Position numbers and translations under genes: made by a program. The notes below the pieces were generated by a model. It was given only the letters and a program-made list of their open reading frames with translations, had not been told where the DNA came from and searched no databases. From Granulosicoccus sp. (GTDB lineage: Bacteria; Pseudomonadota; Gammaproteobacteria; Granulosicoccales; Granulosicoccaceae), in the NCBI GenBank assembly GCA_023301795.1, contig JALZVU010000068.1, positions 1 to 46,501 of the forward strand: a stretch of DNA of 46,501 nt, written 5' to 3'. Of the stretch, positions 1-46,501 are shown in pieces. Each line of letters begins with the position of its first letter. Position 1 is the stretch's first letter.

Positions 1-1
1 G

Positions 2-268
2 GACGTGGTAATTCCATTGATTCGCCCCGGTGTGATTTCAGGCGGGTTGTTTGCCTTTGTGACATCCTTTGATGAAGTGGTTCTGGTGCTCTTCCTTGCA
101 GGCCCAGAACAGCGGACAATTCCACGACAAATGTTCTCAGGATTACGTGAACAGATTAATCCGACCATTCTTGCTGTAGCAACTCTGCTTGTGGTGCTCT
201 CTGCAGCGTTGCTGTTTACGCTTGAGCTGTTGCGGCGCAGATCTGAGCGACTTGGGGGCGTGGCATAG
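2..268 (+). CDS. ABC transporter permease, C-terminal part (PotC/PotI-like)
   Basis: This is the last 88 codons of a gene that begins before the window; the reading frame is open from base 2. The visible part has the end of a binding-protein-dependent permease domain: a helix near FAFVTSFDEVVLVLFLAG, an exposed stretch with a QMFSGLRE segment, then a final hydrophobic helix (LAVATLLVVLSAALLF) and a short basic tail. The FDEVVLVLFL and 'tIPRQMFSGLREQINPTI' arrangement is typical of PotC/PotI permeases for spermidine or putrescine (family knowledge). The substrate cannot be fixed from the tail. It is probably the last gene of an upstream ABC operon, because 379 bases without a gene follow. Confidence 0.8.
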   Translation, partial: DVVIPLIRPGVISGGLFAFVTSFDEVVLVLFLAGPEQRTIPRQMFSGLREQINPTILAVATLLVVLSAALLFTLELLRRRSERLGGVA

Positions 269-647
269 CCCTGCGGGCCACCGTGAAAGAGACCGTGAAG
301 TTGCCATAACGTCCAAAGGCAGCTGTTGGTTTATAACTGTGCCTCATCCGGCAATCTGCCGTCGATCGGGAGGTTGAGGGATACGCGAAAAGGCCAATTC
401 CTGGAACGTAACGATGAGAGAAGTTAGCAACAAAGACACGAAATCTATATGAGGCTCCATGCGCGTTTGCGAGGTCTTTTTTGTGATGCACATTACATGC
501 AGGCATCAAGTTGTGCTTGACGTAAACCGATAGCAGTGTATATTTGGGCATATAATCCCAAAATATTCAAGCAATCAACTGATCAGCCACGCCGTTTTCT
601 ACCGTAGCTGACCTCCAACTTACCGGTTTTCGATAAAGGTGACTGTA
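269..647. other. Intergenic region with a possible promoter
   Basis: About 380 bases separate the permease end from the lipoprotein gene. Short open frames here have no start-site signal and look like chance. No clear T-rich terminator hairpin was seen after the permease. The only candidate signal is the promoter-like pair near 517-544. Confidence 0.5.
517..544 (+). promoter_or_regulatory. Candidate sigma-70-type promoter
   Basis: TTGACG at 517-522 is followed after 16 bases by TATATT at 539-544, a reasonable match to -35 and -10 boxes. It lies about 100 bases upstream of the beta-propeller lipoprotein start. A TATAAT at 551-556 is an alternative -10 but has no matching -35. Match by eye only. 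Confidence 0.35.
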
Positions 648-2993
648 ATGACACATCGATGGCGAGTGATCTCAAGCTCTATGTTACTAGCGAGCGCTTG
701 TGCGCTAGCGGGTTGTTCAGATGACAATGGGGTTGTAACAGGTGGTGCGAACGGCTCTGGCGGTGGCTCAGACGGTATCTCTACTGGCAGTGACGCGGAG
801 CCAAGGCTTCGAGCTGTTGGCAGTAATGAGGCCTTCTACGACGCCTGGCGCACCGCTATGGCTGGGGAGTTCGTACGCTACGGTGCTGGAGGAGACGATC
901 AGATTCAGCCGGTTGAATCGGCTGAATCTGATACCGCTGAGGCGGCTCCTGCCAGTGTGGAAAGCGCTGCAGATTCTGCTGCCAGTAGCACAGGTAGCTC
1001 GGGCGACTTCACCACCACCAATACACAGGAGCAGGGTGTTGATGAAGCTGATCTGGTCAAGAACGATGGTGAGTTTCTGTATATCCTGCAAAACAACAAC
1101 TTTGGTGGCTGCGCCGCCTGTTCAGTGGTGACTGTTGAACCTGCGATTGAATCGGGTGAGGGAATAGACGAGGGCACGAATGATGTTTTGATCGACGAGC
1201 CTAGCTTGACCAGCGAACCATTCCCAGGAACGGGTCCCGAGTCGCAGGCCACCTTACGCATTCTCTCTCTACAGCCTGATGTACCTGATGCCTCAGTGGT
1301 TGCCGAGTTTGCGATAGAGACGCAGGGATACCCTACAGGCATGTTCCTCTATCGAGATGGGGATAATCGTTCAGTGCTGATGTCTGAAAGTAGTTTCGGC
1401 AACTACTTTGACACTTGGAATTATTCGCGCGGTTGGGCAGGGAGCAATGGTGCGCTGTTGAAACTGGACGTGACCAACCCTGAATCTGTTAGTAGCCAAC
1501 GCCTTGAGTTTGATGGTCAAGTGGTCTCAAGCCGACTTATCGGCGATAGGCTAATCCTGGCTACTCGCTATTATCCGGATATTGAAGGGCTAGACCCCTA
1601 CGCTTACCCGACAGAAGCCGATTGGCTTAACGCAGTTGAGAACTTTGACTTGTCCAGTGCGCTCCCAAGCTACACACGTATTTCTGATGGCGCCACTGTC
1701 CCCATGGTCGACCCTTCTGCCTGCTTTGTGGCCTCTGATGTAGGGCAGGGCAATAGCTGGCCAGACATCATTACGCTGACTGTGTTCGATGCCGATGATC
1801 TTAGCTTGCAAAGCAGCGCCTGCTTTCTGGGGGCCTCGGAAACACTGTACGCGTCAACAGACGCTGTTTTTCTGGCCACAACGCGTTACCAGTACGATGA
1901 CTACCCTGCAGAGCAGCCTGCACCCGTCGAAATCGGTCCCGATGGTGTGTTCGATACTATTGACTTGGTACCGCAAGCCTGGTCCGACCCACGCATTGAT
2001 ACTGATATCCATCAGTTTGATTTGAACGGCAGCCAGTTGCAGTACGCAGGCTCTGGCCGAGTCAGTGGGCATCTGGGCTGGAATCCGTTGCAGAAACCGT
2101 TCCGCATGAGCGAAAGCAACGGTGATTTGCGCGTTGTAACAATGTCGGACAATCAGGACGGAAGCGTCAGCCCAGCGAATCTCTCAATTTTGCGGGCCGA
2201 TGGTGCAGGCATACTGCAGACTATCGGTACGCTACCCAACGCACAGCAGCCTGCTTTTCTGGGTAAACCGGGTGAGCAGCTTTATGCCTCGCGTTTTCTG
2301 GGCGATCGCGGTTATCTTGTGACGTTCCGCTCTACCGACCCACTCTACGTTCTTGACTTGAGCGACCCAACAGATCCAAAGCTTGCAGGAGAGCTTGAGG
2401 TGGACGGCTACAGTGACTACTTGCACCCTATCGACGAGAACTATCTGTTAGGGATCGGTATGGATGCTGTACCAACACCTGACGGTGGGCGCGGTGACGG
2501 TCGAGATGGCGCGCTGGTGCAGGGTGTGAAAGTATCGTTGTATAACGTAACCGATCCTGCTGCCCCTACTGAGGTGCAAAGTTTGCTGCTTGGGCAGCGA
2601 GGTAGCTTCAGTAGCGCATTATACGATCATCGCGCCATCTCTATCCTGCCTCCGGCTAATGGTCGGGATGCCACGCGGGTGGCCTTCGGTATCGATATTG
2701 CGGGCACCGCTGAGCCTGCGCGTCGGCCAGAACCCGAAGATGCCTGGAACTACAACGACTGGCGTTTCAATGCCTTGCACGCTATCGAAGTAAATACTGG
2801 CACTGATGCAGGTCTGACCCTTTCAGGACGGCTGGTAGCTGCGTCTGTGGATGACGCAGGTAACTTCGGATATGGGTTCGGCTCAGGGTCAGAGCGCGTG
2901 GTCATGGTGGGTGATTCGGCCTACTATGTTTACGGTGGACAGGTTCGAGCAGCCAACTGGAACAGTCTGGACAATCCAAGTGCGGCCAGGTAG
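648..2993 (+). CDS. Secreted beta-propeller domain lipoprotein
   Basis: A 781-residue protein when started at ATG 648, which has AAAGG eight bases upstream; an in-frame GTG at 639 is the alternative. The N-terminus is a lipoprotein signal ending in a lipobox (LAGC, Cys about residue 23), followed by a Gly/Ser-rich and an acidic Ala/Ser-rich linker. Around residues 125-145 is the motif TNTQEQGVDEADLVKNDGE, characteristic of the family of secreted proteins with a C-terminal beta-propeller domain (Pfam Beta_propel). Later repeated 'xVLDLSDPTDPxLxGEL' and 'VSLYNVTDPAAPTEV' blades support a propeller. Function in this family is not established; an outer-membrane or periplasmic surface role is inferred. 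It is monocistronic and convergent with hpaI. Confidence 0.85.
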   Translation: MTHRWRVISSSMLLASACALAGCSDDNGVVTGGANGSGGGSDGISTGSDAEPRLRAVGSNEAFYDAWRTAMAGEFVRYGAGGDDQIQPVESAESDTAEAAPASVESAADSAASSTGSSGDFTTTNTQEQGVDEADLVKNDGEFLYILQNNNFGGCAACSVVTVEPAIESGEGIDEGTNDVLIDEPSLTSEPFPGTGPESQATLRILSLQPDVPDASVVAEFAIETQGYPTGMFLYRDGDNRSVLMSESSFGNYFDTWNYSRGWAGSNGALLKLDVTNPESVSSQRLEFDGQVVSSRLIGDRLILATRYYPDIEGLDPYAYPTEADWLNAVENFDLSSALPSYTRISDGATVPMVDPSACFVASDVGQGNSWPDIITLTVFDADDLSLQSSACFLGASETLYASTDAVFLATTRYQYDDYPAEQPAPVEIGPDGVFDTIDLVPQAWSDPRIDTDIHQFDLNGSQLQYAGSGRVSGHLGWNPLQKPFRMSESNGDLRVVTMSDNQDGSVSPANLSILRADGAGILQTIGTLPNAQQPAFLGKPGEQLYASRFLGDRGYLVTFRSTDPLYVLDLSDPTDPKLAGELEVDGYSDYLHPIDENYLLGIGMDAVPTPDGGRGDGRDGALVQGVKVSLYNVTDPAAPTEVQSLLLGQRGSFSSALYDHRAISILPPANGRDATRVAFGIDIAGTAEPARRPEPEDAWNYNDWRFNALHAIEVNTGTDAGLTLSGRLVAASVDDAGNFGYGFGSGSERVVMVGDSAYYVYGGQVRAANWNSLDNPSAAR

Positions 2994-3106
2994 TGAAATG
3001 AGTTGGGGTTCGAACTGAGTTTGGACGTGGGCGCATAGCCGTCAGTGGGATACGCCACGGAAGAATGGGACAGGGGAGATTTGGTGGAGTTCTTGAACAG
3101 TCCGAG

Positions 3107-3874
3107 CTACTGACTGTAATGCTTCGCCAATCCTCTTATTGCCCCTGCATACAGCGTAACGTCGATACCGACACCGATAAAGTTAGCACCGGCCGTCCTG
3201 CACGCCTCAATGTAGGTTGGATCGGTGCTTAATACGCCAGCGGTCAATCCTGCCTGACGAATTCGTATGATGGCATCCATGACTGCTTGTTTGACTTCAG
3301 GAGCACCGGGTTGGCCGGGATAGCCAAAATCGGCGGCAAGATCTGATGGTCCGATGAAAACCCCGTCAATACCTTCCACACTCATAATCTCATCAAGTGC
3401 ATTCAATCCGGCGCGACTCTCAACCTGTAATATCAGGCAAATTTCATCGTTGGCTGTAGTGAGGTAATTTGGCGTTGCGTTAAAACGCGAGGCACGGGCC
3501 AACGCAGATCCGACCCCGCGAAAACCCTCTGGTGGATAGCGAGTGGCTCTTAGTGCCGTCTTTGCTTGCTCGGCGCTCTCTATCATTGGTATCAGCAGGC
3601 TTTGCGCACCGATATCGAGTACTTGTTTGATTTTGGTTGAGTCATCATCCGGTAATCGAACAATGGGCAGCGATGAGCTGGCTTCGATTATCTGCAGCTG
3701 TGGCAGTATGGAACGCAGGTCGTTGGGAGCATGCTCTGCGTCGATCAACAGCCAATCAAATCCTGCAGTAGCTGTGATCTCTGCGATGTAAGGCTCGGCC
3801 ATCCCGACCCAGCAGCCGAAAAGTGTCTTGCCTTCTGCAAGTTGTTTTTTAAGTGTATTAACGGGAGCTGACAT
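3107..3874 (-). CDS. hpaI: 4-hydroxy-2-oxoheptanedioate aldolase (HpcH/HpaI family)
   Basis: A 255-residue class II pyruvate aldolase, the normal family length. It would split 4-hydroxy-2-oxoheptanedioate into pyruvate and succinic semialdehyde, the last step of homoprotocatechuate meta-cleavage. Visible family motifs are LLIDAEHAPND near residue 40, the metal-ligand stretch LQVESRAGL near 150, and FIGPSDLAADFGYPGQPG near 175, which carries the second acidic ligand. It is the last gene of the minus-strand hpa operon, 84 bases after hpaH. The family also includes 2-keto-3-deoxy-sugar acid aldolases, so the substrate assignment rests on the neighbours hpaH, hpaF and hpaD. Confidence 0.88.
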   Translation of the reverse strand: MSAPVNTLKKQLAEGKTLFGCWVGMAEPYIAEITATAGFDWLLIDAEHAPNDLRSILPQLQIIEASSSLPIVRLPDDDSTKIKQVLDIGAQSLLIPMIESAEQAKTALRATRYPPEGFRGVGSALARASRFNATPNYLTTANDEICLILQVESRAGLNALDEIMSVEGIDGVFIGPSDLAADFGYPGQPGAPEVKQAVMDAIIRIRQAGLTAGVLSTDPTYIEACRTAGANFIGVGIDVTLYAGAIRGLAKHYSQ

Positions 3875-3958
3875 GAAGCGTGTTATCTCATTAAAGAGCC
3901 AAGAACCATGAAAGGGTCTGACTGGTGAGGCAGGCAGTGGTGACGCACAGTAAGCACG

Positions 3959-4762
3959 CTAAGAAAATGAAAGCGTGACACTACCAAACTGACCGAAATC
4001 AGCTTCGAACTGACTACCTGGTGGTGCTTCGATAGGACGGATAAACGACCCTGAGAGCACAACGTCGCCGGCAGTTAGCCCATCTCCATATTGAGCAAGT
4101 CGGTGCACCAGCCACAGTACCGAGGTGACCGGATCATCCAGGACGCCAGCTCCTAACCCTGTTTCTTCTACAATACCGTTGCGCTTGACGATGGCGCCCA
4201 CTGTGCGCAAGTCAAAAGCATCGGCGCTGTGACGCGTCTCGCCTAAGACAATCCCGGCATTGGCTGCGTTGTCCGACACCGTATCAACAATGATTCGGGC
4301 GCGACCTGTTGCCGGGTCATTACGCATGACACGGGTGTCAAGAATCTCGAGTGAAGGCACGACTGCTTCTGTCGCCGAAAGCACCGCGTCGCGGGTAACA
4401 TCTGAGCCTGCTAGAGACGATCCCATAATGAAGGCGATTTCCGCTTCGATGCGAGGCTCTATAAAGCGCTTTGGCGGTACTGTTTCACCGTTGTTGAAAT
4501 GCATGTCGTCAAGCAGTACGCCGCTGTCGGGTGTCTCGATCCCGAGTGCGCGCTGCATTGTCTTTGAGGTGAGGCCTATCTTACGACCGGTAATACGAGC
4601 ACCTGCATCCACCTTTCGTTGCACTAGTGCAGCTTGTACAGCGTAGGCATCGTCAAGGGTCATATCTGAGTAGCTCAGGCTGAGTAGGCCTGTTTGAACG
4701 CCTGTCTGTTCAGCTTCATACAATGCGCTGGCGGCGTTGCTAATTTGTTCGTTCGTTAACAT
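3959..4762 (-). CDS. hpaH: 2-oxo-hept-4-ene-1,7-dioate hydratase
   Basis: A 267-residue protein of the hydratase/decarboxylase branch of the FAH-like fold (MhpD/HpaH). It would add water to 2-oxohept-4-ene-1,7-dioate before HpaI cleavage. Family features seen are the N-terminal helical part with LDDAYAVQAALV, the GRKIGLTSKTMQRALGI segment, PRIEAEIAFIMG with the metal-binding acidic residues, LDDPVTSVLWL and GDVVLSGSFIRP. Its ATG overlaps the end of the upstream FAH-family gene by seven bases, which suggests translational coupling. A 2-hydroxypenta-2,4-dienoate hydratase role is the alternative; context favours HpaH. Confidence 0.87.
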   Translation of the reverse strand: MLTNEQISNAASALYEAEQTGVQTGLLSLSYSDMTLDDAYAVQAALVQRKVDAGARITGRKIGLTSKTMQRALGIETPDSGVLLDDMHFNNGETVPPKRFIEPRIEAEIAFIMGSSLAGSDVTRDAVLSATEAVVPSLEILDTRVMRNDPATGRARIIVDTVSDNAANAGIVLGETRHSADAFDLRTVGAIVKRNGIVEETGLGAGVLDDPVTSVLWLVHRLAQYGDGLTAGDVVLSGSFIRPIEAPPGSQFEADFGQFGSVTLSFS

Positions 4763-5640
4763 ACTTCATCTCTCACGCCATTACTGAGCACTCCTAGGCC
4801 GTCAGCCGTGATCTCAACAGTATCTCCAGGCGCTAGAAAACGCGGTGGATCGAATCTGGCACCAGCTCCGGTAGGTGTACCACTGACAATGATGTCCCCG
4901 GGAACCAGTGTTGTAAACGTGGAAATATAAGCGATCTGTCTGGCCACTGGAAATAGCATTCGCCCAGTGCGATCAGACTGTCGTGTCTCACCGTTAACAC
5001 GAGACTCAAGTGCTACATCAGTGATTTGTGCATGATCAGTGAAAGGCACAAGCCATGGCCCCATTGCACCCGAACCATCAAAATTTTTGCCTTGCGTTAC
5101 ATTGAACTTGGCGTGTCGCACCCAGTCACGCAACGTGCCCTCGTTGCACAGTGTCAATGCTGCAATATGCTCTAGCGCAGACTCCTGCGGTATGCGTCTG
5201 CCGCCCTTGCCAATGATGATGGCAATCTCGCCCTCATAATCCAGTTGCATACTCTCTGGTGGTCGCGTCAGTGGCGCTTCATGACCGACAAATGAACGTG
5301 GAAAACGGACGAAAAGCGACATGTTGGGTGGTGCGTCTACACCATCCTTGTATTCTGCATTGCGATCGGGGAAATTTACACCAACACAGATAATTTTCTC
5401 CGGATCAGGAACGGGAATTTCCCAATTGAAACTGCCGTTTGGATGCGTGATTTCCTTGTCTTTTGCAGCTTCTATCAATCGACTTAGTGCACCATCGTGG
5501 ATCACGTTGCGCAATGTGGGCCAATCGGGAAAGTCCTGCGATAAAGCAATAAAGCCACCCTCCACCACAACGCCATAAATGGATTTTCCATCTGCTGAGA
5601 CTGTGGCGATTCGATCGCTTTTAGAGTCTTGTGTGTTCAT
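4756..5640 (-). CDS. Fumarylacetoacetate hydrolase family protein, probable OPET decarboxylase (HpaG-like)
   Basis: The ATG at 5640 is chosen because it overlaps the hpaD stop in an ATGA arrangement; an upstream extension would run through hpaD. The product has 294 residues: an N-terminal small domain (YGVVVEGGFIALS), then the FAH core with KIICVGVNFPDRNAEY, the LDYEGEIAIIIGKGG metal-binding stretch, and the GDIIVSGTPTGAGA loop. In the pathway the missing step between HpaF and HpaH is decarboxylation of 5-oxopent-3-ene-1,2,5-tricarboxylate, done in E. coli by a HpaG with two FAH-type domains. Here there is only one such domain and isomerisation is left to HpaF. The exact reaction is inferred from context. 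Confidence 0.8.
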   Translation of the reverse strand: MNTQDSKSDRIATVSADGKSIYGVVVEGGFIALSQDFPDWPTLRNVIHDGALSRLIEAAKDKEITHPNGSFNWEIPVPDPEKIICVGVNFPDRNAEYKDGVDAPPNMSLFVRFPRSFVGHEAPLTRPPESMQLDYEGEIAIIIGKGGRRIPQESALEHIAALTLCNEGTLRDWVRHAKFNVTQGKNFDGSGAMGPWLVPFTDHAQITDVALESRVNGETRQSDRTGRMLFPVARQIAYISTFTTLVPGDIIVSGTPTGAGARFDPPRFLAPGDTVEITADGLGVLSNGVRDEVC

Positions 5641-6617
5641 GGTGCAATAATCGGTGAAGCGCCGAGCTCGGCATCGCGTACTGTTGCGCCAGCGAAGAGG
5701 GTGCCGTGTTCGAACCAACTTTTTGGAGCAGGTGAGCCCCAGAGCGTCTGACGTTGCGGGTCTTTCAAATCCCAACGGATAGGTTCCAGGTCCGGATCAA
5801 TCGTCTGGTAGTCAGAACAGTAAATTTCGGTACGATGGCCATCCGGGTCCAGAATATATAGAAAGAATGCGTTGGAAATACCATGTCGACCTGGTCCGCG
5901 CTCGATGTTCTTGACCCAGCCTGTAGTGGACATCAGATCAAGCAGATCAATAATGTTCAGAGGCGTGGGTACCCAGAATGCCAGATGATGCAAGCGTGGC
6001 CCACGGCCATTGGTAAAGGCGATGTCATGCACGCCGCCCTTGCGATGGGTCCATGCAGCCCAGAGACGGCCGCTGTCTTCGTCTTCGGTGTATTCGGTAA
6101 CGCGAAAGCCCAATTCGTTATAGAAGGCAACTGACTCATCAACATTGGGACTGAAGCAGTTAAAGTGATCAATACGCAAAGGTTTTACGCCCTTATAAAG
6201 TGCGTACTGTTGATGGATGGGTTTCAGTCTATCCATACGGGCATAGAATTCCAGTGGGATGCCGTGTGGGTCACGGGTGCGGAATGTTTTTGATTGATAC
6301 GGCCGTTCGACCCACTCCACCGGTAGATCGCGCGACGTGAACCAGTGAGCTGCGCGATCGAGATGCGATTCGTCAAATACCTTGAAACCAAGGTCACCAA
6401 CTTGTGGATCGTCTCCCTTTCTCAGCACCAGACAATGGTGGCCGCGCTCCTCCATCGCGCGTAAATAGATGCGATCTTCATCTTCATCAGTGACCTGTAA
6501 GCCCAATGTGTCAACATAGAAAGCACGACTCTTCGCCATGTCTGTAACAACGAGTTCCACATGGCTCAGACGAATGATGTTGAAGGGTGGGTCGAAATTG
6601 GGTGCGGGTAGTGGCAT
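5637..6617 (-). CDS. hpaD: 3,4-dihydroxyphenylacetate 2,3-dioxygenase
   Basis: A 326-residue extradiol ring-cleavage dioxygenase of the vicinal-oxygen-chelate type. Two VOC modules are visible, about residues 12-130 and 145-270. The likely metal ligands are His151 (RIDHFNCF), His210 or His211 (RLHHLAFW) and Glu264 (TEIYCSDY), matching the two-His-one-carboxylate pattern of the Brevibacterium-type homoprotocatechuate dioxygenase. The HHCLVLRKGDDPQVGDLGFKV segment is characteristic of that subgroup. It opens the ring to 5-carboxymethyl-2-hydroxymuconate semialdehyde. A strong Shine-Dalgarno AAGGAGAT precedes the ATG. The 86-base gap to hpaF has no visible gene. The downstream FAH-family gene overlaps by four bases. 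Confidence 0.92.
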   Translation of the reverse strand: MPLPAPNFDPPFNIIRLSHVELVVTDMAKSRAFYVDTLGLQVTDEDEDRIYLRAMEERGHHCLVLRKGDDPQVGDLGFKVFDESHLDRAAHWFTSRDLPVEWVERPYQSKTFRTRDPHGIPLEFYARMDRLKPIHQQYALYKGVKPLRIDHFNCFSPNVDESVAFYNELGFRVTEYTEDEDSGRLWAAWTHRKGGVHDIAFTNGRGPRLHHLAFWVPTPLNIIDLLDLMSTTGWVKNIERGPGRHGISNAFFLYILDPDGHRTEIYCSDYQTIDPDLEPIRWDLKDPQRQTLWGSPAPKSWFEHGTLFAGATVRDAELGASPIIAP

Positions 6618-6703
6618 GACTCGGATCTCCTTGCGGTGGTGACGACGCCATTGATGTCGTCCGATACATGAATAGAGGATATAAGGCTGGGTGTGTAACG
6701 CGA

Positions 6704-7096
6704 TCAGCCGTCTTCATCAGGAAGGTAGCGGCGTATAGAGCTTGTCTTCGGACTGAGTTCCGGATCGATATTACGCATCTCCATTGATAGCGCGAATGAA
6801 GATTCTTCTAGTAAGGATTGGCACTCTTGCTTAGCGGTATCGAACAGGCGTTCAACCGCTGCTCGTCGTGTTTCCATGTCTCGCCCCCCGCGTAGCCTCA
6901 CTGAGATGTCAAGGTAACTGTGCTGGGGGTTACCGTCGGCAATCAACGCATAATCGCACTCAAGGACGCGCACTCGAATACCTGCCAGTGGAAATACACC
7001 AGTGGCAATTGCGGTATCGCGTAGTGCGCGGCAAAGGCCCGGTATGTCGAGCCGGTCACCAAGTCCGGGTGAATGATCAATATGAACATGGGGCAT
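6704..7096 (-). CDS. hpaF: 5-carboxymethyl-2-hydroxymuconate delta-isomerase
   Basis: A 130-residue protein of the CHMI family, close to the usual length (about 125). After removal of Met the N-terminus is Pro (MPHVHIDHS), the catalytic residue used in the tautomerase/CHMI fold. Internal features match the family: LCRALRDTAIATGVFPLAGIRVR, the ADGNPQHSYLDISVRLRGGRD segment and a final helix. It would convert 5-carboxymethyl-2-hydroxymuconate to 5-oxopent-3-ene-1,2,5-tricarboxylate. The ATG is preceded by AAGGAA. It lies 15 bases after the metallohydrolase gene in the same operon. Confidence 0.85.
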   Translation of the reverse strand: MPHVHIDHSPGLGDRLDIPGLCRALRDTAIATGVFPLAGIRVRVLECDYALIADGNPQHSYLDISVRLRGGRDMETRRAAVERLFDTAKQECQSLLEESSFALSMEMRNIDPELSPKTSSIRRYLPDEDG

Positions 7097-7111
7097 GCTG
7101 ATATTTCCTTG

Positions 7112-7999
7112 TCAGTGTGCAGTGCTTGTTATCACGTCTGGATTCAATGGAATGACAAGTCCGTCATGGCCAATGTACAGAACGCCATCCCAGTAGGGTT
7201 TTACGGCAGCTTGCCAATGCGTTTTCTTGAAGTCTGGATCGTCTGAAGGAATCAAGTGATGCAAGGCAAGTGCAGATGCTTTAGCGCGAGTGGCAAGTTG
7301 CGCCGCATCGTGTGCCAGAGTATGGGAGCGCATCCAATGTTGCCTGAGTCGATCGTCCCCATTGCCGATGCGTGCAAACAAAGCGGGTAGGGCTTCTTCA
7401 AGCATCGCTTCGTGAATGAGCAGATCGCACCCTGATGCCCAGTCGGCCAGTGCCTCCATGGGGGCTGTGTCGCCGGAAAATACTACATGGTTTTCTTCTG
7501 TTTTAAATGACAGTGCAAAACAATCGATCAGTGGAGGATGCGTGACACGCATGGCTTCAACGGTGATCGCGTGATGGTCTATTACATGACCTGCGTCGAT
7601 AACATGGATGCGTACCAGTGTTTCCAGATCAGGTCTGCCTTCATCGTTGATCCTAAGGTTGATGTCTGCCTGCATAGACTTAAGAAAACTCTCCCAGTAC
7701 AACTCCAGCCCTGGCGGTCCCCACACGTCCACATGGCTGTTCAAACCTGCTGTCCATGCGGTGTGAATCAACGGCCCCAATTCAAGATAGTGATCTGAGT
7801 GAAGATGGGTGATAAAGATCGTTGAAAGCTCTTTGAGGGCCATATGCTGGTCAACAAGTCCTCGCGTTACACCCAGTCCGCAATCAACAACGATCTTATG
7901 ATTATTCAGGCATACAAGGCTTGAGGTTGGCATGGAAGATCCGGGACGAATGGCAGGTCCGCCTTTGGTACCAAGCAACGCGACGTAGTTTCCAGTCAT
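7112..7999 (-). CDS. Metallo-beta-lactamase-fold hydrolase (RNase Z-like branch)
   Basis: The start at ATG 7999 (MTGNYVALLG) is chosen because further upstream codons fall inside the aminotransferase gene. The 295-residue product has an MBL fold: IFITHLHSDHYLELGPL carries the HxHxDH zinc motif, VVFSGDTAPMEAL the bridging Asp, and LALHHLIPSD the C-terminal His. The N-terminal LLGTKGGPAIRPGSSMPTSS loop is like that of RNase Z/arylsulfatase-type members. Its task in a homoprotocatechuate operon is not known to me; it could hydrolyse a lactone or ester of a pathway compound. It begins one base after the aminotransferase stop, so co-expression is near certain. Confidence 0.82.
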   Translation of the reverse strand: MTGNYVALLGTKGGPAIRPGSSMPTSSLVCLNNHKIVVDCGLGVTRGLVDQHMALKELSTIFITHLHSDHYLELGPLIHTAWTAGLNSHVDVWGPPGLELYWESFLKSMQADINLRINDEGRPDLETLVRIHVIDAGHVIDHHAITVEAMRVTHPPLIDCFALSFKTEENHVVFSGDTAPMEALADWASGCDLLIHEAMLEEALPALFARIGNGDDRLRQHWMRSHTLAHDAAQLATRAKASALALHHLIPSDDPDFKKTHWQAAVKPYWDGVLYIGHDGLVIPLNPDVITSTAH

Positions 8000-8000
8000 G

Positions 8001-9353
8001 TTAATCTCTGGCAGCTGCGAATCCGGCATCCAGAGCCGTGAGTATGGTGTTGGTTTCTGCTTCGGTAATAATGAGTGGCGGTGACAAGAGAATATTGGGT
8101 CCTGATATTCGCACCATGGCACCTGCCTCATAGGTTGCGTCTTGTATGGTGGCAGCGAGTGTGGCGTCAATGGGTGTTTTGGTTGCGCGCTCGCTCACCA
8201 GTTCTAGGCCGGTCATCAAACCATGCCCTCCACGAACATCACCGATAAGTTCATGTTTTTCCTGAAGTGCCTTACAGCCTTCAAACAGTTGAGTGCCCCT
8301 GGCTGCTGCATTTTCTATCACGTTCAATCGTTTGGTTTCGGCAAGGCAGGCTAGTGCTGCAGCAGCGCCCACTGGATGACCAGAGTAGGTATAGCCATGA
8401 CCAATCCTGGCAGATTTGTTACCTTCGAAAGTGTCGACCATTTTCTCGCCCAGCATCACGGCTCCAAACGGAAAGTATCCGTTGGTGATGGCTTTGGCAG
8501 TGCACATCATGTCAGGCTTTATCCCCCACAATCGCGATCCAGACCAGGCACCGGTTCGGCCAAATGCGGTGATGACTTCATCAGTAATCAGCAGGATGCC
8601 GTATCGATCGCATAGCTCGCGCACCATAGGCGCAAAGCTCTTGTGCGGAGGGATGACTCCCCCTGCGCCCAGAATGGGCTCCATGATCATCGCGGCAATG
8701 GTGCTGGCGCCTTGAAACTTGACTTCGTCGTCCAGTGCTGCGACACACAGCTGCGCAAGCTTTGCAGGATCTGTTTCATTGAATGGATTGCGGTAGGTGT
8801 AGGGTGCCGGAATATGAAAACACCCGGGCAGCAATGGTTCGTAGGCCTCGCGAAAATTGGCGTTGCCGTTAACACTGGCTCCGCCAATGTGGGTGCCGTG
8901 ATAGCCTTTTTTCAGGCTCAGAAATTTTGTTCGCCCCGATTCCCCTCGTAATTTATGATATTGCCGTGCCAGTCGTAGTGCTGTCTCCACCGAATCAGAA
9001 CCGCCAGAGGTAAAGAATGCTCTACTTAACCCGTCTGGTTCAAAGAACTCTGCGAGCTCATACGACAGTTCTATGGCGGCATCGTTTGTGGTGCCGCGAA
9101 AGATTGAGTAATACGGCATCTTTTCAAGTTGCGTGGTTATGGCGTCTTTGATGGGTTGGCAGGAGTAACCCAAATTTACGTTCCACAAGCCTCCGACACC
9201 GTCAACCACCTTGCGACCATCAATATCCTTGATGCTAACCCCGTCAGCTTCAACAATTATTTTTGGCGGTGCCGTATGACTGTCGTCGGGGGATGTCATC
9301 GGATGCCACATATGGCGGGCATTGTTTTCCTGAAGGAAGTTGGAACCTTTCAT
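8001..9353 (-). CDS. Class III (omega) aminotransferase
   Basis: A 450-residue PLP enzyme when started at ATG 9353 (MKGSNFLQENNARHMWHPMT); an upstream extension to 9443 has no family match. Typical features: WHPMT and GLWNVNLGYS substrate-site segments, FFTSGGSDSVETALRLAR phosphate-binding region, KKGYHGTHIGG, LLITDEVITAFGRTG with the PLP-pyridine Asp, and the Schiff-base Lys in CTAKAITNGYFPFG. This group covers beta-alanine:pyruvate, putrescine/spermidine and aryl-amine transaminases. It is the first gene of the hpa minus operon, so it may deaminate an amine to an aldehyde that feeds the pathway (inference). Confidence 0.88.
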   Translation of the reverse strand: MKGSNFLQENNARHMWHPMTSPDDSHTAPPKIIVEADGVSIKDIDGRKVVDGVGGLWNVNLGYSCQPIKDAITTQLEKMPYYSIFRGTTNDAAIELSYELAEFFEPDGLSRAFFTSGGSDSVETALRLARQYHKLRGESGRTKFLSLKKGYHGTHIGGASVNGNANFREAYEPLLPGCFHIPAPYTYRNPFNETDPAKLAQLCVAALDDEVKFQGASTIAAMIMEPILGAGGVIPPHKSFAPMVRELCDRYGILLITDEVITAFGRTGAWSGSRLWGIKPDMMCTAKAITNGYFPFGAVMLGEKMVDTFEGNKSARIGHGYTYSGHPVGAAAALACLAETKRLNVIENAAARGTQLFEGCKALQEKHELIGDVRGGHGLMTGLELVSERATKTPIDATLAATIQDATYEAGAMVRISGPNILLSPPLIITEAETNTILTALDAGFAAARD

Positions 9354-9556
9354 TAGCCTAATTCTCTGTAACCCAGACACGTGTGACTTGGCTTTGTTCA
9401 ATCGAGGAAGGGGTGACGCCAACCCACACGCGCAATACCGCAATCGACGGTTTTCTATGGGCTCCTAATCGAAATAGTTTGACAAATATTATTTAACAAG
9501 GCAATCTTTTTCTACAAAGTTGTTTCATAAAACGAACCAAGGCGGAAAATACTGCA

Positions 9557-10501
9557 ATGAGAAGCCCCCGATTGTTGATGATAGCGCTCGCGCTTGTGAT
9601 TGTGGGTAGCACCACTCTCGTACACGCGGAGTATCCTGAGAAGCCGGTTGAGTTCGTCGTTCCCTGGCCACCGGGTGATCTTGAAGATGTGCTCACTCGC
9701 ATGATTGCCGAGGATTTTCAGGAGGCCTATGGAGTGCCTGCTGCTGTTATTAACAAACCAGGCGGAGGCGGTGGCCCTTTCCCTGGAGCCGTTGAAGTTG
9801 CTACGGCTCCTGCTGATGGATACACCATCGGCTCTTTCATCATTGCTATACCGGTTGTGGGTCCGCAGATTGGGATACCGGAATTGAGTCCTGATCCATT
9901 CGAGCCTCTGGGGAACTTTCTGACCTATCCTTTCGTGATCGCCACATCAGGGGATGCGCCGTACGACGATATGGAGTCTCTGGCTGCCTATGCGCAAGAC
10001 AACGACGTAGTGCTGGGACATTTCGGCGCGCCATTGGTACCCACGCAGGTAACTTTCGGTCTGGCTAAGCAGATGGGCTTCTCATTTGCAGCGGATGCAG
10101 CGTTTGATGCGCTGGATTGCAATTCGTTAGCGTCGGGTGATGTGGATGTCATTAATACAACCTTGCAACAAGTCTTGCCCTGCCTTGGCTCACTTAAGAT
10201 TCTGGCATCTATTGGCGAAGAGCGTATTTCGCTGACACCTGACACTCCAACGGTTGCCGAATTGGTGCCCGAGCTCAACGTGGCATTGTGGAATGGCTTG
10301 TTTGTGCACAAGGACACTCCTCAGGACATACGCGAGAAAATTATTGCCGTAGCACAAAAGACTATGATGTCAGAGCGCGCGCAGACACTGGCCACTGAAA
10401 CGGGCGCGGCAGTCTATTGGCAAAGTGCTGATGAGGTTGTTGAGCAGATTCAAACTGATATCAAAACGCTTGGTTATATCGAGGGAGTTCTAGCCGAATA
10501 G
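9557..10501 (+). CDS. tctC: Tripartite tricarboxylate transporter substrate-binding protein
   Basis: A 314-residue periplasmic binding protein of the TctC/Bug family. It has a signal peptide (hydrophobic LLMIALALVIVGST, cleavage near VHA-EYPEKP) and the family N-terminus YPEKPVEFVVPWPPG. The conserved acyl-binding region INKPGGGGGPFPGAVEVA and ADGYTIGSF follow. It delivers a carboxylate to TctAB. The substrate is unknown; an aromatic or dicarboxylic acid used by the adjacent pathway is a fair guess. The gene is divergent from the aminotransferase operon and is followed by a perfect hairpin before tctB. Confidence 0.9.
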   Translation: MRSPRLLMIALALVIVGSTTLVHAEYPEKPVEFVVPWPPGDLEDVLTRMIAEDFQEAYGVPAAVINKPGGGGGPFPGAVEVATAPADGYTIGSFIIAIPVVGPQIGIPELSPDPFEPLGNFLTYPFVIATSGDAPYDDMESLAAYAQDNDVVLGHFGAPLVPTQVTFGLAKQMGFSFAADAAFDALDCNSLASGDVDVINTTLQQVLPCLGSLKILASIGEERISLTPDTPTVAELVPELNVALWNGLFVHKDTPQDIREKIIAVAQKTMMSERAQTLATETGAAVYWQSADEVVEQIQTDIKTLGYIEGVLAE

Positions 10502-10528
10502 TCCCGAATCTTCAAGTACCTGCTTTTT

Positions 10529-10555
10529 CAGCCCTTGATACTATTTCAAGGGCTG
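10529..10555 (+). promoter_or_regulatory. Intercistronic stem-loop between tctC and tctB
   Basis: A perfect 10-bp stem, CAGCCCTTGA (10529-10538) with TCAAGGGCTG (10546-10555), has a 7-base loop. It is followed by GTTTG rather than a T-run. It could act as a partial terminator or as a 3' mRNA stabiliser, giving more binding protein than membrane subunits. The stem is seen directly; its function is inferred from similar hairpins after other binding-protein genes. Confidence 0.6.
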
Positions 10556-10628
10556 GTTTGCAATGCTGAGAAAGCCATCGTTGTTTTGAATTAAGTTGCG
10601 TTGACGGCTTTATCTCAAGAGGTTTTTC

Positions 10629-11168
10629 ATGTCGCGAATCAAAACGCTACAATCATTATTCAAACGTTATCGTCGCCCGGGCGATATTGTGTTTGCTTGG
10701 TTTTTCTTTGTTCTATCCATTGGATTGTTGACACAGATAACTGATCAGACGGCTTACCGTGCTGGTTCAAGCATGATGGCCCAACCGCGGTTCTGGCCTG
10801 CAGTATCATTGGTGGGGATGTGTTTTTTTGCTGCACTGCACCTAGTAGGTTCTATTCTGTCCGAACGTATCGAAGGTCGCTGGAAAGAGGTCATTCTCTG
10901 GCTGTCAGTCATCGAATTTGCAGCTTGGTTCGTTGGTTACGCTTATGTTGTACCCATTATCGGCTACCTTCCTGCTACCGTTCTCGTTTCGTTGCTTCTT
11001 GTGGTTAGGGTAGGTTATCGCAGCCGCACTATTCTCTTCAGCGCTGTCGGTGTGGCGATTATCATTGTCCTGCTGTTCAAGACCTTCTTGCAAGTAAAAA
11101 TGCCAGCGGGTCAGTTCTATGATTCTCTTCCGGATGGACTTCGCCAGATCATGCTGATCTATTTCTAA
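10629..11168 (+). CDS. tctB: Tripartite tricarboxylate transporter small membrane subunit
   Basis: A 179-residue membrane protein with four hydrophobic segments: FAWFFFVLSIGLLTQ; FWPAVSLVGMCFFAALHLVG; a pair around AAWFVGYAYVVPIIGYLPATVLVSLLLV; and FSAVGVAIIIVLLFKTFL. Size and arrangement fit TctB. An AAGAGG ribosome-binding site precedes the ATG. It ends 12 bases before tctA and would form the TctAB membrane complex that imports the ligand of TctC with a cation gradient (family knowledge). Sequence conservation in TctB is low, so the call relies partly on position. Confidence 0.85.
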   Translation: MSRIKTLQSLFKRYRRPGDIVFAWFFFVLSIGLLTQITDQTAYRAGSSMMAQPRFWPAVSLVGMCFFAALHLVGSILSERIEGRWKEVILWLSVIEFAAWFVGYAYVVPIIGYLPATVLVSLLLVVRVGYRSRTILFSAVGVAIIIVLLFKTFLQVKMPAGQFYDSLPDGLRQIMLIYF

Positions 11169-11180
11169 CGGGGATATCAC

Positions 11181-12698
11181 ATGGACAATTTACTCGCGGG
11201 GTTGGAGCTACTGGCGCGATGGGATGTGCTGTTTGCGCTTCTGGTGGGTTCGATAGGGGGTGTCATAATTGGTGCTATTCCAGGGGTGGGTCCAGCAGTG
11301 GCCATTGCTATTCTGCTGCCTGCAACGTTTTCCATGGATCCGATTGTGGGTCTGACGATGCTATTGGGCATCTATGGATCATCCATGTATGGAGGTGCTA
11401 TACCTGCAGTATTGATAAACACGCCGGGCACAGCTGTCAATGCACTAACCTCTTATGATGGCTACCCAATGACTGAACGAGGCGAGGCACATCGTGCCGT
11501 CTCACTCGCTTATAGCGCATCGTTCTGGGGGGGGATGTTTGGTATTGTATGTCTGATCCTTTTGTCGCCTGTTCTAGCTAAAATTGCACCGATGTTTGGT
11601 AGTCGTGAGATATTTCTTGCAGCGCTTCTGGGAATTATTCTTGTCATCCTGGCGCATCGAGGGCAAATTTTTGCTGCTGGTATGTTGGCCATGTTCGGCA
11701 TCTTTCTCCAGACCATTGGATTGGATGCGGTAACCTACACGCAACGGTATACGTTTGAAATGACGTTTCTGACCTCAGGCATAAATCTCATTGTTGTGGT
11801 GTTGGGGTTGTTCGCGTTAAGTCAGGCATTTTTTTTGCTCACAGCGCCTGATGAAAAGCCGGAAGCTAAACCGGTTATCGGAAAAATGAGTGCTGGGTTC
11901 AAAGAACTACTGAAGCACAAGCGCGTTGCTACCGTTGCTTCGGGCTTCGGTGTCATATTGGGAATGATTCCTGGTACCGGAGAATTTACAGCTCAGTTCA
12001 TGAGTTACACCTATGCGCAAAAGACTTCAAGTACTCCGGAAGAATTTGGGAAAGGTTCCCCGGAGGGGCTGATCGCTTCAGAGGCCGCAAATAATGCGGT
12101 ACCCGCTGCTGCCATGATTCCACTGTTGGCGTTGGGTATTCCGGGTGAAGCCCTGACCGCGATGATGTTGTCAGTGTTTTATGTACACAACGTGATTCCC
12201 GGGCCGCAGTTGTTTCAAAACAATATCGACCTTGTGTATGGGCTCTACATTGCACTGTTGGTACTGAATATCATGGTCATCTGCTTCTTGATGTTCTCAA
12301 CAAATATTCTGACAAAAATAATTCGTATCCCTACACGGTTTCTAGGCGTGATGATTCTTGTATTGTCGTTAGTCGGCGTGTACTCACTCCGAAATTCACT
12401 GACAGATTGTATGATTGGTGCTGCATTCGGTGTCTTTGGTTTGATTCTGAAGCGATTAAATCTGCCTATTGTGCCCATCATTTTGGGGATGGTTCTGGGT
12501 GGGATTATGGAAGTAAAGCTTCGTTCGGCCTTGCCTCGATTGAAGACACCCTTGGACATGATTGATCGACCGATAGCATTCATCATTTTTGTAATGATTA
12601 TCGTGGTTTTGGCATTACACATACGCACTCTGATCAAAGAATATCGCGCACGCCAGCCACAAGAAGATAACGCCATTCACGATTCCCAAACACGTTGA
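11181..12698 (+). CDS. tctA: Tripartite tricarboxylate transporter large permease
   Basis: A 505-residue polytopic membrane protein of the usual TctA length. The two family glycine-rich motifs are clear: GAIPGVGPAVAIAILLP near residue 30 and GMIPGTGEFTAQFMSY near 255, with SMYGGAIPAVLINTPGTA and LIASEAANNAVPAAAMIP, the latter LALGIPG region being typical. About ten to twelve hydrophobic helices are present. It forms the transport channel with TctB. The next gene, an aldehyde dehydrogenase, starts at ATG 12704 five bases after the stop, so it is probably in the same transcript. Confidence 0.93.
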   Translation: MDNLLAGLELLARWDVLFALLVGSIGGVIIGAIPGVGPAVAIAILLPATFSMDPIVGLTMLLGIYGSSMYGGAIPAVLINTPGTAVNALTSYDGYPMTERGEAHRAVSLAYSASFWGGMFGIVCLILLSPVLAKIAPMFGSREIFLAALLGIILVILAHRGQIFAAGMLAMFGIFLQTIGLDAVTYTQRYTFEMTFLTSGINLIVVVLGLFALSQAFFLLTAPDEKPEAKPVIGKMSAGFKELLKHKRVATVASGFGVILGMIPGTGEFTAQFMSYTYAQKTSSTPEEFGKGSPEGLIASEAANNAVPAAAMIPLLALGIPGEALTAMMLSVFYVHNVIPGPQLFQNNIDLVYGLYIALLVLNIMVICFLMFSTNILTKIIRIPTRFLGVMILVLSLVGVYSLRNSLTDCMIGAAFGVFGLILKRLNLPIVPIILGMVLGGIMEVKLRSALPRLKTPLDMIDRPIAFIIFVMIIVVLALHIRTLIKEYRARQPQEDNAIHDSQTR

Positions 12699-12703
12699 GC
12701 GCC

Positions 12704-14188
12704 ATGAATCAGAACGATATTGATGTACTACGTCATCAATGTATTTCACCCTGCTTGCATCTTATCGATGGTCAGTCAATGGCAGCTTCAGATGGCAGGA
12801 CCTTGGATGTTGTGTCGCCCGTTGACGGGCAAGTTTTGACGAGTATTGCACAAGGCAATGTAGAGGACATGGAGCAGGCCGTTCGTGCTGCACGTGTAGC
12901 GTTCAACGATCGTCGCTGGGCGGGTCAAGCGCCGGCTGCACGAAAAAAAATCATGCTCAGATGGGCTGAACTCATCGAAGAAAATGCACTAGAGCTTGCC
13001 GTATTGGGTGCTCGTGATAACGGTACTGAAATCGCGATGGCCTACAAAGCTGAACCGGGGTCCGCTGCGGGCACTATCCGATACTACGCAGAAGCTTTGG
13101 ATAAGGTTTACGGAGAGATTGCGCCGACAGCGCATGATGTATTGGGGCTTGTGCAAAAAGAGCCAGTAGGTGTTGTGGGTGCCATTATCCCATGGAACTT
13201 TCCGCTTATGATCGGGGCGTGGAAGCTCGGGCCTGCATTGGCCGTGGGTAATTCGGTGGTACTCAAGCCATCTGAAACTGCATCGCTGTCATTGATACGT
13301 ATGGCACAGCTTGCGCATGAGGCTGGTTTACCCAACGGTGTGTTGAATGTCGTGACCGGCGAGGGTGCTGTTGTTGGCGAGGCCCTGGGTATCTCCATGG
13401 ATGTCGACGTGCTGGTGTTTACGGGGTCTGGTGCAACTGGGAGGCGCTTGCTGGAATACTCCGCTCGATCAAACTTGAAGCGCATCTATCTGGAGCTGGG
13501 TGGTAAATCACCCAATGTGGTTTTTGCGGATGCACCGGATCTTGATGAAGCTGCAAAGGTTGCCGCTATGGGCATCTTTCGTAATTCCGGACAGGTGTGT
13601 ATCGCGGGTTCTCGTCTGTTAGTGGAGGCCGGCATACACGATGAATTTGTAGCAGCTGTTTCCCGTCATGCTGAGGCCTTGCGCATTGGTGATCCGCTGG
13701 ATCTTCAAAATGATGTGGGTGCCATCAACTCTGAAACACAGCTCATACAGAACCTGAAATTTGTTGACACGGCGGTTAGTGAGGGTGGCGAGATTGCCAC
13801 CGGCGGTCTACGCATTCACGAACAAAGCGGCGGGTACTACATGGCACCAACTGTTATTACAGGTGTTACAGCGGAAGCCACGCTTACCCAGAAAGAGGTC
13901 TTTGGGCCTGTTCTTGGGGTCACGCCGTTCTCTGATGAAAAGGAGGCTGTTTGCATCGCCAATGCCACAGACTATGGGCTGGCGGGAGGTGTGTGGACAT
14001 CAAACCTAGCACGTGCTCATCGCATGATTCGCAGTATTCGAACAGGCGTAGTACACGTCAATACGTATGGAGGGGCAGACAATACAGTGCCCTTGGGTGG
14101 GGTTGGTCAGTCCGGTAACGGTCATGATAAATCCTTGCATGCGCTGGATAAGTACATCAATCTGAAAACCGCCTGGATAAAATGGTAG
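12704..14188 (+). CDS. NAD(P)-dependent aldehyde dehydrogenase (PuuC-like)
   Basis: A 494-residue aldehyde dehydrogenase from ATG 12704; a TTG at 12695 inside the tctA stop is an unlikely alternative. Motifs in order: GAIIPWNFPLMI, KPSETASLSL (cofactor Lys), FTGSGATGRRLL, LELGGKSPNVV with the catalytic Glu, and NSGQVCIAGSR with the catalytic Cys. The RYYAEALDKVYGEIAP and MIGAWKLGPALAVGN segments resemble PuuC/gamma-glutamyl-aminobutyraldehyde dehydrogenases and other amine-derived aldehyde dehydrogenases. Co-transcription with tctCBA and divergence from an omega-aminotransferase suggest it oxidises the aldehyde the aminotransferase produces. The substrate is inferred. Confidence 0.88.
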   Translation: MNQNDIDVLRHQCISPCLHLIDGQSMAASDGRTLDVVSPVDGQVLTSIAQGNVEDMEQAVRAARVAFNDRRWAGQAPAARKKIMLRWAELIEENALELAVLGARDNGTEIAMAYKAEPGSAAGTIRYYAEALDKVYGEIAPTAHDVLGLVQKEPVGVVGAIIPWNFPLMIGAWKLGPALAVGNSVVLKPSETASLSLIRMAQLAHEAGLPNGVLNVVTGEGAVVGEALGISMDVDVLVFTGSGATGRRLLEYSARSNLKRIYLELGGKSPNVVFADAPDLDEAAKVAAMGIFRNSGQVCIAGSRLLVEAGIHDEFVAAVSRHAEALRIGDPLDLQNDVGAINSETQLIQNLKFVDTAVSEGGEIATGGLRIHEQSGGYYMAPTVITGVTAEATLTQKEVFGPVLGVTPFSDEKEAVCIANATDYGLAGGVWTSNLARAHRMIRSIRTGVVHVNTYGGADNTVPLGGVGQSGNGHDKSLHALDKYINLKTAWIKW

Positions 14189-14301
14189 TGACCCTCGAGC
14201 TTGACCAACAAAACATTGACAGCCTTCCGGGTGTCAGGTGGTGAGCTATCCATCTCAACGATATTCCCTGTACTTCATGTGCGCAGGTCACTCCATCATG
14301 T

Positions 14302-14808
14302 TTAGTCCTTTTCCTGGGGATCAAGCATTGCCAATAGATCCAGCAATTGTTCGTAGTTATCCTTGCCCAGTTTCTTTTTGAACCCTTTGACGATCAGTGC
14401 TGCATGTTCAATTTTCTCATCTATGATTTTTTGCCCGGCTGTTGTGATGGTGATTGTCTGCCGCCGTCTGTCATCGTCATCGCGTGACAACGTGATCAGA
14501 CCCTTCTTTCTCATTGTCTGTGCGATACGCGTAAGGCTTGGAAACAGCAGGCAGGCTCGGTCTGCGAGGGTGGATGTTGTTTGTGGCCCATACTCGGCCA
14601 GCACTCTCAGTACCCGCCACTGCTGTTCTGTAATGCCAGTCTCCGCCAGCATGTCGCGGATGGGAGGCATGACGCCTTCTCTGGCACGAATCAACGCGAT
14701 GGGCAGTGATCGTGTGGTCGAAGGCAGCCTGACTGTCATAGCGTGGATATTCTGTGTCTGTAGTTGTTTGATTTTGACACGTGAATTCAGCGCCGTGTGT
14801 ATTGACAA
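14302..14808 (-). CDS. hpaR: MarR-family regulator, homoprotocatechuate operon repressor
   Basis: A 168-residue winged-helix protein. The core fits HpaR: SLPIALIRAREGVMPPIRDML near residue 33, then ITEQQWRVLRVLAEYGPQTTSTLADRACLLFPSLTRI (recognition helix) and the wing with RDDDDRRRQTITIT. In E. coli HpaR represses the meta-cleavage operon and is relieved by aromatic intermediates. It is divergent from hpaE with a 136-base gap holding a perfect 14-bp palindrome. The first 20-25 residues look poorly conserved, so an internal ATG (MTVRLPSTTRSLP, about 14736) may be the true start. Convergent with the aldehyde dehydrogenase gene. Confidence 0.87.
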   Translation of the reverse strand: MSIHTALNSRVKIKQLQTQNIHAMTVRLPSTTRSLPIALIRAREGVMPPIRDMLAETGITEQQWRVLRVLAEYGPQTTSTLADRACLLFPSLTRIAQTMRKKGLITLSRDDDDRRRQTITITTAGQKIIDEKIEHAALIVKGFKKKLGKDNYEQLLDLLAMLDPQEKD

Positions 14809-14836
14809 GGCAACTATTTGTACTTAAAATTAAATA

Positions 14837-14850
14837 ATTAACATGTTAAT
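14837..14850. promoter_or_regulatory. Perfect 14-bp palindrome, probable HpaR operator
   Basis: ATTAACATGTTAAT is an exact palindrome in the AT-rich gap between hpaR and hpaE, 29 bases upstream of the annotated hpaR start. Length and symmetry fit a MarR-dimer site. Its placement would allow autorepression of hpaR and control of hpaE. I did not find a second exact copy upstream of the aminotransferase/tctC genes. Confidence 0.6.
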
Positions 14851-14944
14851 AATAATGAGTTTTCTGATATTTCTTAACCTAGTCATCGTCGTGGCGCAAC
14901 TGTTAGTACAGCAGAACGATCGGTAACCATATGGAGAACATTTT

Positions 14945-16453
14945 GTGAGTGCACTTGAACACAATATTGAAAAACTCAACGGTTACCTTGCCCGCTTTCG
15001 CGAGTCCGGCATTCTGAACCGAATAGCAGGCGAAGACCATCCGGGTAGCGCTGGTGTGTTTCAGACACATTCGCCGGTAGACAAAAGCCTGATTTGCAAT
15101 GTGGCCAGAGCAGATGCAACCGATGTGGACGCGGCAGCGGCTGCTGCGTTTGCAGCGTTCAAACCATGGCGTGACATGCCGGCCACCGAACGCCGCAATA
15201 TTCTGTTGAATGTGGCTGATTCCATTGAAGCGCGTGCGGATGAAATTGCCTTGTGTGAGTGCTGGGATACTGGGCAGACCTTACGCTTCATGTCCAAGGC
15301 GGCGTTGCGTGGTGCCGAGAATTTCCGATATTTTGCCGATCAGGTGGTTCAAGCAAGGGATGGTCAGCATCTTAAATCTCCGACATTGATGAACGTGACT
15401 TCTCGAGTACCGATTGGCCCCGTAGGCATAATCACTCCGTGGAACACGCCCTTTATGTTATCAACATGGAAAATTGCACCGGCGTTGGCTGCGGGGTGCA
15501 CAGTCGTGCACAAGCCCGCTGAAGATTCCCCATTGTCTGCTCGCCTTCTGGTAGAGATTGCTGAAGAGGCGGGACTGCCCAAGGGCGTGCTCAACACGGT
15601 AAACGGTTATGGTCACGATGCAGGAAAGCGCCTTACTGAACACCCGCTTATCAAAGCCATTGCGTTTGTTGGCGAAAGCCGCACGGGGTCAATCATCACC
15701 AAGCAAGGTGCAGATACCTTGAAGCGAATGCATCTTGAATTAGGCGGTAAAAATCCTGTTATCGTTTTTGATGACGCTAATTTGGAGCGAGCGCTTGATG
15801 CTGTGATCTTCATGATCTATTCAGTCAATGGGGAGCGTTGCACCTCATCGTCGAGATTGCTAGTGCAGGATACAATCCGTGAGGAATTCGAAACGAAACT
15901 CATCGAGCGGGTTAACAAAATCGTTGTAGGTCACCCATTGGATCCTGCCAGTGAAATTGGACCTCTGGTATCAGAGGAACACTACAACAAGGTGACTTCT
16001 TATTTTGACATCGCGCGCCAAGACGGCGCGACCGTTGCAGCAGGAGGTGAGAAGGTGGGCACCGAAGGATACTTCATAAGGCCAACCCTCTTTACGGGTG
16101 CCAGCAACACGATGCGCATTGCTCAAGAAGAAATATTTGGCCCCGTGTTAACGTCAATATCATTCAGCACTGAACAAGAAGCTTTGGATATTGCCAATGA
16201 CACGCCATACGGCCTAACAGCTTATGTATGGACTAATGATCTGACACGCGCCATACGTTTCACTGATCAACTTGAGGCTGGGATGATCTGGGTGAATTCT
16301 GAGAATGTGCGCCACCTGCCAACACCCTTTGGTGGCGTTAAGGCTAGTGGGATAGGTCGTGACGGTGGTGATTGGAGTTTCGATTTCTATATGGAGCAGA
16401 AGCATATTGGATTCGCTACCGGTCAACACAAGATGATGAGGCTAGGAAGCTAA
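14945..16453 (+). CDS. hpaE: 5-carboxymethyl-2-hydroxymuconate semialdehyde dehydrogenase
   Basis: A 502-residue aldehyde dehydrogenase starting at GTG 14945 with GGAGA eight bases upstream. Motifs: GIITPWNTPFMLSTWKIAPA, HKPAEDSPLSARL, VGESRTGSII, LELGGKNPVIVFDD (catalytic Glu) and NGERCTSSSRLLVQ (catalytic Cys). The NTPFMLSTW and GERCTSSSR forms are characteristic of HpaE. It oxidises the ring-cleavage semialdehyde made by HpaD. It is divergent from hpaR and heads a five-gene plus-strand series, physically separated from the other hpa genes, which lie on the opposite strand 5 kb or more away. Confidence 0.91.
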   Translation: MSALEHNIEKLNGYLARFRESGILNRIAGEDHPGSAGVFQTHSPVDKSLICNVARADATDVDAAAAAAFAAFKPWRDMPATERRNILLNVADSIEARADEIALCECWDTGQTLRFMSKAALRGAENFRYFADQVVQARDGQHLKSPTLMNVTSRVPIGPVGIITPWNTPFMLSTWKIAPALAAGCTVVHKPAEDSPLSARLLVEIAEEAGLPKGVLNTVNGYGHDAGKRLTEHPLIKAIAFVGESRTGSIITKQGADTLKRMHLELGGKNPVIVFDDANLERALDAVIFMIYSVNGERCTSSSRLLVQDTIREEFETKLIERVNKIVVGHPLDPASEIGPLVSEEHYNKVTSYFDIARQDGATVAAGGEKVGTEGYFIRPTLFTGASNTMRIAQEEIFGPVLTSISFSTEQEALDIANDTPYGLTAYVWTNDLTRAIRFTDQLEAGMIWVNSENVRHLPTPFGGVKASGIGRDGGDWSFDFYMEQKHIGFATGQHKMMRLGS

Positions 16454-16474
16454 ATCACCAAAGGAGTTATTGTT

Positions 16475-17731
16475 ATGCCTGAGAAAATAATTCTTCTGAT
16501 TGGCACCTACGACACTAAGTACCCTGAAATGCGATTCCTGGAGCAATGCATTCGGGAGCAGGGTGCTGCTGTCCTGACCATGGATGTCTCGGTTCTGGGA
16601 AACCCCAAAACGCCAACGGATATCAGCAAGCATGATGTTGCCGCCGCCGCAGGCATGAGCATCGAAGAGGTGATAGCTCGGGGTGATGAGAATAAAGCGT
16701 TTCGGGTGATGTCCCGAGGCGCTGCTGCCAAGGTGTCAAGCTTGTATAGTGAAGGTCGTTTCGATGGAATGCTAGCAACTGGTGGCACTTTGGGGACTGA
16801 TTTAGCGCTGGATTGTGCTCAGGCTCTACCCTTGGGTGTACCCAAGTACATCGTATCAACTGTCAGTTTTTCGCCTCTCATTCCCCCAGGCAGGTTCGCA
16901 CCAGATGTCCAGATGATCCTCTGGTCTGGTGGTCTATATGGGTTAAATTCGATCTGCAAATCCTCACTCAGCCAGGCCGCTGGAGCTATCGTCGGTGCAG
17001 CTAAGACTGCCATCCCGCCTCATCGTGACAAGCCGCTCATCGGCATGACATCTCTGGGATCGTCTTGCCTGCGATATATGAAAACTCTCACGCCGGAGCT
17101 TGAGGCGCGTGGATTCGAGGTGGCTGTGTTTCACTCTACAGGGATGGGAGGAATGGCGTTTGAGAAGCTTGCCAGTGAAGGTGCCTTTGCTTGCGTCATG
17201 GATTTTTGCATGCAAGAATTTGGCAACATGATGGCAGGTTCTCTGGTGACTAGCGGAGATGATCGGTTAACCAACGCCAGTCGCGTGGGCACGCCCCAGA
17301 TGATTGCCCCCGGCGCTCTGGATATGCTGGATTTTGCAGGTTGGCAGGATATACCAGAACGTTATGGGGACAGGCCATTTCATGAACACAATCGACTCAT
17401 CAAGAGTTCGGTGTTCAATGGCGATGAGCGTCGCGCCTTGATTCGGGAAATGGCGGAACGCCTGCAATCAGCTGCCGGACCAGTGCATTTCTTTCTACCG
17501 CTTGGCGGTGTGGAAGAATGGGATCGAGAAGGTGGGGAAGCCCATGATCCTGAAGCACTAGCTGCGTTGATTGACGAAACACGTAATGTGATGTCTGGTG
17601 TCATACCGGTGACTGAAGTTGACGCTCACATCAACGATGCTGCATTCAGCGAAGCTGTGCTGGTACAGTTTGATGAATGGATTGCCAATGGTAAAGTGTC
17701 AGCGAATCCATCAACGCATCACACACATTAA
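16475..17731 (+). CDS. Tm-1-like ATP-binding protein (UPF0261)
   Basis: A 418-residue protein of the family named after the tomato Tm-1 resistance protein. Family signatures: ILLIGTYDTKYPEMRFLEQ at the N-terminus, MLATGGTLGTDLALDCAQALPLGVPKYIVSTV, GMTSLGSSCLRYMKTLTPELEARGFEVAVFHSTGMGGMAFE, and FFLPLGGVEEWDREGG near the end. A good AAGGAG site lies upstream of the ATG. Bacterial members have an unknown biochemical role and often sit beside a TIM-barrel partner gene, which is absent here. It lies 21 bases after hpaE and 9 bases before the semialdehyde dehydrogenase, so it belongs to this catabolic operon. Confidence 0.88.
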   Translation: MPEKIILLIGTYDTKYPEMRFLEQCIREQGAAVLTMDVSVLGNPKTPTDISKHDVAAAAGMSIEEVIARGDENKAFRVMSRGAAAKVSSLYSEGRFDGMLATGGTLGTDLALDCAQALPLGVPKYIVSTVSFSPLIPPGRFAPDVQMILWSGGLYGLNSICKSSLSQAAGAIVGAAKTAIPPHRDKPLIGMTSLGSSCLRYMKTLTPELEARGFEVAVFHSTGMGGMAFEKLASEGAFACVMDFCMQEFGNMMAGSLVTSGDDRLTNASRVGTPQMIAPGALDMLDFAGWQDIPERYGDRPFHEHNRLIKSSVFNGDERRALIREMAERLQSAAGPVHFFLPLGGVEEWDREGGEAHDPEALAALIDETRNVMSGVIPVTEVDAHINDAAFSEAVLVQFDEWIANGKVSANPSTHHTH

Positions 17732-17740
17732 AGGTCGTAT

Positions 17741-19213
17741 ATGCATACTTTAAAAGATCCCTCGCTATTGAAGCAAGCTGCACTGGTTGGTAACCGGTGG
17801 ATAGAGGCAAATGCCGACACAGGCATTAAGGTGACTAACCCCGCTACAGGTGAGGTAATTGGGTACGTCCCGAAACTTGGCGCACCCGAGACCCGTGAAG
17901 CCATTGAAGCCGCCGAAGCTGCGCGCCACGGCTGGTCGAAACGTACTGCCAAAGAACGTAGTAATATCCTGCGTCGCTGGTTCGAGCTAATGATGGAGAG
18001 TCAGGATGACCTCGCGGCTATTCTTACAGCTGAACAGGGCAAGCCTCTGGCAGAAGCCAAAGGTGAAATTGCCTATGGCGCTTCGTTTATCGAGTGGTTT
18101 GCCGAAGAAGCCAAGCGTGCATATGGCGATACCACACCTGGACATGCGCCGGACAAACGCATCATCACCATCAAGCAGCCGATTGGTGTAGTTGCAGCCA
18201 TCACGCCCTGGAATTTTCCCAACGCGATGATCACTCGCAAGGCTGGACCAGCATTGGCCGCCGGATGTTCTATGGTTCTCAAGCCAGCTACTCAGACGCC
18301 TTTCTCCGCAATTGCTCTGGCGGTTCTGGCTGAACGCGCCGGTCTGCCGGAGGGGTTGTTTTCAGTGCTTACAGGTTCTGCAAAGGCCATTGGTGGAGAG
18401 ATGACAAGTCATGCGCTGGTCAAGAAGCTGACTTTTACAGGCTCGACAGGCGTAGGTGTCATGCTCTATGAGCAATGTGCGCCCACTATCAAGAAGCTGG
18501 GGTTGGAACTCGGCGGTAACGCTCCGTTTATCGTCTTTGATGATGCCGATCTGGATGCTGCCGTAGAAGGTGTGATCGTGGCTAAGTTTCGTAACAACGG
18601 TCAGACTTGTGTGTGTGCTAACCGTATTTTTGTACAGTCTGGCGTCTACGCAGAATTTGCCGAAAAACTCGGTGCCAGAGTCGCTACTCTCAAAACGGGC
18701 AATGGCTTTGAAGACGGCGTCGTTTTTGGACCACTTATCGATGATGCTGCTGTCGCAAAAGTGGAGGAGCACATAGACGACGCCGTCGCTAAAGGTGCAA
18801 CGGTCTTGCACGGCGGAAAACGCCACTCTCTGGGCGGTACCTTCTTCGAGCCCACAGTGTTGACAGAAGCAACACGAGATATGAACATTTTTGGTGAAGA
18901 AACATTCGGACCAGTTGCCCCGTTGTTCAAATTTGAAACAGAAGCTGAAGTGATTCGTTCAGCAAATGACACAGAATTTGGTCTTGCATCTTATTTCTAC
19001 ACGCGTGACATGGCGCGTAGCTGGCGTGTTGGCGAAGCTCTGGATTACGGGATGGTCGGTATCAATACTGGCATGATCTCTACGGCTGAAGCACCGTTCG
19101 GTGGGGTCAAGATGTCAGGGCTGGGGCGCGAAGGATCCAGGCATGGGCTGGATGATTTCATGGAATTGAAATACCTTTGCATGGGTGGCATCGACAACGA
19201 TTCGAGTGTCTGA
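17741..19213 (+). CDS. gabD: NAD(P)-dependent succinate-semialdehyde dehydrogenase
   Basis: A 490-residue aldehyde dehydrogenase with GabD-type features: LAAILTAEQGKPLAEAKGEI, ASFIEWFAEEAKRAYGD, AITPWNFPNAMITRKAGPALAAGC, FTGSTGVGVMLYEQCAPTIKKLGLELGGNAPFIVFDDADL and NNGQTCVCANRIFVQSGVY with paired cysteines around the catalytic one. It would oxidise succinic semialdehyde, which is the HpaI product, to succinate for the TCA cycle. This makes it a natural end step of the neighbouring pathway. A role on 2-aminoadipate semialdehyde or glutarate semialdehyde cannot be excluded, given the next two genes. Confidence 0.88.
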   Translation: MHTLKDPSLLKQAALVGNRWIEANADTGIKVTNPATGEVIGYVPKLGAPETREAIEAAEAARHGWSKRTAKERSNILRRWFELMMESQDDLAAILTAEQGKPLAEAKGEIAYGASFIEWFAEEAKRAYGDTTPGHAPDKRIITIKQPIGVVAAITPWNFPNAMITRKAGPALAAGCSMVLKPATQTPFSAIALAVLAERAGLPEGLFSVLTGSAKAIGGEMTSHALVKKLTFTGSTGVGVMLYEQCAPTIKKLGLELGGNAPFIVFDDADLDAAVEGVIVAKFRNNGQTCVCANRIFVQSGVYAEFAEKLGARVATLKTGNGFEDGVVFGPLIDDAAVAKVEEHIDDAVAKGATVLHGGKRHSLGGTFFEPTVLTEATRDMNIFGEETFGPVAPLFKFETEAEVIRSANDTEFGLASYFYTRDMARSWRVGEALDYGMVGINTGMISTAEAPFGGVKMSGLGREGSRHGLDDFMELKYLCMGGIDNDSSV

Positions 19214-19237
19214 GATGCATCCTGACATACTAACTCC

Positions 19238-20566
19238 ATGAACACAGCCGCAACTGACGCTCTGCTGAAGCGGCGGCAACGCCTGCTAGGGCCGATGTCA
19301 ACGTTTTATGATGAGCCGCTTCATCTGATACGTGGTGAAGGTGTGCATATCTGGGACGCTGACGGGCGTGAGTACCTTGACTGCTACAACAACGTTCCTC
19401 ATGTCGGACACTGCCATCCGCGTGTGGTTGAAGCGATCTGCAGCCAGGCCTCTATGCTGAATACGCATACTCGTTATCTGCACGAAAATATTCTGGACTA
19501 CGTCGACAGACTAACGGCAACGTTTGACGCTTCGCTCTCCAGTGCAATCATGACATGTACCGGATCGGAAGCGAATGACATAGCGCTGAGAATTGCGCAA
19601 AGCGTAACGGGCAAAACAGGTGTGATTGCTACGGATCATACCTACCATGGCAACACCATGGCGGTTGCACAACTCTCATGCACCAACCCACCTCCGGGTG
19701 GGCATTGGCCAAACATTCGACATGTCCCTGCGCCTGACAGCTATCGTGGCTTGCGCAATGAGGCGGGCGAACTGGATTCCACTGCTTTCACGGCGTCGGT
19801 AGAGCAGGCTATTTACAGTCTTGAAGAAGAAGGGTATGGACTATCTGCTTTCATCATATGTCCTTACTTTGCCAACGAAGGCTTTCCGGATGTGCCGCCG
19901 GGGTGGCTTGATGGTGCTGTTGCTGCTGTGCGTCGAGCTGGTGGAGTCATCATTGCTGATGAAGTACAACCTGGATTCGGACGCACGGGTACTCATTTCT
20001 GGGGTCATCAATATGCGGATATCATCCCCGATATCGTAACGCTCGGTAAGCCGATGGCTAATGGCCATCCCGTTGGTGGTGTCGTGACTCAGCCTTCGTA
20101 CCTTGAGGCGTTTCGACGCGACTTTCGCTACTTTAATACTTTCGGTGGTAACCCCGTGTCGGCGGCTGCGGCATTGGCAACGCTTGCAGTTGTTCAGGAA
20201 GAGGGTCTGATGGATAACGCTCAAACGGTGGGTGAGTACGCACGGGAGGGTTTGTTGGCGCTGGCTGAAAGACATGAATGTATCGCAGATGTGCGTGGGC
20301 GTGGATTAATGTTTGGTGCCGAGCTTGTCGTGTCACGAGAGTGCAAAACACCAGCTACCGCGCTTGCCAAGCGAGTTGCCAATGGTATGCGTCAACGTGG
20401 CATTATTCTGAATTTTCTTGGTATTCATTACAACACGTTGAAGATACGTCCACCTATGCCGTTCTCGCAAGCGAATGTGGACTTGATGTTGGAGGTCTTG
20501 GATGTGACGTTAACAGATGTGATGGTCCACACTGATATCGAAGCAGGCAAAAACCCTGGTTCATGA
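19238..20566 (+). CDS. Class III PLP enzyme: aminotransferase or phospho-lyase of the AGXT2L type
   Basis: A 442-residue fold-type I PLP protein. The N-terminal stretch YLDCYNNVPHVGHCHPRVVEAI and TRYLHENILDYVDRL closely recalls the vertebrate ETNPPL/PHYKPL group (phosphoethanolamine and phospho-hydroxylysine phospho-lyases) and their bacterial relatives. Other motifs: TCTGSEANDIALRIAQ, DHTYHGNTMAV, IIADEVQPGFGRTG with the pyridine Asp, and TLGKPMANGHPVGG with the Schiff-base Lys. It lies 24 bases after gabD and 90 bases before an APH-family kinase. The kinase neighbour favours a phospho-lyase or a paired role, but ordinary transamination is possible; activity in this group cannot be told by eye. 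Confidence 0.82.
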   Translation: MNTAATDALLKRRQRLLGPMSTFYDEPLHLIRGEGVHIWDADGREYLDCYNNVPHVGHCHPRVVEAICSQASMLNTHTRYLHENILDYVDRLTATFDASLSSAIMTCTGSEANDIALRIAQSVTGKTGVIATDHTYHGNTMAVAQLSCTNPPPGGHWPNIRHVPAPDSYRGLRNEAGELDSTAFTASVEQAIYSLEEEGYGLSAFIICPYFANEGFPDVPPGWLDGAVAAVRRAGGVIIADEVQPGFGRTGTHFWGHQYADIIPDIVTLGKPMANGHPVGGVVTQPSYLEAFRRDFRYFNTFGGNPVSAAAALATLAVVQEEGLMDNAQTVGEYAREGLLALAERHECIADVRGRGLMFGAELVVSRECKTPATALAKRVANGMRQRGIILNFLGIHYNTLKIRPPMPFSQANVDLMLEVLDVTLTDVMVHTDIEAGKNPGS

Positions 20567-20656
20567 TAGTTGAGTGTCGTACCGGCTGGCTAAAAAGGGC
20601 TCATTGTCGCAGCACTAACAGTCCAACGTTGGGTTGCCAACTTACATCGTTCGTCC

Positions 20657-21640
20657 GTGACAGATAGCGGAACACAAGATGTGGCGATGGCTCAGGTGCG
20701 GGCCATGCTCGACCAGTGGGAATTGGGTGAGACGTGGATCTCTCTAGTGGCCCAACGTGAAAATACAATCTACAGTGTGCAATGTTCAGATGCATCACGT
20801 TACGCGTTGCGTATTCGTCGAGTTGGTTATCGCAGTGATGCAATGATTGATTCTGAGTTGGACTGGATGGTGATGCTTGCACGTGAAGGGTTGCGTGTAC
20901 CATCACCCATCACCACACTGAAGGGGCAGCGAGTGGTGCGTGTTGGGAAGCATCGGGCTGATCTTGTTACGTGGCTTGATGGGCAACCCATCGGCACAAG
21001 CAATAAGCCTCTGAGTCTTAAGGATGCGTCTGGTATTTTTCGAATCCTTGGCCGTACAGCGGCGCAATTACATTTGCTATCGGATCAATGGGTACCTCCT
21101 GTGGGATTTGTTCGCCCGCGCTGGGATGCAGATGCATTAGTTGGTGAACAACCGCTATGGGGTAGGTTTTGGGATTGTCCTGGATTGACGTCGTCAGACG
21201 CTGAGCTGTTCACACAGTTGCGTAATGCTGCGCGAGTAAATATGAGCAATACGAACGAATCATTGGATATTGGTCTAATTCACGCTGATCTTGTGGGTGA
21301 GAATGTACTACTCGATTCTAATGATCCTTCGAGGGTTGCACTGATTGATTTCGACGATGGTGCTGTGGGTTACCGGGTTTTCGAAATCGCTACAGCGTTG
21401 GGCAAGAATGTCGATGACCCGCAATACCTTACGATACGCGCTGCATTGATTGATGGGTATCAAGAGTTGCGTCCACTGGATACTTCCCAACTTGATATGT
21501 TCATGGCAGTGCGGGCGGCGACCTATGTTGGTTGGAGCGCTGAACGTCTAGACGAGCCAGGTGGTGCTGCTCGGGCTGAGCGTGCTTTACGTGCCACGCG
21601 CCGTGCGACCGCAGTTTGGTTGGATAGCTACAACAGGTAA
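20657..21640 (+). CDS. APH/choline kinase-family phosphotransferase
   Basis: A 327-residue small-molecule kinase starting at GTG 20657, with ATG 20687 as an alternative. The N-lobe has LVAQRENTIYSVQCSDASRYALRIRR with the ATP-binding Arg/Lys region. The C-lobe has IGLIHADLVGENVLL (Brenner HxDxxxxN motif, catalytic Asp) and ALIDFDDGAVGYRVFEIATAL (metal-binding Asp). It would phosphorylate a hydroxyl of a small substrate such as an amino alcohol. Hydroxylysine kinase and homoserine-type kinases belong to this superfamily. The upstream PLP gene suggests a kinase/phospho-lyase pair. It is followed by a strong hairpin, so probably the operon's last gene. Confidence 0.82.
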   Translation: MTDSGTQDVAMAQVRAMLDQWELGETWISLVAQRENTIYSVQCSDASRYALRIRRVGYRSDAMIDSELDWMVMLAREGLRVPSPITTLKGQRVVRVGKHRADLVTWLDGQPIGTSNKPLSLKDASGIFRILGRTAAQLHLLSDQWVPPVGFVRPRWDADALVGEQPLWGRFWDCPGLTSSDAELFTQLRNAARVNMSNTNESLDIGLIHADLVGENVLLDSNDPSRVALIDFDDGAVGYRVFEIATALGKNVDDPQYLTIRAALIDGYQELRPLDTSQLDMFMAVRAATYVGWSAERLDEPGGAARAERALRATRRATAVWLDSYNR

Positions 21641-21945
21641 ATGCGCGATGGGAGTACTGATCGTCCGGCCTGAGGTCGTAAAATTTACTCTTTCTTAGAT
21701 AGCTGTCTATTTATACACCTATAAAGATATTTTTGAAGAGTAGGTCACAGCTATAAGTGCCTACGCAATACCGTACTGTCATGGTTACGGTATTGTGTTT
21801 TAAAACAACCTTCCGGTAATACCTGACAAATTCTCCGGTGTTATTACTGTCTCACCTGTCGCCAACCCATCAGCAAACGTTGCGGGATAGTTGGCTGTAG
21901 GTGTGAGCCCTTCAGTAATAAAACAATAAGGAGTTACGAACAGGA
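21641..21945. other. Intergenic region with hairpin and possible minus-strand gene remnant
   Basis: The 305 bases between the kinase and the repeat-protein gene hold the perfect hairpin at 21766-21795. On the minus strand, about 21800-21910 reads as a protein-like tail (ADGLATGETVITPENLSGI then GRLF and stop) ending just before that hairpin. It has no start outside the next gene, so it may be the last piece of a lost gene. AATAAGGAG just upstream of 21946 is a good ribosome-binding site for the next gene. Confidence 0.45.
21766..21803 (+). terminator. Strong hairpin with T-rich tail after the kinase gene
   Basis: CAATACCGTA (21766-21775) pairs perfectly with TACGGTATTG (21786-21795) around a 10-base loop and is followed by TGTTTTAAAA. 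It lies about 125 bases after the kinase stop. This is the most convincing terminator-like structure in the window; the AT-rich flanks could let it work for either strand. Confidence 0.65.
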
Positions 21946-23865
21946 ATGAAAACTTATCGTAGGAACGTTGGCAGTGCGTTGAGCCTGTCACTGCTGGCAA
22001 TGAGTTCGATTGCATCTGCAGACTGGAATCCCCAGCCTGGGTGGAAAGACAGCTACGCAGTTGATGGTCGTTGTTATTGTGATAGCAGTAATTACGACCA
22101 CAACCTTGGCAGCAAGAGCGCAGACACACCGCTTGGTAGTAAGAATGTTGTAGAGATATGTAATGACATCAAGGATAAGTTAGGCACCGGTCCGGAGGAC
22201 GGCCGCATTCCTTATAACGATATTCAATGTGGTCATGGCCCAGCCAATGATGCAGCTGATGAAGCGGGTTGCCCTGGTAGAGTTGATATTGGTTCCGCAG
22301 GGTGTGATGTCAAAGGGCCTCGCTGGGATCTTCAAGCAGTGTATGGCGATACGTCCGAGCCACCTGTTACTGAGCCCAAGACACCATCAATTCCTGATGT
22401 ACCTGATGTACCTGATGTACCTGATGTACCTGATGTACCTGATACGCCTGATACGCCTGATACGCCTGATACGCCTGATACGCCTGATACGCCTGATACG
22501 CCTGATACGCCTGATGTGCCTGCACCTACTGAGCCTACCGCTGGTGAAAGCTGCTCTGCTCTAAGCACCGTTGGTGCTTCTCTTGATGCCGCTAAAGAAC
22601 AGTTTGTTCAGGATTGCCCTGGTCAGGAGCGACGTGATTGCGATCCAGTCAGCGGTGATCGTTGGTTATGTTCTACCGATGCTATAACGGCGGCGACCCC
22701 GTTAGAACCTGCGCCAGAACCGGAACCTACACCGGAACCTACGCCAGAACCTACGCCAGAACCTACGCCAGAACCTACGCCAGAACCTACGCCAGAACCT
22801 ACGCCAGAACCTACGCCAGAACCTACGCCAGAACCTGAACCGATTGTACCGACAAGTGTTGTCTGTGAAGCGCAAGGATCAAGCCTGGGCGCAGCAATAC
22901 AAGCTTATGCCAACGCGTGCCCTAATATACCCAGAGTTGACTGCGATCCAGTTGCAGACGGGGAGTGGACATGTAGCTCTGGAGTCATTGGTGATGCAGC
23001 ACCAGATACGGTAGCGGAGGTGGACCCTGAACCAACTCCGGAAGAACCTACGCCGGAGGAGCCAACTCCTGAGGAGCCTACGCCAGAAGAACCTACGCCA
23101 GAAGAACCAACTCCTGAAGAGCCCGAAACCCCAACTACCGGCGATGCTATCGGCAGAGTTGGCGTAAATGATCTGGTATCACTCCACTATGACAATTGCC
23201 CTGACCGTGATGATGGCCACGCCATAGCGTCCGGTAAGGCTGTTGTAGTTGAGACAGGTCTATCTAACTTTATGGTAGTCAATGGAACTTGTGCCGATAG
23301 TAAGCGCAGCAATTATCAGGAAAGTAGCGAAGCGGTTGTGCGAGCAAGCTGGGGTAGCGAGTGGCTTGATTATGCCAACGATGAAGATGGAACCATCAAC
23401 ACGACGACAGAACGTTGGTCAGCGGTACTGGCCAATGGCGGCGATGTGTGGGTTGCCGAAGGTGGTCCATCTGATTTCACAGCCAAAGTACTTCGCCAAA
23501 TTGACAGTCAGTTTCCTTCACTGAATCTTGAAAATGTGCATGTTGTTCAACACAGCACCGGGGACGCCTTCAATGAGGCAAGTACTGAAAGGAGCAACAT
23601 AGCTTTTATCCAGAATGAGGCAGACTATGTCCCTATCGCAAACGGCAACGGGGGTGGCAATGGTACGGCAGGATTCAGAAATAACTCATCGTTCTTCGTT
23701 GAAACTGCACTGCAGAGTCAATTTGCCAGTGAATGGAACGCGGCGTTTGATTACCTGGATCCTAACGAACGCCTCGACTTCAGCGATACCGTGGAGCTCC
23801 TGTACATAATCGATGAGACAGAAACGCAAACGGTAGATGACTTCGCACGTCGATACCTCCAGTAA
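21946..23865 (+). CDS. Secreted modular protein with Pro/Asp and Pro/Glu repeat linkers
   Basis: A 639-residue protein, not recognised. A signal peptide (LSLSLLAMSSIASA-DW) is followed by a Cys-containing domain (about 25-145), then a PDV/PDT linker (about 150-191). Cys-rich module A follows (about 199-244, SCSALSTVGASLDAAKEQF...CDPVSGDRWLCS), then a PEPT linker (258-297). Module B (about 303-345, VCEAQGSSLGAAIQAY...CDPVADGEWTCS) is a clear copy of A. A PEEPT linker (361-393) leads to a 240-residue C-terminal domain. That domain begins with LHYDNCPDRDDGHAIASGKAV and contains VWVAEGGPSDFTAKVLRQI; the Asp cluster and the AEGGPSD strand loosely recall nucleoside-hydrolase-like folds. Secreted or surface location is likely. 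A good AAGGAG site precedes the ATG. Confidence 0.8.
   Translation: MKTYRRNVGSALSLSLLAMSSIASADWNPQPGWKDSYAVDGRCYCDSSNYDHNLGSKSADTPLGSKNVVEICNDIKDKLGTGPEDGRIPYNDIQCGHGPANDAADEAGCPGRVDIGSAGCDVKGPRWDLQAVYGDTSEPPVTEPKTPSIPDVPDVPDVPDVPDVPDTPDTPDTPDTPDTPDTPDTPDTPDVPAPTEPTAGESCSALSTVGASLDAAKEQFVQDCPGQERRDCDPVSGDRWLCSTDAITAATPLEPAPEPEPTPEPTPEPTPEPTPEPTPEPTPEPTPEPTPEPTPEPEPIVPTSVVCEAQGSSLGAAIQAYANACPNIPRVDCDPVADGEWTCSSGVIGDAAPDTVAEVDPEPTPEEPTPEEPTPEEPTPEEPTPEEPTPEEPETPTTGDAIGRVGVNDLVSLHYDNCPDRDDGHAIASGKAVVVETGLSNFMVVNGTCADSKRSNYQESSEAVVRASWGSEWLDYANDEDGTINTTTERWSAVLANGGDVWVAEGGPSDFTAKVLRQIDSQFPSLNLENVHVVQHSTGDAFNEASTERSNIAFIQNEADYVPIANGNGGGNGTAGFRNNSSFFVETALQSQFASEWNAAFDYLDPNERLDFSDTVELLYIIDETETQTVDDFARRYLQ
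22393..22518 (+). repeat. 9-bp tandem repeat array, 14 units
   Basis: Five copies of CCTGATGTA are followed by eight of CCTGATACG and one of CCTGATGTG, all in frame, encoding (Pro-Asp-Val)5(Pro-Asp-Thr)8 Pro-Asp-Val. The copies are identical at DNA level within each block, suggesting recent expansion by slippage. Unit length is a multiple of three, so gain or loss keeps the frame. Confidence 0.95.
22717..22836 (+). repeat. 12-bp tandem repeat array, about 10 units
   Basis: Eight perfect copies of ACGCCAGAACCT run from 22741 to 22836, preceded by two variant copies. They encode repeated Thr-Pro-Glu-Pro, a proline-rich spacer between two duplicated Cys-rich modules. Confidence 0.95.
23029..23124 (+). 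repeat. 15-bp imperfect tandem repeats
   Basis: About six 15-base units of the type GAAGAACCTACGCCA, with synonymous changes between copies, encode Glu-Glu-Pro-Thr-Pro. Unlike the two arrays upstream, the copies have diverged at third positions while the protein repeat is kept, so this array is older or under selection for its amino acids. Confidence 0.9.
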
Positions 23866-23870
23866 ACGCT

Positions 23871-23925
23871 CCCTGCTACGGTGCCCAAGGACGGGCACTC
23901 ACCAGGCAGCTAGAAGATAGGGAGT
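23871..23925. terminator. Possible hairpin between convergent genes
   Basis: GTGCCC (23881-23886) pairs with GGGCAC (23893-23898) around a six-base loop, and outer CTCCCT/AGGGAG segments could extend the structure. There is no T-run. It lies in the 67-base gap between the repeat protein and the convergent chemotaxis receptor gene, where a two-way terminator would be expected. Confidence 0.3.
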
Positions 23926-23932
23926 TACTCGC

Positions 23933-25825
23933 TTACGTTTTTGACGTTCTCGTTGACTTGAAGAATGTAGTCATATTGCTAAGCTCGTCAGCCTCGCTAC
24001 TTAATAGGCCACCAGCATTTGTAAGCTTGTCCACGAGTGCAGAGTTAGCGCTGGTTGCCTGATTCATTTCGGCAATGGTGTCACTCACATGGCCAATACT
24101 TATACTCTGCTGTTCGCTGGCGGTAGCAATTTCATTGACCAGGTCCGAAACTTTTGTAACCTCTGTGACTATCTGGCTAAGGGTGTCACGTGATCTATTT
24201 ACAAGTTGGGTACCTAGCTCGACTTTCCGGTTACTATCGATAATCAAATCCTTAATTTCACTGGCAGCTTCTGCACTTCGGCCTGCAAGGCTGCGCACTT
24301 CACTGGCGACTACCGCAAAACCTCTACCACTCTCCCCAGCTCTTGCTGCCTCTACAGCTGCATTGAGTGCCAAAAGGTTAGTTTGAAAAGCAATCTCGTC
24401 TATAACACCAATGATGCTTGAAATTTTGTTGCTCGAATTGTTAATATCTGTCATGGCTGCAACAGTGCTTGCTACCACTTTGCTACTGTCTTCTGCTTGT
24501 ACTTTGGCTGTTTGAGCTAGGTCGTTCACTCGCATGGCGTGACTAGTATTTTGTTTGACGGTTGCAATTAGTTCGGTAACTTTGGCTGCAGTATCATTCA
24601 AGCTTCCAGCTTGCCGCTCTGTATTCTTGCTCAGATCCTGATTTCCTCTGGAGATCTCTGAGGCGCCTGATTTTACTGTTCTAGCTGCCGACTGAATTTT
24701 GCTAACTACGCCAGTCAGTTGATTTATCATTTCGTCGAGGGAAGAGAGAAGTTGTCCAGTCTCATCTTTTGATTTTATTTCTATATCCTGATTCAGCTCA
24801 CCGTTCGCGATCCCATTGGCAACGGCTACGGTATTTTGAATAGCACGCTTTATTTTTCGGGTTACGAAGATGGCTGGAATCATTCCTAGAAAAAATGCAA
24901 TGCCAGTAGTCACTATCACGCTTTTGACAGTGGCTCCCACCGTTTCCTCAACACTGCGGCCACTTTCAGTGAGACCATGCCACACCTCACTCTGCTGTCT
25001 CAGTGCCAGTGCTTTGATAGATTCGATTTCCGATACCATTACACTGCTGAAAGCTTCGTTTCTAGTATTTATTGCAACAACAATCGTATTGAAGTTGCGA
25101 GAGAAGCTATCGAATTTGGTTTTAGCGTCCTTTGTTAAAGTCAGTCGTCTGGGTTCACGAACTAACTTCGCCAAATCATAGAGTGCATTGTCAGCACCAA
25201 GAAGCTGCATCTCAACACGTGAAGCATCCGTAGCAGAATTACTAAGTAAAAATTGACTAACAAAAATTCGTGCCGTCTGAAACGATCGTAAGGCCAAGTT
25301 TGCCGAGATGACAACCGCTTGCTTATCATCAGAGCGGGCGGTTGCAATGGTATCGGTAAGGGACTTTACAATGTTGGGTCCCACCACTTCCAGTAGGCTT
25401 TGAGCTGTAGCGGTAGCAAGTTCGTTGTTTTGAACAACAGTATCGAGAAAAGTTTGGGAGTAAATAGCATCTCGGTTTTCAATATCCGTAAGCAGATCCC
25501 TTTGAATATCGTTGTCGACAAATTCTTTTGATTTAAGGATCTTCCTGAAATTGTCAGCAATAGAATTGGCTTCGCTACGCAAGTTCGTGAACTTTTGCAC
25601 TAAGGCATCATCGTTGGTTTGCAAGTAACTTCGTACCAGCATCTCTCGTTCCATGAAATTTTGCATTTGTGCGGTACTTTCACTGGCTTCGGGAGTGAGT
25701 ATTCTAGTGACTACTTTTATGCTGGTATCGATATCTGTCAAGCGCGTTATCACCATTGCGCTAAGTCCCATCATGAAAAGTGCAACAATTAACGGCAGTG
25801 AAAGTATTTTCTGAGATAGTGCCAT
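23933..25825 (-). CDS. Methyl-accepting chemotaxis protein
   Basis: A 630-residue transmembrane receptor. TM1 is at residues 8-28 ([18 protein letters not shown]), followed by a helical periplasmic sensor domain to about 300. TM2 follows ([19 protein letters not shown]), then HAMP (about 325-380). The cytoplasmic signalling domain has the hairpin tip [45 protein letters not shown]. It would signal to CheA/CheW. No che genes are in the window and no C-terminal NWETF-type CheR tether is seen. It is 30 bases downstream of a secreted repeat protein gene on the same strand, so the two are probably co-transcribed and may work together. Confidence 0.93.
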
Positions 25826-25855
25826 GGAATATCTACTCGAATTCAGAATTGCAGA

Positions 25856-26794
25856 TTATTTAGTTGCCGCTTCAACCCATCCTGTGGAGTTACGGTCATT
25901 TGTTGCTGCTAATATCGGTTTCAGATGTGCAGAAATCAGAAGCATCTGGTCAAACACAGCATCAGGGTTTTTTCCTAAGGGAATTGCTTGTGTGTGCTTC
26001 ATTGTCTTGATTCCAAGCGCAATCTTCACTCTCACTAGTTCTGCAAGAATTGTTTTTGTCGTGTCCAAGGCGTCATTCGGGGTAATCTTGCCAGGAGGGA
26101 ATGGGGATGGACTTATCGGAGCCACATCTAAGTGTCTCTGAAGGCGTCCTATCTTGTGTAACGTTTTATATGCCTCTATATTGACATCTTCGGGTGTTTT
26201 TGTTCCGACGCGCAGCGCAGCGTTTTGCTTGTCAATATCAGCGCCTAAGTTTTCTGAGATGAGCGATAACTCTTCCAAAATGTATTGCGTATTCAGGAAC
26301 ACTTCGTTAGGTGAGGTCTGTCCAGCCAGTGCGTCAAGCAGGTAAGATGCTTTCCACATTATTTCGTATACATCTGACGGACCTTTGCCCGCTATAAAAG
26401 AAACTGTTTTCCGCGAATATAGTAAGTTTTGAAATTTACGAATTCTGGACAGTTCGGTCAATATCAAATCAGCCTGTTCATATACCTCACTAGGCGTCAC
26501 ATTCCTTAAGGGTATCTGATTGGTATTTACTCTTTCCATGTCGATAGAATCTTGATAACGTCCAATTTTCTCGATGACTTCCAAAGACTTTGAGTAGACG
26601 TGAAGCGGACGTTTGTTTGCTTGAACTCCAGGCTCTCTAGCTGTGGTTGATATATTTTGTGCTTCACGAATTGCTGATATTTCCACCACGATTTGCTGTG
26701 CCTTTTGAAAGACATGGCTCGGGGTAATTTGTTCTTGCGCCCACGACGTGGCTGAAAATATTAGTAGCGTGGCGGTTGCGAGAACTATTTTCAT
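25856..26794 (-). CDS. Secreted protein with eight alternating helical repeats
   Basis: A 312-residue protein, not recognised. A signal peptide (MKIVLATATLLIFSATSWAQ) is followed by eight short repeats starting near residues 23, 60, 99, 137, 160, 199, 237 and 275. Odd repeats follow ITPSxVFxxAxxIxxELxxIR; even ones follow KxPxDVYxxxxxxLxKIGRLQ. The unit is therefore a pair of about 75 residues present four times. Each repeat reads as a turn (TPS/GPS) plus an amphipathic helix, suggesting a small helical solenoid in the periplasm. It lies directly upstream of a chemotaxis receptor gene with a 30-base gap; a ligand-binding partner for that receptor is an inference. No catalytic motif is visible. 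Confidence 0.75.
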   Translation of the reverse strand: MKIVLATATLLIFSATSWAQEQITPSHVFQKAQQIVVEISAIREAQNISTTAREPGVQANKRPLHVYSKSLEVIEKIGRYQDSIDMERVNTNQIPLRNVTPSEVYEQADLILTELSRIRKFQNLLYSRKTVSFIAGKGPSDVYEIMWKASYLLDALAGQTSPNEVFLNTQYILEELSLISENLGADIDKQNAALRVGTKTPEDVNIEAYKTLHKIGRLQRHLDVAPISPSPFPPGKITPNDALDTTKTILAELVRVKIALGIKTMKHTQAIPLGKNPDAVFDQMLLISAHLKPILAATNDRNSTGWVEAATK

Positions 26795-26804
26795 AAAATT
26801 ACGG

Positions 26805-26942
26805 CTACTGTTGTCTATTTTGTAAAGCTAAATTACTGACAGACCATGAGATACGGTTTGTGAGGCGCGAGCCAATAGCAAGCTCTGTGAGTACCAGCGA
26901 GTTTGAAATTTCGCGTGATCTAATCAAATTTCTGTTCTGCAT
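26805..26942 (-). CDS. Possible small ORF upstream of the repeat protein
   Basis: A 45-codon frame (starts MQNRNLIRSREISNSL) ends 10 bases before the start of the secreted repeat protein gene. The open frame continues about 19 codons upstream of the ATG to a TGA. Composition is protein-like with two amphipathic stretches, but there is no recognised family and no convincing ribosome-binding site. It could be a leader peptide, a remnant, or chance. Confidence 0.2.
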   Translation of the reverse strand: MQNRNLIRSREISNSLVLTELAIGSRLTNRISWSVSNLALQNRQQ

Positions 26943-27543
26943 TTGGTTGGCTAGAGCTACGACCTGTTTGAACAGTGAACGGTCATTTGAGCCATAACTT
27001 CACTGGTTAAAGGTATATTTTTGAGAAGTAAATGGTTATATATGCGTGCAAGGTGTTAATTAGGATTGGGGTGGACAGGTAACTACGTGAAATCTTGAAT
27101 CATGTTCAAAGTGCATGCCAGAACAAGCTCAGACTATCGTTACGAAGAGAAGAAGATGAGATCAAACACACATGTTATTCACGACCCAGGTTTAGCTCCA
27201 CGGCTATGAGTTGATGAAGCTTCTTACCGATGGGAGTTGTAATGGCGTTGCGAAATATTGTGTTGTTCAACATCAGATGTTGGTAGTCGGATACTGATTG
27301 TCCGTCTATACACTTTGACAAGAACAGTTTTGCGAGTTTTGACAATTTGGCCAGTTTCAGCTGCGAGGAACACCCATGGCAGGTGCAAATTTTCACATTT
27401 TGTAGATTACTCTCCTGCAAAACGCTACATGCTATTGCACTGTGTGTTCCGATATGGATAGGCACGCCATGTCACGCAGGTGATCTTGGATTGACACCTA
27501 GTCGCGTCTTTGGGCTATGGACTTCTATAATTCCATTTTATTA

Positions 27544-27864
27544 AAGTTGTCTGATATAGATGCAAGTGACCAGGGTATATCGGATCGTATGGCGGCCCTG
27601 GATGTCCAAAGTGTAAACAGTATGAAACCAGCAGATGTCCTTGAGCAAGCAGTTAGCTTTTGAAAACAGTCGGATCTGTTTTCGAAGTATGCTGGAATAG
27701 CGTCTACTGGATAAGATGCGCGAGTTAAAAACACCAAAGAGGCTACCGGAACTGACCAATCAAATGCTGATCAAGCCAGTGAGGCGGCAAGGGAACTTGA
27801 CGTGTAGCCAACCTCTCTGGAACGCCTAGTCAATCAGTTTCGGATCTCTGGCAATCTGACGTAG
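27544..27864 (+). pseudogene. Decayed C-terminal tail of a methyl-accepting chemotaxis protein
   Basis: Read in one frame from 27544, the sequence gives a typical MCP tail (EATGTDQSNADQASEAAREL then PTSLERLVNQFRI near the end) broken by in-frame stops at about residues 40, 56 and 85. No upstream signalling domain is present, so this is a remnant and not an active gene. The conserved tail is not a copy of the intact receptor at 23933-25825, whose tail reads differently, so it came from another receptor gene. Confidence 0.75.
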
Positions 27865-27961
27865 AGTATTTATGGTGCGTGGTAGGTAAGCTCGGCAATG
27901 ATCAAGTGTAGGGACTTGTCGATGTGCTCACGATGCTGAGCAGCGGGTTGAGTCAAGAGGT

Positions 27962-27986
27962 AAGCTGACCTGAGTAGGTCAGGCTT
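27962..27986. terminator. Hairpin downstream of the isomerase gene
   Basis: AAGCTGACCT and AGGTCAGGCTT pair across a GAGT loop with one bulged G. It lies 28 bases past the stop of the minus-strand isomerase gene. There is no T-run, so a terminator role is only suggested by position. Confidence 0.35.
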
Positions 27987-28013
27987 GGTCCGAACTTCTA
28001 GATTTCACTTGAA

Positions 28014-29012
28014 CTACGGCTTGATACCAAATAGCTCACTGGCAACAATAGCCTGGCTAGTGGGCGCATCCTGTTTTCCGATAGCGGTACGCAGATCGTT
28101 GTTGTCTGTCAGCTTCTCTGCAACGGCGATTAAGTGTTTGATGTTGGATACATTGGTCGCTGCCTCGGCTACGGGATCAAGCCCTGACAGATCAGGAAAC
28201 GTGTCGAAATAAATGGCGCTGTCGTAGCCGCTGCGAATCATTTCAACGAGAAGCTCAACCGTCTGCTGTGGATGTACACTGCCAACCATCAGGCCATCGT
28301 CTCTTTTTGCGTACCCGTCATTGAGGTGTACCCCAAGCAGGCGAGAGTAGCGGCTGATGATAGCGGCTGAGTGCGCTGGCATTTCATCGGCGTACAGTAC
28401 ATGTGCGAAGTCGAGCGTCATGCCTGTATTGCTGCGATTTAGCTCTTTGAGTGCTAACAAGTTGGTCCCAACATCAGGCATCAGTGCGAATGATCGTGGT
28501 TCATTCGGCTTATATTCCAGTGATATATCGATATCTGGGTTGTGATCACAAACACGGGCAAGGGCTTCCATTGTATTGTCCCACGCACGGGTGTAATCAA
28601 GCTGAAATGAGTAGTCAAAGCCATCCTGACCTACCCAGAGTGTCATTAAAGAGCCGCCCATCTCGCTTAGTGCATCAATTCCACGCAGTGTGATATCGAT
28701 TGCGTCGAGCCGCACAGCTTCTTCAGGATTGGTAAAGGCACCTAACTTGAAGCCGGGGTTGGTGTAGTAGCGCATGGCAAGACCATTGAGTGTCATGCCC
28801 AGTGTGTCGAGTTGTTGTGACAGCTCTGCCGGTGTATCGTCCTCAAAGTGATCGGGGTAGTTGAGATCTGCTGCGTTCAATCCCTTGACCGTTGAAGCTC
28901 TTTTTAACAAATCCGTTGTTGTTACATGATTTTTCCCAGGCCAGTACTCAGCCGCGCCAATTTTGAATGCATTTAATCGACCGGCATATCGTTGGTTCGT
29001 ATTGAAAGTCAT
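28014..29012 (-). CDS. Sugar phosphate isomerase/epimerase family protein (xylose-isomerase-like TIM barrel)
   Basis: A 332-residue AP-endonuclease-2-like TIM-barrel protein. Features: GLNAADLNYPDHF near the N-terminus, LMTLWVGQDGFDYSFQLDYTRAWDNTMEALARV, ISLEYKPNEPRSFALMPDVG, MTLDFAHVLYADEMPAHSAAII and LLGVHLNDGYAKRDDGLMVGSVHP, which place conserved Glu, Asp, His and Asp metal ligands as in sugar isomerases. It would interconvert a sugar or sugar alcohol derivative. It is divergent from the sugar ABC transporter genes, so it probably acts on the imported sugar. Relatives include rhamnose and xylose isomerase-like proteins; the substrate is unknown. Confidence 0.82.
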   Translation of the reverse strand: MTFNTNQRYAGRLNAFKIGAAEYWPGKNHVTTTDLLKRASTVKGLNAADLNYPDHFEDDTPAELSQQLDTLGMTLNGLAMRYYTNPGFKLGAFTNPEEAVRLDAIDITLRGIDALSEMGGSLMTLWVGQDGFDYSFQLDYTRAWDNTMEALARVCDHNPDIDISLEYKPNEPRSFALMPDVGTNLLALKELNRSNTGMTLDFAHVLYADEMPAHSAAIISRYSRLLGVHLNDGYAKRDDGLMVGSVHPQQTVELLVEMIRSGYDSAIYFDTFPDLSGLDPVAEAATNVSNIKHLIAVAEKLTDNNDLRTAIGKQDAPTSQAIVASELFGIKP

Positions 29013-29086
29013 TTCGGCTGTTTCCTGTGTCGGGTTGTGGCGAGGATTTTCGATAAGCAGATACTACATATAAACGCCTATCACCA

Positions 29087-29129
29087 TTTTACATTGATAA
29101 AACTAACAAATAAATGATAATCTGTAAAT
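29087..29129. promoter_or_regulatory. Divergent control region with a short inverted repeat
   Basis: The 146-base gap between the isomerase gene and the binding-protein gene is AT-rich and must hold both promoters. TTTACA (29088-29093) and TGTAAA (29123-29128) form a spaced inverted repeat, a possible site for the RpiR-type regulator encoded downstream. Six-base arms in AT-rich DNA can arise by chance. Confidence 0.25.
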
Positions 29130-29158
29130 TCGTGAAGTATTAACACTTGGAGTTCGAC

Positions 29159-30211
29159 ATGACAACAAAGCGATTTTTAAAGCTGGCCACCGCGCTGGCA
29201 ACCCTGAGTCTAAGTGGCATGGCCATGGCTCAGTCACTCAGCCCGCTGAATTCAGACACAGAAGCTGATCGCATGGACTGGAGTGAATTGGAGTCAAAAT
29301 TTGGTGCACTGCCAGCGGTTCCCGAGGGAACATCGGTAGGCGGAGTCTCAAAAACATTGACAAATGAGTATTGGCGCTCGTTAGGCGAGGGCTACCAGAA
29401 CACGGCTGACGCAAATGGTGTGAAGTTTGTGTATCAGGCTGCTGCTAACGAAGGCGATCAGCTGGGTCAGCTGGGCATTGCAGAAAATCTCATTACGCAG
29501 GGGTTCAATGCACTGCTATTTTCACCACAGACAGATGTCAACCTCCAGCCAGCGTTAGAGCAGGCTACTGAAAAGGGCATACCTGTTCTTAATGTCAACG
29601 ATGCAGTCATTCCGGGTGCAACTCACTATGTGGGTAATGTGCAGAAGGACAATGGTGTACGTGCTGCCAATTGGTTCATCGAAAACAATCCTGACGGCGG
29701 TAAGGTTGCGGTCATCGAAGGTCAGCCAGGTGTATTTGCTGCGGGTCAGCGTACGGCAGGTTTTACAGAAACCATTAACGCTGAGGGCACCGGGCTTGAG
29801 GTCGTTGCCAGTGTGCCGGCTAATTGGAGTCGTGAGCTTGCGTATAACGCAGCCTCCACAATCATGAAGCAGCATCCCGATCTTGTTGGTTTCTATGCTA
29901 ACAATGACGGCATGGCGCTAGGCGTTGTCGAAGCGGTAAAAGCTGCCAAATTACAGGAGCAGATTGCAGTCATAGGAACTGACGGAATCTCCGATGCCTA
30001 TGCATCCATCAAAGCCGGTGACCTGACGGGTACTATCGACTCATTTCCTGTACTAACTGGTGAAGTAGCGATGGAAGTAGTACTTCGTTTACTAGCCGGT
30101 CAAGAGTTACCTCGCGTAGTATCAACTCCGCAAGCGCTCGTGACGTCTGAGAATATTGATCAGTACTCAACGTCTGATATGGCGGCGCTTCGCGAAGTAT
30201 TGCTGAAGTAA
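29159..30211 (+). CDS. Sugar ABC transporter substrate-binding protein
   Basis: A 350-residue periplasmic binding protein of the ribose/galactose-binding (LacI-like) class. ATG 29159 is chosen because TTGGAG just upstream is the ribosome-binding site. A signal peptide (TALATLSLSGMAMA-QS) is followed by the two-lobed fold with GVSKTLTNEYWRSLGEGYQNTA, GFNALLFSPQTDVNLQPALEQATEKGIPVLNVNDAV, VAVIEGQPGVFAAGQRTAGF, LVGFYANNDGMALGVVEAV and VIGTDGISDAYASIKAGDLTGTIDSFP. These are the typical substrate-cleft strands. It delivers a monosaccharide or polyol to the transporter that follows. Confidence 0.91.
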   Translation: MTTKRFLKLATALATLSLSGMAMAQSLSPLNSDTEADRMDWSELESKFGALPAVPEGTSVGGVSKTLTNEYWRSLGEGYQNTADANGVKFVYQAAANEGDQLGQLGIAENLITQGFNALLFSPQTDVNLQPALEQATEKGIPVLNVNDAVIPGATHYVGNVQKDNGVRAANWFIENNPDGGKVAVIEGQPGVFAAGQRTAGFTETINAEGTGLEVVASVPANWSRELAYNAASTIMKQHPDLVGFYANNDGMALGVVEAVKAAKLQEQIAVIGTDGISDAYASIKAGDLTGTIDSFPVLTGEVAMEVVLRLLAGQELPRVVSTPQALVTSENIDQYSTSDMAALREVLLK

Positions 30212-30222
30212 GCTGATAGATA

Positions 30223-30273
30223 GAGCTACGGCTACTCGCCTTCGGATGACTTTCCAGGCAGTGGTCGTAGTTC
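30223..30273 (+). promoter_or_regulatory. Intercistronic stem-loop between binding protein and ATPase genes
   Basis: GAGCTACGGCTACT (30223-30236) can pair over its full 14 bases with AGTGGTCGTAGTTC (30260-30273) if three G-U pairs are allowed; the loop is 23 bases. There is no T-run. As with tctC, it sits just after a binding-protein gene and could stabilise the 5' message or cut read-through. Confidence 0.5.
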
Positions 30274-30289
30274 CTGAATCAACAAAATC

Positions 30290-31825
30290 ATGACAGCAAA
30301 CACGAACAATCCAGTCAATTCGGAAACAGTTGATGCATCTGTTGATCGCCTGCGTCTGGATGGCATTTCAAAGAGTTTTTCGGGCCATGTTGCGCTGGAT
30401 CGGGTAGATCTGCATGTCAGGGCAGGCGAAGTGCACGGGCTGGTGGGTGAGAATGGCGCGGGTAAGTCTACGTTATTAAACATTCTTTCCGGTGTGCTTG
30501 CGGCGGACAGTGGCAGCATAACCATCGACGGTAGCCCAGTGAATATAAATTCGCCGTTGCAAGCACGAGCCAGCGGAATCGCAATGATTCACCAGGAGTT
30601 GCAGCATGTTCCAGAATTAAGCGTTGCTCAAAACATGTTTCTGGGGCGTTCAGTGACACGTATGGGTGGCACGATTGTCAATCGGAAACACCAGGAGCGA
30701 ATTGCTCTGGAAGTACTGGCAACGCTTGATCCCGATATAGATCCATCAGTACCTATACGCACTCTCAAGGTCGCTCAGCGCCAGTTGATAGAAATCGGGC
30801 GTGCGCTGATGGAAGATGCCAAAGTGATTGCCATGGATGAACCGACATCCAGTCTGACGCCAGCGGAGTTTCTGCGGTTGGCTCGGCTGATAGAGGAGCT
30901 CTCATCGCAGGGTGTTTCAATCATATACGTCTCTCATAAAATGAATGAAATATTCGACGTCTGTTCGCGTGCAACTATTTTGCGAGATGGTCGGAATATC
31001 ACCGTTGCACAGTTAGCGCAAACAAATGCGGCGGGCATAACAGCCAGCATGGTTGGCCGTGACCTTGTGGAAGCCTCGCACGTATCACATGCCAGTACTG
31101 TCCCTGTACTGAAGGTGAGCAATCTAAGTCGTGGAAAACATGTCAAGAACGCCTCGCTGACACTTCACAAAGGGGAGGTATTGGGTATTGCCGGGTTGGT
31201 AGGTGCTGGCAGAACTGAGCTACTACGTCTTATCGCCGGTATTGATCGTCCTGATGGTGGTTCTGTGCAGATGCATGGAAACAAAATCGCCAGTAACGAC
31301 CCACGAGCGGCGATTCGGGCTGGTATGGGATTATTGCCGGAGGAACGAAAACGCGATGGTATTATCCGCGAGCGTCCCGTTACCTCGAATGTTGCACTAC
31401 CGTCGTTTCGTTTTTTTTCAAGATGGGGTTTGATAAACCGTAAAAAAATTGCCGACACTTCTCTGCAGATTCTGCGAGAGATGAATTTGCGTCCTCTGGA
31501 CATCGCCAAGCCAATCGGAACTTTTAGTGGTGGAAACCAGCAGAAGGTGATCATCGGTCGTTGGTTAGCTGCATCGGCGGACATCATGCTATTCGACGAG
31601 CCTACTCGTGGCATTGATGTCGGTGCCAAGGCAGAAATCTATTCATTGGTTGAAAAGCTTGCTGCGGACGGGAAGGCCATTATCGTCGTCTCATCTGAGA
31701 TGTCGGAATTGATGCGTCTGGCCGATCGGGTACTTGTTATGAGCGAAGGCAGTATTACTGGTGAGTTGCAAGGTGACAGAATCAACGAGAGCGCTATGCT
31801 CGAACTTGCCATTGCGAATGGTTGA
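30290..31825 (+). CDS. Sugar ABC transporter ATP-binding protein (RbsA/MglA type)
   Basis: A 511-residue protein with two ABC domains. Domain 1 has Walker A GENGAGKST near residue 53 and Walker B VIAMDEPTSSLT; its signature is the RbsA-type LKVAQRQLIEIGRAL rather than LSGGQ. Domain 2 (from about 265) has the usual degenerate Walker A GLVGAGRTELLRLIAG, signature FSGGNQQKVIIGRW and Walker B IMLFDEPTRGIDVGAK. GLLPEERKRDGI is also characteristic of the class. It powers import with the permease that starts immediately after its stop. Confidence 0.94.
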   Translation: MTANTNNPVNSETVDASVDRLRLDGISKSFSGHVALDRVDLHVRAGEVHGLVGENGAGKSTLLNILSGVLAADSGSITIDGSPVNINSPLQARASGIAMIHQELQHVPELSVAQNMFLGRSVTRMGGTIVNRKHQERIALEVLATLDPDIDPSVPIRTLKVAQRQLIEIGRALMEDAKVIAMDEPTSSLTPAEFLRLARLIEELSSQGVSIIYVSHKMNEIFDVCSRATILRDGRNITVAQLAQTNAAGITASMVGRDLVEASHVSHASTVPVLKVSNLSRGKHVKNASLTLHKGEVLGIAGLVGAGRTELLRLIAGIDRPDGGSVQMHGNKIASNDPRAAIRAGMGLLPEERKRDGIIRERPVTSNVALPSFRFFSRWGLINRKKIADTSLQILREMNLRPLDIAKPIGTFSGGNQQKVIIGRWLAASADIMLFDEPTRGIDVGAKAEIYSLVEKLAADGKAIIVVSSEMSELMRLADRVLVMSEGSITGELQGDRINESAMLELAIANG

Positions 31826-31828
31826 AAT

Positions 31829-32812
31829 GTGAATACTATGAAAAAGGAAGAAGCACCTGCTCAGGCCGTCAAGGGTGGTTTAAAGTTTGCCGTTGGCATG
31901 CGAGATCTTGGCACCTTATTCGGGTTGACAATAATTTTTGTGGTGTTTTCGTGGCTGAGCCCGGTTTTCCTGACTGCGCCGAATTTAATTAATATTCTGC
32001 AGCAGTCATCCATCAATGCGTGTATCGCTCTCGGAATGACGTTGGTCATTGTATCTGGCGGTATAGATCTATCGGTTGGGCCGATCGCTGCGCTGGCGGC
32101 GGTGGTTTCAGCTTCACTCATGGTCTCCGGTGTGCCTATTCCGTTGGCCATTATGGCAGCCCTTGGTGTCGGTGCGCTGTGTGGGCTATTCAACGGAATG
32201 CTGGTTGCCTATGCGGGTCTGCAGCCATTTATTGTTACTCTGGGAGGGCTATCGCTATATCGCGCACTGGCGTTGATTTACACCGACGGCAATCCTGTGT
32301 TCGGCATTCCATCGGAATTCAGAGCTCTGACGAATGGCGATCTCATGGGTATCCCCACACCTGTAATCATTGTTGCTGTCATCGCGCTGTTGTGCTGGAT
32401 TGTACTGAACAAAACTCCCTTAGGTGAATATCTGATGGCGGTGGGTGGCAATCAGGAAGCTGCCAGAATCGCGGGGGTACCCGTGGCTCTCACAAAAATT
32501 TCATCGTTTGTTATCTCTGGGGTTCTAGCCGGTATCGCTGCGTTGATTCTTGTGGGGAGGTTGGGAGCTGCAGAGCCCACATTGGGTACGCTCTGGGAGC
32601 TCGACGCTATTGCAGCTGCGGCAATAGGTGGTGCATCTCTAATGGGAGGCAAGGGAAGTATCGTGGGAACCATTCTTGGCGCGATAATTCTGGGTTCTTT
32701 ACGTAACGGCCTGACACTTATGAATGTGCAGGCGTTCTATCAATTACTGGCTACAGGAATTATCATCATCGCGGCCATGCTGATAGACAGCGCAACACGA
32801 AAAACTGGATGA
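31829..32812 (+). CDS. Sugar ABC transporter permease (RbsC type)
   Basis: A 327-residue polytopic membrane protein starting at GTG 31829, or at ATG 31838. Hydrophobic helices are evenly spaced. RbsC-type motifs include INACIALGMTLVIVSGGIDLSVGPIAALAAVV, GLFNGMLVAYAGLQPFIVTLGGLSLYRALALI, GEYLMAVGGNQEAARIAGVPV and ELDAIAAAAIGGASLMGGKGS. The gene is 3 bases after the ATPase stop and its stop overlaps the regulator start (ATGA), so the transporter and regulator are translationally coupled. Confidence 0.93.
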   Translation: MNTMKKEEAPAQAVKGGLKFAVGMRDLGTLFGLTIIFVVFSWLSPVFLTAPNLINILQQSSINACIALGMTLVIVSGGIDLSVGPIAALAAVVSASLMVSGVPIPLAIMAALGVGALCGLFNGMLVAYAGLQPFIVTLGGLSLYRALALIYTDGNPVFGIPSEFRALTNGDLMGIPTPVIIVAVIALLCWIVLNKTPLGEYLMAVGGNQEAARIAGVPVALTKISSFVISGVLAGIAALILVGRLGAAEPTLGTLWELDAIAAAAIGGASLMGGKGSIVGTILGAIILGSLRNGLTLMNVQAFYQLLATGIIIIAAMLIDSATRKTG

Positions 32813-33678
32813 ATAGACTTGGAGTTCACGACCCTAGAGCGGTCGGTGCGCAAATTCGAATGCAGATTCCGAACTTGACGCCTCTTGAGGCGCAAGTGCT
32901 CGACTCAATGACGAGCCGCACGGATTTTGCTGAAACGACTGGTTTGAAAGAGGTGGCAACCAGTGCAAGTGTGTCCGAGGCGATGATCATTAAGATTGTC
33001 AAAAAGCTCGGGTTTAGTGGTTTTCGTGAGTTCAGGCGTGCGCTGACCACGTACAACAGCTCGGATACGGCTGGGTTGTACAGTGAGATATCGCCAGACG
33101 ATACATCGAGTGAGATTGTAGAGAAAGTCTTTCGTACTGCAAAGCAGGCTCTTGAGGAGACCTTGGCAATATTGGATATCACCGCTTTTGATCGTGCTGC
33201 AACGATCCTGCATGGAGCTCGACATCGCGACTTTTACGGTATCGGAGGCTCGGCCCAGATAGCGCGCGATGCATCGCACAAGTTTTTACGAATAGGGTTG
33301 CGTGCCAGTGTCCACGATGATGCGCATATGATGTTGATGTCAGCGTCCGTGCTTGAGCCAGAAGATTGCGTCCTCGCGTTCTCACATTCTGGTATCACAC
33401 AAGCTGTGCTCGAACCGTTGCAGATTGCTCGTGATAAAGGTGCTCGTACCATCGCAATAACCAACTATGTTGATTCGCCAATGAGTTCTTTGGTTGATGT
33501 TGTGCTGTGCTCGACGGCCCAGGGATCACCATTGCTGGGTGAAAACGCTGCTGCACGAATTGCTCAGCTGAGCATCCTGGATGCTTTGTTTGTAGTTATT
33601 GCGCAGCAAGATGCTGAATTTTACGAGAGTAATTTGTCCAAGACCATGAATGCGGTCGAATCTAAACGAGCAAAATGA
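32809..33678 (+). CDS. RpiR/MurR-family transcriptional regulator with SIS domain
   Basis: A 289-residue protein. The N-terminal HTH (about residues 1-80) contains LEAQVLDSMTSRTDFAETTGLKEVATSASVSEAMIIKIVKKLGFSGFREFRRAL. The C-terminal SIS domain (about 110-250) contains RDFYGIGGSAQIARDASHKFLRIGL and VLAFSHSGITQAVLEPLQIARDKGARTIAITNY, which bind phosphosugars in this family. It probably senses a phosphorylated form of the transported sugar and controls this locus. Four-base overlaps with genes on either side indicate one operon. Confidence 0.92.
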   Translation: MNRLGVHDPRAVGAQIRMQIPNLTPLEAQVLDSMTSRTDFAETTGLKEVATSASVSEAMIIKIVKKLGFSGFREFRRALTTYNSSDTAGLYSEISPDDTSSEIVEKVFRTAKQALEETLAILDITAFDRAATILHGARHRDFYGIGGSAQIARDASHKFLRIGLRASVHDDAHMMLMSASVLEPEDCVLAFSHSGITQAVLEPLQIARDKGARTIAITNYVDSPMSSLVDVVLCSTAQGSPLLGENAAARIAQLSILDALFVVIAQQDAEFYESNLSKTMNAVESKRAK

Positions 33679-34565
33679 TGGCTGTTGTCGAAGATCAAGA
33701 TAGCTCATCTCCAGCCGTCGTTGTGGTGCTCGGTAGTCTCCATTACGACATTATGGTTGAAGCGTCACATCGGCCAGTTAAAGGCGAAACTGTTACTGGC
33801 GATTGCTGGTACCCCAAATTTGGTGGTAAGGGCGGCAACCAGGCTGTTGCTGCGAAAATTCATGGTGCCGATACTCGATTGGTAAGTGCCACTGGTGTGG
33901 ATAATTTCGCCGACTACCTGCGTGAACGGCTTAGCAGTGTGGGGATTTGTGACGAGTACGTAGCCCGACTGGAAAGTGTTGCAACAGGCATGAGTGTGGC
34001 AATACAGGATTCGGAGGGAGACTACGGTGCGGTCATAGTGTCAGGCGCTAATCTGAGCATACCTTGCGAACTGTTGGAGGTCCCGGCACTTTGGAACAAT
34101 GCAGCAGTATTGCTTTTGCAGAACGAGGTGCCTGAGTCGCTGAATATTCTCGCAGCAAAGAATGCCAAAGATCTTGGTTTGAAGGTGTGTATCAATGCAG
34201 CACCTGCGCGTGACATGTCCACTCAGCTGTTAGCGCTTGTGGACGTCCTCATCGTCAATGCAGGAGAGGCAGAGGCATTGGGTGTTAACACGGTAGACTC
34301 GCTGGAGGCCGCTGGTAGAGCTGCTAAAACGTTGGCGCAACGTTTTCCCTACGTTGTTGTTACAGCGGGTGGCGATGGTGTCGCGGCTTGCTCAGTACAC
34401 AGTGGTGTCATCGAGATACCGGCAAAGTCCATCGTAGTCTCCAGTACACACGGTGCGGGTGATGTTTTTACCGGTGTGTTTTGTGCGCAACTAGCTAACA
34501 ATGCGTCTTTTGCTGACGCTATAGACATTGCCAATGACCTTGCTGCTGACCACGTAGCCGCTTAG
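33675..34565 (+). CDS. PfkB-family carbohydrate kinase (ribokinase-like)
   Basis: A 296-residue sugar kinase. PfkB signatures: VVLGSLHYDIMVEASHRPVKGETV at the N-terminus, KFGGKGGNQAVAAKIHGADTRLVSATGVD (substrate site), LIVNAGEAEALGV, and STHGAGDVFTGVFCAQLA with the anion hole and catalytic Asp. Ribokinase is the closest recognisable type by the GGKGGNQAVAA motif. It would phosphorylate the sugar brought in by the ABC system and give the ligand of the RpiR-type regulator. Alternative start at ATG 33678. Last gene of the locus. Confidence 0.9.
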   Translation: MMAVVEDQDSSSPAVVVVLGSLHYDIMVEASHRPVKGETVTGDCWYPKFGGKGGNQAVAAKIHGADTRLVSATGVDNFADYLRERLSSVGICDEYVARLESVATGMSVAIQDSEGDYGAVIVSGANLSIPCELLEVPALWNNAAVLLLQNEVPESLNILAAKNAKDLGLKVCINAAPARDMSTQLLALVDVLIVNAGEAEALGVNTVDSLEAAGRAAKTLAQRFPYVVVTAGGDGVAACSVHSGVIEIPAKSIVVSSTHGAGDVFTGVFCAQLANNASFADAIDIANDLAADHVAA

Positions 34566-34626
34566 TAGGGCTGGGAGCAATATGTGTGTCCACCGGTTTG
34601 AAGTGAGTCTTGTTAATGCAACAATG

Positions 34627-34664
34627 TAACCCTTGACACAGCGTAATCCGCTAGATTAGGGTTA
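34627..34664. promoter_or_regulatory. Inverted repeat and TTGACA upstream of the GGDEF-EAL gene
   Basis: TAACCCT (34627-34633) and AGGGTTA (34658-34664) are perfect 7-base inverted arms 24 bases apart. TTGACA at 34633-34638 is a consensus -35 box lying inside them, though no good -10 follows at the right spacing. This could be an operator over the promoter of the GGDEF-EAL gene. Confidence 0.3.
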
Positions 34665-34724
34665 ACTAAGGGGATTTATTTCCGATATACGATGAAGTTA
34701 AAAGACTTTCGATCCCGCGTCTAA

Positions 34725-37235
34725 ATGCGACTGCAAAGCAAGTTTTTATATTCTATCGTACCGACTGTGGCAATTGCTTTGCTTTCACTCGGTGCGGTTG
34801 TGTATTTTCAGCTGCTTGAAGGCTCTCACAGTGCGATGGATCGTGAAGTAAGTATGACGCTAGAACGTGCTGAATGGCGCCTGAACGAGTACATTGACAC
34901 TGTAGAAGTGACTGCCACGCTATTGTCGGATTCTGCTCAGGTAGCGGATTGGTACGGCGAGGAAGTTGGACAGAAATCTACGATTGATAGACAAGCGGAA
35001 GTCATATCGCTGTTCCGTAAGGTGCGGAACTCAAATCCTGAGTTTCGTGAAATTCGGTTATTGAGTCGAATTGGAGTGGAGCAAATAAGACTTGCTGATC
35101 CGGCACTTGAGAACGTAACAGTTTCAGAAGCAGGATCAACCTGGTTTGCTGATGTGGGATTGAATTTGGCGGCTCCTATCCATTCAATGGTTATTCCTCA
35201 TTCAGACGACGGTAAAGTTTCTTTAACTGTCACTAGGCCCATTCGCCTGAATTCCACTGGAACCAGTAGCGGCTTAAGTAGCCGAACGTTTCTACATGGC
35301 TATTTGACAATAAGTGCTGAAATCGAAAAAATCGGTATTAAAATGGCCAGTTATGTGTCAGAGCGCGAAGGCCACCTATTAATACTAAATGCTGACAATG
35401 AAGTGATGTTTGCACCGACGGCACTCCAAAGTAATGCAAATGCCATTGCACTAGCGCTAGCTGATAAAGACCGATTGCACGGTGAAGATAGCCTTATTCA
35501 TCACCTTGAAGTTGATGGCGAGTGGTTAAATGTTGCAGTTCGGGAAAATACTCACGCGCTCAGGGTGGTCGTGGTTGTTAGCGACTCTGAAAGTGATGCG
35601 GTAGCAGTTCAAATCGGCATGGCTGTGGCATTGATTACCTCATTGGCAATCGTTTGCTTGAGCCTTCTATTCATGTCGCTAATGAAAACCATTGTGCTGA
35701 GGCCTATTTCACGTCTCCAGAATAATATTGTAGCGCTGGGTGAGGGCCGATCAATTGACACAGCTGGTGTAATGCGACAAGACGAACTGGGTGAGTTAGC
35801 CTATGAATTCCAGATCATGAGTACTCGACTATCCAGGTCGATGGTAGATCTTCAGGAGTCACATGCTCATATACATTCACTCGCCTATCGTGACGTACTG
35901 ACTGAGCTGCCAAATCGACGTCGTTTTCTTGATCTCTACTCCGTCGCGTTGGATTACATTCAAGGTAGCACCCAGCAGGCAGCTTTGCTGTTTATTGACC
36001 TTGACGGTTTCAAAGACATCAACGATACAGAGGGGCATCGAGTCGGCGATCAACTACTTAGGCTTGTGGCTGACAGGTTGACGGCGTGCGTTTTCGAAAG
36101 ATACCCAAGTCAAGTGAATACGTTAGTGCCTGAACTAAATCTGGTGGCGCGAATCGGTGGTGATGAATTTGTGGTGTTTCTCAGGATAGAAAATGGAGCT
36201 GATGAGGCTCGTAAGATGGCTGAAGCGATACTAGAATCTATGTCGATGCCGGTGCAGCTTGGCACAAAGATGCGCGGTATCAATAGTAGTATTGGCATCG
36301 CACTCTATCCTGAACATGCTACCGACGGTGATAGTTTGATCGCGTGCGCGGATACCGCAATGTATGAGGCCAAGCGATTGCGGCAGCAGTCCTGCTACTT
36401 GTTTGAACCGAAATTGCGTGATGAGATGCGATCCCGAGTGCAGCTTTCGGAGGATCTGCATGATGCTTTGAATGGTCAGCTTCTTCTCCAGTATCAGCCG
36501 CAGTTTCGTCTCGATAATCTATCTCTGCATGGCGTTGAAGCATTAATTCGATGGGAGCACCCTGATCGAGGGTTAGTGCCACCTTCTGAATTTATTCCAC
36601 TGGCAGAAGATCTTGGTCTCATAAACGAAATAGGGCAGTGGGTAATTAATGAGGCTTGTCGACAATGGTCTGAGTGGCATACGGCGGGACTAGCGCCAGG
36701 GCGCATTGCAGTGAATGTATCGCAACGGCAGTTTACGCTTGACGATGATATTTCCAAGACAGTGCTCAATGCGCTTGCGCGGCACAACATGCCACCACAA
36801 GCTCTGGAAGTTGAGATAACTGAAAGTTGCATGATGGATGCACCAAAGGAGGTGCTGGATGCACTGCACACCATTCGCGATGCGGGTGTTCATATTGCTT
36901 TGGATGATTTTGGTACGGGTTATTCGTCTTTGAGCCTGCTTGCAAAACTTCCCATTAATACACTCAAAATTGATAGACAATTTGTGTCTGGGGTGAGAGA
37001 GGGCCTGGTGAATGACAAGATACTGTCGGCGATCTTGAACCTGGGCCGGACGCTCGATCTTACGGTTGTCGGAGAAGGTGTTGAAACGGCATCAGAACTC
37101 GAGCGGTTGCGCATTCACGGGTGTCATATCGTGCAGGGGTACTACATGGCAAGGCCTATGTGGGAAGCCGATCTGCTTAGTCTGCTTCATAAGCATCATG
37201 GCGATCATAATATTGATACGAGGCACGCTTGCTAG
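34725..37235 (+). CDS. Membrane GGDEF-EAL cyclic-di-GMP protein with periplasmic sensor and HAMP
   Basis: An 836-residue signalling protein. TM1 at residues 10-30; periplasmic sensor about 31-290 (Cache-like by position); TM2 near 297-322 (IGMAVALITSLAIVCLSLLFMSLM); HAMP about 325-375. The GGDEF domain has an intact GGDEF at 478-482 and IDLDGFKDINDTEGHRVGD. No RxxD inhibitory site lies at the usual place before it, and there is a short insertion ahead of the GGDEF strand. The EAL domain has EALIRW (Glu605), EITES, DDFGTGYSS, KIDRQFV and EGVET, so both synthesis and breakdown of c-di-GMP look possible. Monocistronic. Confidence 0.93.
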   Translation: MRLQSKFLYSIVPTVAIALLSLGAVVYFQLLEGSHSAMDREVSMTLERAEWRLNEYIDTVEVTATLLSDSAQVADWYGEEVGQKSTIDRQAEVISLFRKVRNSNPEFREIRLLSRIGVEQIRLADPALENVTVSEAGSTWFADVGLNLAAPIHSMVIPHSDDGKVSLTVTRPIRLNSTGTSSGLSSRTFLHGYLTISAEIEKIGIKMASYVSEREGHLLILNADNEVMFAPTALQSNANAIALALADKDRLHGEDSLIHHLEVDGEWLNVAVRENTHALRVVVVVSDSESDAVAVQIGMAVALITSLAIVCLSLLFMSLMKTIVLRPISRLQNNIVALGEGRSIDTAGVMRQDELGELAYEFQIMSTRLSRSMVDLQESHAHIHSLAYRDVLTELPNRRRFLDLYSVALDYIQGSTQQAALLFIDLDGFKDINDTEGHRVGDQLLRLVADRLTACVFERYPSQVNTLVPELNLVARIGGDEFVVFLRIENGADEARKMAEAILESMSMPVQLGTKMRGINSSIGIALYPEHATDGDSLIACADTAMYEAKRLRQQSCYLFEPKLRDEMRSRVQLSEDLHDALNGQLLLQYQPQFRLDNLSLHGVEALIRWEHPDRGLVPPSEFIPLAEDLGLINEIGQWVINEACRQWSEWHTAGLAPGRIAVNVSQRQFTLDDDISKTVLNALARHNMPPQALEVEITESCMMDAPKEVLDALHTIRDAGVHIALDDFGTGYSSLSLLAKLPINTLKIDRQFVSGVREGLVNDKILSAILNLGRTLDLTVVGEGVETASELERLRIHGCHIVQGYYMARPMWEADLLSLLHKHHGDHNIDTRHAC

Positions 37236-37250
37236 GAAATCGAATTGGAG

Positions 37251-37390
37251 TTTATAGATGAATGGTACTTACTAAAGCCTGTCATTCCCGCGCAGGCGCG
37301 AATCAATGTCACGATACACATAGGTTTCCACCTACGTGGGAATGACAATTGGCGAGTTTTCGCTTAAGTAAGTGCCATTAATTTATAGAT
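37251..37390. mobile_element. MITE-like non-autonomous element with 9-bp target-site duplication
   Basis: A roughly 120-bp element with terminal inverted repeats: 37261-37277 and the complement of 37363-37379 agree at 15 of 17 bases (AATGGTACTTACT type). An inner inverted pair, TGTCATTCCCGC and GTGGGAATGACA, agrees at 11 of 12. Direct copies of TTTATAGAT at 37251-37259 and 37382-37390 flank it exactly. There is no coding capacity. The CATTCCCGC-type inner arms are common in small dispersed proteobacterial repeats. It would need a transposase elsewhere in the genome. Confidence 0.8.
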
Positions 37391-37464
37391 CAATAGCTTA
37401 CTAAATTTACCGGGATTCCTGAGTTTCAGGGCACAGCCGCGCAAGTGGGTCAGTTTTTTTTGCA

Positions 37465-37557
37465 GTGCTTACCGGTAGGGTATCTGTTGAAGATGCTTTG
37501 GCAGATGCACAGGCTCTTGCAGCCCATGAAATCAAGCGTGTTGGGTATCCTAAATAA
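37465..37557 (+). pseudogene. C-terminal remnant of an extracellular solute-binding protein gene
   Basis: Thirty codons read VLTGRVSVEDALADAQALAA then HEIKRVGYPK and stop, the usual C-terminal helix of family 1 (sugar-type) ABC binding proteins, where a 'VLxGxxSVEEALADAQ' pattern is common. No start or rest of the gene is present. It begins about 75 bases after the MITE duplication, so an insertion or deletion here probably removed the rest. Confidence 0.55.
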
Positions 37558-37607
37558 GTAGGTGAAAGGCAAGCGCACTGCTAGCTTTCCACATCGCACA
37601 TCTTCCA

Positions 37608-39005
37608 TTAGGACGGACGCTCATCACTCGTGATGGCGACTGGATCAATTATCCAGCCTTGCAGGCCAGATTCGGTCTGGACAAGGCGGGCATTTCCGAA
37701 CCTTCCCAGACGAGCTGCGACGGTTCCAGACACCAGCTCAATGAGTATAGGGCTGGAAGGATCGGGCGATGCCTGGACTTGGGTGGGCCCTTGCAGCGTT
37801 ATCGGTTGTGGGGTAGGGGGGTCGACAAGTGTATCCGCCAGAAAGCCTGAGACACCGCTACCAGTCCTGACTCTAAGCCATCCGCTGGTTGCCGCCTGAA
37901 GAGCAACGAGTTCACCGCCATCAATGGTAGTTTCAACAGCGTATTCGGTTCCCGGACCGGTCCGCACGTTGACTGACTCACGGGCAATAGACACCCAGGC
38001 AGGCCAGCGGTGCCCGTTCGGTATTGTTAGCGTTGCTTGCCGTGCGAGCCCAGTCCAGGGCAGTGGATCCTGTGGACCTGCAGATCGTTGATATAAACCG
38101 AAATGCAAGTGCGGTGGTGTGCTAATAGCGTTGCCTGAATTGCCCACCGTGCCAATCTGTGTTCCCCGATTCACCCAAGTACCTGCACTGACGTGCGTGT
38201 CCTCCAAGTGTGCGTAGTACAGACTGCCTATCGGATTGCCATACTCATCGCTGCCGCGTTGCCAGATGTGCAGTCCGCCCCGAGTGGAGGTGGCTACCCG
38301 AGCGATGTAGCCGTCGGTGGCGGCCACAACCGGCGTGTGGCGTGGCGCGAAGATATCGATGCCGTGGTGTTCGCGTCGGCCGCCGTCGCGTGGCATGCCA
38401 AAGAAGCTCTGGACAGGCTTTGGTGAATCAGTTGCCACTGGAAACTCAAAGGCAAATTGCTCATCTAACGTCAATGCAAACGCACCCACCGAACCGGGTA
38501 AGGACTGCACCCGGATACGGTAAGTGCCAGTGCGGCTTACTGGCCATCGAAGATGTGTGTCCGTTGGATTGGACGTAGCAACAACGCGGTGACGCTCTCC
38601 CATTGGCTCGAAGATTTCGACAAACATTCCGCCTTGCGCCGTAGGCTGGCGATCGCTTGTTATCTCTAAAATACGGTTTTGCGTTGCGCTTATATCAAAC
38701 GTGATCACCTGCGTTTCTGACCCGAAAAGGAGCCATTGCTCAGCATAGGGCAACTCTAACGGTAAAGGCTCGTTGAGCGAGCGCAGCGCCTGCCACTCCC
38801 AGTCGTCGATACTTGAAGGGGAAATCTGACGGTCGCTGACCAGTTTGCGCGTCAGCTGCTGGCGGGAAAGGTATTGCTCGCGCAGATCCGATGAGGCATT
38901 GCGAGCCAGCGCGTCAGGTCCGTAGACGCTGATTAGTTCTGTGGTAAGCCCAACAGGAAGCGCCAATATTACAATCGTGACAAGAGAACAAAGCAGGCCC
39001 TTCAC
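37608..39005 (-). CDS. M23-family metallopeptidase with SH3-like domain
   Basis: A 465-residue exported protein. It has a signal or anchor (CSLVTIVILALPVGLTTEL), a middle domain of unknown type (about 60-200), and the M23 domain (about 205-320): FGMPRDGGRREHHGIDIFAP with the zinc His and Asp, and PPHLHFGLY with HxH. A C-terminal SH3-like domain follows (about 335-450, ESVNVRTGPGTEYAVETTIDGGELV). It probably cuts peptidoglycan cross-links or binds and regulates the wall. The middle region resembles a pre-peptidase C-terminal-type beta domain (TGTYRIRVQSL). Alone on its strand. Confidence 0.87.
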   Translation of the reverse strand: MKGLLCSLVTIVILALPVGLTTELISVYGPDALARNASSDLREQYLSRQQLTRKLVSDRQISPSSIDDWEWQALRSLNEPLPLELPYAEQWLLFGSETQVITFDISATQNRILEITSDRQPTAQGGMFVEIFEPMGERHRVVATSNPTDTHLRWPVSRTGTYRIRVQSLPGSVGAFALTLDEQFAFEFPVATDSPKPVQSFFGMPRDGGRREHHGIDIFAPRHTPVVAATDGYIARVATSTRGGLHIWQRGSDEYGNPIGSLYYAHLEDTHVSAGTWVNRGTQIGTVGNSGNAISTPPHLHFGLYQRSAGPQDPLPWTGLARQATLTIPNGHRWPAWVSIARESVNVRTGPGTEYAVETTIDGGELVALQAATSGWLRVRTGSGVSGFLADTLVDPPTPQPITLQGPTQVQASPDPSSPILIELVSGTVAARLGRFGNARLVQTESGLQGWIIDPVAITSDERPS

Positions 39006-39124
39006 GCAAAGTCTCCGTACCGGCTGAGATGTGGCTTGGTTAGCATGGCGTTTGATGGTTGCACTACATTAATCCACCGTCAATCAATAGATTGACTGTA
39101 TAAAAACTTCACTAACGGAGTAAT

Positions 39125-39244
39125 CAGACCCAAGAATCCTTTGACGGTTCAATCAAAAAAACGGATACAGCAGATTCCGCAAAGGATGCAGCAGCACAAT
39201 GTCAAAATGCAGGAGTACCGATTACAGTGGAGGGCTCTAGCTAG
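39125..39244 (+). pseudogene. Possible protein-tail remnant
   Basis: An open frame without start codon reads QTQESFDGSIKKTDTADSAK then DAAAQCQNAGVPITVEGSS and stop. Composition is protein-like and codon use plausible, but no family is recognised. It overlaps the end of the DCC-family gene on the other strand by a few bases. Chance is not excluded. Confidence 0.25.
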
Positions 39245-39645
39245 CTGTCAATTCTGCGTCGCCCGAGTGCTTTGAGAAGTAGCGACCTACCCATTTTCAT
39301 TGAGGGGTAGAGGGCGCGACTCACTATCTTGTTCTTGAATATGAACGCATTCATTTTATTGAAAATATCTGATGATGAACTCAGAAGTGCTAAAGCATTG
39401 ATAGCATCCGCACCGTAGTATTCGGTATCACTAAAGACAACCACCATGCCATCATCAAGTCCCATGCCTTTCTGGTGGTAATGTTGTGCAGTGTCAGGAT
39501 TTTTGCGTGCGTCAATCAGCTCAATCTGGTCAAAATTTTTCCGCAGCCGAATATGTTGAACGAACGACTTGCACACAGGGCACTCGCCATCGTAGATGAT
39601 ACGAACAGATGTTATATCGCTGGATGTAGAGCTGAGGTCGTTCAC
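39241..39645 (-). CDS. DCC-family thiol-disulfide oxidoreductase-like protein (DUF393)
   Basis: A 134-residue protein of typical family length. The N-terminal IIYDGECPVCKSFVQHIRLRKN holds the CxxC in the DGxCPxC setting that names the family, and the middle DGMVVVFSDTEYYGADAINALALL is a common second motif. A thioredoxin-like redox role is predicted but unproven. It is divergent from an HTTM-domain gene; DCC and HTTM proteins are often adjacent or fused, so a joint function is likely. Confidence 0.88.
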   Translation of the reverse strand: MNDLSSTSSDITSVRIIYDGECPVCKSFVQHIRLRKNFDQIELIDARKNPDTAQHYHQKGMGLDDGMVVVFSDTEYYGADAINALALLSSSSDIFNKMNAFIFKNKIVSRALYPSMKMGRSLLLKALGRRRIDS

Positions 39646-39791
39646 GAGTTATTTGCCAGAATTGATGTGGTTAAACGCAAAGGTAATGGAGTATTTTTCG
39701 CTGTAAAATGACAGCGCGACGAGCATCAAAAAACTGATCTCCAGCGAAGTTTTGAACTATTTCTCTTGATACGTAAAGTGAATGTGAATAG

Positions 39792-39821
39792 TTGTGCTTT
39801 CAGCCACATCAATTGTATACT
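39792..39821 (+). promoter_or_regulatory. Candidate promoter for the HTTM gene
   Basis: TTGTGC at 39792-39797 is followed after 18 bases by TATACT at 39816-39821, a five-of-six match to the -10 box. It lies about 115 bases before the HTTM start. Confidence 0.35.
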
Positions 39822-39935
39822 TTAGGCATCCTGAATCAATTTTTTTCGATCAACAGGTTTGCAATTCTACCTCTTTCATTGCCTCTTATCAGGCTTTGAC
39901 ATATGTCTGAACGATAGCGGTTTCATGGCGAACTT

Positions 39936-41339
39936 GTGACCAACAAAATCCACACCTATTTTTTCCGAACAGTCGATGCTAGTTCGCTGGCGGTTTTTCG
40001 TATCGTGTTTGGGTTGCTGCTCCTGTTCGAGTGTGTGAACTACGGCCTATTTCTGTGTCTCGATTGCATGTATCGAAATACGGGCTTGTTGTTCAAGTAC
40101 CATCATTTTGAGTGGGTCACATTGTCACCTGGCTACAGTTTGCAGCTGCACTTTCTGATAATGGGCATTGCTGCCGTCGGGATAACGATCGGTTTGTTCT
40201 ATAGATTGTCGGTATTTATCTACACACTAGGTTTTGCTTATCTATTCCTATTGGATCAGGCGCTCTACCTGAACCATTTTTATTTAGTGCTCATCTATCT
40301 CGTCATGATGTTCTTCATACCAGCCAATCGCTATCTGGCTGTTGATGCGCGACGACATCCAAATCTGGCCAGCAATGTGGTGCCTAATTGGGGGCGTTTC
40401 TGGTTAGGAGCGCAAACTGAAATAGTCTTGCTATATGCCGGTTTTGTAAAGATAACTTACGATTGGCTGAATCTAGAGCCTATGCGATTGTGGATGAACT
40501 ATCGCAGTCAGGATGAAGTCCTGCTGTTTCAATGGCTGACAATGGATTGGGGGATTGCGCTGGCCAGTTATGGGGCAATCGCGCTGCATGTTCTTGGTGC
40601 CCCTTTACTGCTGTGGAAGCGCACACGATTGTATGTGTTGATGTGCTACGGATTTTTTCATCTTAGCAATGCTTTTGTCTTTGATATTGGCATCTTTCCG
40701 TTTATGACGTTTGGTGCAACGTTGATGTTGTTTGATCCAGATTGGCCCAAACAATTTCTGCGCTGGCTCTCGGTGAAATCTGGGATAGTTCGTGCGTGGT
40801 TCGCCAGCGGTATTCCCGAGTCGGCGCCAGATAGTGTATCGCCCAGTCAGTACCGCCTGCCTATGAAGATACTTCTGGTTTGTGGTGTGAGTCTTTGGCT
40901 GCTAGCGCAGATCGCAGTGCCTTTGCGTCACCATTTGGCGCCCGGTAACGTGTCTTGGAACGAAGACGGGCACCGCTTCAGCTGGCGTATGAAACTGCGA
41001 TCAAAGCGGGGTACTGCGACGTTCATCGTGGTCGCTGAGGATGGTCAACGCTGGGTTGTTAATCCAGTAGATCACTTAAATAGAAAACAGACGAGAAAAA
41101 TGGCGTGTATTCCCGATCTCATCTGGCAATTTGCGCAGCATCTTGAGGAGCAGTACGATGAGGATGGTCAACGTAATGTCAGTGTCTATGTGGATGCGCG
41201 CTGTTCATTGAATACTCGCAAAACGGTGTCGTTGATAAAACAGCGGGTAGATTTGACAAAAATTCCGAGAGACGAGCCTGCATCCAACTGGGTATTGCCT
41301 CTGAAAGAGCAGCTGCCCGCGCCGTTGTTTGCGTCATGA
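39936..41339 (+). CDS. HTTM-domain membrane protein (vitamin K-dependent gamma-carboxylase-like)
   Basis: A 467-residue integral membrane protein. GTG 39936 is the only in-frame start before the conserved FFRTVDASSLAVFRIVFGLLLLFE. About seven hydrophobic helices lie in residues 15-320, with LYLNHFYLVLIYLVMMFFIPANRYLAVDARR and FWLGAQTEIVLLYAGFVKITYDWL typical of the horizontally transferred transmembrane (HTTM) domain. The C-terminal 150 residues are soluble (KLRSKRGTATFIVVAEDGQRWVV). The family is related to gamma-glutamyl carboxylase, but the bacterial substrate is unknown. It is divergent from the DCC gene with a 290-base gap. Confidence 0.88.
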   Translation: MTNKIHTYFFRTVDASSLAVFRIVFGLLLLFECVNYGLFLCLDCMYRNTGLLFKYHHFEWVTLSPGYSLQLHFLIMGIAAVGITIGLFYRLSVFIYTLGFAYLFLLDQALYLNHFYLVLIYLVMMFFIPANRYLAVDARRHPNLASNVVPNWGRFWLGAQTEIVLLYAGFVKITYDWLNLEPMRLWMNYRSQDEVLLFQWLTMDWGIALASYGAIALHVLGAPLLLWKRTRLYVLMCYGFFHLSNAFVFDIGIFPFMTFGATLMLFDPDWPKQFLRWLSVKSGIVRAWFASGIPESAPDSVSPSQYRLPMKILLVCGVSLWLLAQIAVPLRHHLAPGNVSWNEDGHRFSWRMKLRSKRGTATFIVVAEDGQRWVVNPVDHLNRKQTRKMACIPDLIWQFAQHLEEQYDEDGQRNVSVYVDARCSLNTRKTVSLIKQRVDLTKIPRDEPASNWVLPLKEQLPAPLFAS

Positions 41340-41531
41340 TTCCTCAGTTATGAATCATCAATACGACGTTAGGCAGTATTTTGCCTTGCAGAAGGTAGTC
41401 AGCTGTGTTCTGTCGGTTAGGTGAGATAGGGAAGTCTGTATCGACTCATGATATTGTTAAGTTCCATCGAGGTGGAGTAATGTCTCAGAAAATGTTTTGA
41501 GCCTGCAGCCTGCCTATAGGCCACAAATATT

Positions 41532-42614
41532 ATGCAACCTTCAATAGACTCCACTACTACCTCGCTCCCATCAGCATACCTTGACCTACTCTCAATACTA
41601 ATTCGTAGTCCGAGTGTGGTCGGGGCTGAACACTCATTTTTCCGGGTACTACAACGCGAATTGGAAGAGCGGGGCGCTGATGTTACGTGGTATGAAGGAG
41701 TCCTGGTTGCGCAGGGTCTAAAACCTGAAAGTGTCATGCTGTCAGCGCATGTTGATCGTCACGGGCTGATTTGTACTGGGCCTAATGAGTTTCAATATTC
41801 GGCTTTTATCTCAGGTGCACGCTCTGATTTGCTAGGTAACTCAGTTAGTGAATCAATGATGAACAAAATCGTTGATCGATTCGAATCAAAGAATGTCTAT
41901 GCATACGAGCCTTGGTCAGGTGCTTATCAGGGTCGAGGGACGATTGCGAATTCGTACATTTGTGAACACCGCAACAATCTGATTTTCGAAGTAGAAGGTC
42001 TTGAGCATCTAGTTGCTGGTACGCCTATCGCTTTCACGGATAGCTTGACTATCACGGACTCTGCATTGGTTGGGCAGCTAGACAACGTTTTGACCGTTAC
42101 TGCTCTGATCCATTTGTTTGAAGTGGGGTTCGAGGGAACGGTTTTTTTCACAGCTCAGGAAGAGGCAGGTAAGAGCTGGCGATACTTACTTGAGTGGTTT
42201 CGCCGTTTTGGACAGGCAACTAATCAACTGATCGTGGTAGACACTAGTCCTTTCGCTGATTACGACATAGCTCAAGAACAACAATTGGTACTTCGAAACA
42301 AGGATGCGAACGGAGACTTTAATCAATCGCTTACTCGAAGGATAGAATCCAGGTGCGATGAGTTGGGTCTTATTTACACATTTAAAGACCACTACATCGA
42401 TGCTCAGAACATAATTCGTGAGCGTGAGGGTGATAAGCCGCTAGCGCTGGGTTCCACAGAAATGGGACGAATTATCACAGCGTCGCAGGGCCTAGTTGAT
42501 GGAACTACCGTGCAGATCCCTACGTCGGGGTATCATACGATGTCCGAATCTGCTCCCTTGTTGGCTGTAGCGGGCTTTTTGGCACTTTTGGAAGACTTGT
42601 CAAACGGCAACTAA
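41532..42614 (+). CDS. M42-type zinc aminopeptidase-like protein
   Basis: A 360-residue protein with the M42/M20 metal centre visible: VMLSAHVDRHG (His and the Asp beside it), GQLDNVLTVTALIHL (bridging Asp), FFTAQEEAGKSWRYL (catalytic Glu and ligand Glu), IVVDTSPFADYD (Asp) and SGYHTMSESAP (final His). Length suits M42. Such enzymes remove N-terminal residues from peptides in the cytoplasm; the AHVDRHG in place of the common AHxDEVG suggests an atypical subgroup. Monocistronic and convergent with pqiC. Confidence 0.8.
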   Translation: MQPSIDSTTTSLPSAYLDLLSILIRSPSVVGAEHSFFRVLQRELEERGADVTWYEGVLVAQGLKPESVMLSAHVDRHGLICTGPNEFQYSAFISGARSDLLGNSVSESMMNKIVDRFESKNVYAYEPWSGAYQGRGTIANSYICEHRNNLIFEVEGLEHLVAGTPIAFTDSLTITDSALVGQLDNVLTVTALIHLFEVGFEGTVFFTAQEEAGKSWRYLLEWFRRFGQATNQLIVVDTSPFADYDIAQEQQLVLRNKDANGDFNQSLTRRIESRCDELGLIYTFKDHYIDAQNIIREREGDKPLALGSTEMGRIITASQGLVDGTTVQIPTSGYHTMSESAPLLAVAGFLALLEDLSNGN

Positions 42615-42634
42615 TTCAAGGGTTTGACTGGACG

Positions 42635-43225
42635 TTACGTTTTTTCGAGTATGTCGTTGCACAGCATTTGCACCGACTGCGATAGTGCGGCTACAAGCGC
42701 ACTGTATCCGTCACCGAGCTGCCTCTCGCGATACTCGAACAAATAAGTATCGTTGGCGGATCGTTCACCTTGTAGTGTGCTGGTCCAGACCCCACCAAAA
42801 ACAACTCCTCCGTCTCCGTCCCCCTGAAAAGTGTGAACCTGCACCTGAATCAGTTGTGACTTGCGCTGACTTTCTGTGTCTTGCAACACGCAACGTTCTA
42901 GTCGGCGTTTGATAGCCACTGCTGGTAACTCTGCCCACAGATGATAATTTGCGGGGTATATTAATCCAGCAGCATCAGCAGTCACTATGCCGGTTTGGGT
43001 TAGATAGGCCGCGGTTGAGATATCTGCTATCCGTATTTTGGCATTGGCCAATCCCACGCTTCCTTGCATCGGCTCTTCGTTCGATCCAATGTATTGCAAT
43101 GTGTAGAACTGTTGTACAGGTGCTTTTTTCGATGCACATCCTGCAACCAAAAGCAGTATCGACACAGCACCAATATACGCGCACAAGCTTTTTACTGACA
43201 TCATTGTTTTAAACGTATATCTCAT
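42635..43225 (-). CDS. pqiC: PqiC-type outer-membrane lipoprotein
   Basis: A 196-residue protein with a lipobox LVAGC (Cys about residue 30) after a hydrophobic stretch. VQQFYTLQYI and IRIADISTAAYLTQTGIVTADAAGLIYPANYHLWAELPAVAIKRRLERC match the ABC-type transport auxiliary lipoprotein (PqiC/DUF330) pattern. It would anchor the PqiB tunnel at the outer membrane. The start overlaps the pqiB stop by four bases. An internal ATG (MMSVKSL) seven codons later is a possible start. Confidence 0.85.
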   Translation of the reverse strand: MRYTFKTMMSVKSLCAYIGAVSILLLVAGCASKKAPVQQFYTLQYIGSNEEPMQGSVGLANAKIRIADISTAAYLTQTGIVTADAAGLIYPANYHLWAELPAVAIKRRLERCVLQDTESQRKSQLIQVQVHTFQGDGDGGVVFGGVWTSTLQGERSANDTYLFEYRERQLGDGYSALVAALSQSVQMLCNDILEKT

Positions 43226-44787
43226 CGGCTTGATCCTCGCGGAATCCTGTCGGCCGCTCTTGGGCTGGCGAAGATGAGCTGACTGGGTTTTTCCTTTAGC
43301 AAGCTGGCCAGCTGGTCAACAGTCTTTAATGTGGTGCGCAACTGGGTGAGAGATTCCTGTACTGATCCGTACATCGTAGAGTCGGCGGAAAAATCCGTCA
43401 GCATTGTATCCGCACGGCGCAGTGTACGCTGGGTTGAATTCATTGTTTTCACCAACTCGGCGATAACGTCATTCACAGGCACTGCATTCAATTTATCCAG
43501 TGTGTCGCCAAATTTGTTTGTCAGCAGATCAATACCACTGGATTGTGAAGGGATCATCAAAACATCACCATTCTGTTCCAACTGACCTTCGTCAGCACCG
43601 GCGAGCGGTTCAATCGATACGTATTGGGCGCCTGTGACAAGATTGCCCTGGCGCAGTGTGGCCCGCATACCCAGGCGCACAGAGTCACTAATGCCAAGCA
43701 AGGCTCGATCGATGTTCTCCTGCGTGTCTTCTCCCACCAGGCGTGCTGGCTCAATTCGCAAGCGAATGGGTACTGCAATTTCTTCCCCTTGCGTTAGCTC
43801 TGCTAATCGCGCCTGATCAAACATTTCAAATCCGAATTCAGTAACATTTCCTATCTGTAGCCCTCGAAATTCAACGGCCGCGCCGACCAGTAGTCCGCGC
43901 AACGACCCCTCGTACATCATGATGAGATCAAAAGCGTACTCATAGGGATTTTGGTTAATACTCTCACGGTTCGGGTATAAATCGAACAGCGCATTATCGG
44001 CGATCGGCATGCCCTCATCTGCTCCTTCTGGAATATCGAAAGCCACACCTCCTGACAATATTGTCTCAAGCGAACCGGTTTCGATTTCAAATCCTGACGC
44101 ACGTGACTTGATTCTGACTCCACTCGAGTTCCAGAAGCGTGATTGGGAATTCAGTAATGTATGGTAGGGCGCCTCTATGAACAGTTGCGCCATCAATTTC
44201 TCTGACTCGTGATCGAATTGAACGCTCTCGACTTGTCCTACCCGATAGTTTTTATACAGAATCGGCTGGCCAACCTGCATATCACTACCATTGTCACTGC
44301 GCAATCGAACCCGGACCCCAGGGGCAGAGGCTGGCGACACGGGAGGTTCCTCCTCACCGATAAATGTGCGCATCGGCGTATCACTAACACCTGTGTTAAA
44401 ACTGACGTAGGCGCCACTCAGCAAAGTGCCCAGTCCGGAAATTCCACTGGCACCAACGCGTGGTCGTACGACCCAAAAACGGGTATCTTCCAGCAACAAC
44501 GGCATCACTCCGGGTTGCATGCGAGCGCGAACTTCTACGGCATCCAACGATTCGTTGAGCTCTACTTCGGTGACCTCTCCAACATCAATGCTCAAATACC
44601 TGATCTTGGTTTTGCCCGCAACAATGCCTTCAGCGCTCTGGAAATGCAACACAATCTCATTGCCTTGCTGCTGATATTCGGTATAGACAAACCACGCGCC
44701 CACCAGGATAGCGAAGATCGGAATAAGCCATACTGCTGATATACGCTTTCGCTTTGACACTTTTGCTTTTTGACCGTTGTTTTCCAT
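43222..44787 (-). CDS. pqiB: MCE-domain intermembrane transport protein PqiB
   Basis: A 521-residue protein of E. coli PqiB-like length. One N-terminal TM helix (AVWLIPIFAILVGAWFVYTEY) is followed by three MCE/MlaD domains at about 45-140, 160-260 and 285-400, seen from the repeated pattern IVAGKTKIRYLSIDVGEVTEVEL, MQVGQPILYKNYRVGQVESVQF and LLVGAAVEFRGLQIGNVTEFGF. A C-terminal helical part (LRRADTMLTDFSADST...) completes the periplasm-spanning tube. It moves lipids or other hydrophobic compounds between membranes. Two bases... in effect no gap separates it from the upstream pqiA gene. Confidence 0.93.
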   Translation of the reverse strand: MENNGQKAKVSKRKRISAVWLIPIFAILVGAWFVYTEYQQQGNEIVLHFQSAEGIVAGKTKIRYLSIDVGEVTEVELNESLDAVEVRARMQPGVMPLLLEDTRFWVVRPRVGASGISGLGTLLSGAYVSFNTGVSDTPMRTFIGEEEPPVSPASAPGVRVRLRSDNGSDMQVGQPILYKNYRVGQVESVQFDHESEKLMAQLFIEAPYHTLLNSQSRFWNSSGVRIKSRASGFEIETGSLETILSGGVAFDIPEGADEGMPIADNALFDLYPNRESINQNPYEYAFDLIMMYEGSLRGLLVGAAVEFRGLQIGNVTEFGFEMFDQARLAELTQGEEIAVPIRLRIEPARLVGEDTQENIDRALLGISDSVRLGMRATLRQGNLVTGAQYVSIEPLAGADEGQLEQNGDVLMIPSQSSGIDLLTNKFGDTLDKLNAVPVNDVIAELVKTMNSTQRTLRRADTMLTDFSADSTMYGSVQESLTQLRTTLKTVDQLASLLKEKPSQLIFASPRAADRIPRGSSR

Positions 44788-44788
44788 C

Positions 44789-45400
44789 TTACATTTTCAC
44801 CCTGTCCCAGATTAGCCGTTCGTCAAACGAATTGGCTGCGAGCATTGTTACCACTACCATCGCCGCAAACGAAACAACTGCAAGCCCGGGATAAATTTGC
44901 AACACCCCAACCAGCTGCACTAGCCCCACTAAAATAGCTACCACAAATACATCAATCATTGACCACGGACCTACCATGTGCGACATACGAAACAAAAAAC
45001 TTCGGCGGACTGCACTGTCAAGGTCGAGTCCCATCCGCCCTAGAACAACCCAATACAGGGCAATCAACTTGCCTATCGGAACGACTACGCTTGCTATGAA
45101 AATAACAAGTGCAATAGGATATGAGCCGTGATGCCATAAAGTCAAAACGCCGCCAACGATTGTGCTCCCTTCAGCATCTCCCAGCGTCTCTGTGGTCATG
45201 ATGGGCAAGGTATGAGCAGGTATCATTAGCAAGCTAGCCGTGATCGTCAGTGCCAGTGTGCGCTGGCGACTATCCTGTTTGCGCAACCGCAATGTGGTGT
45301 TACACCGGCCACATCGCTCCAGTCCTATTGGCTCCAGGCGATCGCATACATGGCAGGCCTGAAGCCCTTCTTCCCATGCTTTTTTAGGCGCATCATTCAT
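44789..45400 (-). CDS. pqiA: PqiA-family inner-membrane protein, second half
   Basis: A 203-residue protein with a Cys ribbon at the N-terminus (CHVCDRLEPIGLERCGRCNTTL) and four hydrophobic helices. MIPAHTLPIMTT, GSYPIALVIFIASVVVPIGKLIALYWVV and FLFRMSHMVGPWSMIDVFVVAILVGLVQL are typical PqiA motifs. E. coli PqiA is one protein with two such units; here each unit is a separate gene. This gene follows the other unit with a four-base overlap and ends one base before pqiB. Confidence 0.9.
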   Translation of the reverse strand: MNDAPKKAWEEGLQACHVCDRLEPIGLERCGRCNTTLRLRKQDSRQRTLALTITASLLMIPAHTLPIMTTETLGDAEGSTIVGGVLTLWHHGSYPIALVIFIASVVVPIGKLIALYWVVLGRMGLDLDSAVRRSFLFRMSHMVGPWSMIDVFVVAILVGLVQLVGVLQIYPGLAVVSFAAMVVVTMLAANSFDERLIWDRVKM

Positions 45401-46092
45401 CCGGGGGCACCTGCTTTGTGCTCACCATGTCGTCTATGTGGTTTGGCCCAGTGCCACAGTGGCGAACGATCAAAGTGCCAAAGCGAGACAAGTCCAAGTA
45501 GGGCAAATGCCATATAAGACCAAAATCCTATTCCCAACGTGATATCAGCCAGGCTGATAATTTTCGTCAGACTAGCCAATACTCCGATAACAAATACGTC
45601 AACCATGCTCCAGTGCGTTAGGTGATGGCTCCACCTCAGCACGGGTATTACGTAGCCTGGTGCTTTCATACCAAAATGAAACGGGATCAAAACAGACATA
45701 TTAAGTAGCGTCAATATGGTCGGAAAAACAAGCGTTAGCAATACAATGCTCACCGCAATCTCTGGCCGGCCAAATTCCAGCATCGTATCCGGCAGTGTTA
45801 CCAATGATAGCTTGTGTGTCAGGCCTCTCGATTCCAGAGTCAGGAAAGGATATACATAGGCTAACGCAAGCATGAATAGAGACGCCAATGCACAAGCCAG
45901 CGACAGCCCTGTGCCAAAAGTTGATCGCGCAGACAATACTGCGCCGCACGCAGTGCACTCTGCCTGTTCGCCAGCCCCAAGTTCTGGAATTTCAACCAGC
46001 ACATCGCACATCTGGCATGCCACATGTACCTCAGTTCCATTGTGGGTATGAGTGTTGGCTTCCAAGTGGTTCACGCGGCTCTGTACAAACAC
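45397..46092 (-). CDS. pqiA: PqiA-family inner-membrane protein, first half
   Basis: A 231-residue protein starting at GTG 46092; a second GTG at 46074 is possible and no ATG is available before the conserved part. A Cys ribbon (VACQMCDVLVEIPELG...CTACGAVL) precedes four hydrophobic helices with the PqiA motifs LALAYVYPFLTLES, FPTILTLLNMSVLIPFHFG and WSHHLTHWSMVDVFVIGVLASLTKI. It is the first gene of the pqiA-pqiA-pqiB-pqiC operon. In E. coli the pqi genes belong to the SoxRS envelope-stress response; regulation here is not visible. Confidence 0.9.
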   Translation of the reverse strand: MFVQSRVNHLEANTHTHNGTEVHVACQMCDVLVEIPELGAGEQAECTACGAVLSARSTFGTGLSLACALASLFMLALAYVYPFLTLESRGLTHKLSLVTLPDTMLEFGRPEIAVSIVLLTLVFPTILTLLNMSVLIPFHFGMKAPGYVIPVLRWSHHLTHWSMVDVFVIGVLASLTKIISLADITLGIGFWSYMAFALLGLVSLWHFDRSPLWHWAKPHRRHGEHKAGAPG

Positions 46093-46501
46093 GGCTCTTC
46101 GTCGTGTGCCATGAGGTGTGAATCGCTGCGACCTTCATCCCAGATTATGTCAGACTTATTTGTCACAGATTCGTGGTCCGTTTCCCTTCCTGGGCTAGCC
46201 AAGGCTTGGCTGCAATACTGTTTTCCTGGGTGAGAGTGTCTGAAATTATCACACTCAGCTCTTGTCAGCGGCGTTGTACTAGTCAATGTATGATCGGCCA
46301 GCATACGGACTTTCATTAACGCTTCTAGTACACCAAGACCGCGCGCCCCCCTATTTATAGTCGAGTTACCCGCGAAGGTCCAGCGTTAAACCTCGAGTGC
46401 AGCAATGAATTATTAGACGCTGTGTAACCGGCTTTTCAATACGTTGCCTTTACCCGCCACCAGTTGGTCGTCGCGAGGCAAGCAAATGCTGCGGACCTGT
46501 G
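46093..46501. other. Upstream region of the pqi operon, window end
   Basis: About 410 bases without a recognisable gene. Small frames on both strands have no family signal. The pqi promoter should be here, but no confident -35/-10 pair, repeat or RNA gene was seen. Confidence 0.5.

Follow-up and report, generated by a model that had tools for sequence, protein, structure and literature searches.

A family of exported helical-repeat proteins encoded beside bacterial membrane sensors: candidate periplasmic co-sensors

The window analyzed here, a 46,501-nucleotide stretch of DNA from Granulosicoccus sp., encodes an exported helical-repeat protein next to a chemoreceptor (MCP). The family of the repeat protein, which comprises exported bacterial proteins that are all-helical, had not been listed before; its genes nearly always neighbor that of a membrane sensor, a linkage that is strongly supported. 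Because this linkage survives a change of output type, the simplest reading, to which we assign a probability of roughly 0.7, would be that the membrane sensor encoded next to the repeat protein uses it as a soluble co-sensor in the periplasm. Judged from this gene linkage, the repeat protein probably works as the partner of the neighboring sensor outside the cell.

Both open reading frames were located on the same strand and with the spacing that the earlier note had described (Table 1). No terminator-like site is listed between them and, since a 30-base gap is too short for a terminator, the two genes likely form one transcript. Their G+C contents are 0.435 (repeat protein) and 0.443 (MCP), compared to 0.50 for the whole window. 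The repeat-protein family was absent from 35 other genomes searched (26 from the same genus and 9 from the same family), which also yielded no close copy of the MCP sensor domain; the two thus appear to come and go together, and their low G+C content and joint absence from relatives fit a gain of the pair as a unit. Across positions 24000–28000, which span the gene pair and a gene-poor upstream stretch, G+C is about 0.42–0.46, against 0.49–0.53 on either flank; this composition is consistent with an acquired insert.

Table 1. Coordinates of the gene pair and its domains in the window.
Feature	Positions	Strand	Evidence
Repeat-protein gene, 312 aa, exported, helical repeats	25856-26794	-	ORF; no Pfam/NCBIfam/PDB match; homologues by profile
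Signal peptide, residues 1-19, SxA site after residue 19	26738-26794	-	Simple scan
First four-motif domain copy, residues 23-157, motifs at 23, 61, 99, 137	26324-26728	-	Self-alignment, profile, AlphaFold helices 25-45, 63-83, 101-121, 139-157
Second four-motif domain copy, residues 160-306, motifs at 160, 199, 237, 275	25877-26317	-	Self-alignment, profile, AlphaFold helices 162-183, 201-221, 239-260, 277-311
Intergenic gap, 30 bases, repeat-protein gene to MCP gene	25826-25855	-	ORF coordinates
MCP gene, 630 aa	23933-25825	-	PF00015 2.9e-52, PF00672 (HAMP) 1.2e-8
MCP periplasmic sensor domain, about residues 30-297, helical bimodular (HBM/TorS) fold	24935-25738	-	AlphaFold pLDDT 87; fold matches; related domains in other repeat-protein-paired MCPs
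HAMP domain of MCP, residues 320-371	24713-24868	-	Pfam
MCP signaling domain	24056-24526	-	Pfam

The repeats are real: the best ungapped self-match of the protein scores 104, whereas the highest score among 200 shuffles was 54. The motifs, eight in number and each about 25 residues long, have a start resembling [T/S/K]-x-P-x-[D/E]-V-[Y/F] and are spaced by 38, 38, 38, 23, 39, 38, and 38 residues. The motif resembles a helix N-cap (T/S-P-x-D/E), and no ligand site is evident in it. The strongest self-match offset is 138 residues, which indicates a duplicated domain; the two copies of this approximately 138-residue, four-motif domain (residues 23–157 and 160–306) share 26% identity (BLASTP E = 1e-13). 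Repeats were found at the protein level only and not in the DNA of the gene, pointing to an old duplication. The eight helical repeats of the earlier note are therefore borne out, whereas its arrangement in four tandem odd/even pairs holds only in part. Odd motifs are mutually alike (mean score 39.7), but even motifs resemble one another barely more than mixed pairs do (12.7 versus 11.9), the exceptions being R2–R6 (41) and R4–R8 (22). A four-motif domain present in two copies is the cleaner description than four equal pairs.

Export, too, had been claimed for the protein and is supported by a predicted signal peptide, called from a hydrophobic segment and an AxA-type site in a simple scan rather than by a dedicated predictor; the sequence lacks both a lipobox and a second hydrophobic stretch, and it has no cysteine beyond residue 30. 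Structure prediction of the repeat protein alone, proposed earlier as a check, gave eight helices in the AlphaFold model (15 family members; pLDDT 89.5, pTM 0.86), and the shorter, 23-residue spacing that separates motif 4 from motif 5 points to a pair of domains instead of a single continuous solenoid. Foldseek returned nothing for this model at E ≤ 0.001, and the best Z score in VIA-align was 5.2, a level that is uninformative for helical bundles. The fold matches in the PDB, to the central helices of fumarase/aspartase (Z about 5), fall below the chance level for helical proteins and were rejected. No sequence match to solute-binding proteins of the TorT/LuxP type was found in Pfam or the PDB.

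Sequence searches of Pfam, NCBIfam, PHROGs, and the PDB returned nothing useful for the window protein, nor did Pfam, NCBIfam, and the PDB for 15 members of its family. Matches of single members to NCBIfam or Pfam entries at E values of 0.01–0.1 were dismissed as chance, and a lone DUF1512 match (0.0025) is equally isolated. Single-sequence searches against relatives, genome contigs, plasmids, the PDB, and PHROGs likewise yielded nothing convincing beyond the repeat protein itself. The family was opened by a two-row profile built from the protein's own halves, which detected relatives in 22 of 369 genomes of its class. Within the scope of the survey, the Pseudomonadota, a 15-member profile extended the family to 33 of 398 genomes of the phylum and recovered relatives in 22 of 48 genomes of one distant class. 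Profile matches reach 1e-37 with the same two-domain layout, which is common to nearly all full-length members; a form of approximately 630 residues holds four domains. Named hosts include Alteromonas sp. a30, Endozoicomonas sp. G2_1, a Cellvibrionaceae MAG, and Pelagibius sp. Two weak profile matches of 616–620 residues (L052 and L054) have no signal peptide, contain several cysteines, and align over about 60 residues; they were discarded as false. None of the libraries searched lists the family, and no fold match to it could be detected, helical proteins giving uninformative scores in such comparisons. No description of a periplasmic helical partner of this kind was found in the open-access literature, although one may exist elsewhere.

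Homologues were picked by profile or sequence pattern only, blind to genomic context, and their neighborhoods therefore constitute an independent test. The context set comprised 61 members, after removal of the two false matches, a duplicate (L059), and two members at contig edges (L112 and L113). Sensor calls were based on similarity to six query domains, with Pfam confirmation for the partners scanned. An MCP, histidine kinase, or GGDEF gene lies directly downstream, on the same strand and within 200 bp, in 50 of 61 cases (82%), many of them within 20 bp or with an overlap of 4. For genes taken from randomly chosen stretches of these genomes, the corresponding figure is 2 of 327 (0.6%); the Fisher P value is about 1e-49, inflated by related rows. 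A paired member occurs in about 27 of 29 family-level lineages. The family thus presents an exported partner encoded together with a sensor. According to Pfam, the partners are MCPs, hybrid kinases with HK_sensor/dCache, HAMP, GAF, receiver, and Hpt domains, and one GGDEF protein. The survey of co-occurrence called for previously hence supports a partnership with sensors, which are neighbors far above the control rate, and corrects its scope, the partner not always being an MCP. Homologues lacking an MCP neighbor, which the earlier note had named among the grounds for abandoning its idea, do occur; the sensing-pair idea survives in this wider form.

In eight of the remaining members, the gene resides in a tight signaling operon of another arrangement or beside a truncated or split sensor. 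An MCP gene is found 11–14 bp upstream of the repeat gene in L123, L124, and L125; the same reversed order was noted in L127. In L056 and L057, the repeat gene directly follows the genes of a histidine kinase (CHASE-type for L056) and a response regulator. A kinase-like neighbor is cut by the contig end in L104 and L117, and the neighboring MCP of L046 (8338–10196) is split into two reading frames by a frameshift or assembly error. Only three of the 61 (L039, L040, and L053) are orphans without a sensor neighbor. On a tree of 59 members, a quick reconstruction with several long branches, partner type is clustered, with 7 label changes compared to a mean of 20.4 after shuffling, and at least 3 switches between MCP and histidine kinase partners. 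The window protein falls into a supported group of 13 that contains ten members paired with MCPs, two with kinases, and one orphan.

The window MCP has the signaling domain, HAMP domain, and N-terminal periplasmic domain of its class, both Pfam matches being over the cut-off. Its periplasmic domain of about 265 residues has no match in Pfam. The AlphaFold model contains six long helices, the number from which HBM domains build their two stacked four-helix bundles. Its closest fold match is the ligand-binding domain of McpS (2yfa; Z 20.5, rmsd 1.9, 230 residues), followed by TorS (Z 17.4) and PilJ (Z 17.3); the LytS domain of the XylFII–LytS complex matches with 15.7 over 122 residues. As the MCP has no PF16591 profile match at E ≤ 1, the domain is referred to as an HBM-like fold and not as a member of the Pfam HBM family; a related gene in L038 matches PF16591 weakly (6.7e-4). 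Related sensor domains occur in other MCPs paired with the family (L032, L033, L060, L120, L035, L058, L061, and L049, and partially L034). More distant HBM-type MCPs stand alone, and the notion that an HBM-type receptor domain implies a repeat-protein partner was ruled out accordingly. With 16 MCPs over the cut-off, CheW-domain proteins, and flagellins encoded in the host genome, a working receptor is plausible.

Several known systems provide a frame for these observations. In TMAO sensing, TorT, a protein of the periplasmic-binding-protein type, binds the two-bundle helical sensor domain of the kinase TorS. In pairs of the LuxP–LuxQ type, a periplasmic protein (LuxP being a binding protein of known fold) hands the signal to a double-PDC/dCache-type sensor, whereas the chemoreceptor McpS binds malate and succinate directly. 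The window pair shares with TorT–TorS an exported partner, a transmembrane sensor, and the TorS/HBM fold of the periplasmic domain; it differs in that the repeat protein is all-helical, consists of duplicated four-motif domains, and has no match to TorT, and in that the output is an MCP rather than a kinase. Many kinase partners of the family carry HK_sensor/dCache domains, reminiscent of LuxQ, but no homology between LuxP and the family was found. McpS and other HBM chemoreceptors (PF16591) resemble the window MCP in sensor-domain fold, and differ from it in the missing profile match and in the pairing with a repeat protein. As with maltose-binding protein and Tar, a periplasmic protein is proposed as the input of an MCP; in contrast to that type, in which the partners are transport binding proteins that are usually unlinked (3 of 11 linked, PMC11113362), linkage of the repeat family is near-constant, and the window pair has no directly accompanying transporter genes. 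Tight gene linkage is found for 10 of 11 known kinase/binding-protein pairs, as opposed to 3 of 11 chemoreceptor pairs (PMC11113362). TorS and LytS are driven by the partner proteins TorT and XylFII (PMC6381276, PMC8534201), periplasmic TorT being the known input of TorS (PMC8534201). Pairs of a periplasmic partner and a transmembrane sensor are thus already known; it is the partner family that had been unlisted. The best reading would be that transmembrane receptors have in this family a new kind of periplasmic co-sensor, similar to TorT–TorS yet with an unrelated helical protein.

Based on these comparisons, a simple model would begin with production of the repeat protein and the receptor from one transcript and export of the former via its signal peptide. 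The exported protein would contact the periplasmic domain of the receptor, and a change in the partner, caused by ligand binding or an envelope cue, would be passed to the receptor's helical bundle, HAMP domain, and signaling domain, and from there to the CheA/CheW pathway. We infer that the partner carries the signal, and the same applies to a ligand and to the direction of signaling. It is important to note that the sensor folds of MCP partners (HBM-like) and kinase partners (HK_sensor/dCache) differ, so that a single conserved contact is not obvious. The three orphans also speak against a co-sensor role, as do the direct binding of small ligands by HBM domains such as that of McpS and the lack of a repeat protein beside more distant HBM-type MCPs. 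More generally, and with confidence only slightly better than even, we propose that in many Pseudomonadota the family is an exchangeable input module, replacing the usual binding proteins, for MCPs and diguanylate cyclases as well as for hybrid histidine kinases.

Alternatively, the repeat protein may bind a macromolecular or surface cue, such as the cell wall, a pilus, or another envelope structure, and report a mechanical or envelope state rather than bind a small ligand. This possibility is clearly less probable than a co-sensor, but it is the foremost alternative: no binding-protein fold was found for this all-helical protein, PilJ, which is related, likewise senses through a domain made of helices, and the four-domain forms of about 630 residues before kinases (L036 and L114–L117) are what an extendable adaptor might show. 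Against it, no wall-binding or pilus motif was seen, and 15 members gave no Pfam match. A protein devoted to folding or stabilizing the outer domain of the receptor, be it a periplasmic chaperone or a structural subunit carrying no signal, would account equally well for the strict gene linkage and deep co-inheritance, and for the lack of an evident ligand site. We regard it as unlikely, given that at least two unrelated folds occur among the sensor domains of the partners and that related HBM receptors do without a repeat protein.

Published cases exist in which adjacency was misleading as to function, among them an adjacent binding protein and kinase without interaction (PMC11113362), and together with the three orphans this leaves some room for operon history alone having made the genes neighbors of a protein with a separate envelope function. 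Such an explanation is improbable in light of linkage that is kept over about 27 family-level lineages, although the flanking genes are otherwise unrelated and the sensors have three types of output. That the genes are chance neighbors, or the family an artefact of repeats and weak homology, could be suspected from single-sequence BLAST, which returns only the repeat protein itself; the strength and shared layout of the profile matches (down to 1e-37) and the gap between 82% and the 0.6% control rate already contradict this notion, and it deserves next to no credence.

The inputs of most bacterial sensors are unknown, and the family is attached to dozens of MCPs and kinases. As co-sensors, its members could account for why the paired sensors would fail in ligand screens that use the sensor domain in isolation, and would offer a handle on their stimuli. 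Next to the binding proteins already known as receptor inputs, they would constitute an unrelated, helical class, with one partner type used with three output types (MCP, histidine kinase, and GGDEF).

Further arrangements were observed in individual loci. The four-domain forms precede kinases of about 1,100 residues where the next gene is complete. In the distant class (L094–L111), the repeat gene resides in an operon with a hybrid kinase of about 1,370 residues; a CheB–CheR fusion was seen in the one operon scanned, and a CHASE3 membrane protein is encoded just upstream in some. The L038 operon (7821–12157, minus strand) encodes a phosphonate-type binding protein, an HBM-like membrane protein without an MCP domain, an unknown 322-residue protein, the repeat protein, and a hybrid kinase. 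In the window itself, a plus-strand gene (21946–23865), convergent with the MCP gene, encodes a 639-residue protein that looks exported and carries long low-complexity runs of PDxPD and PTPEPTPE; the protein's sole Pfam match is low-complexity.
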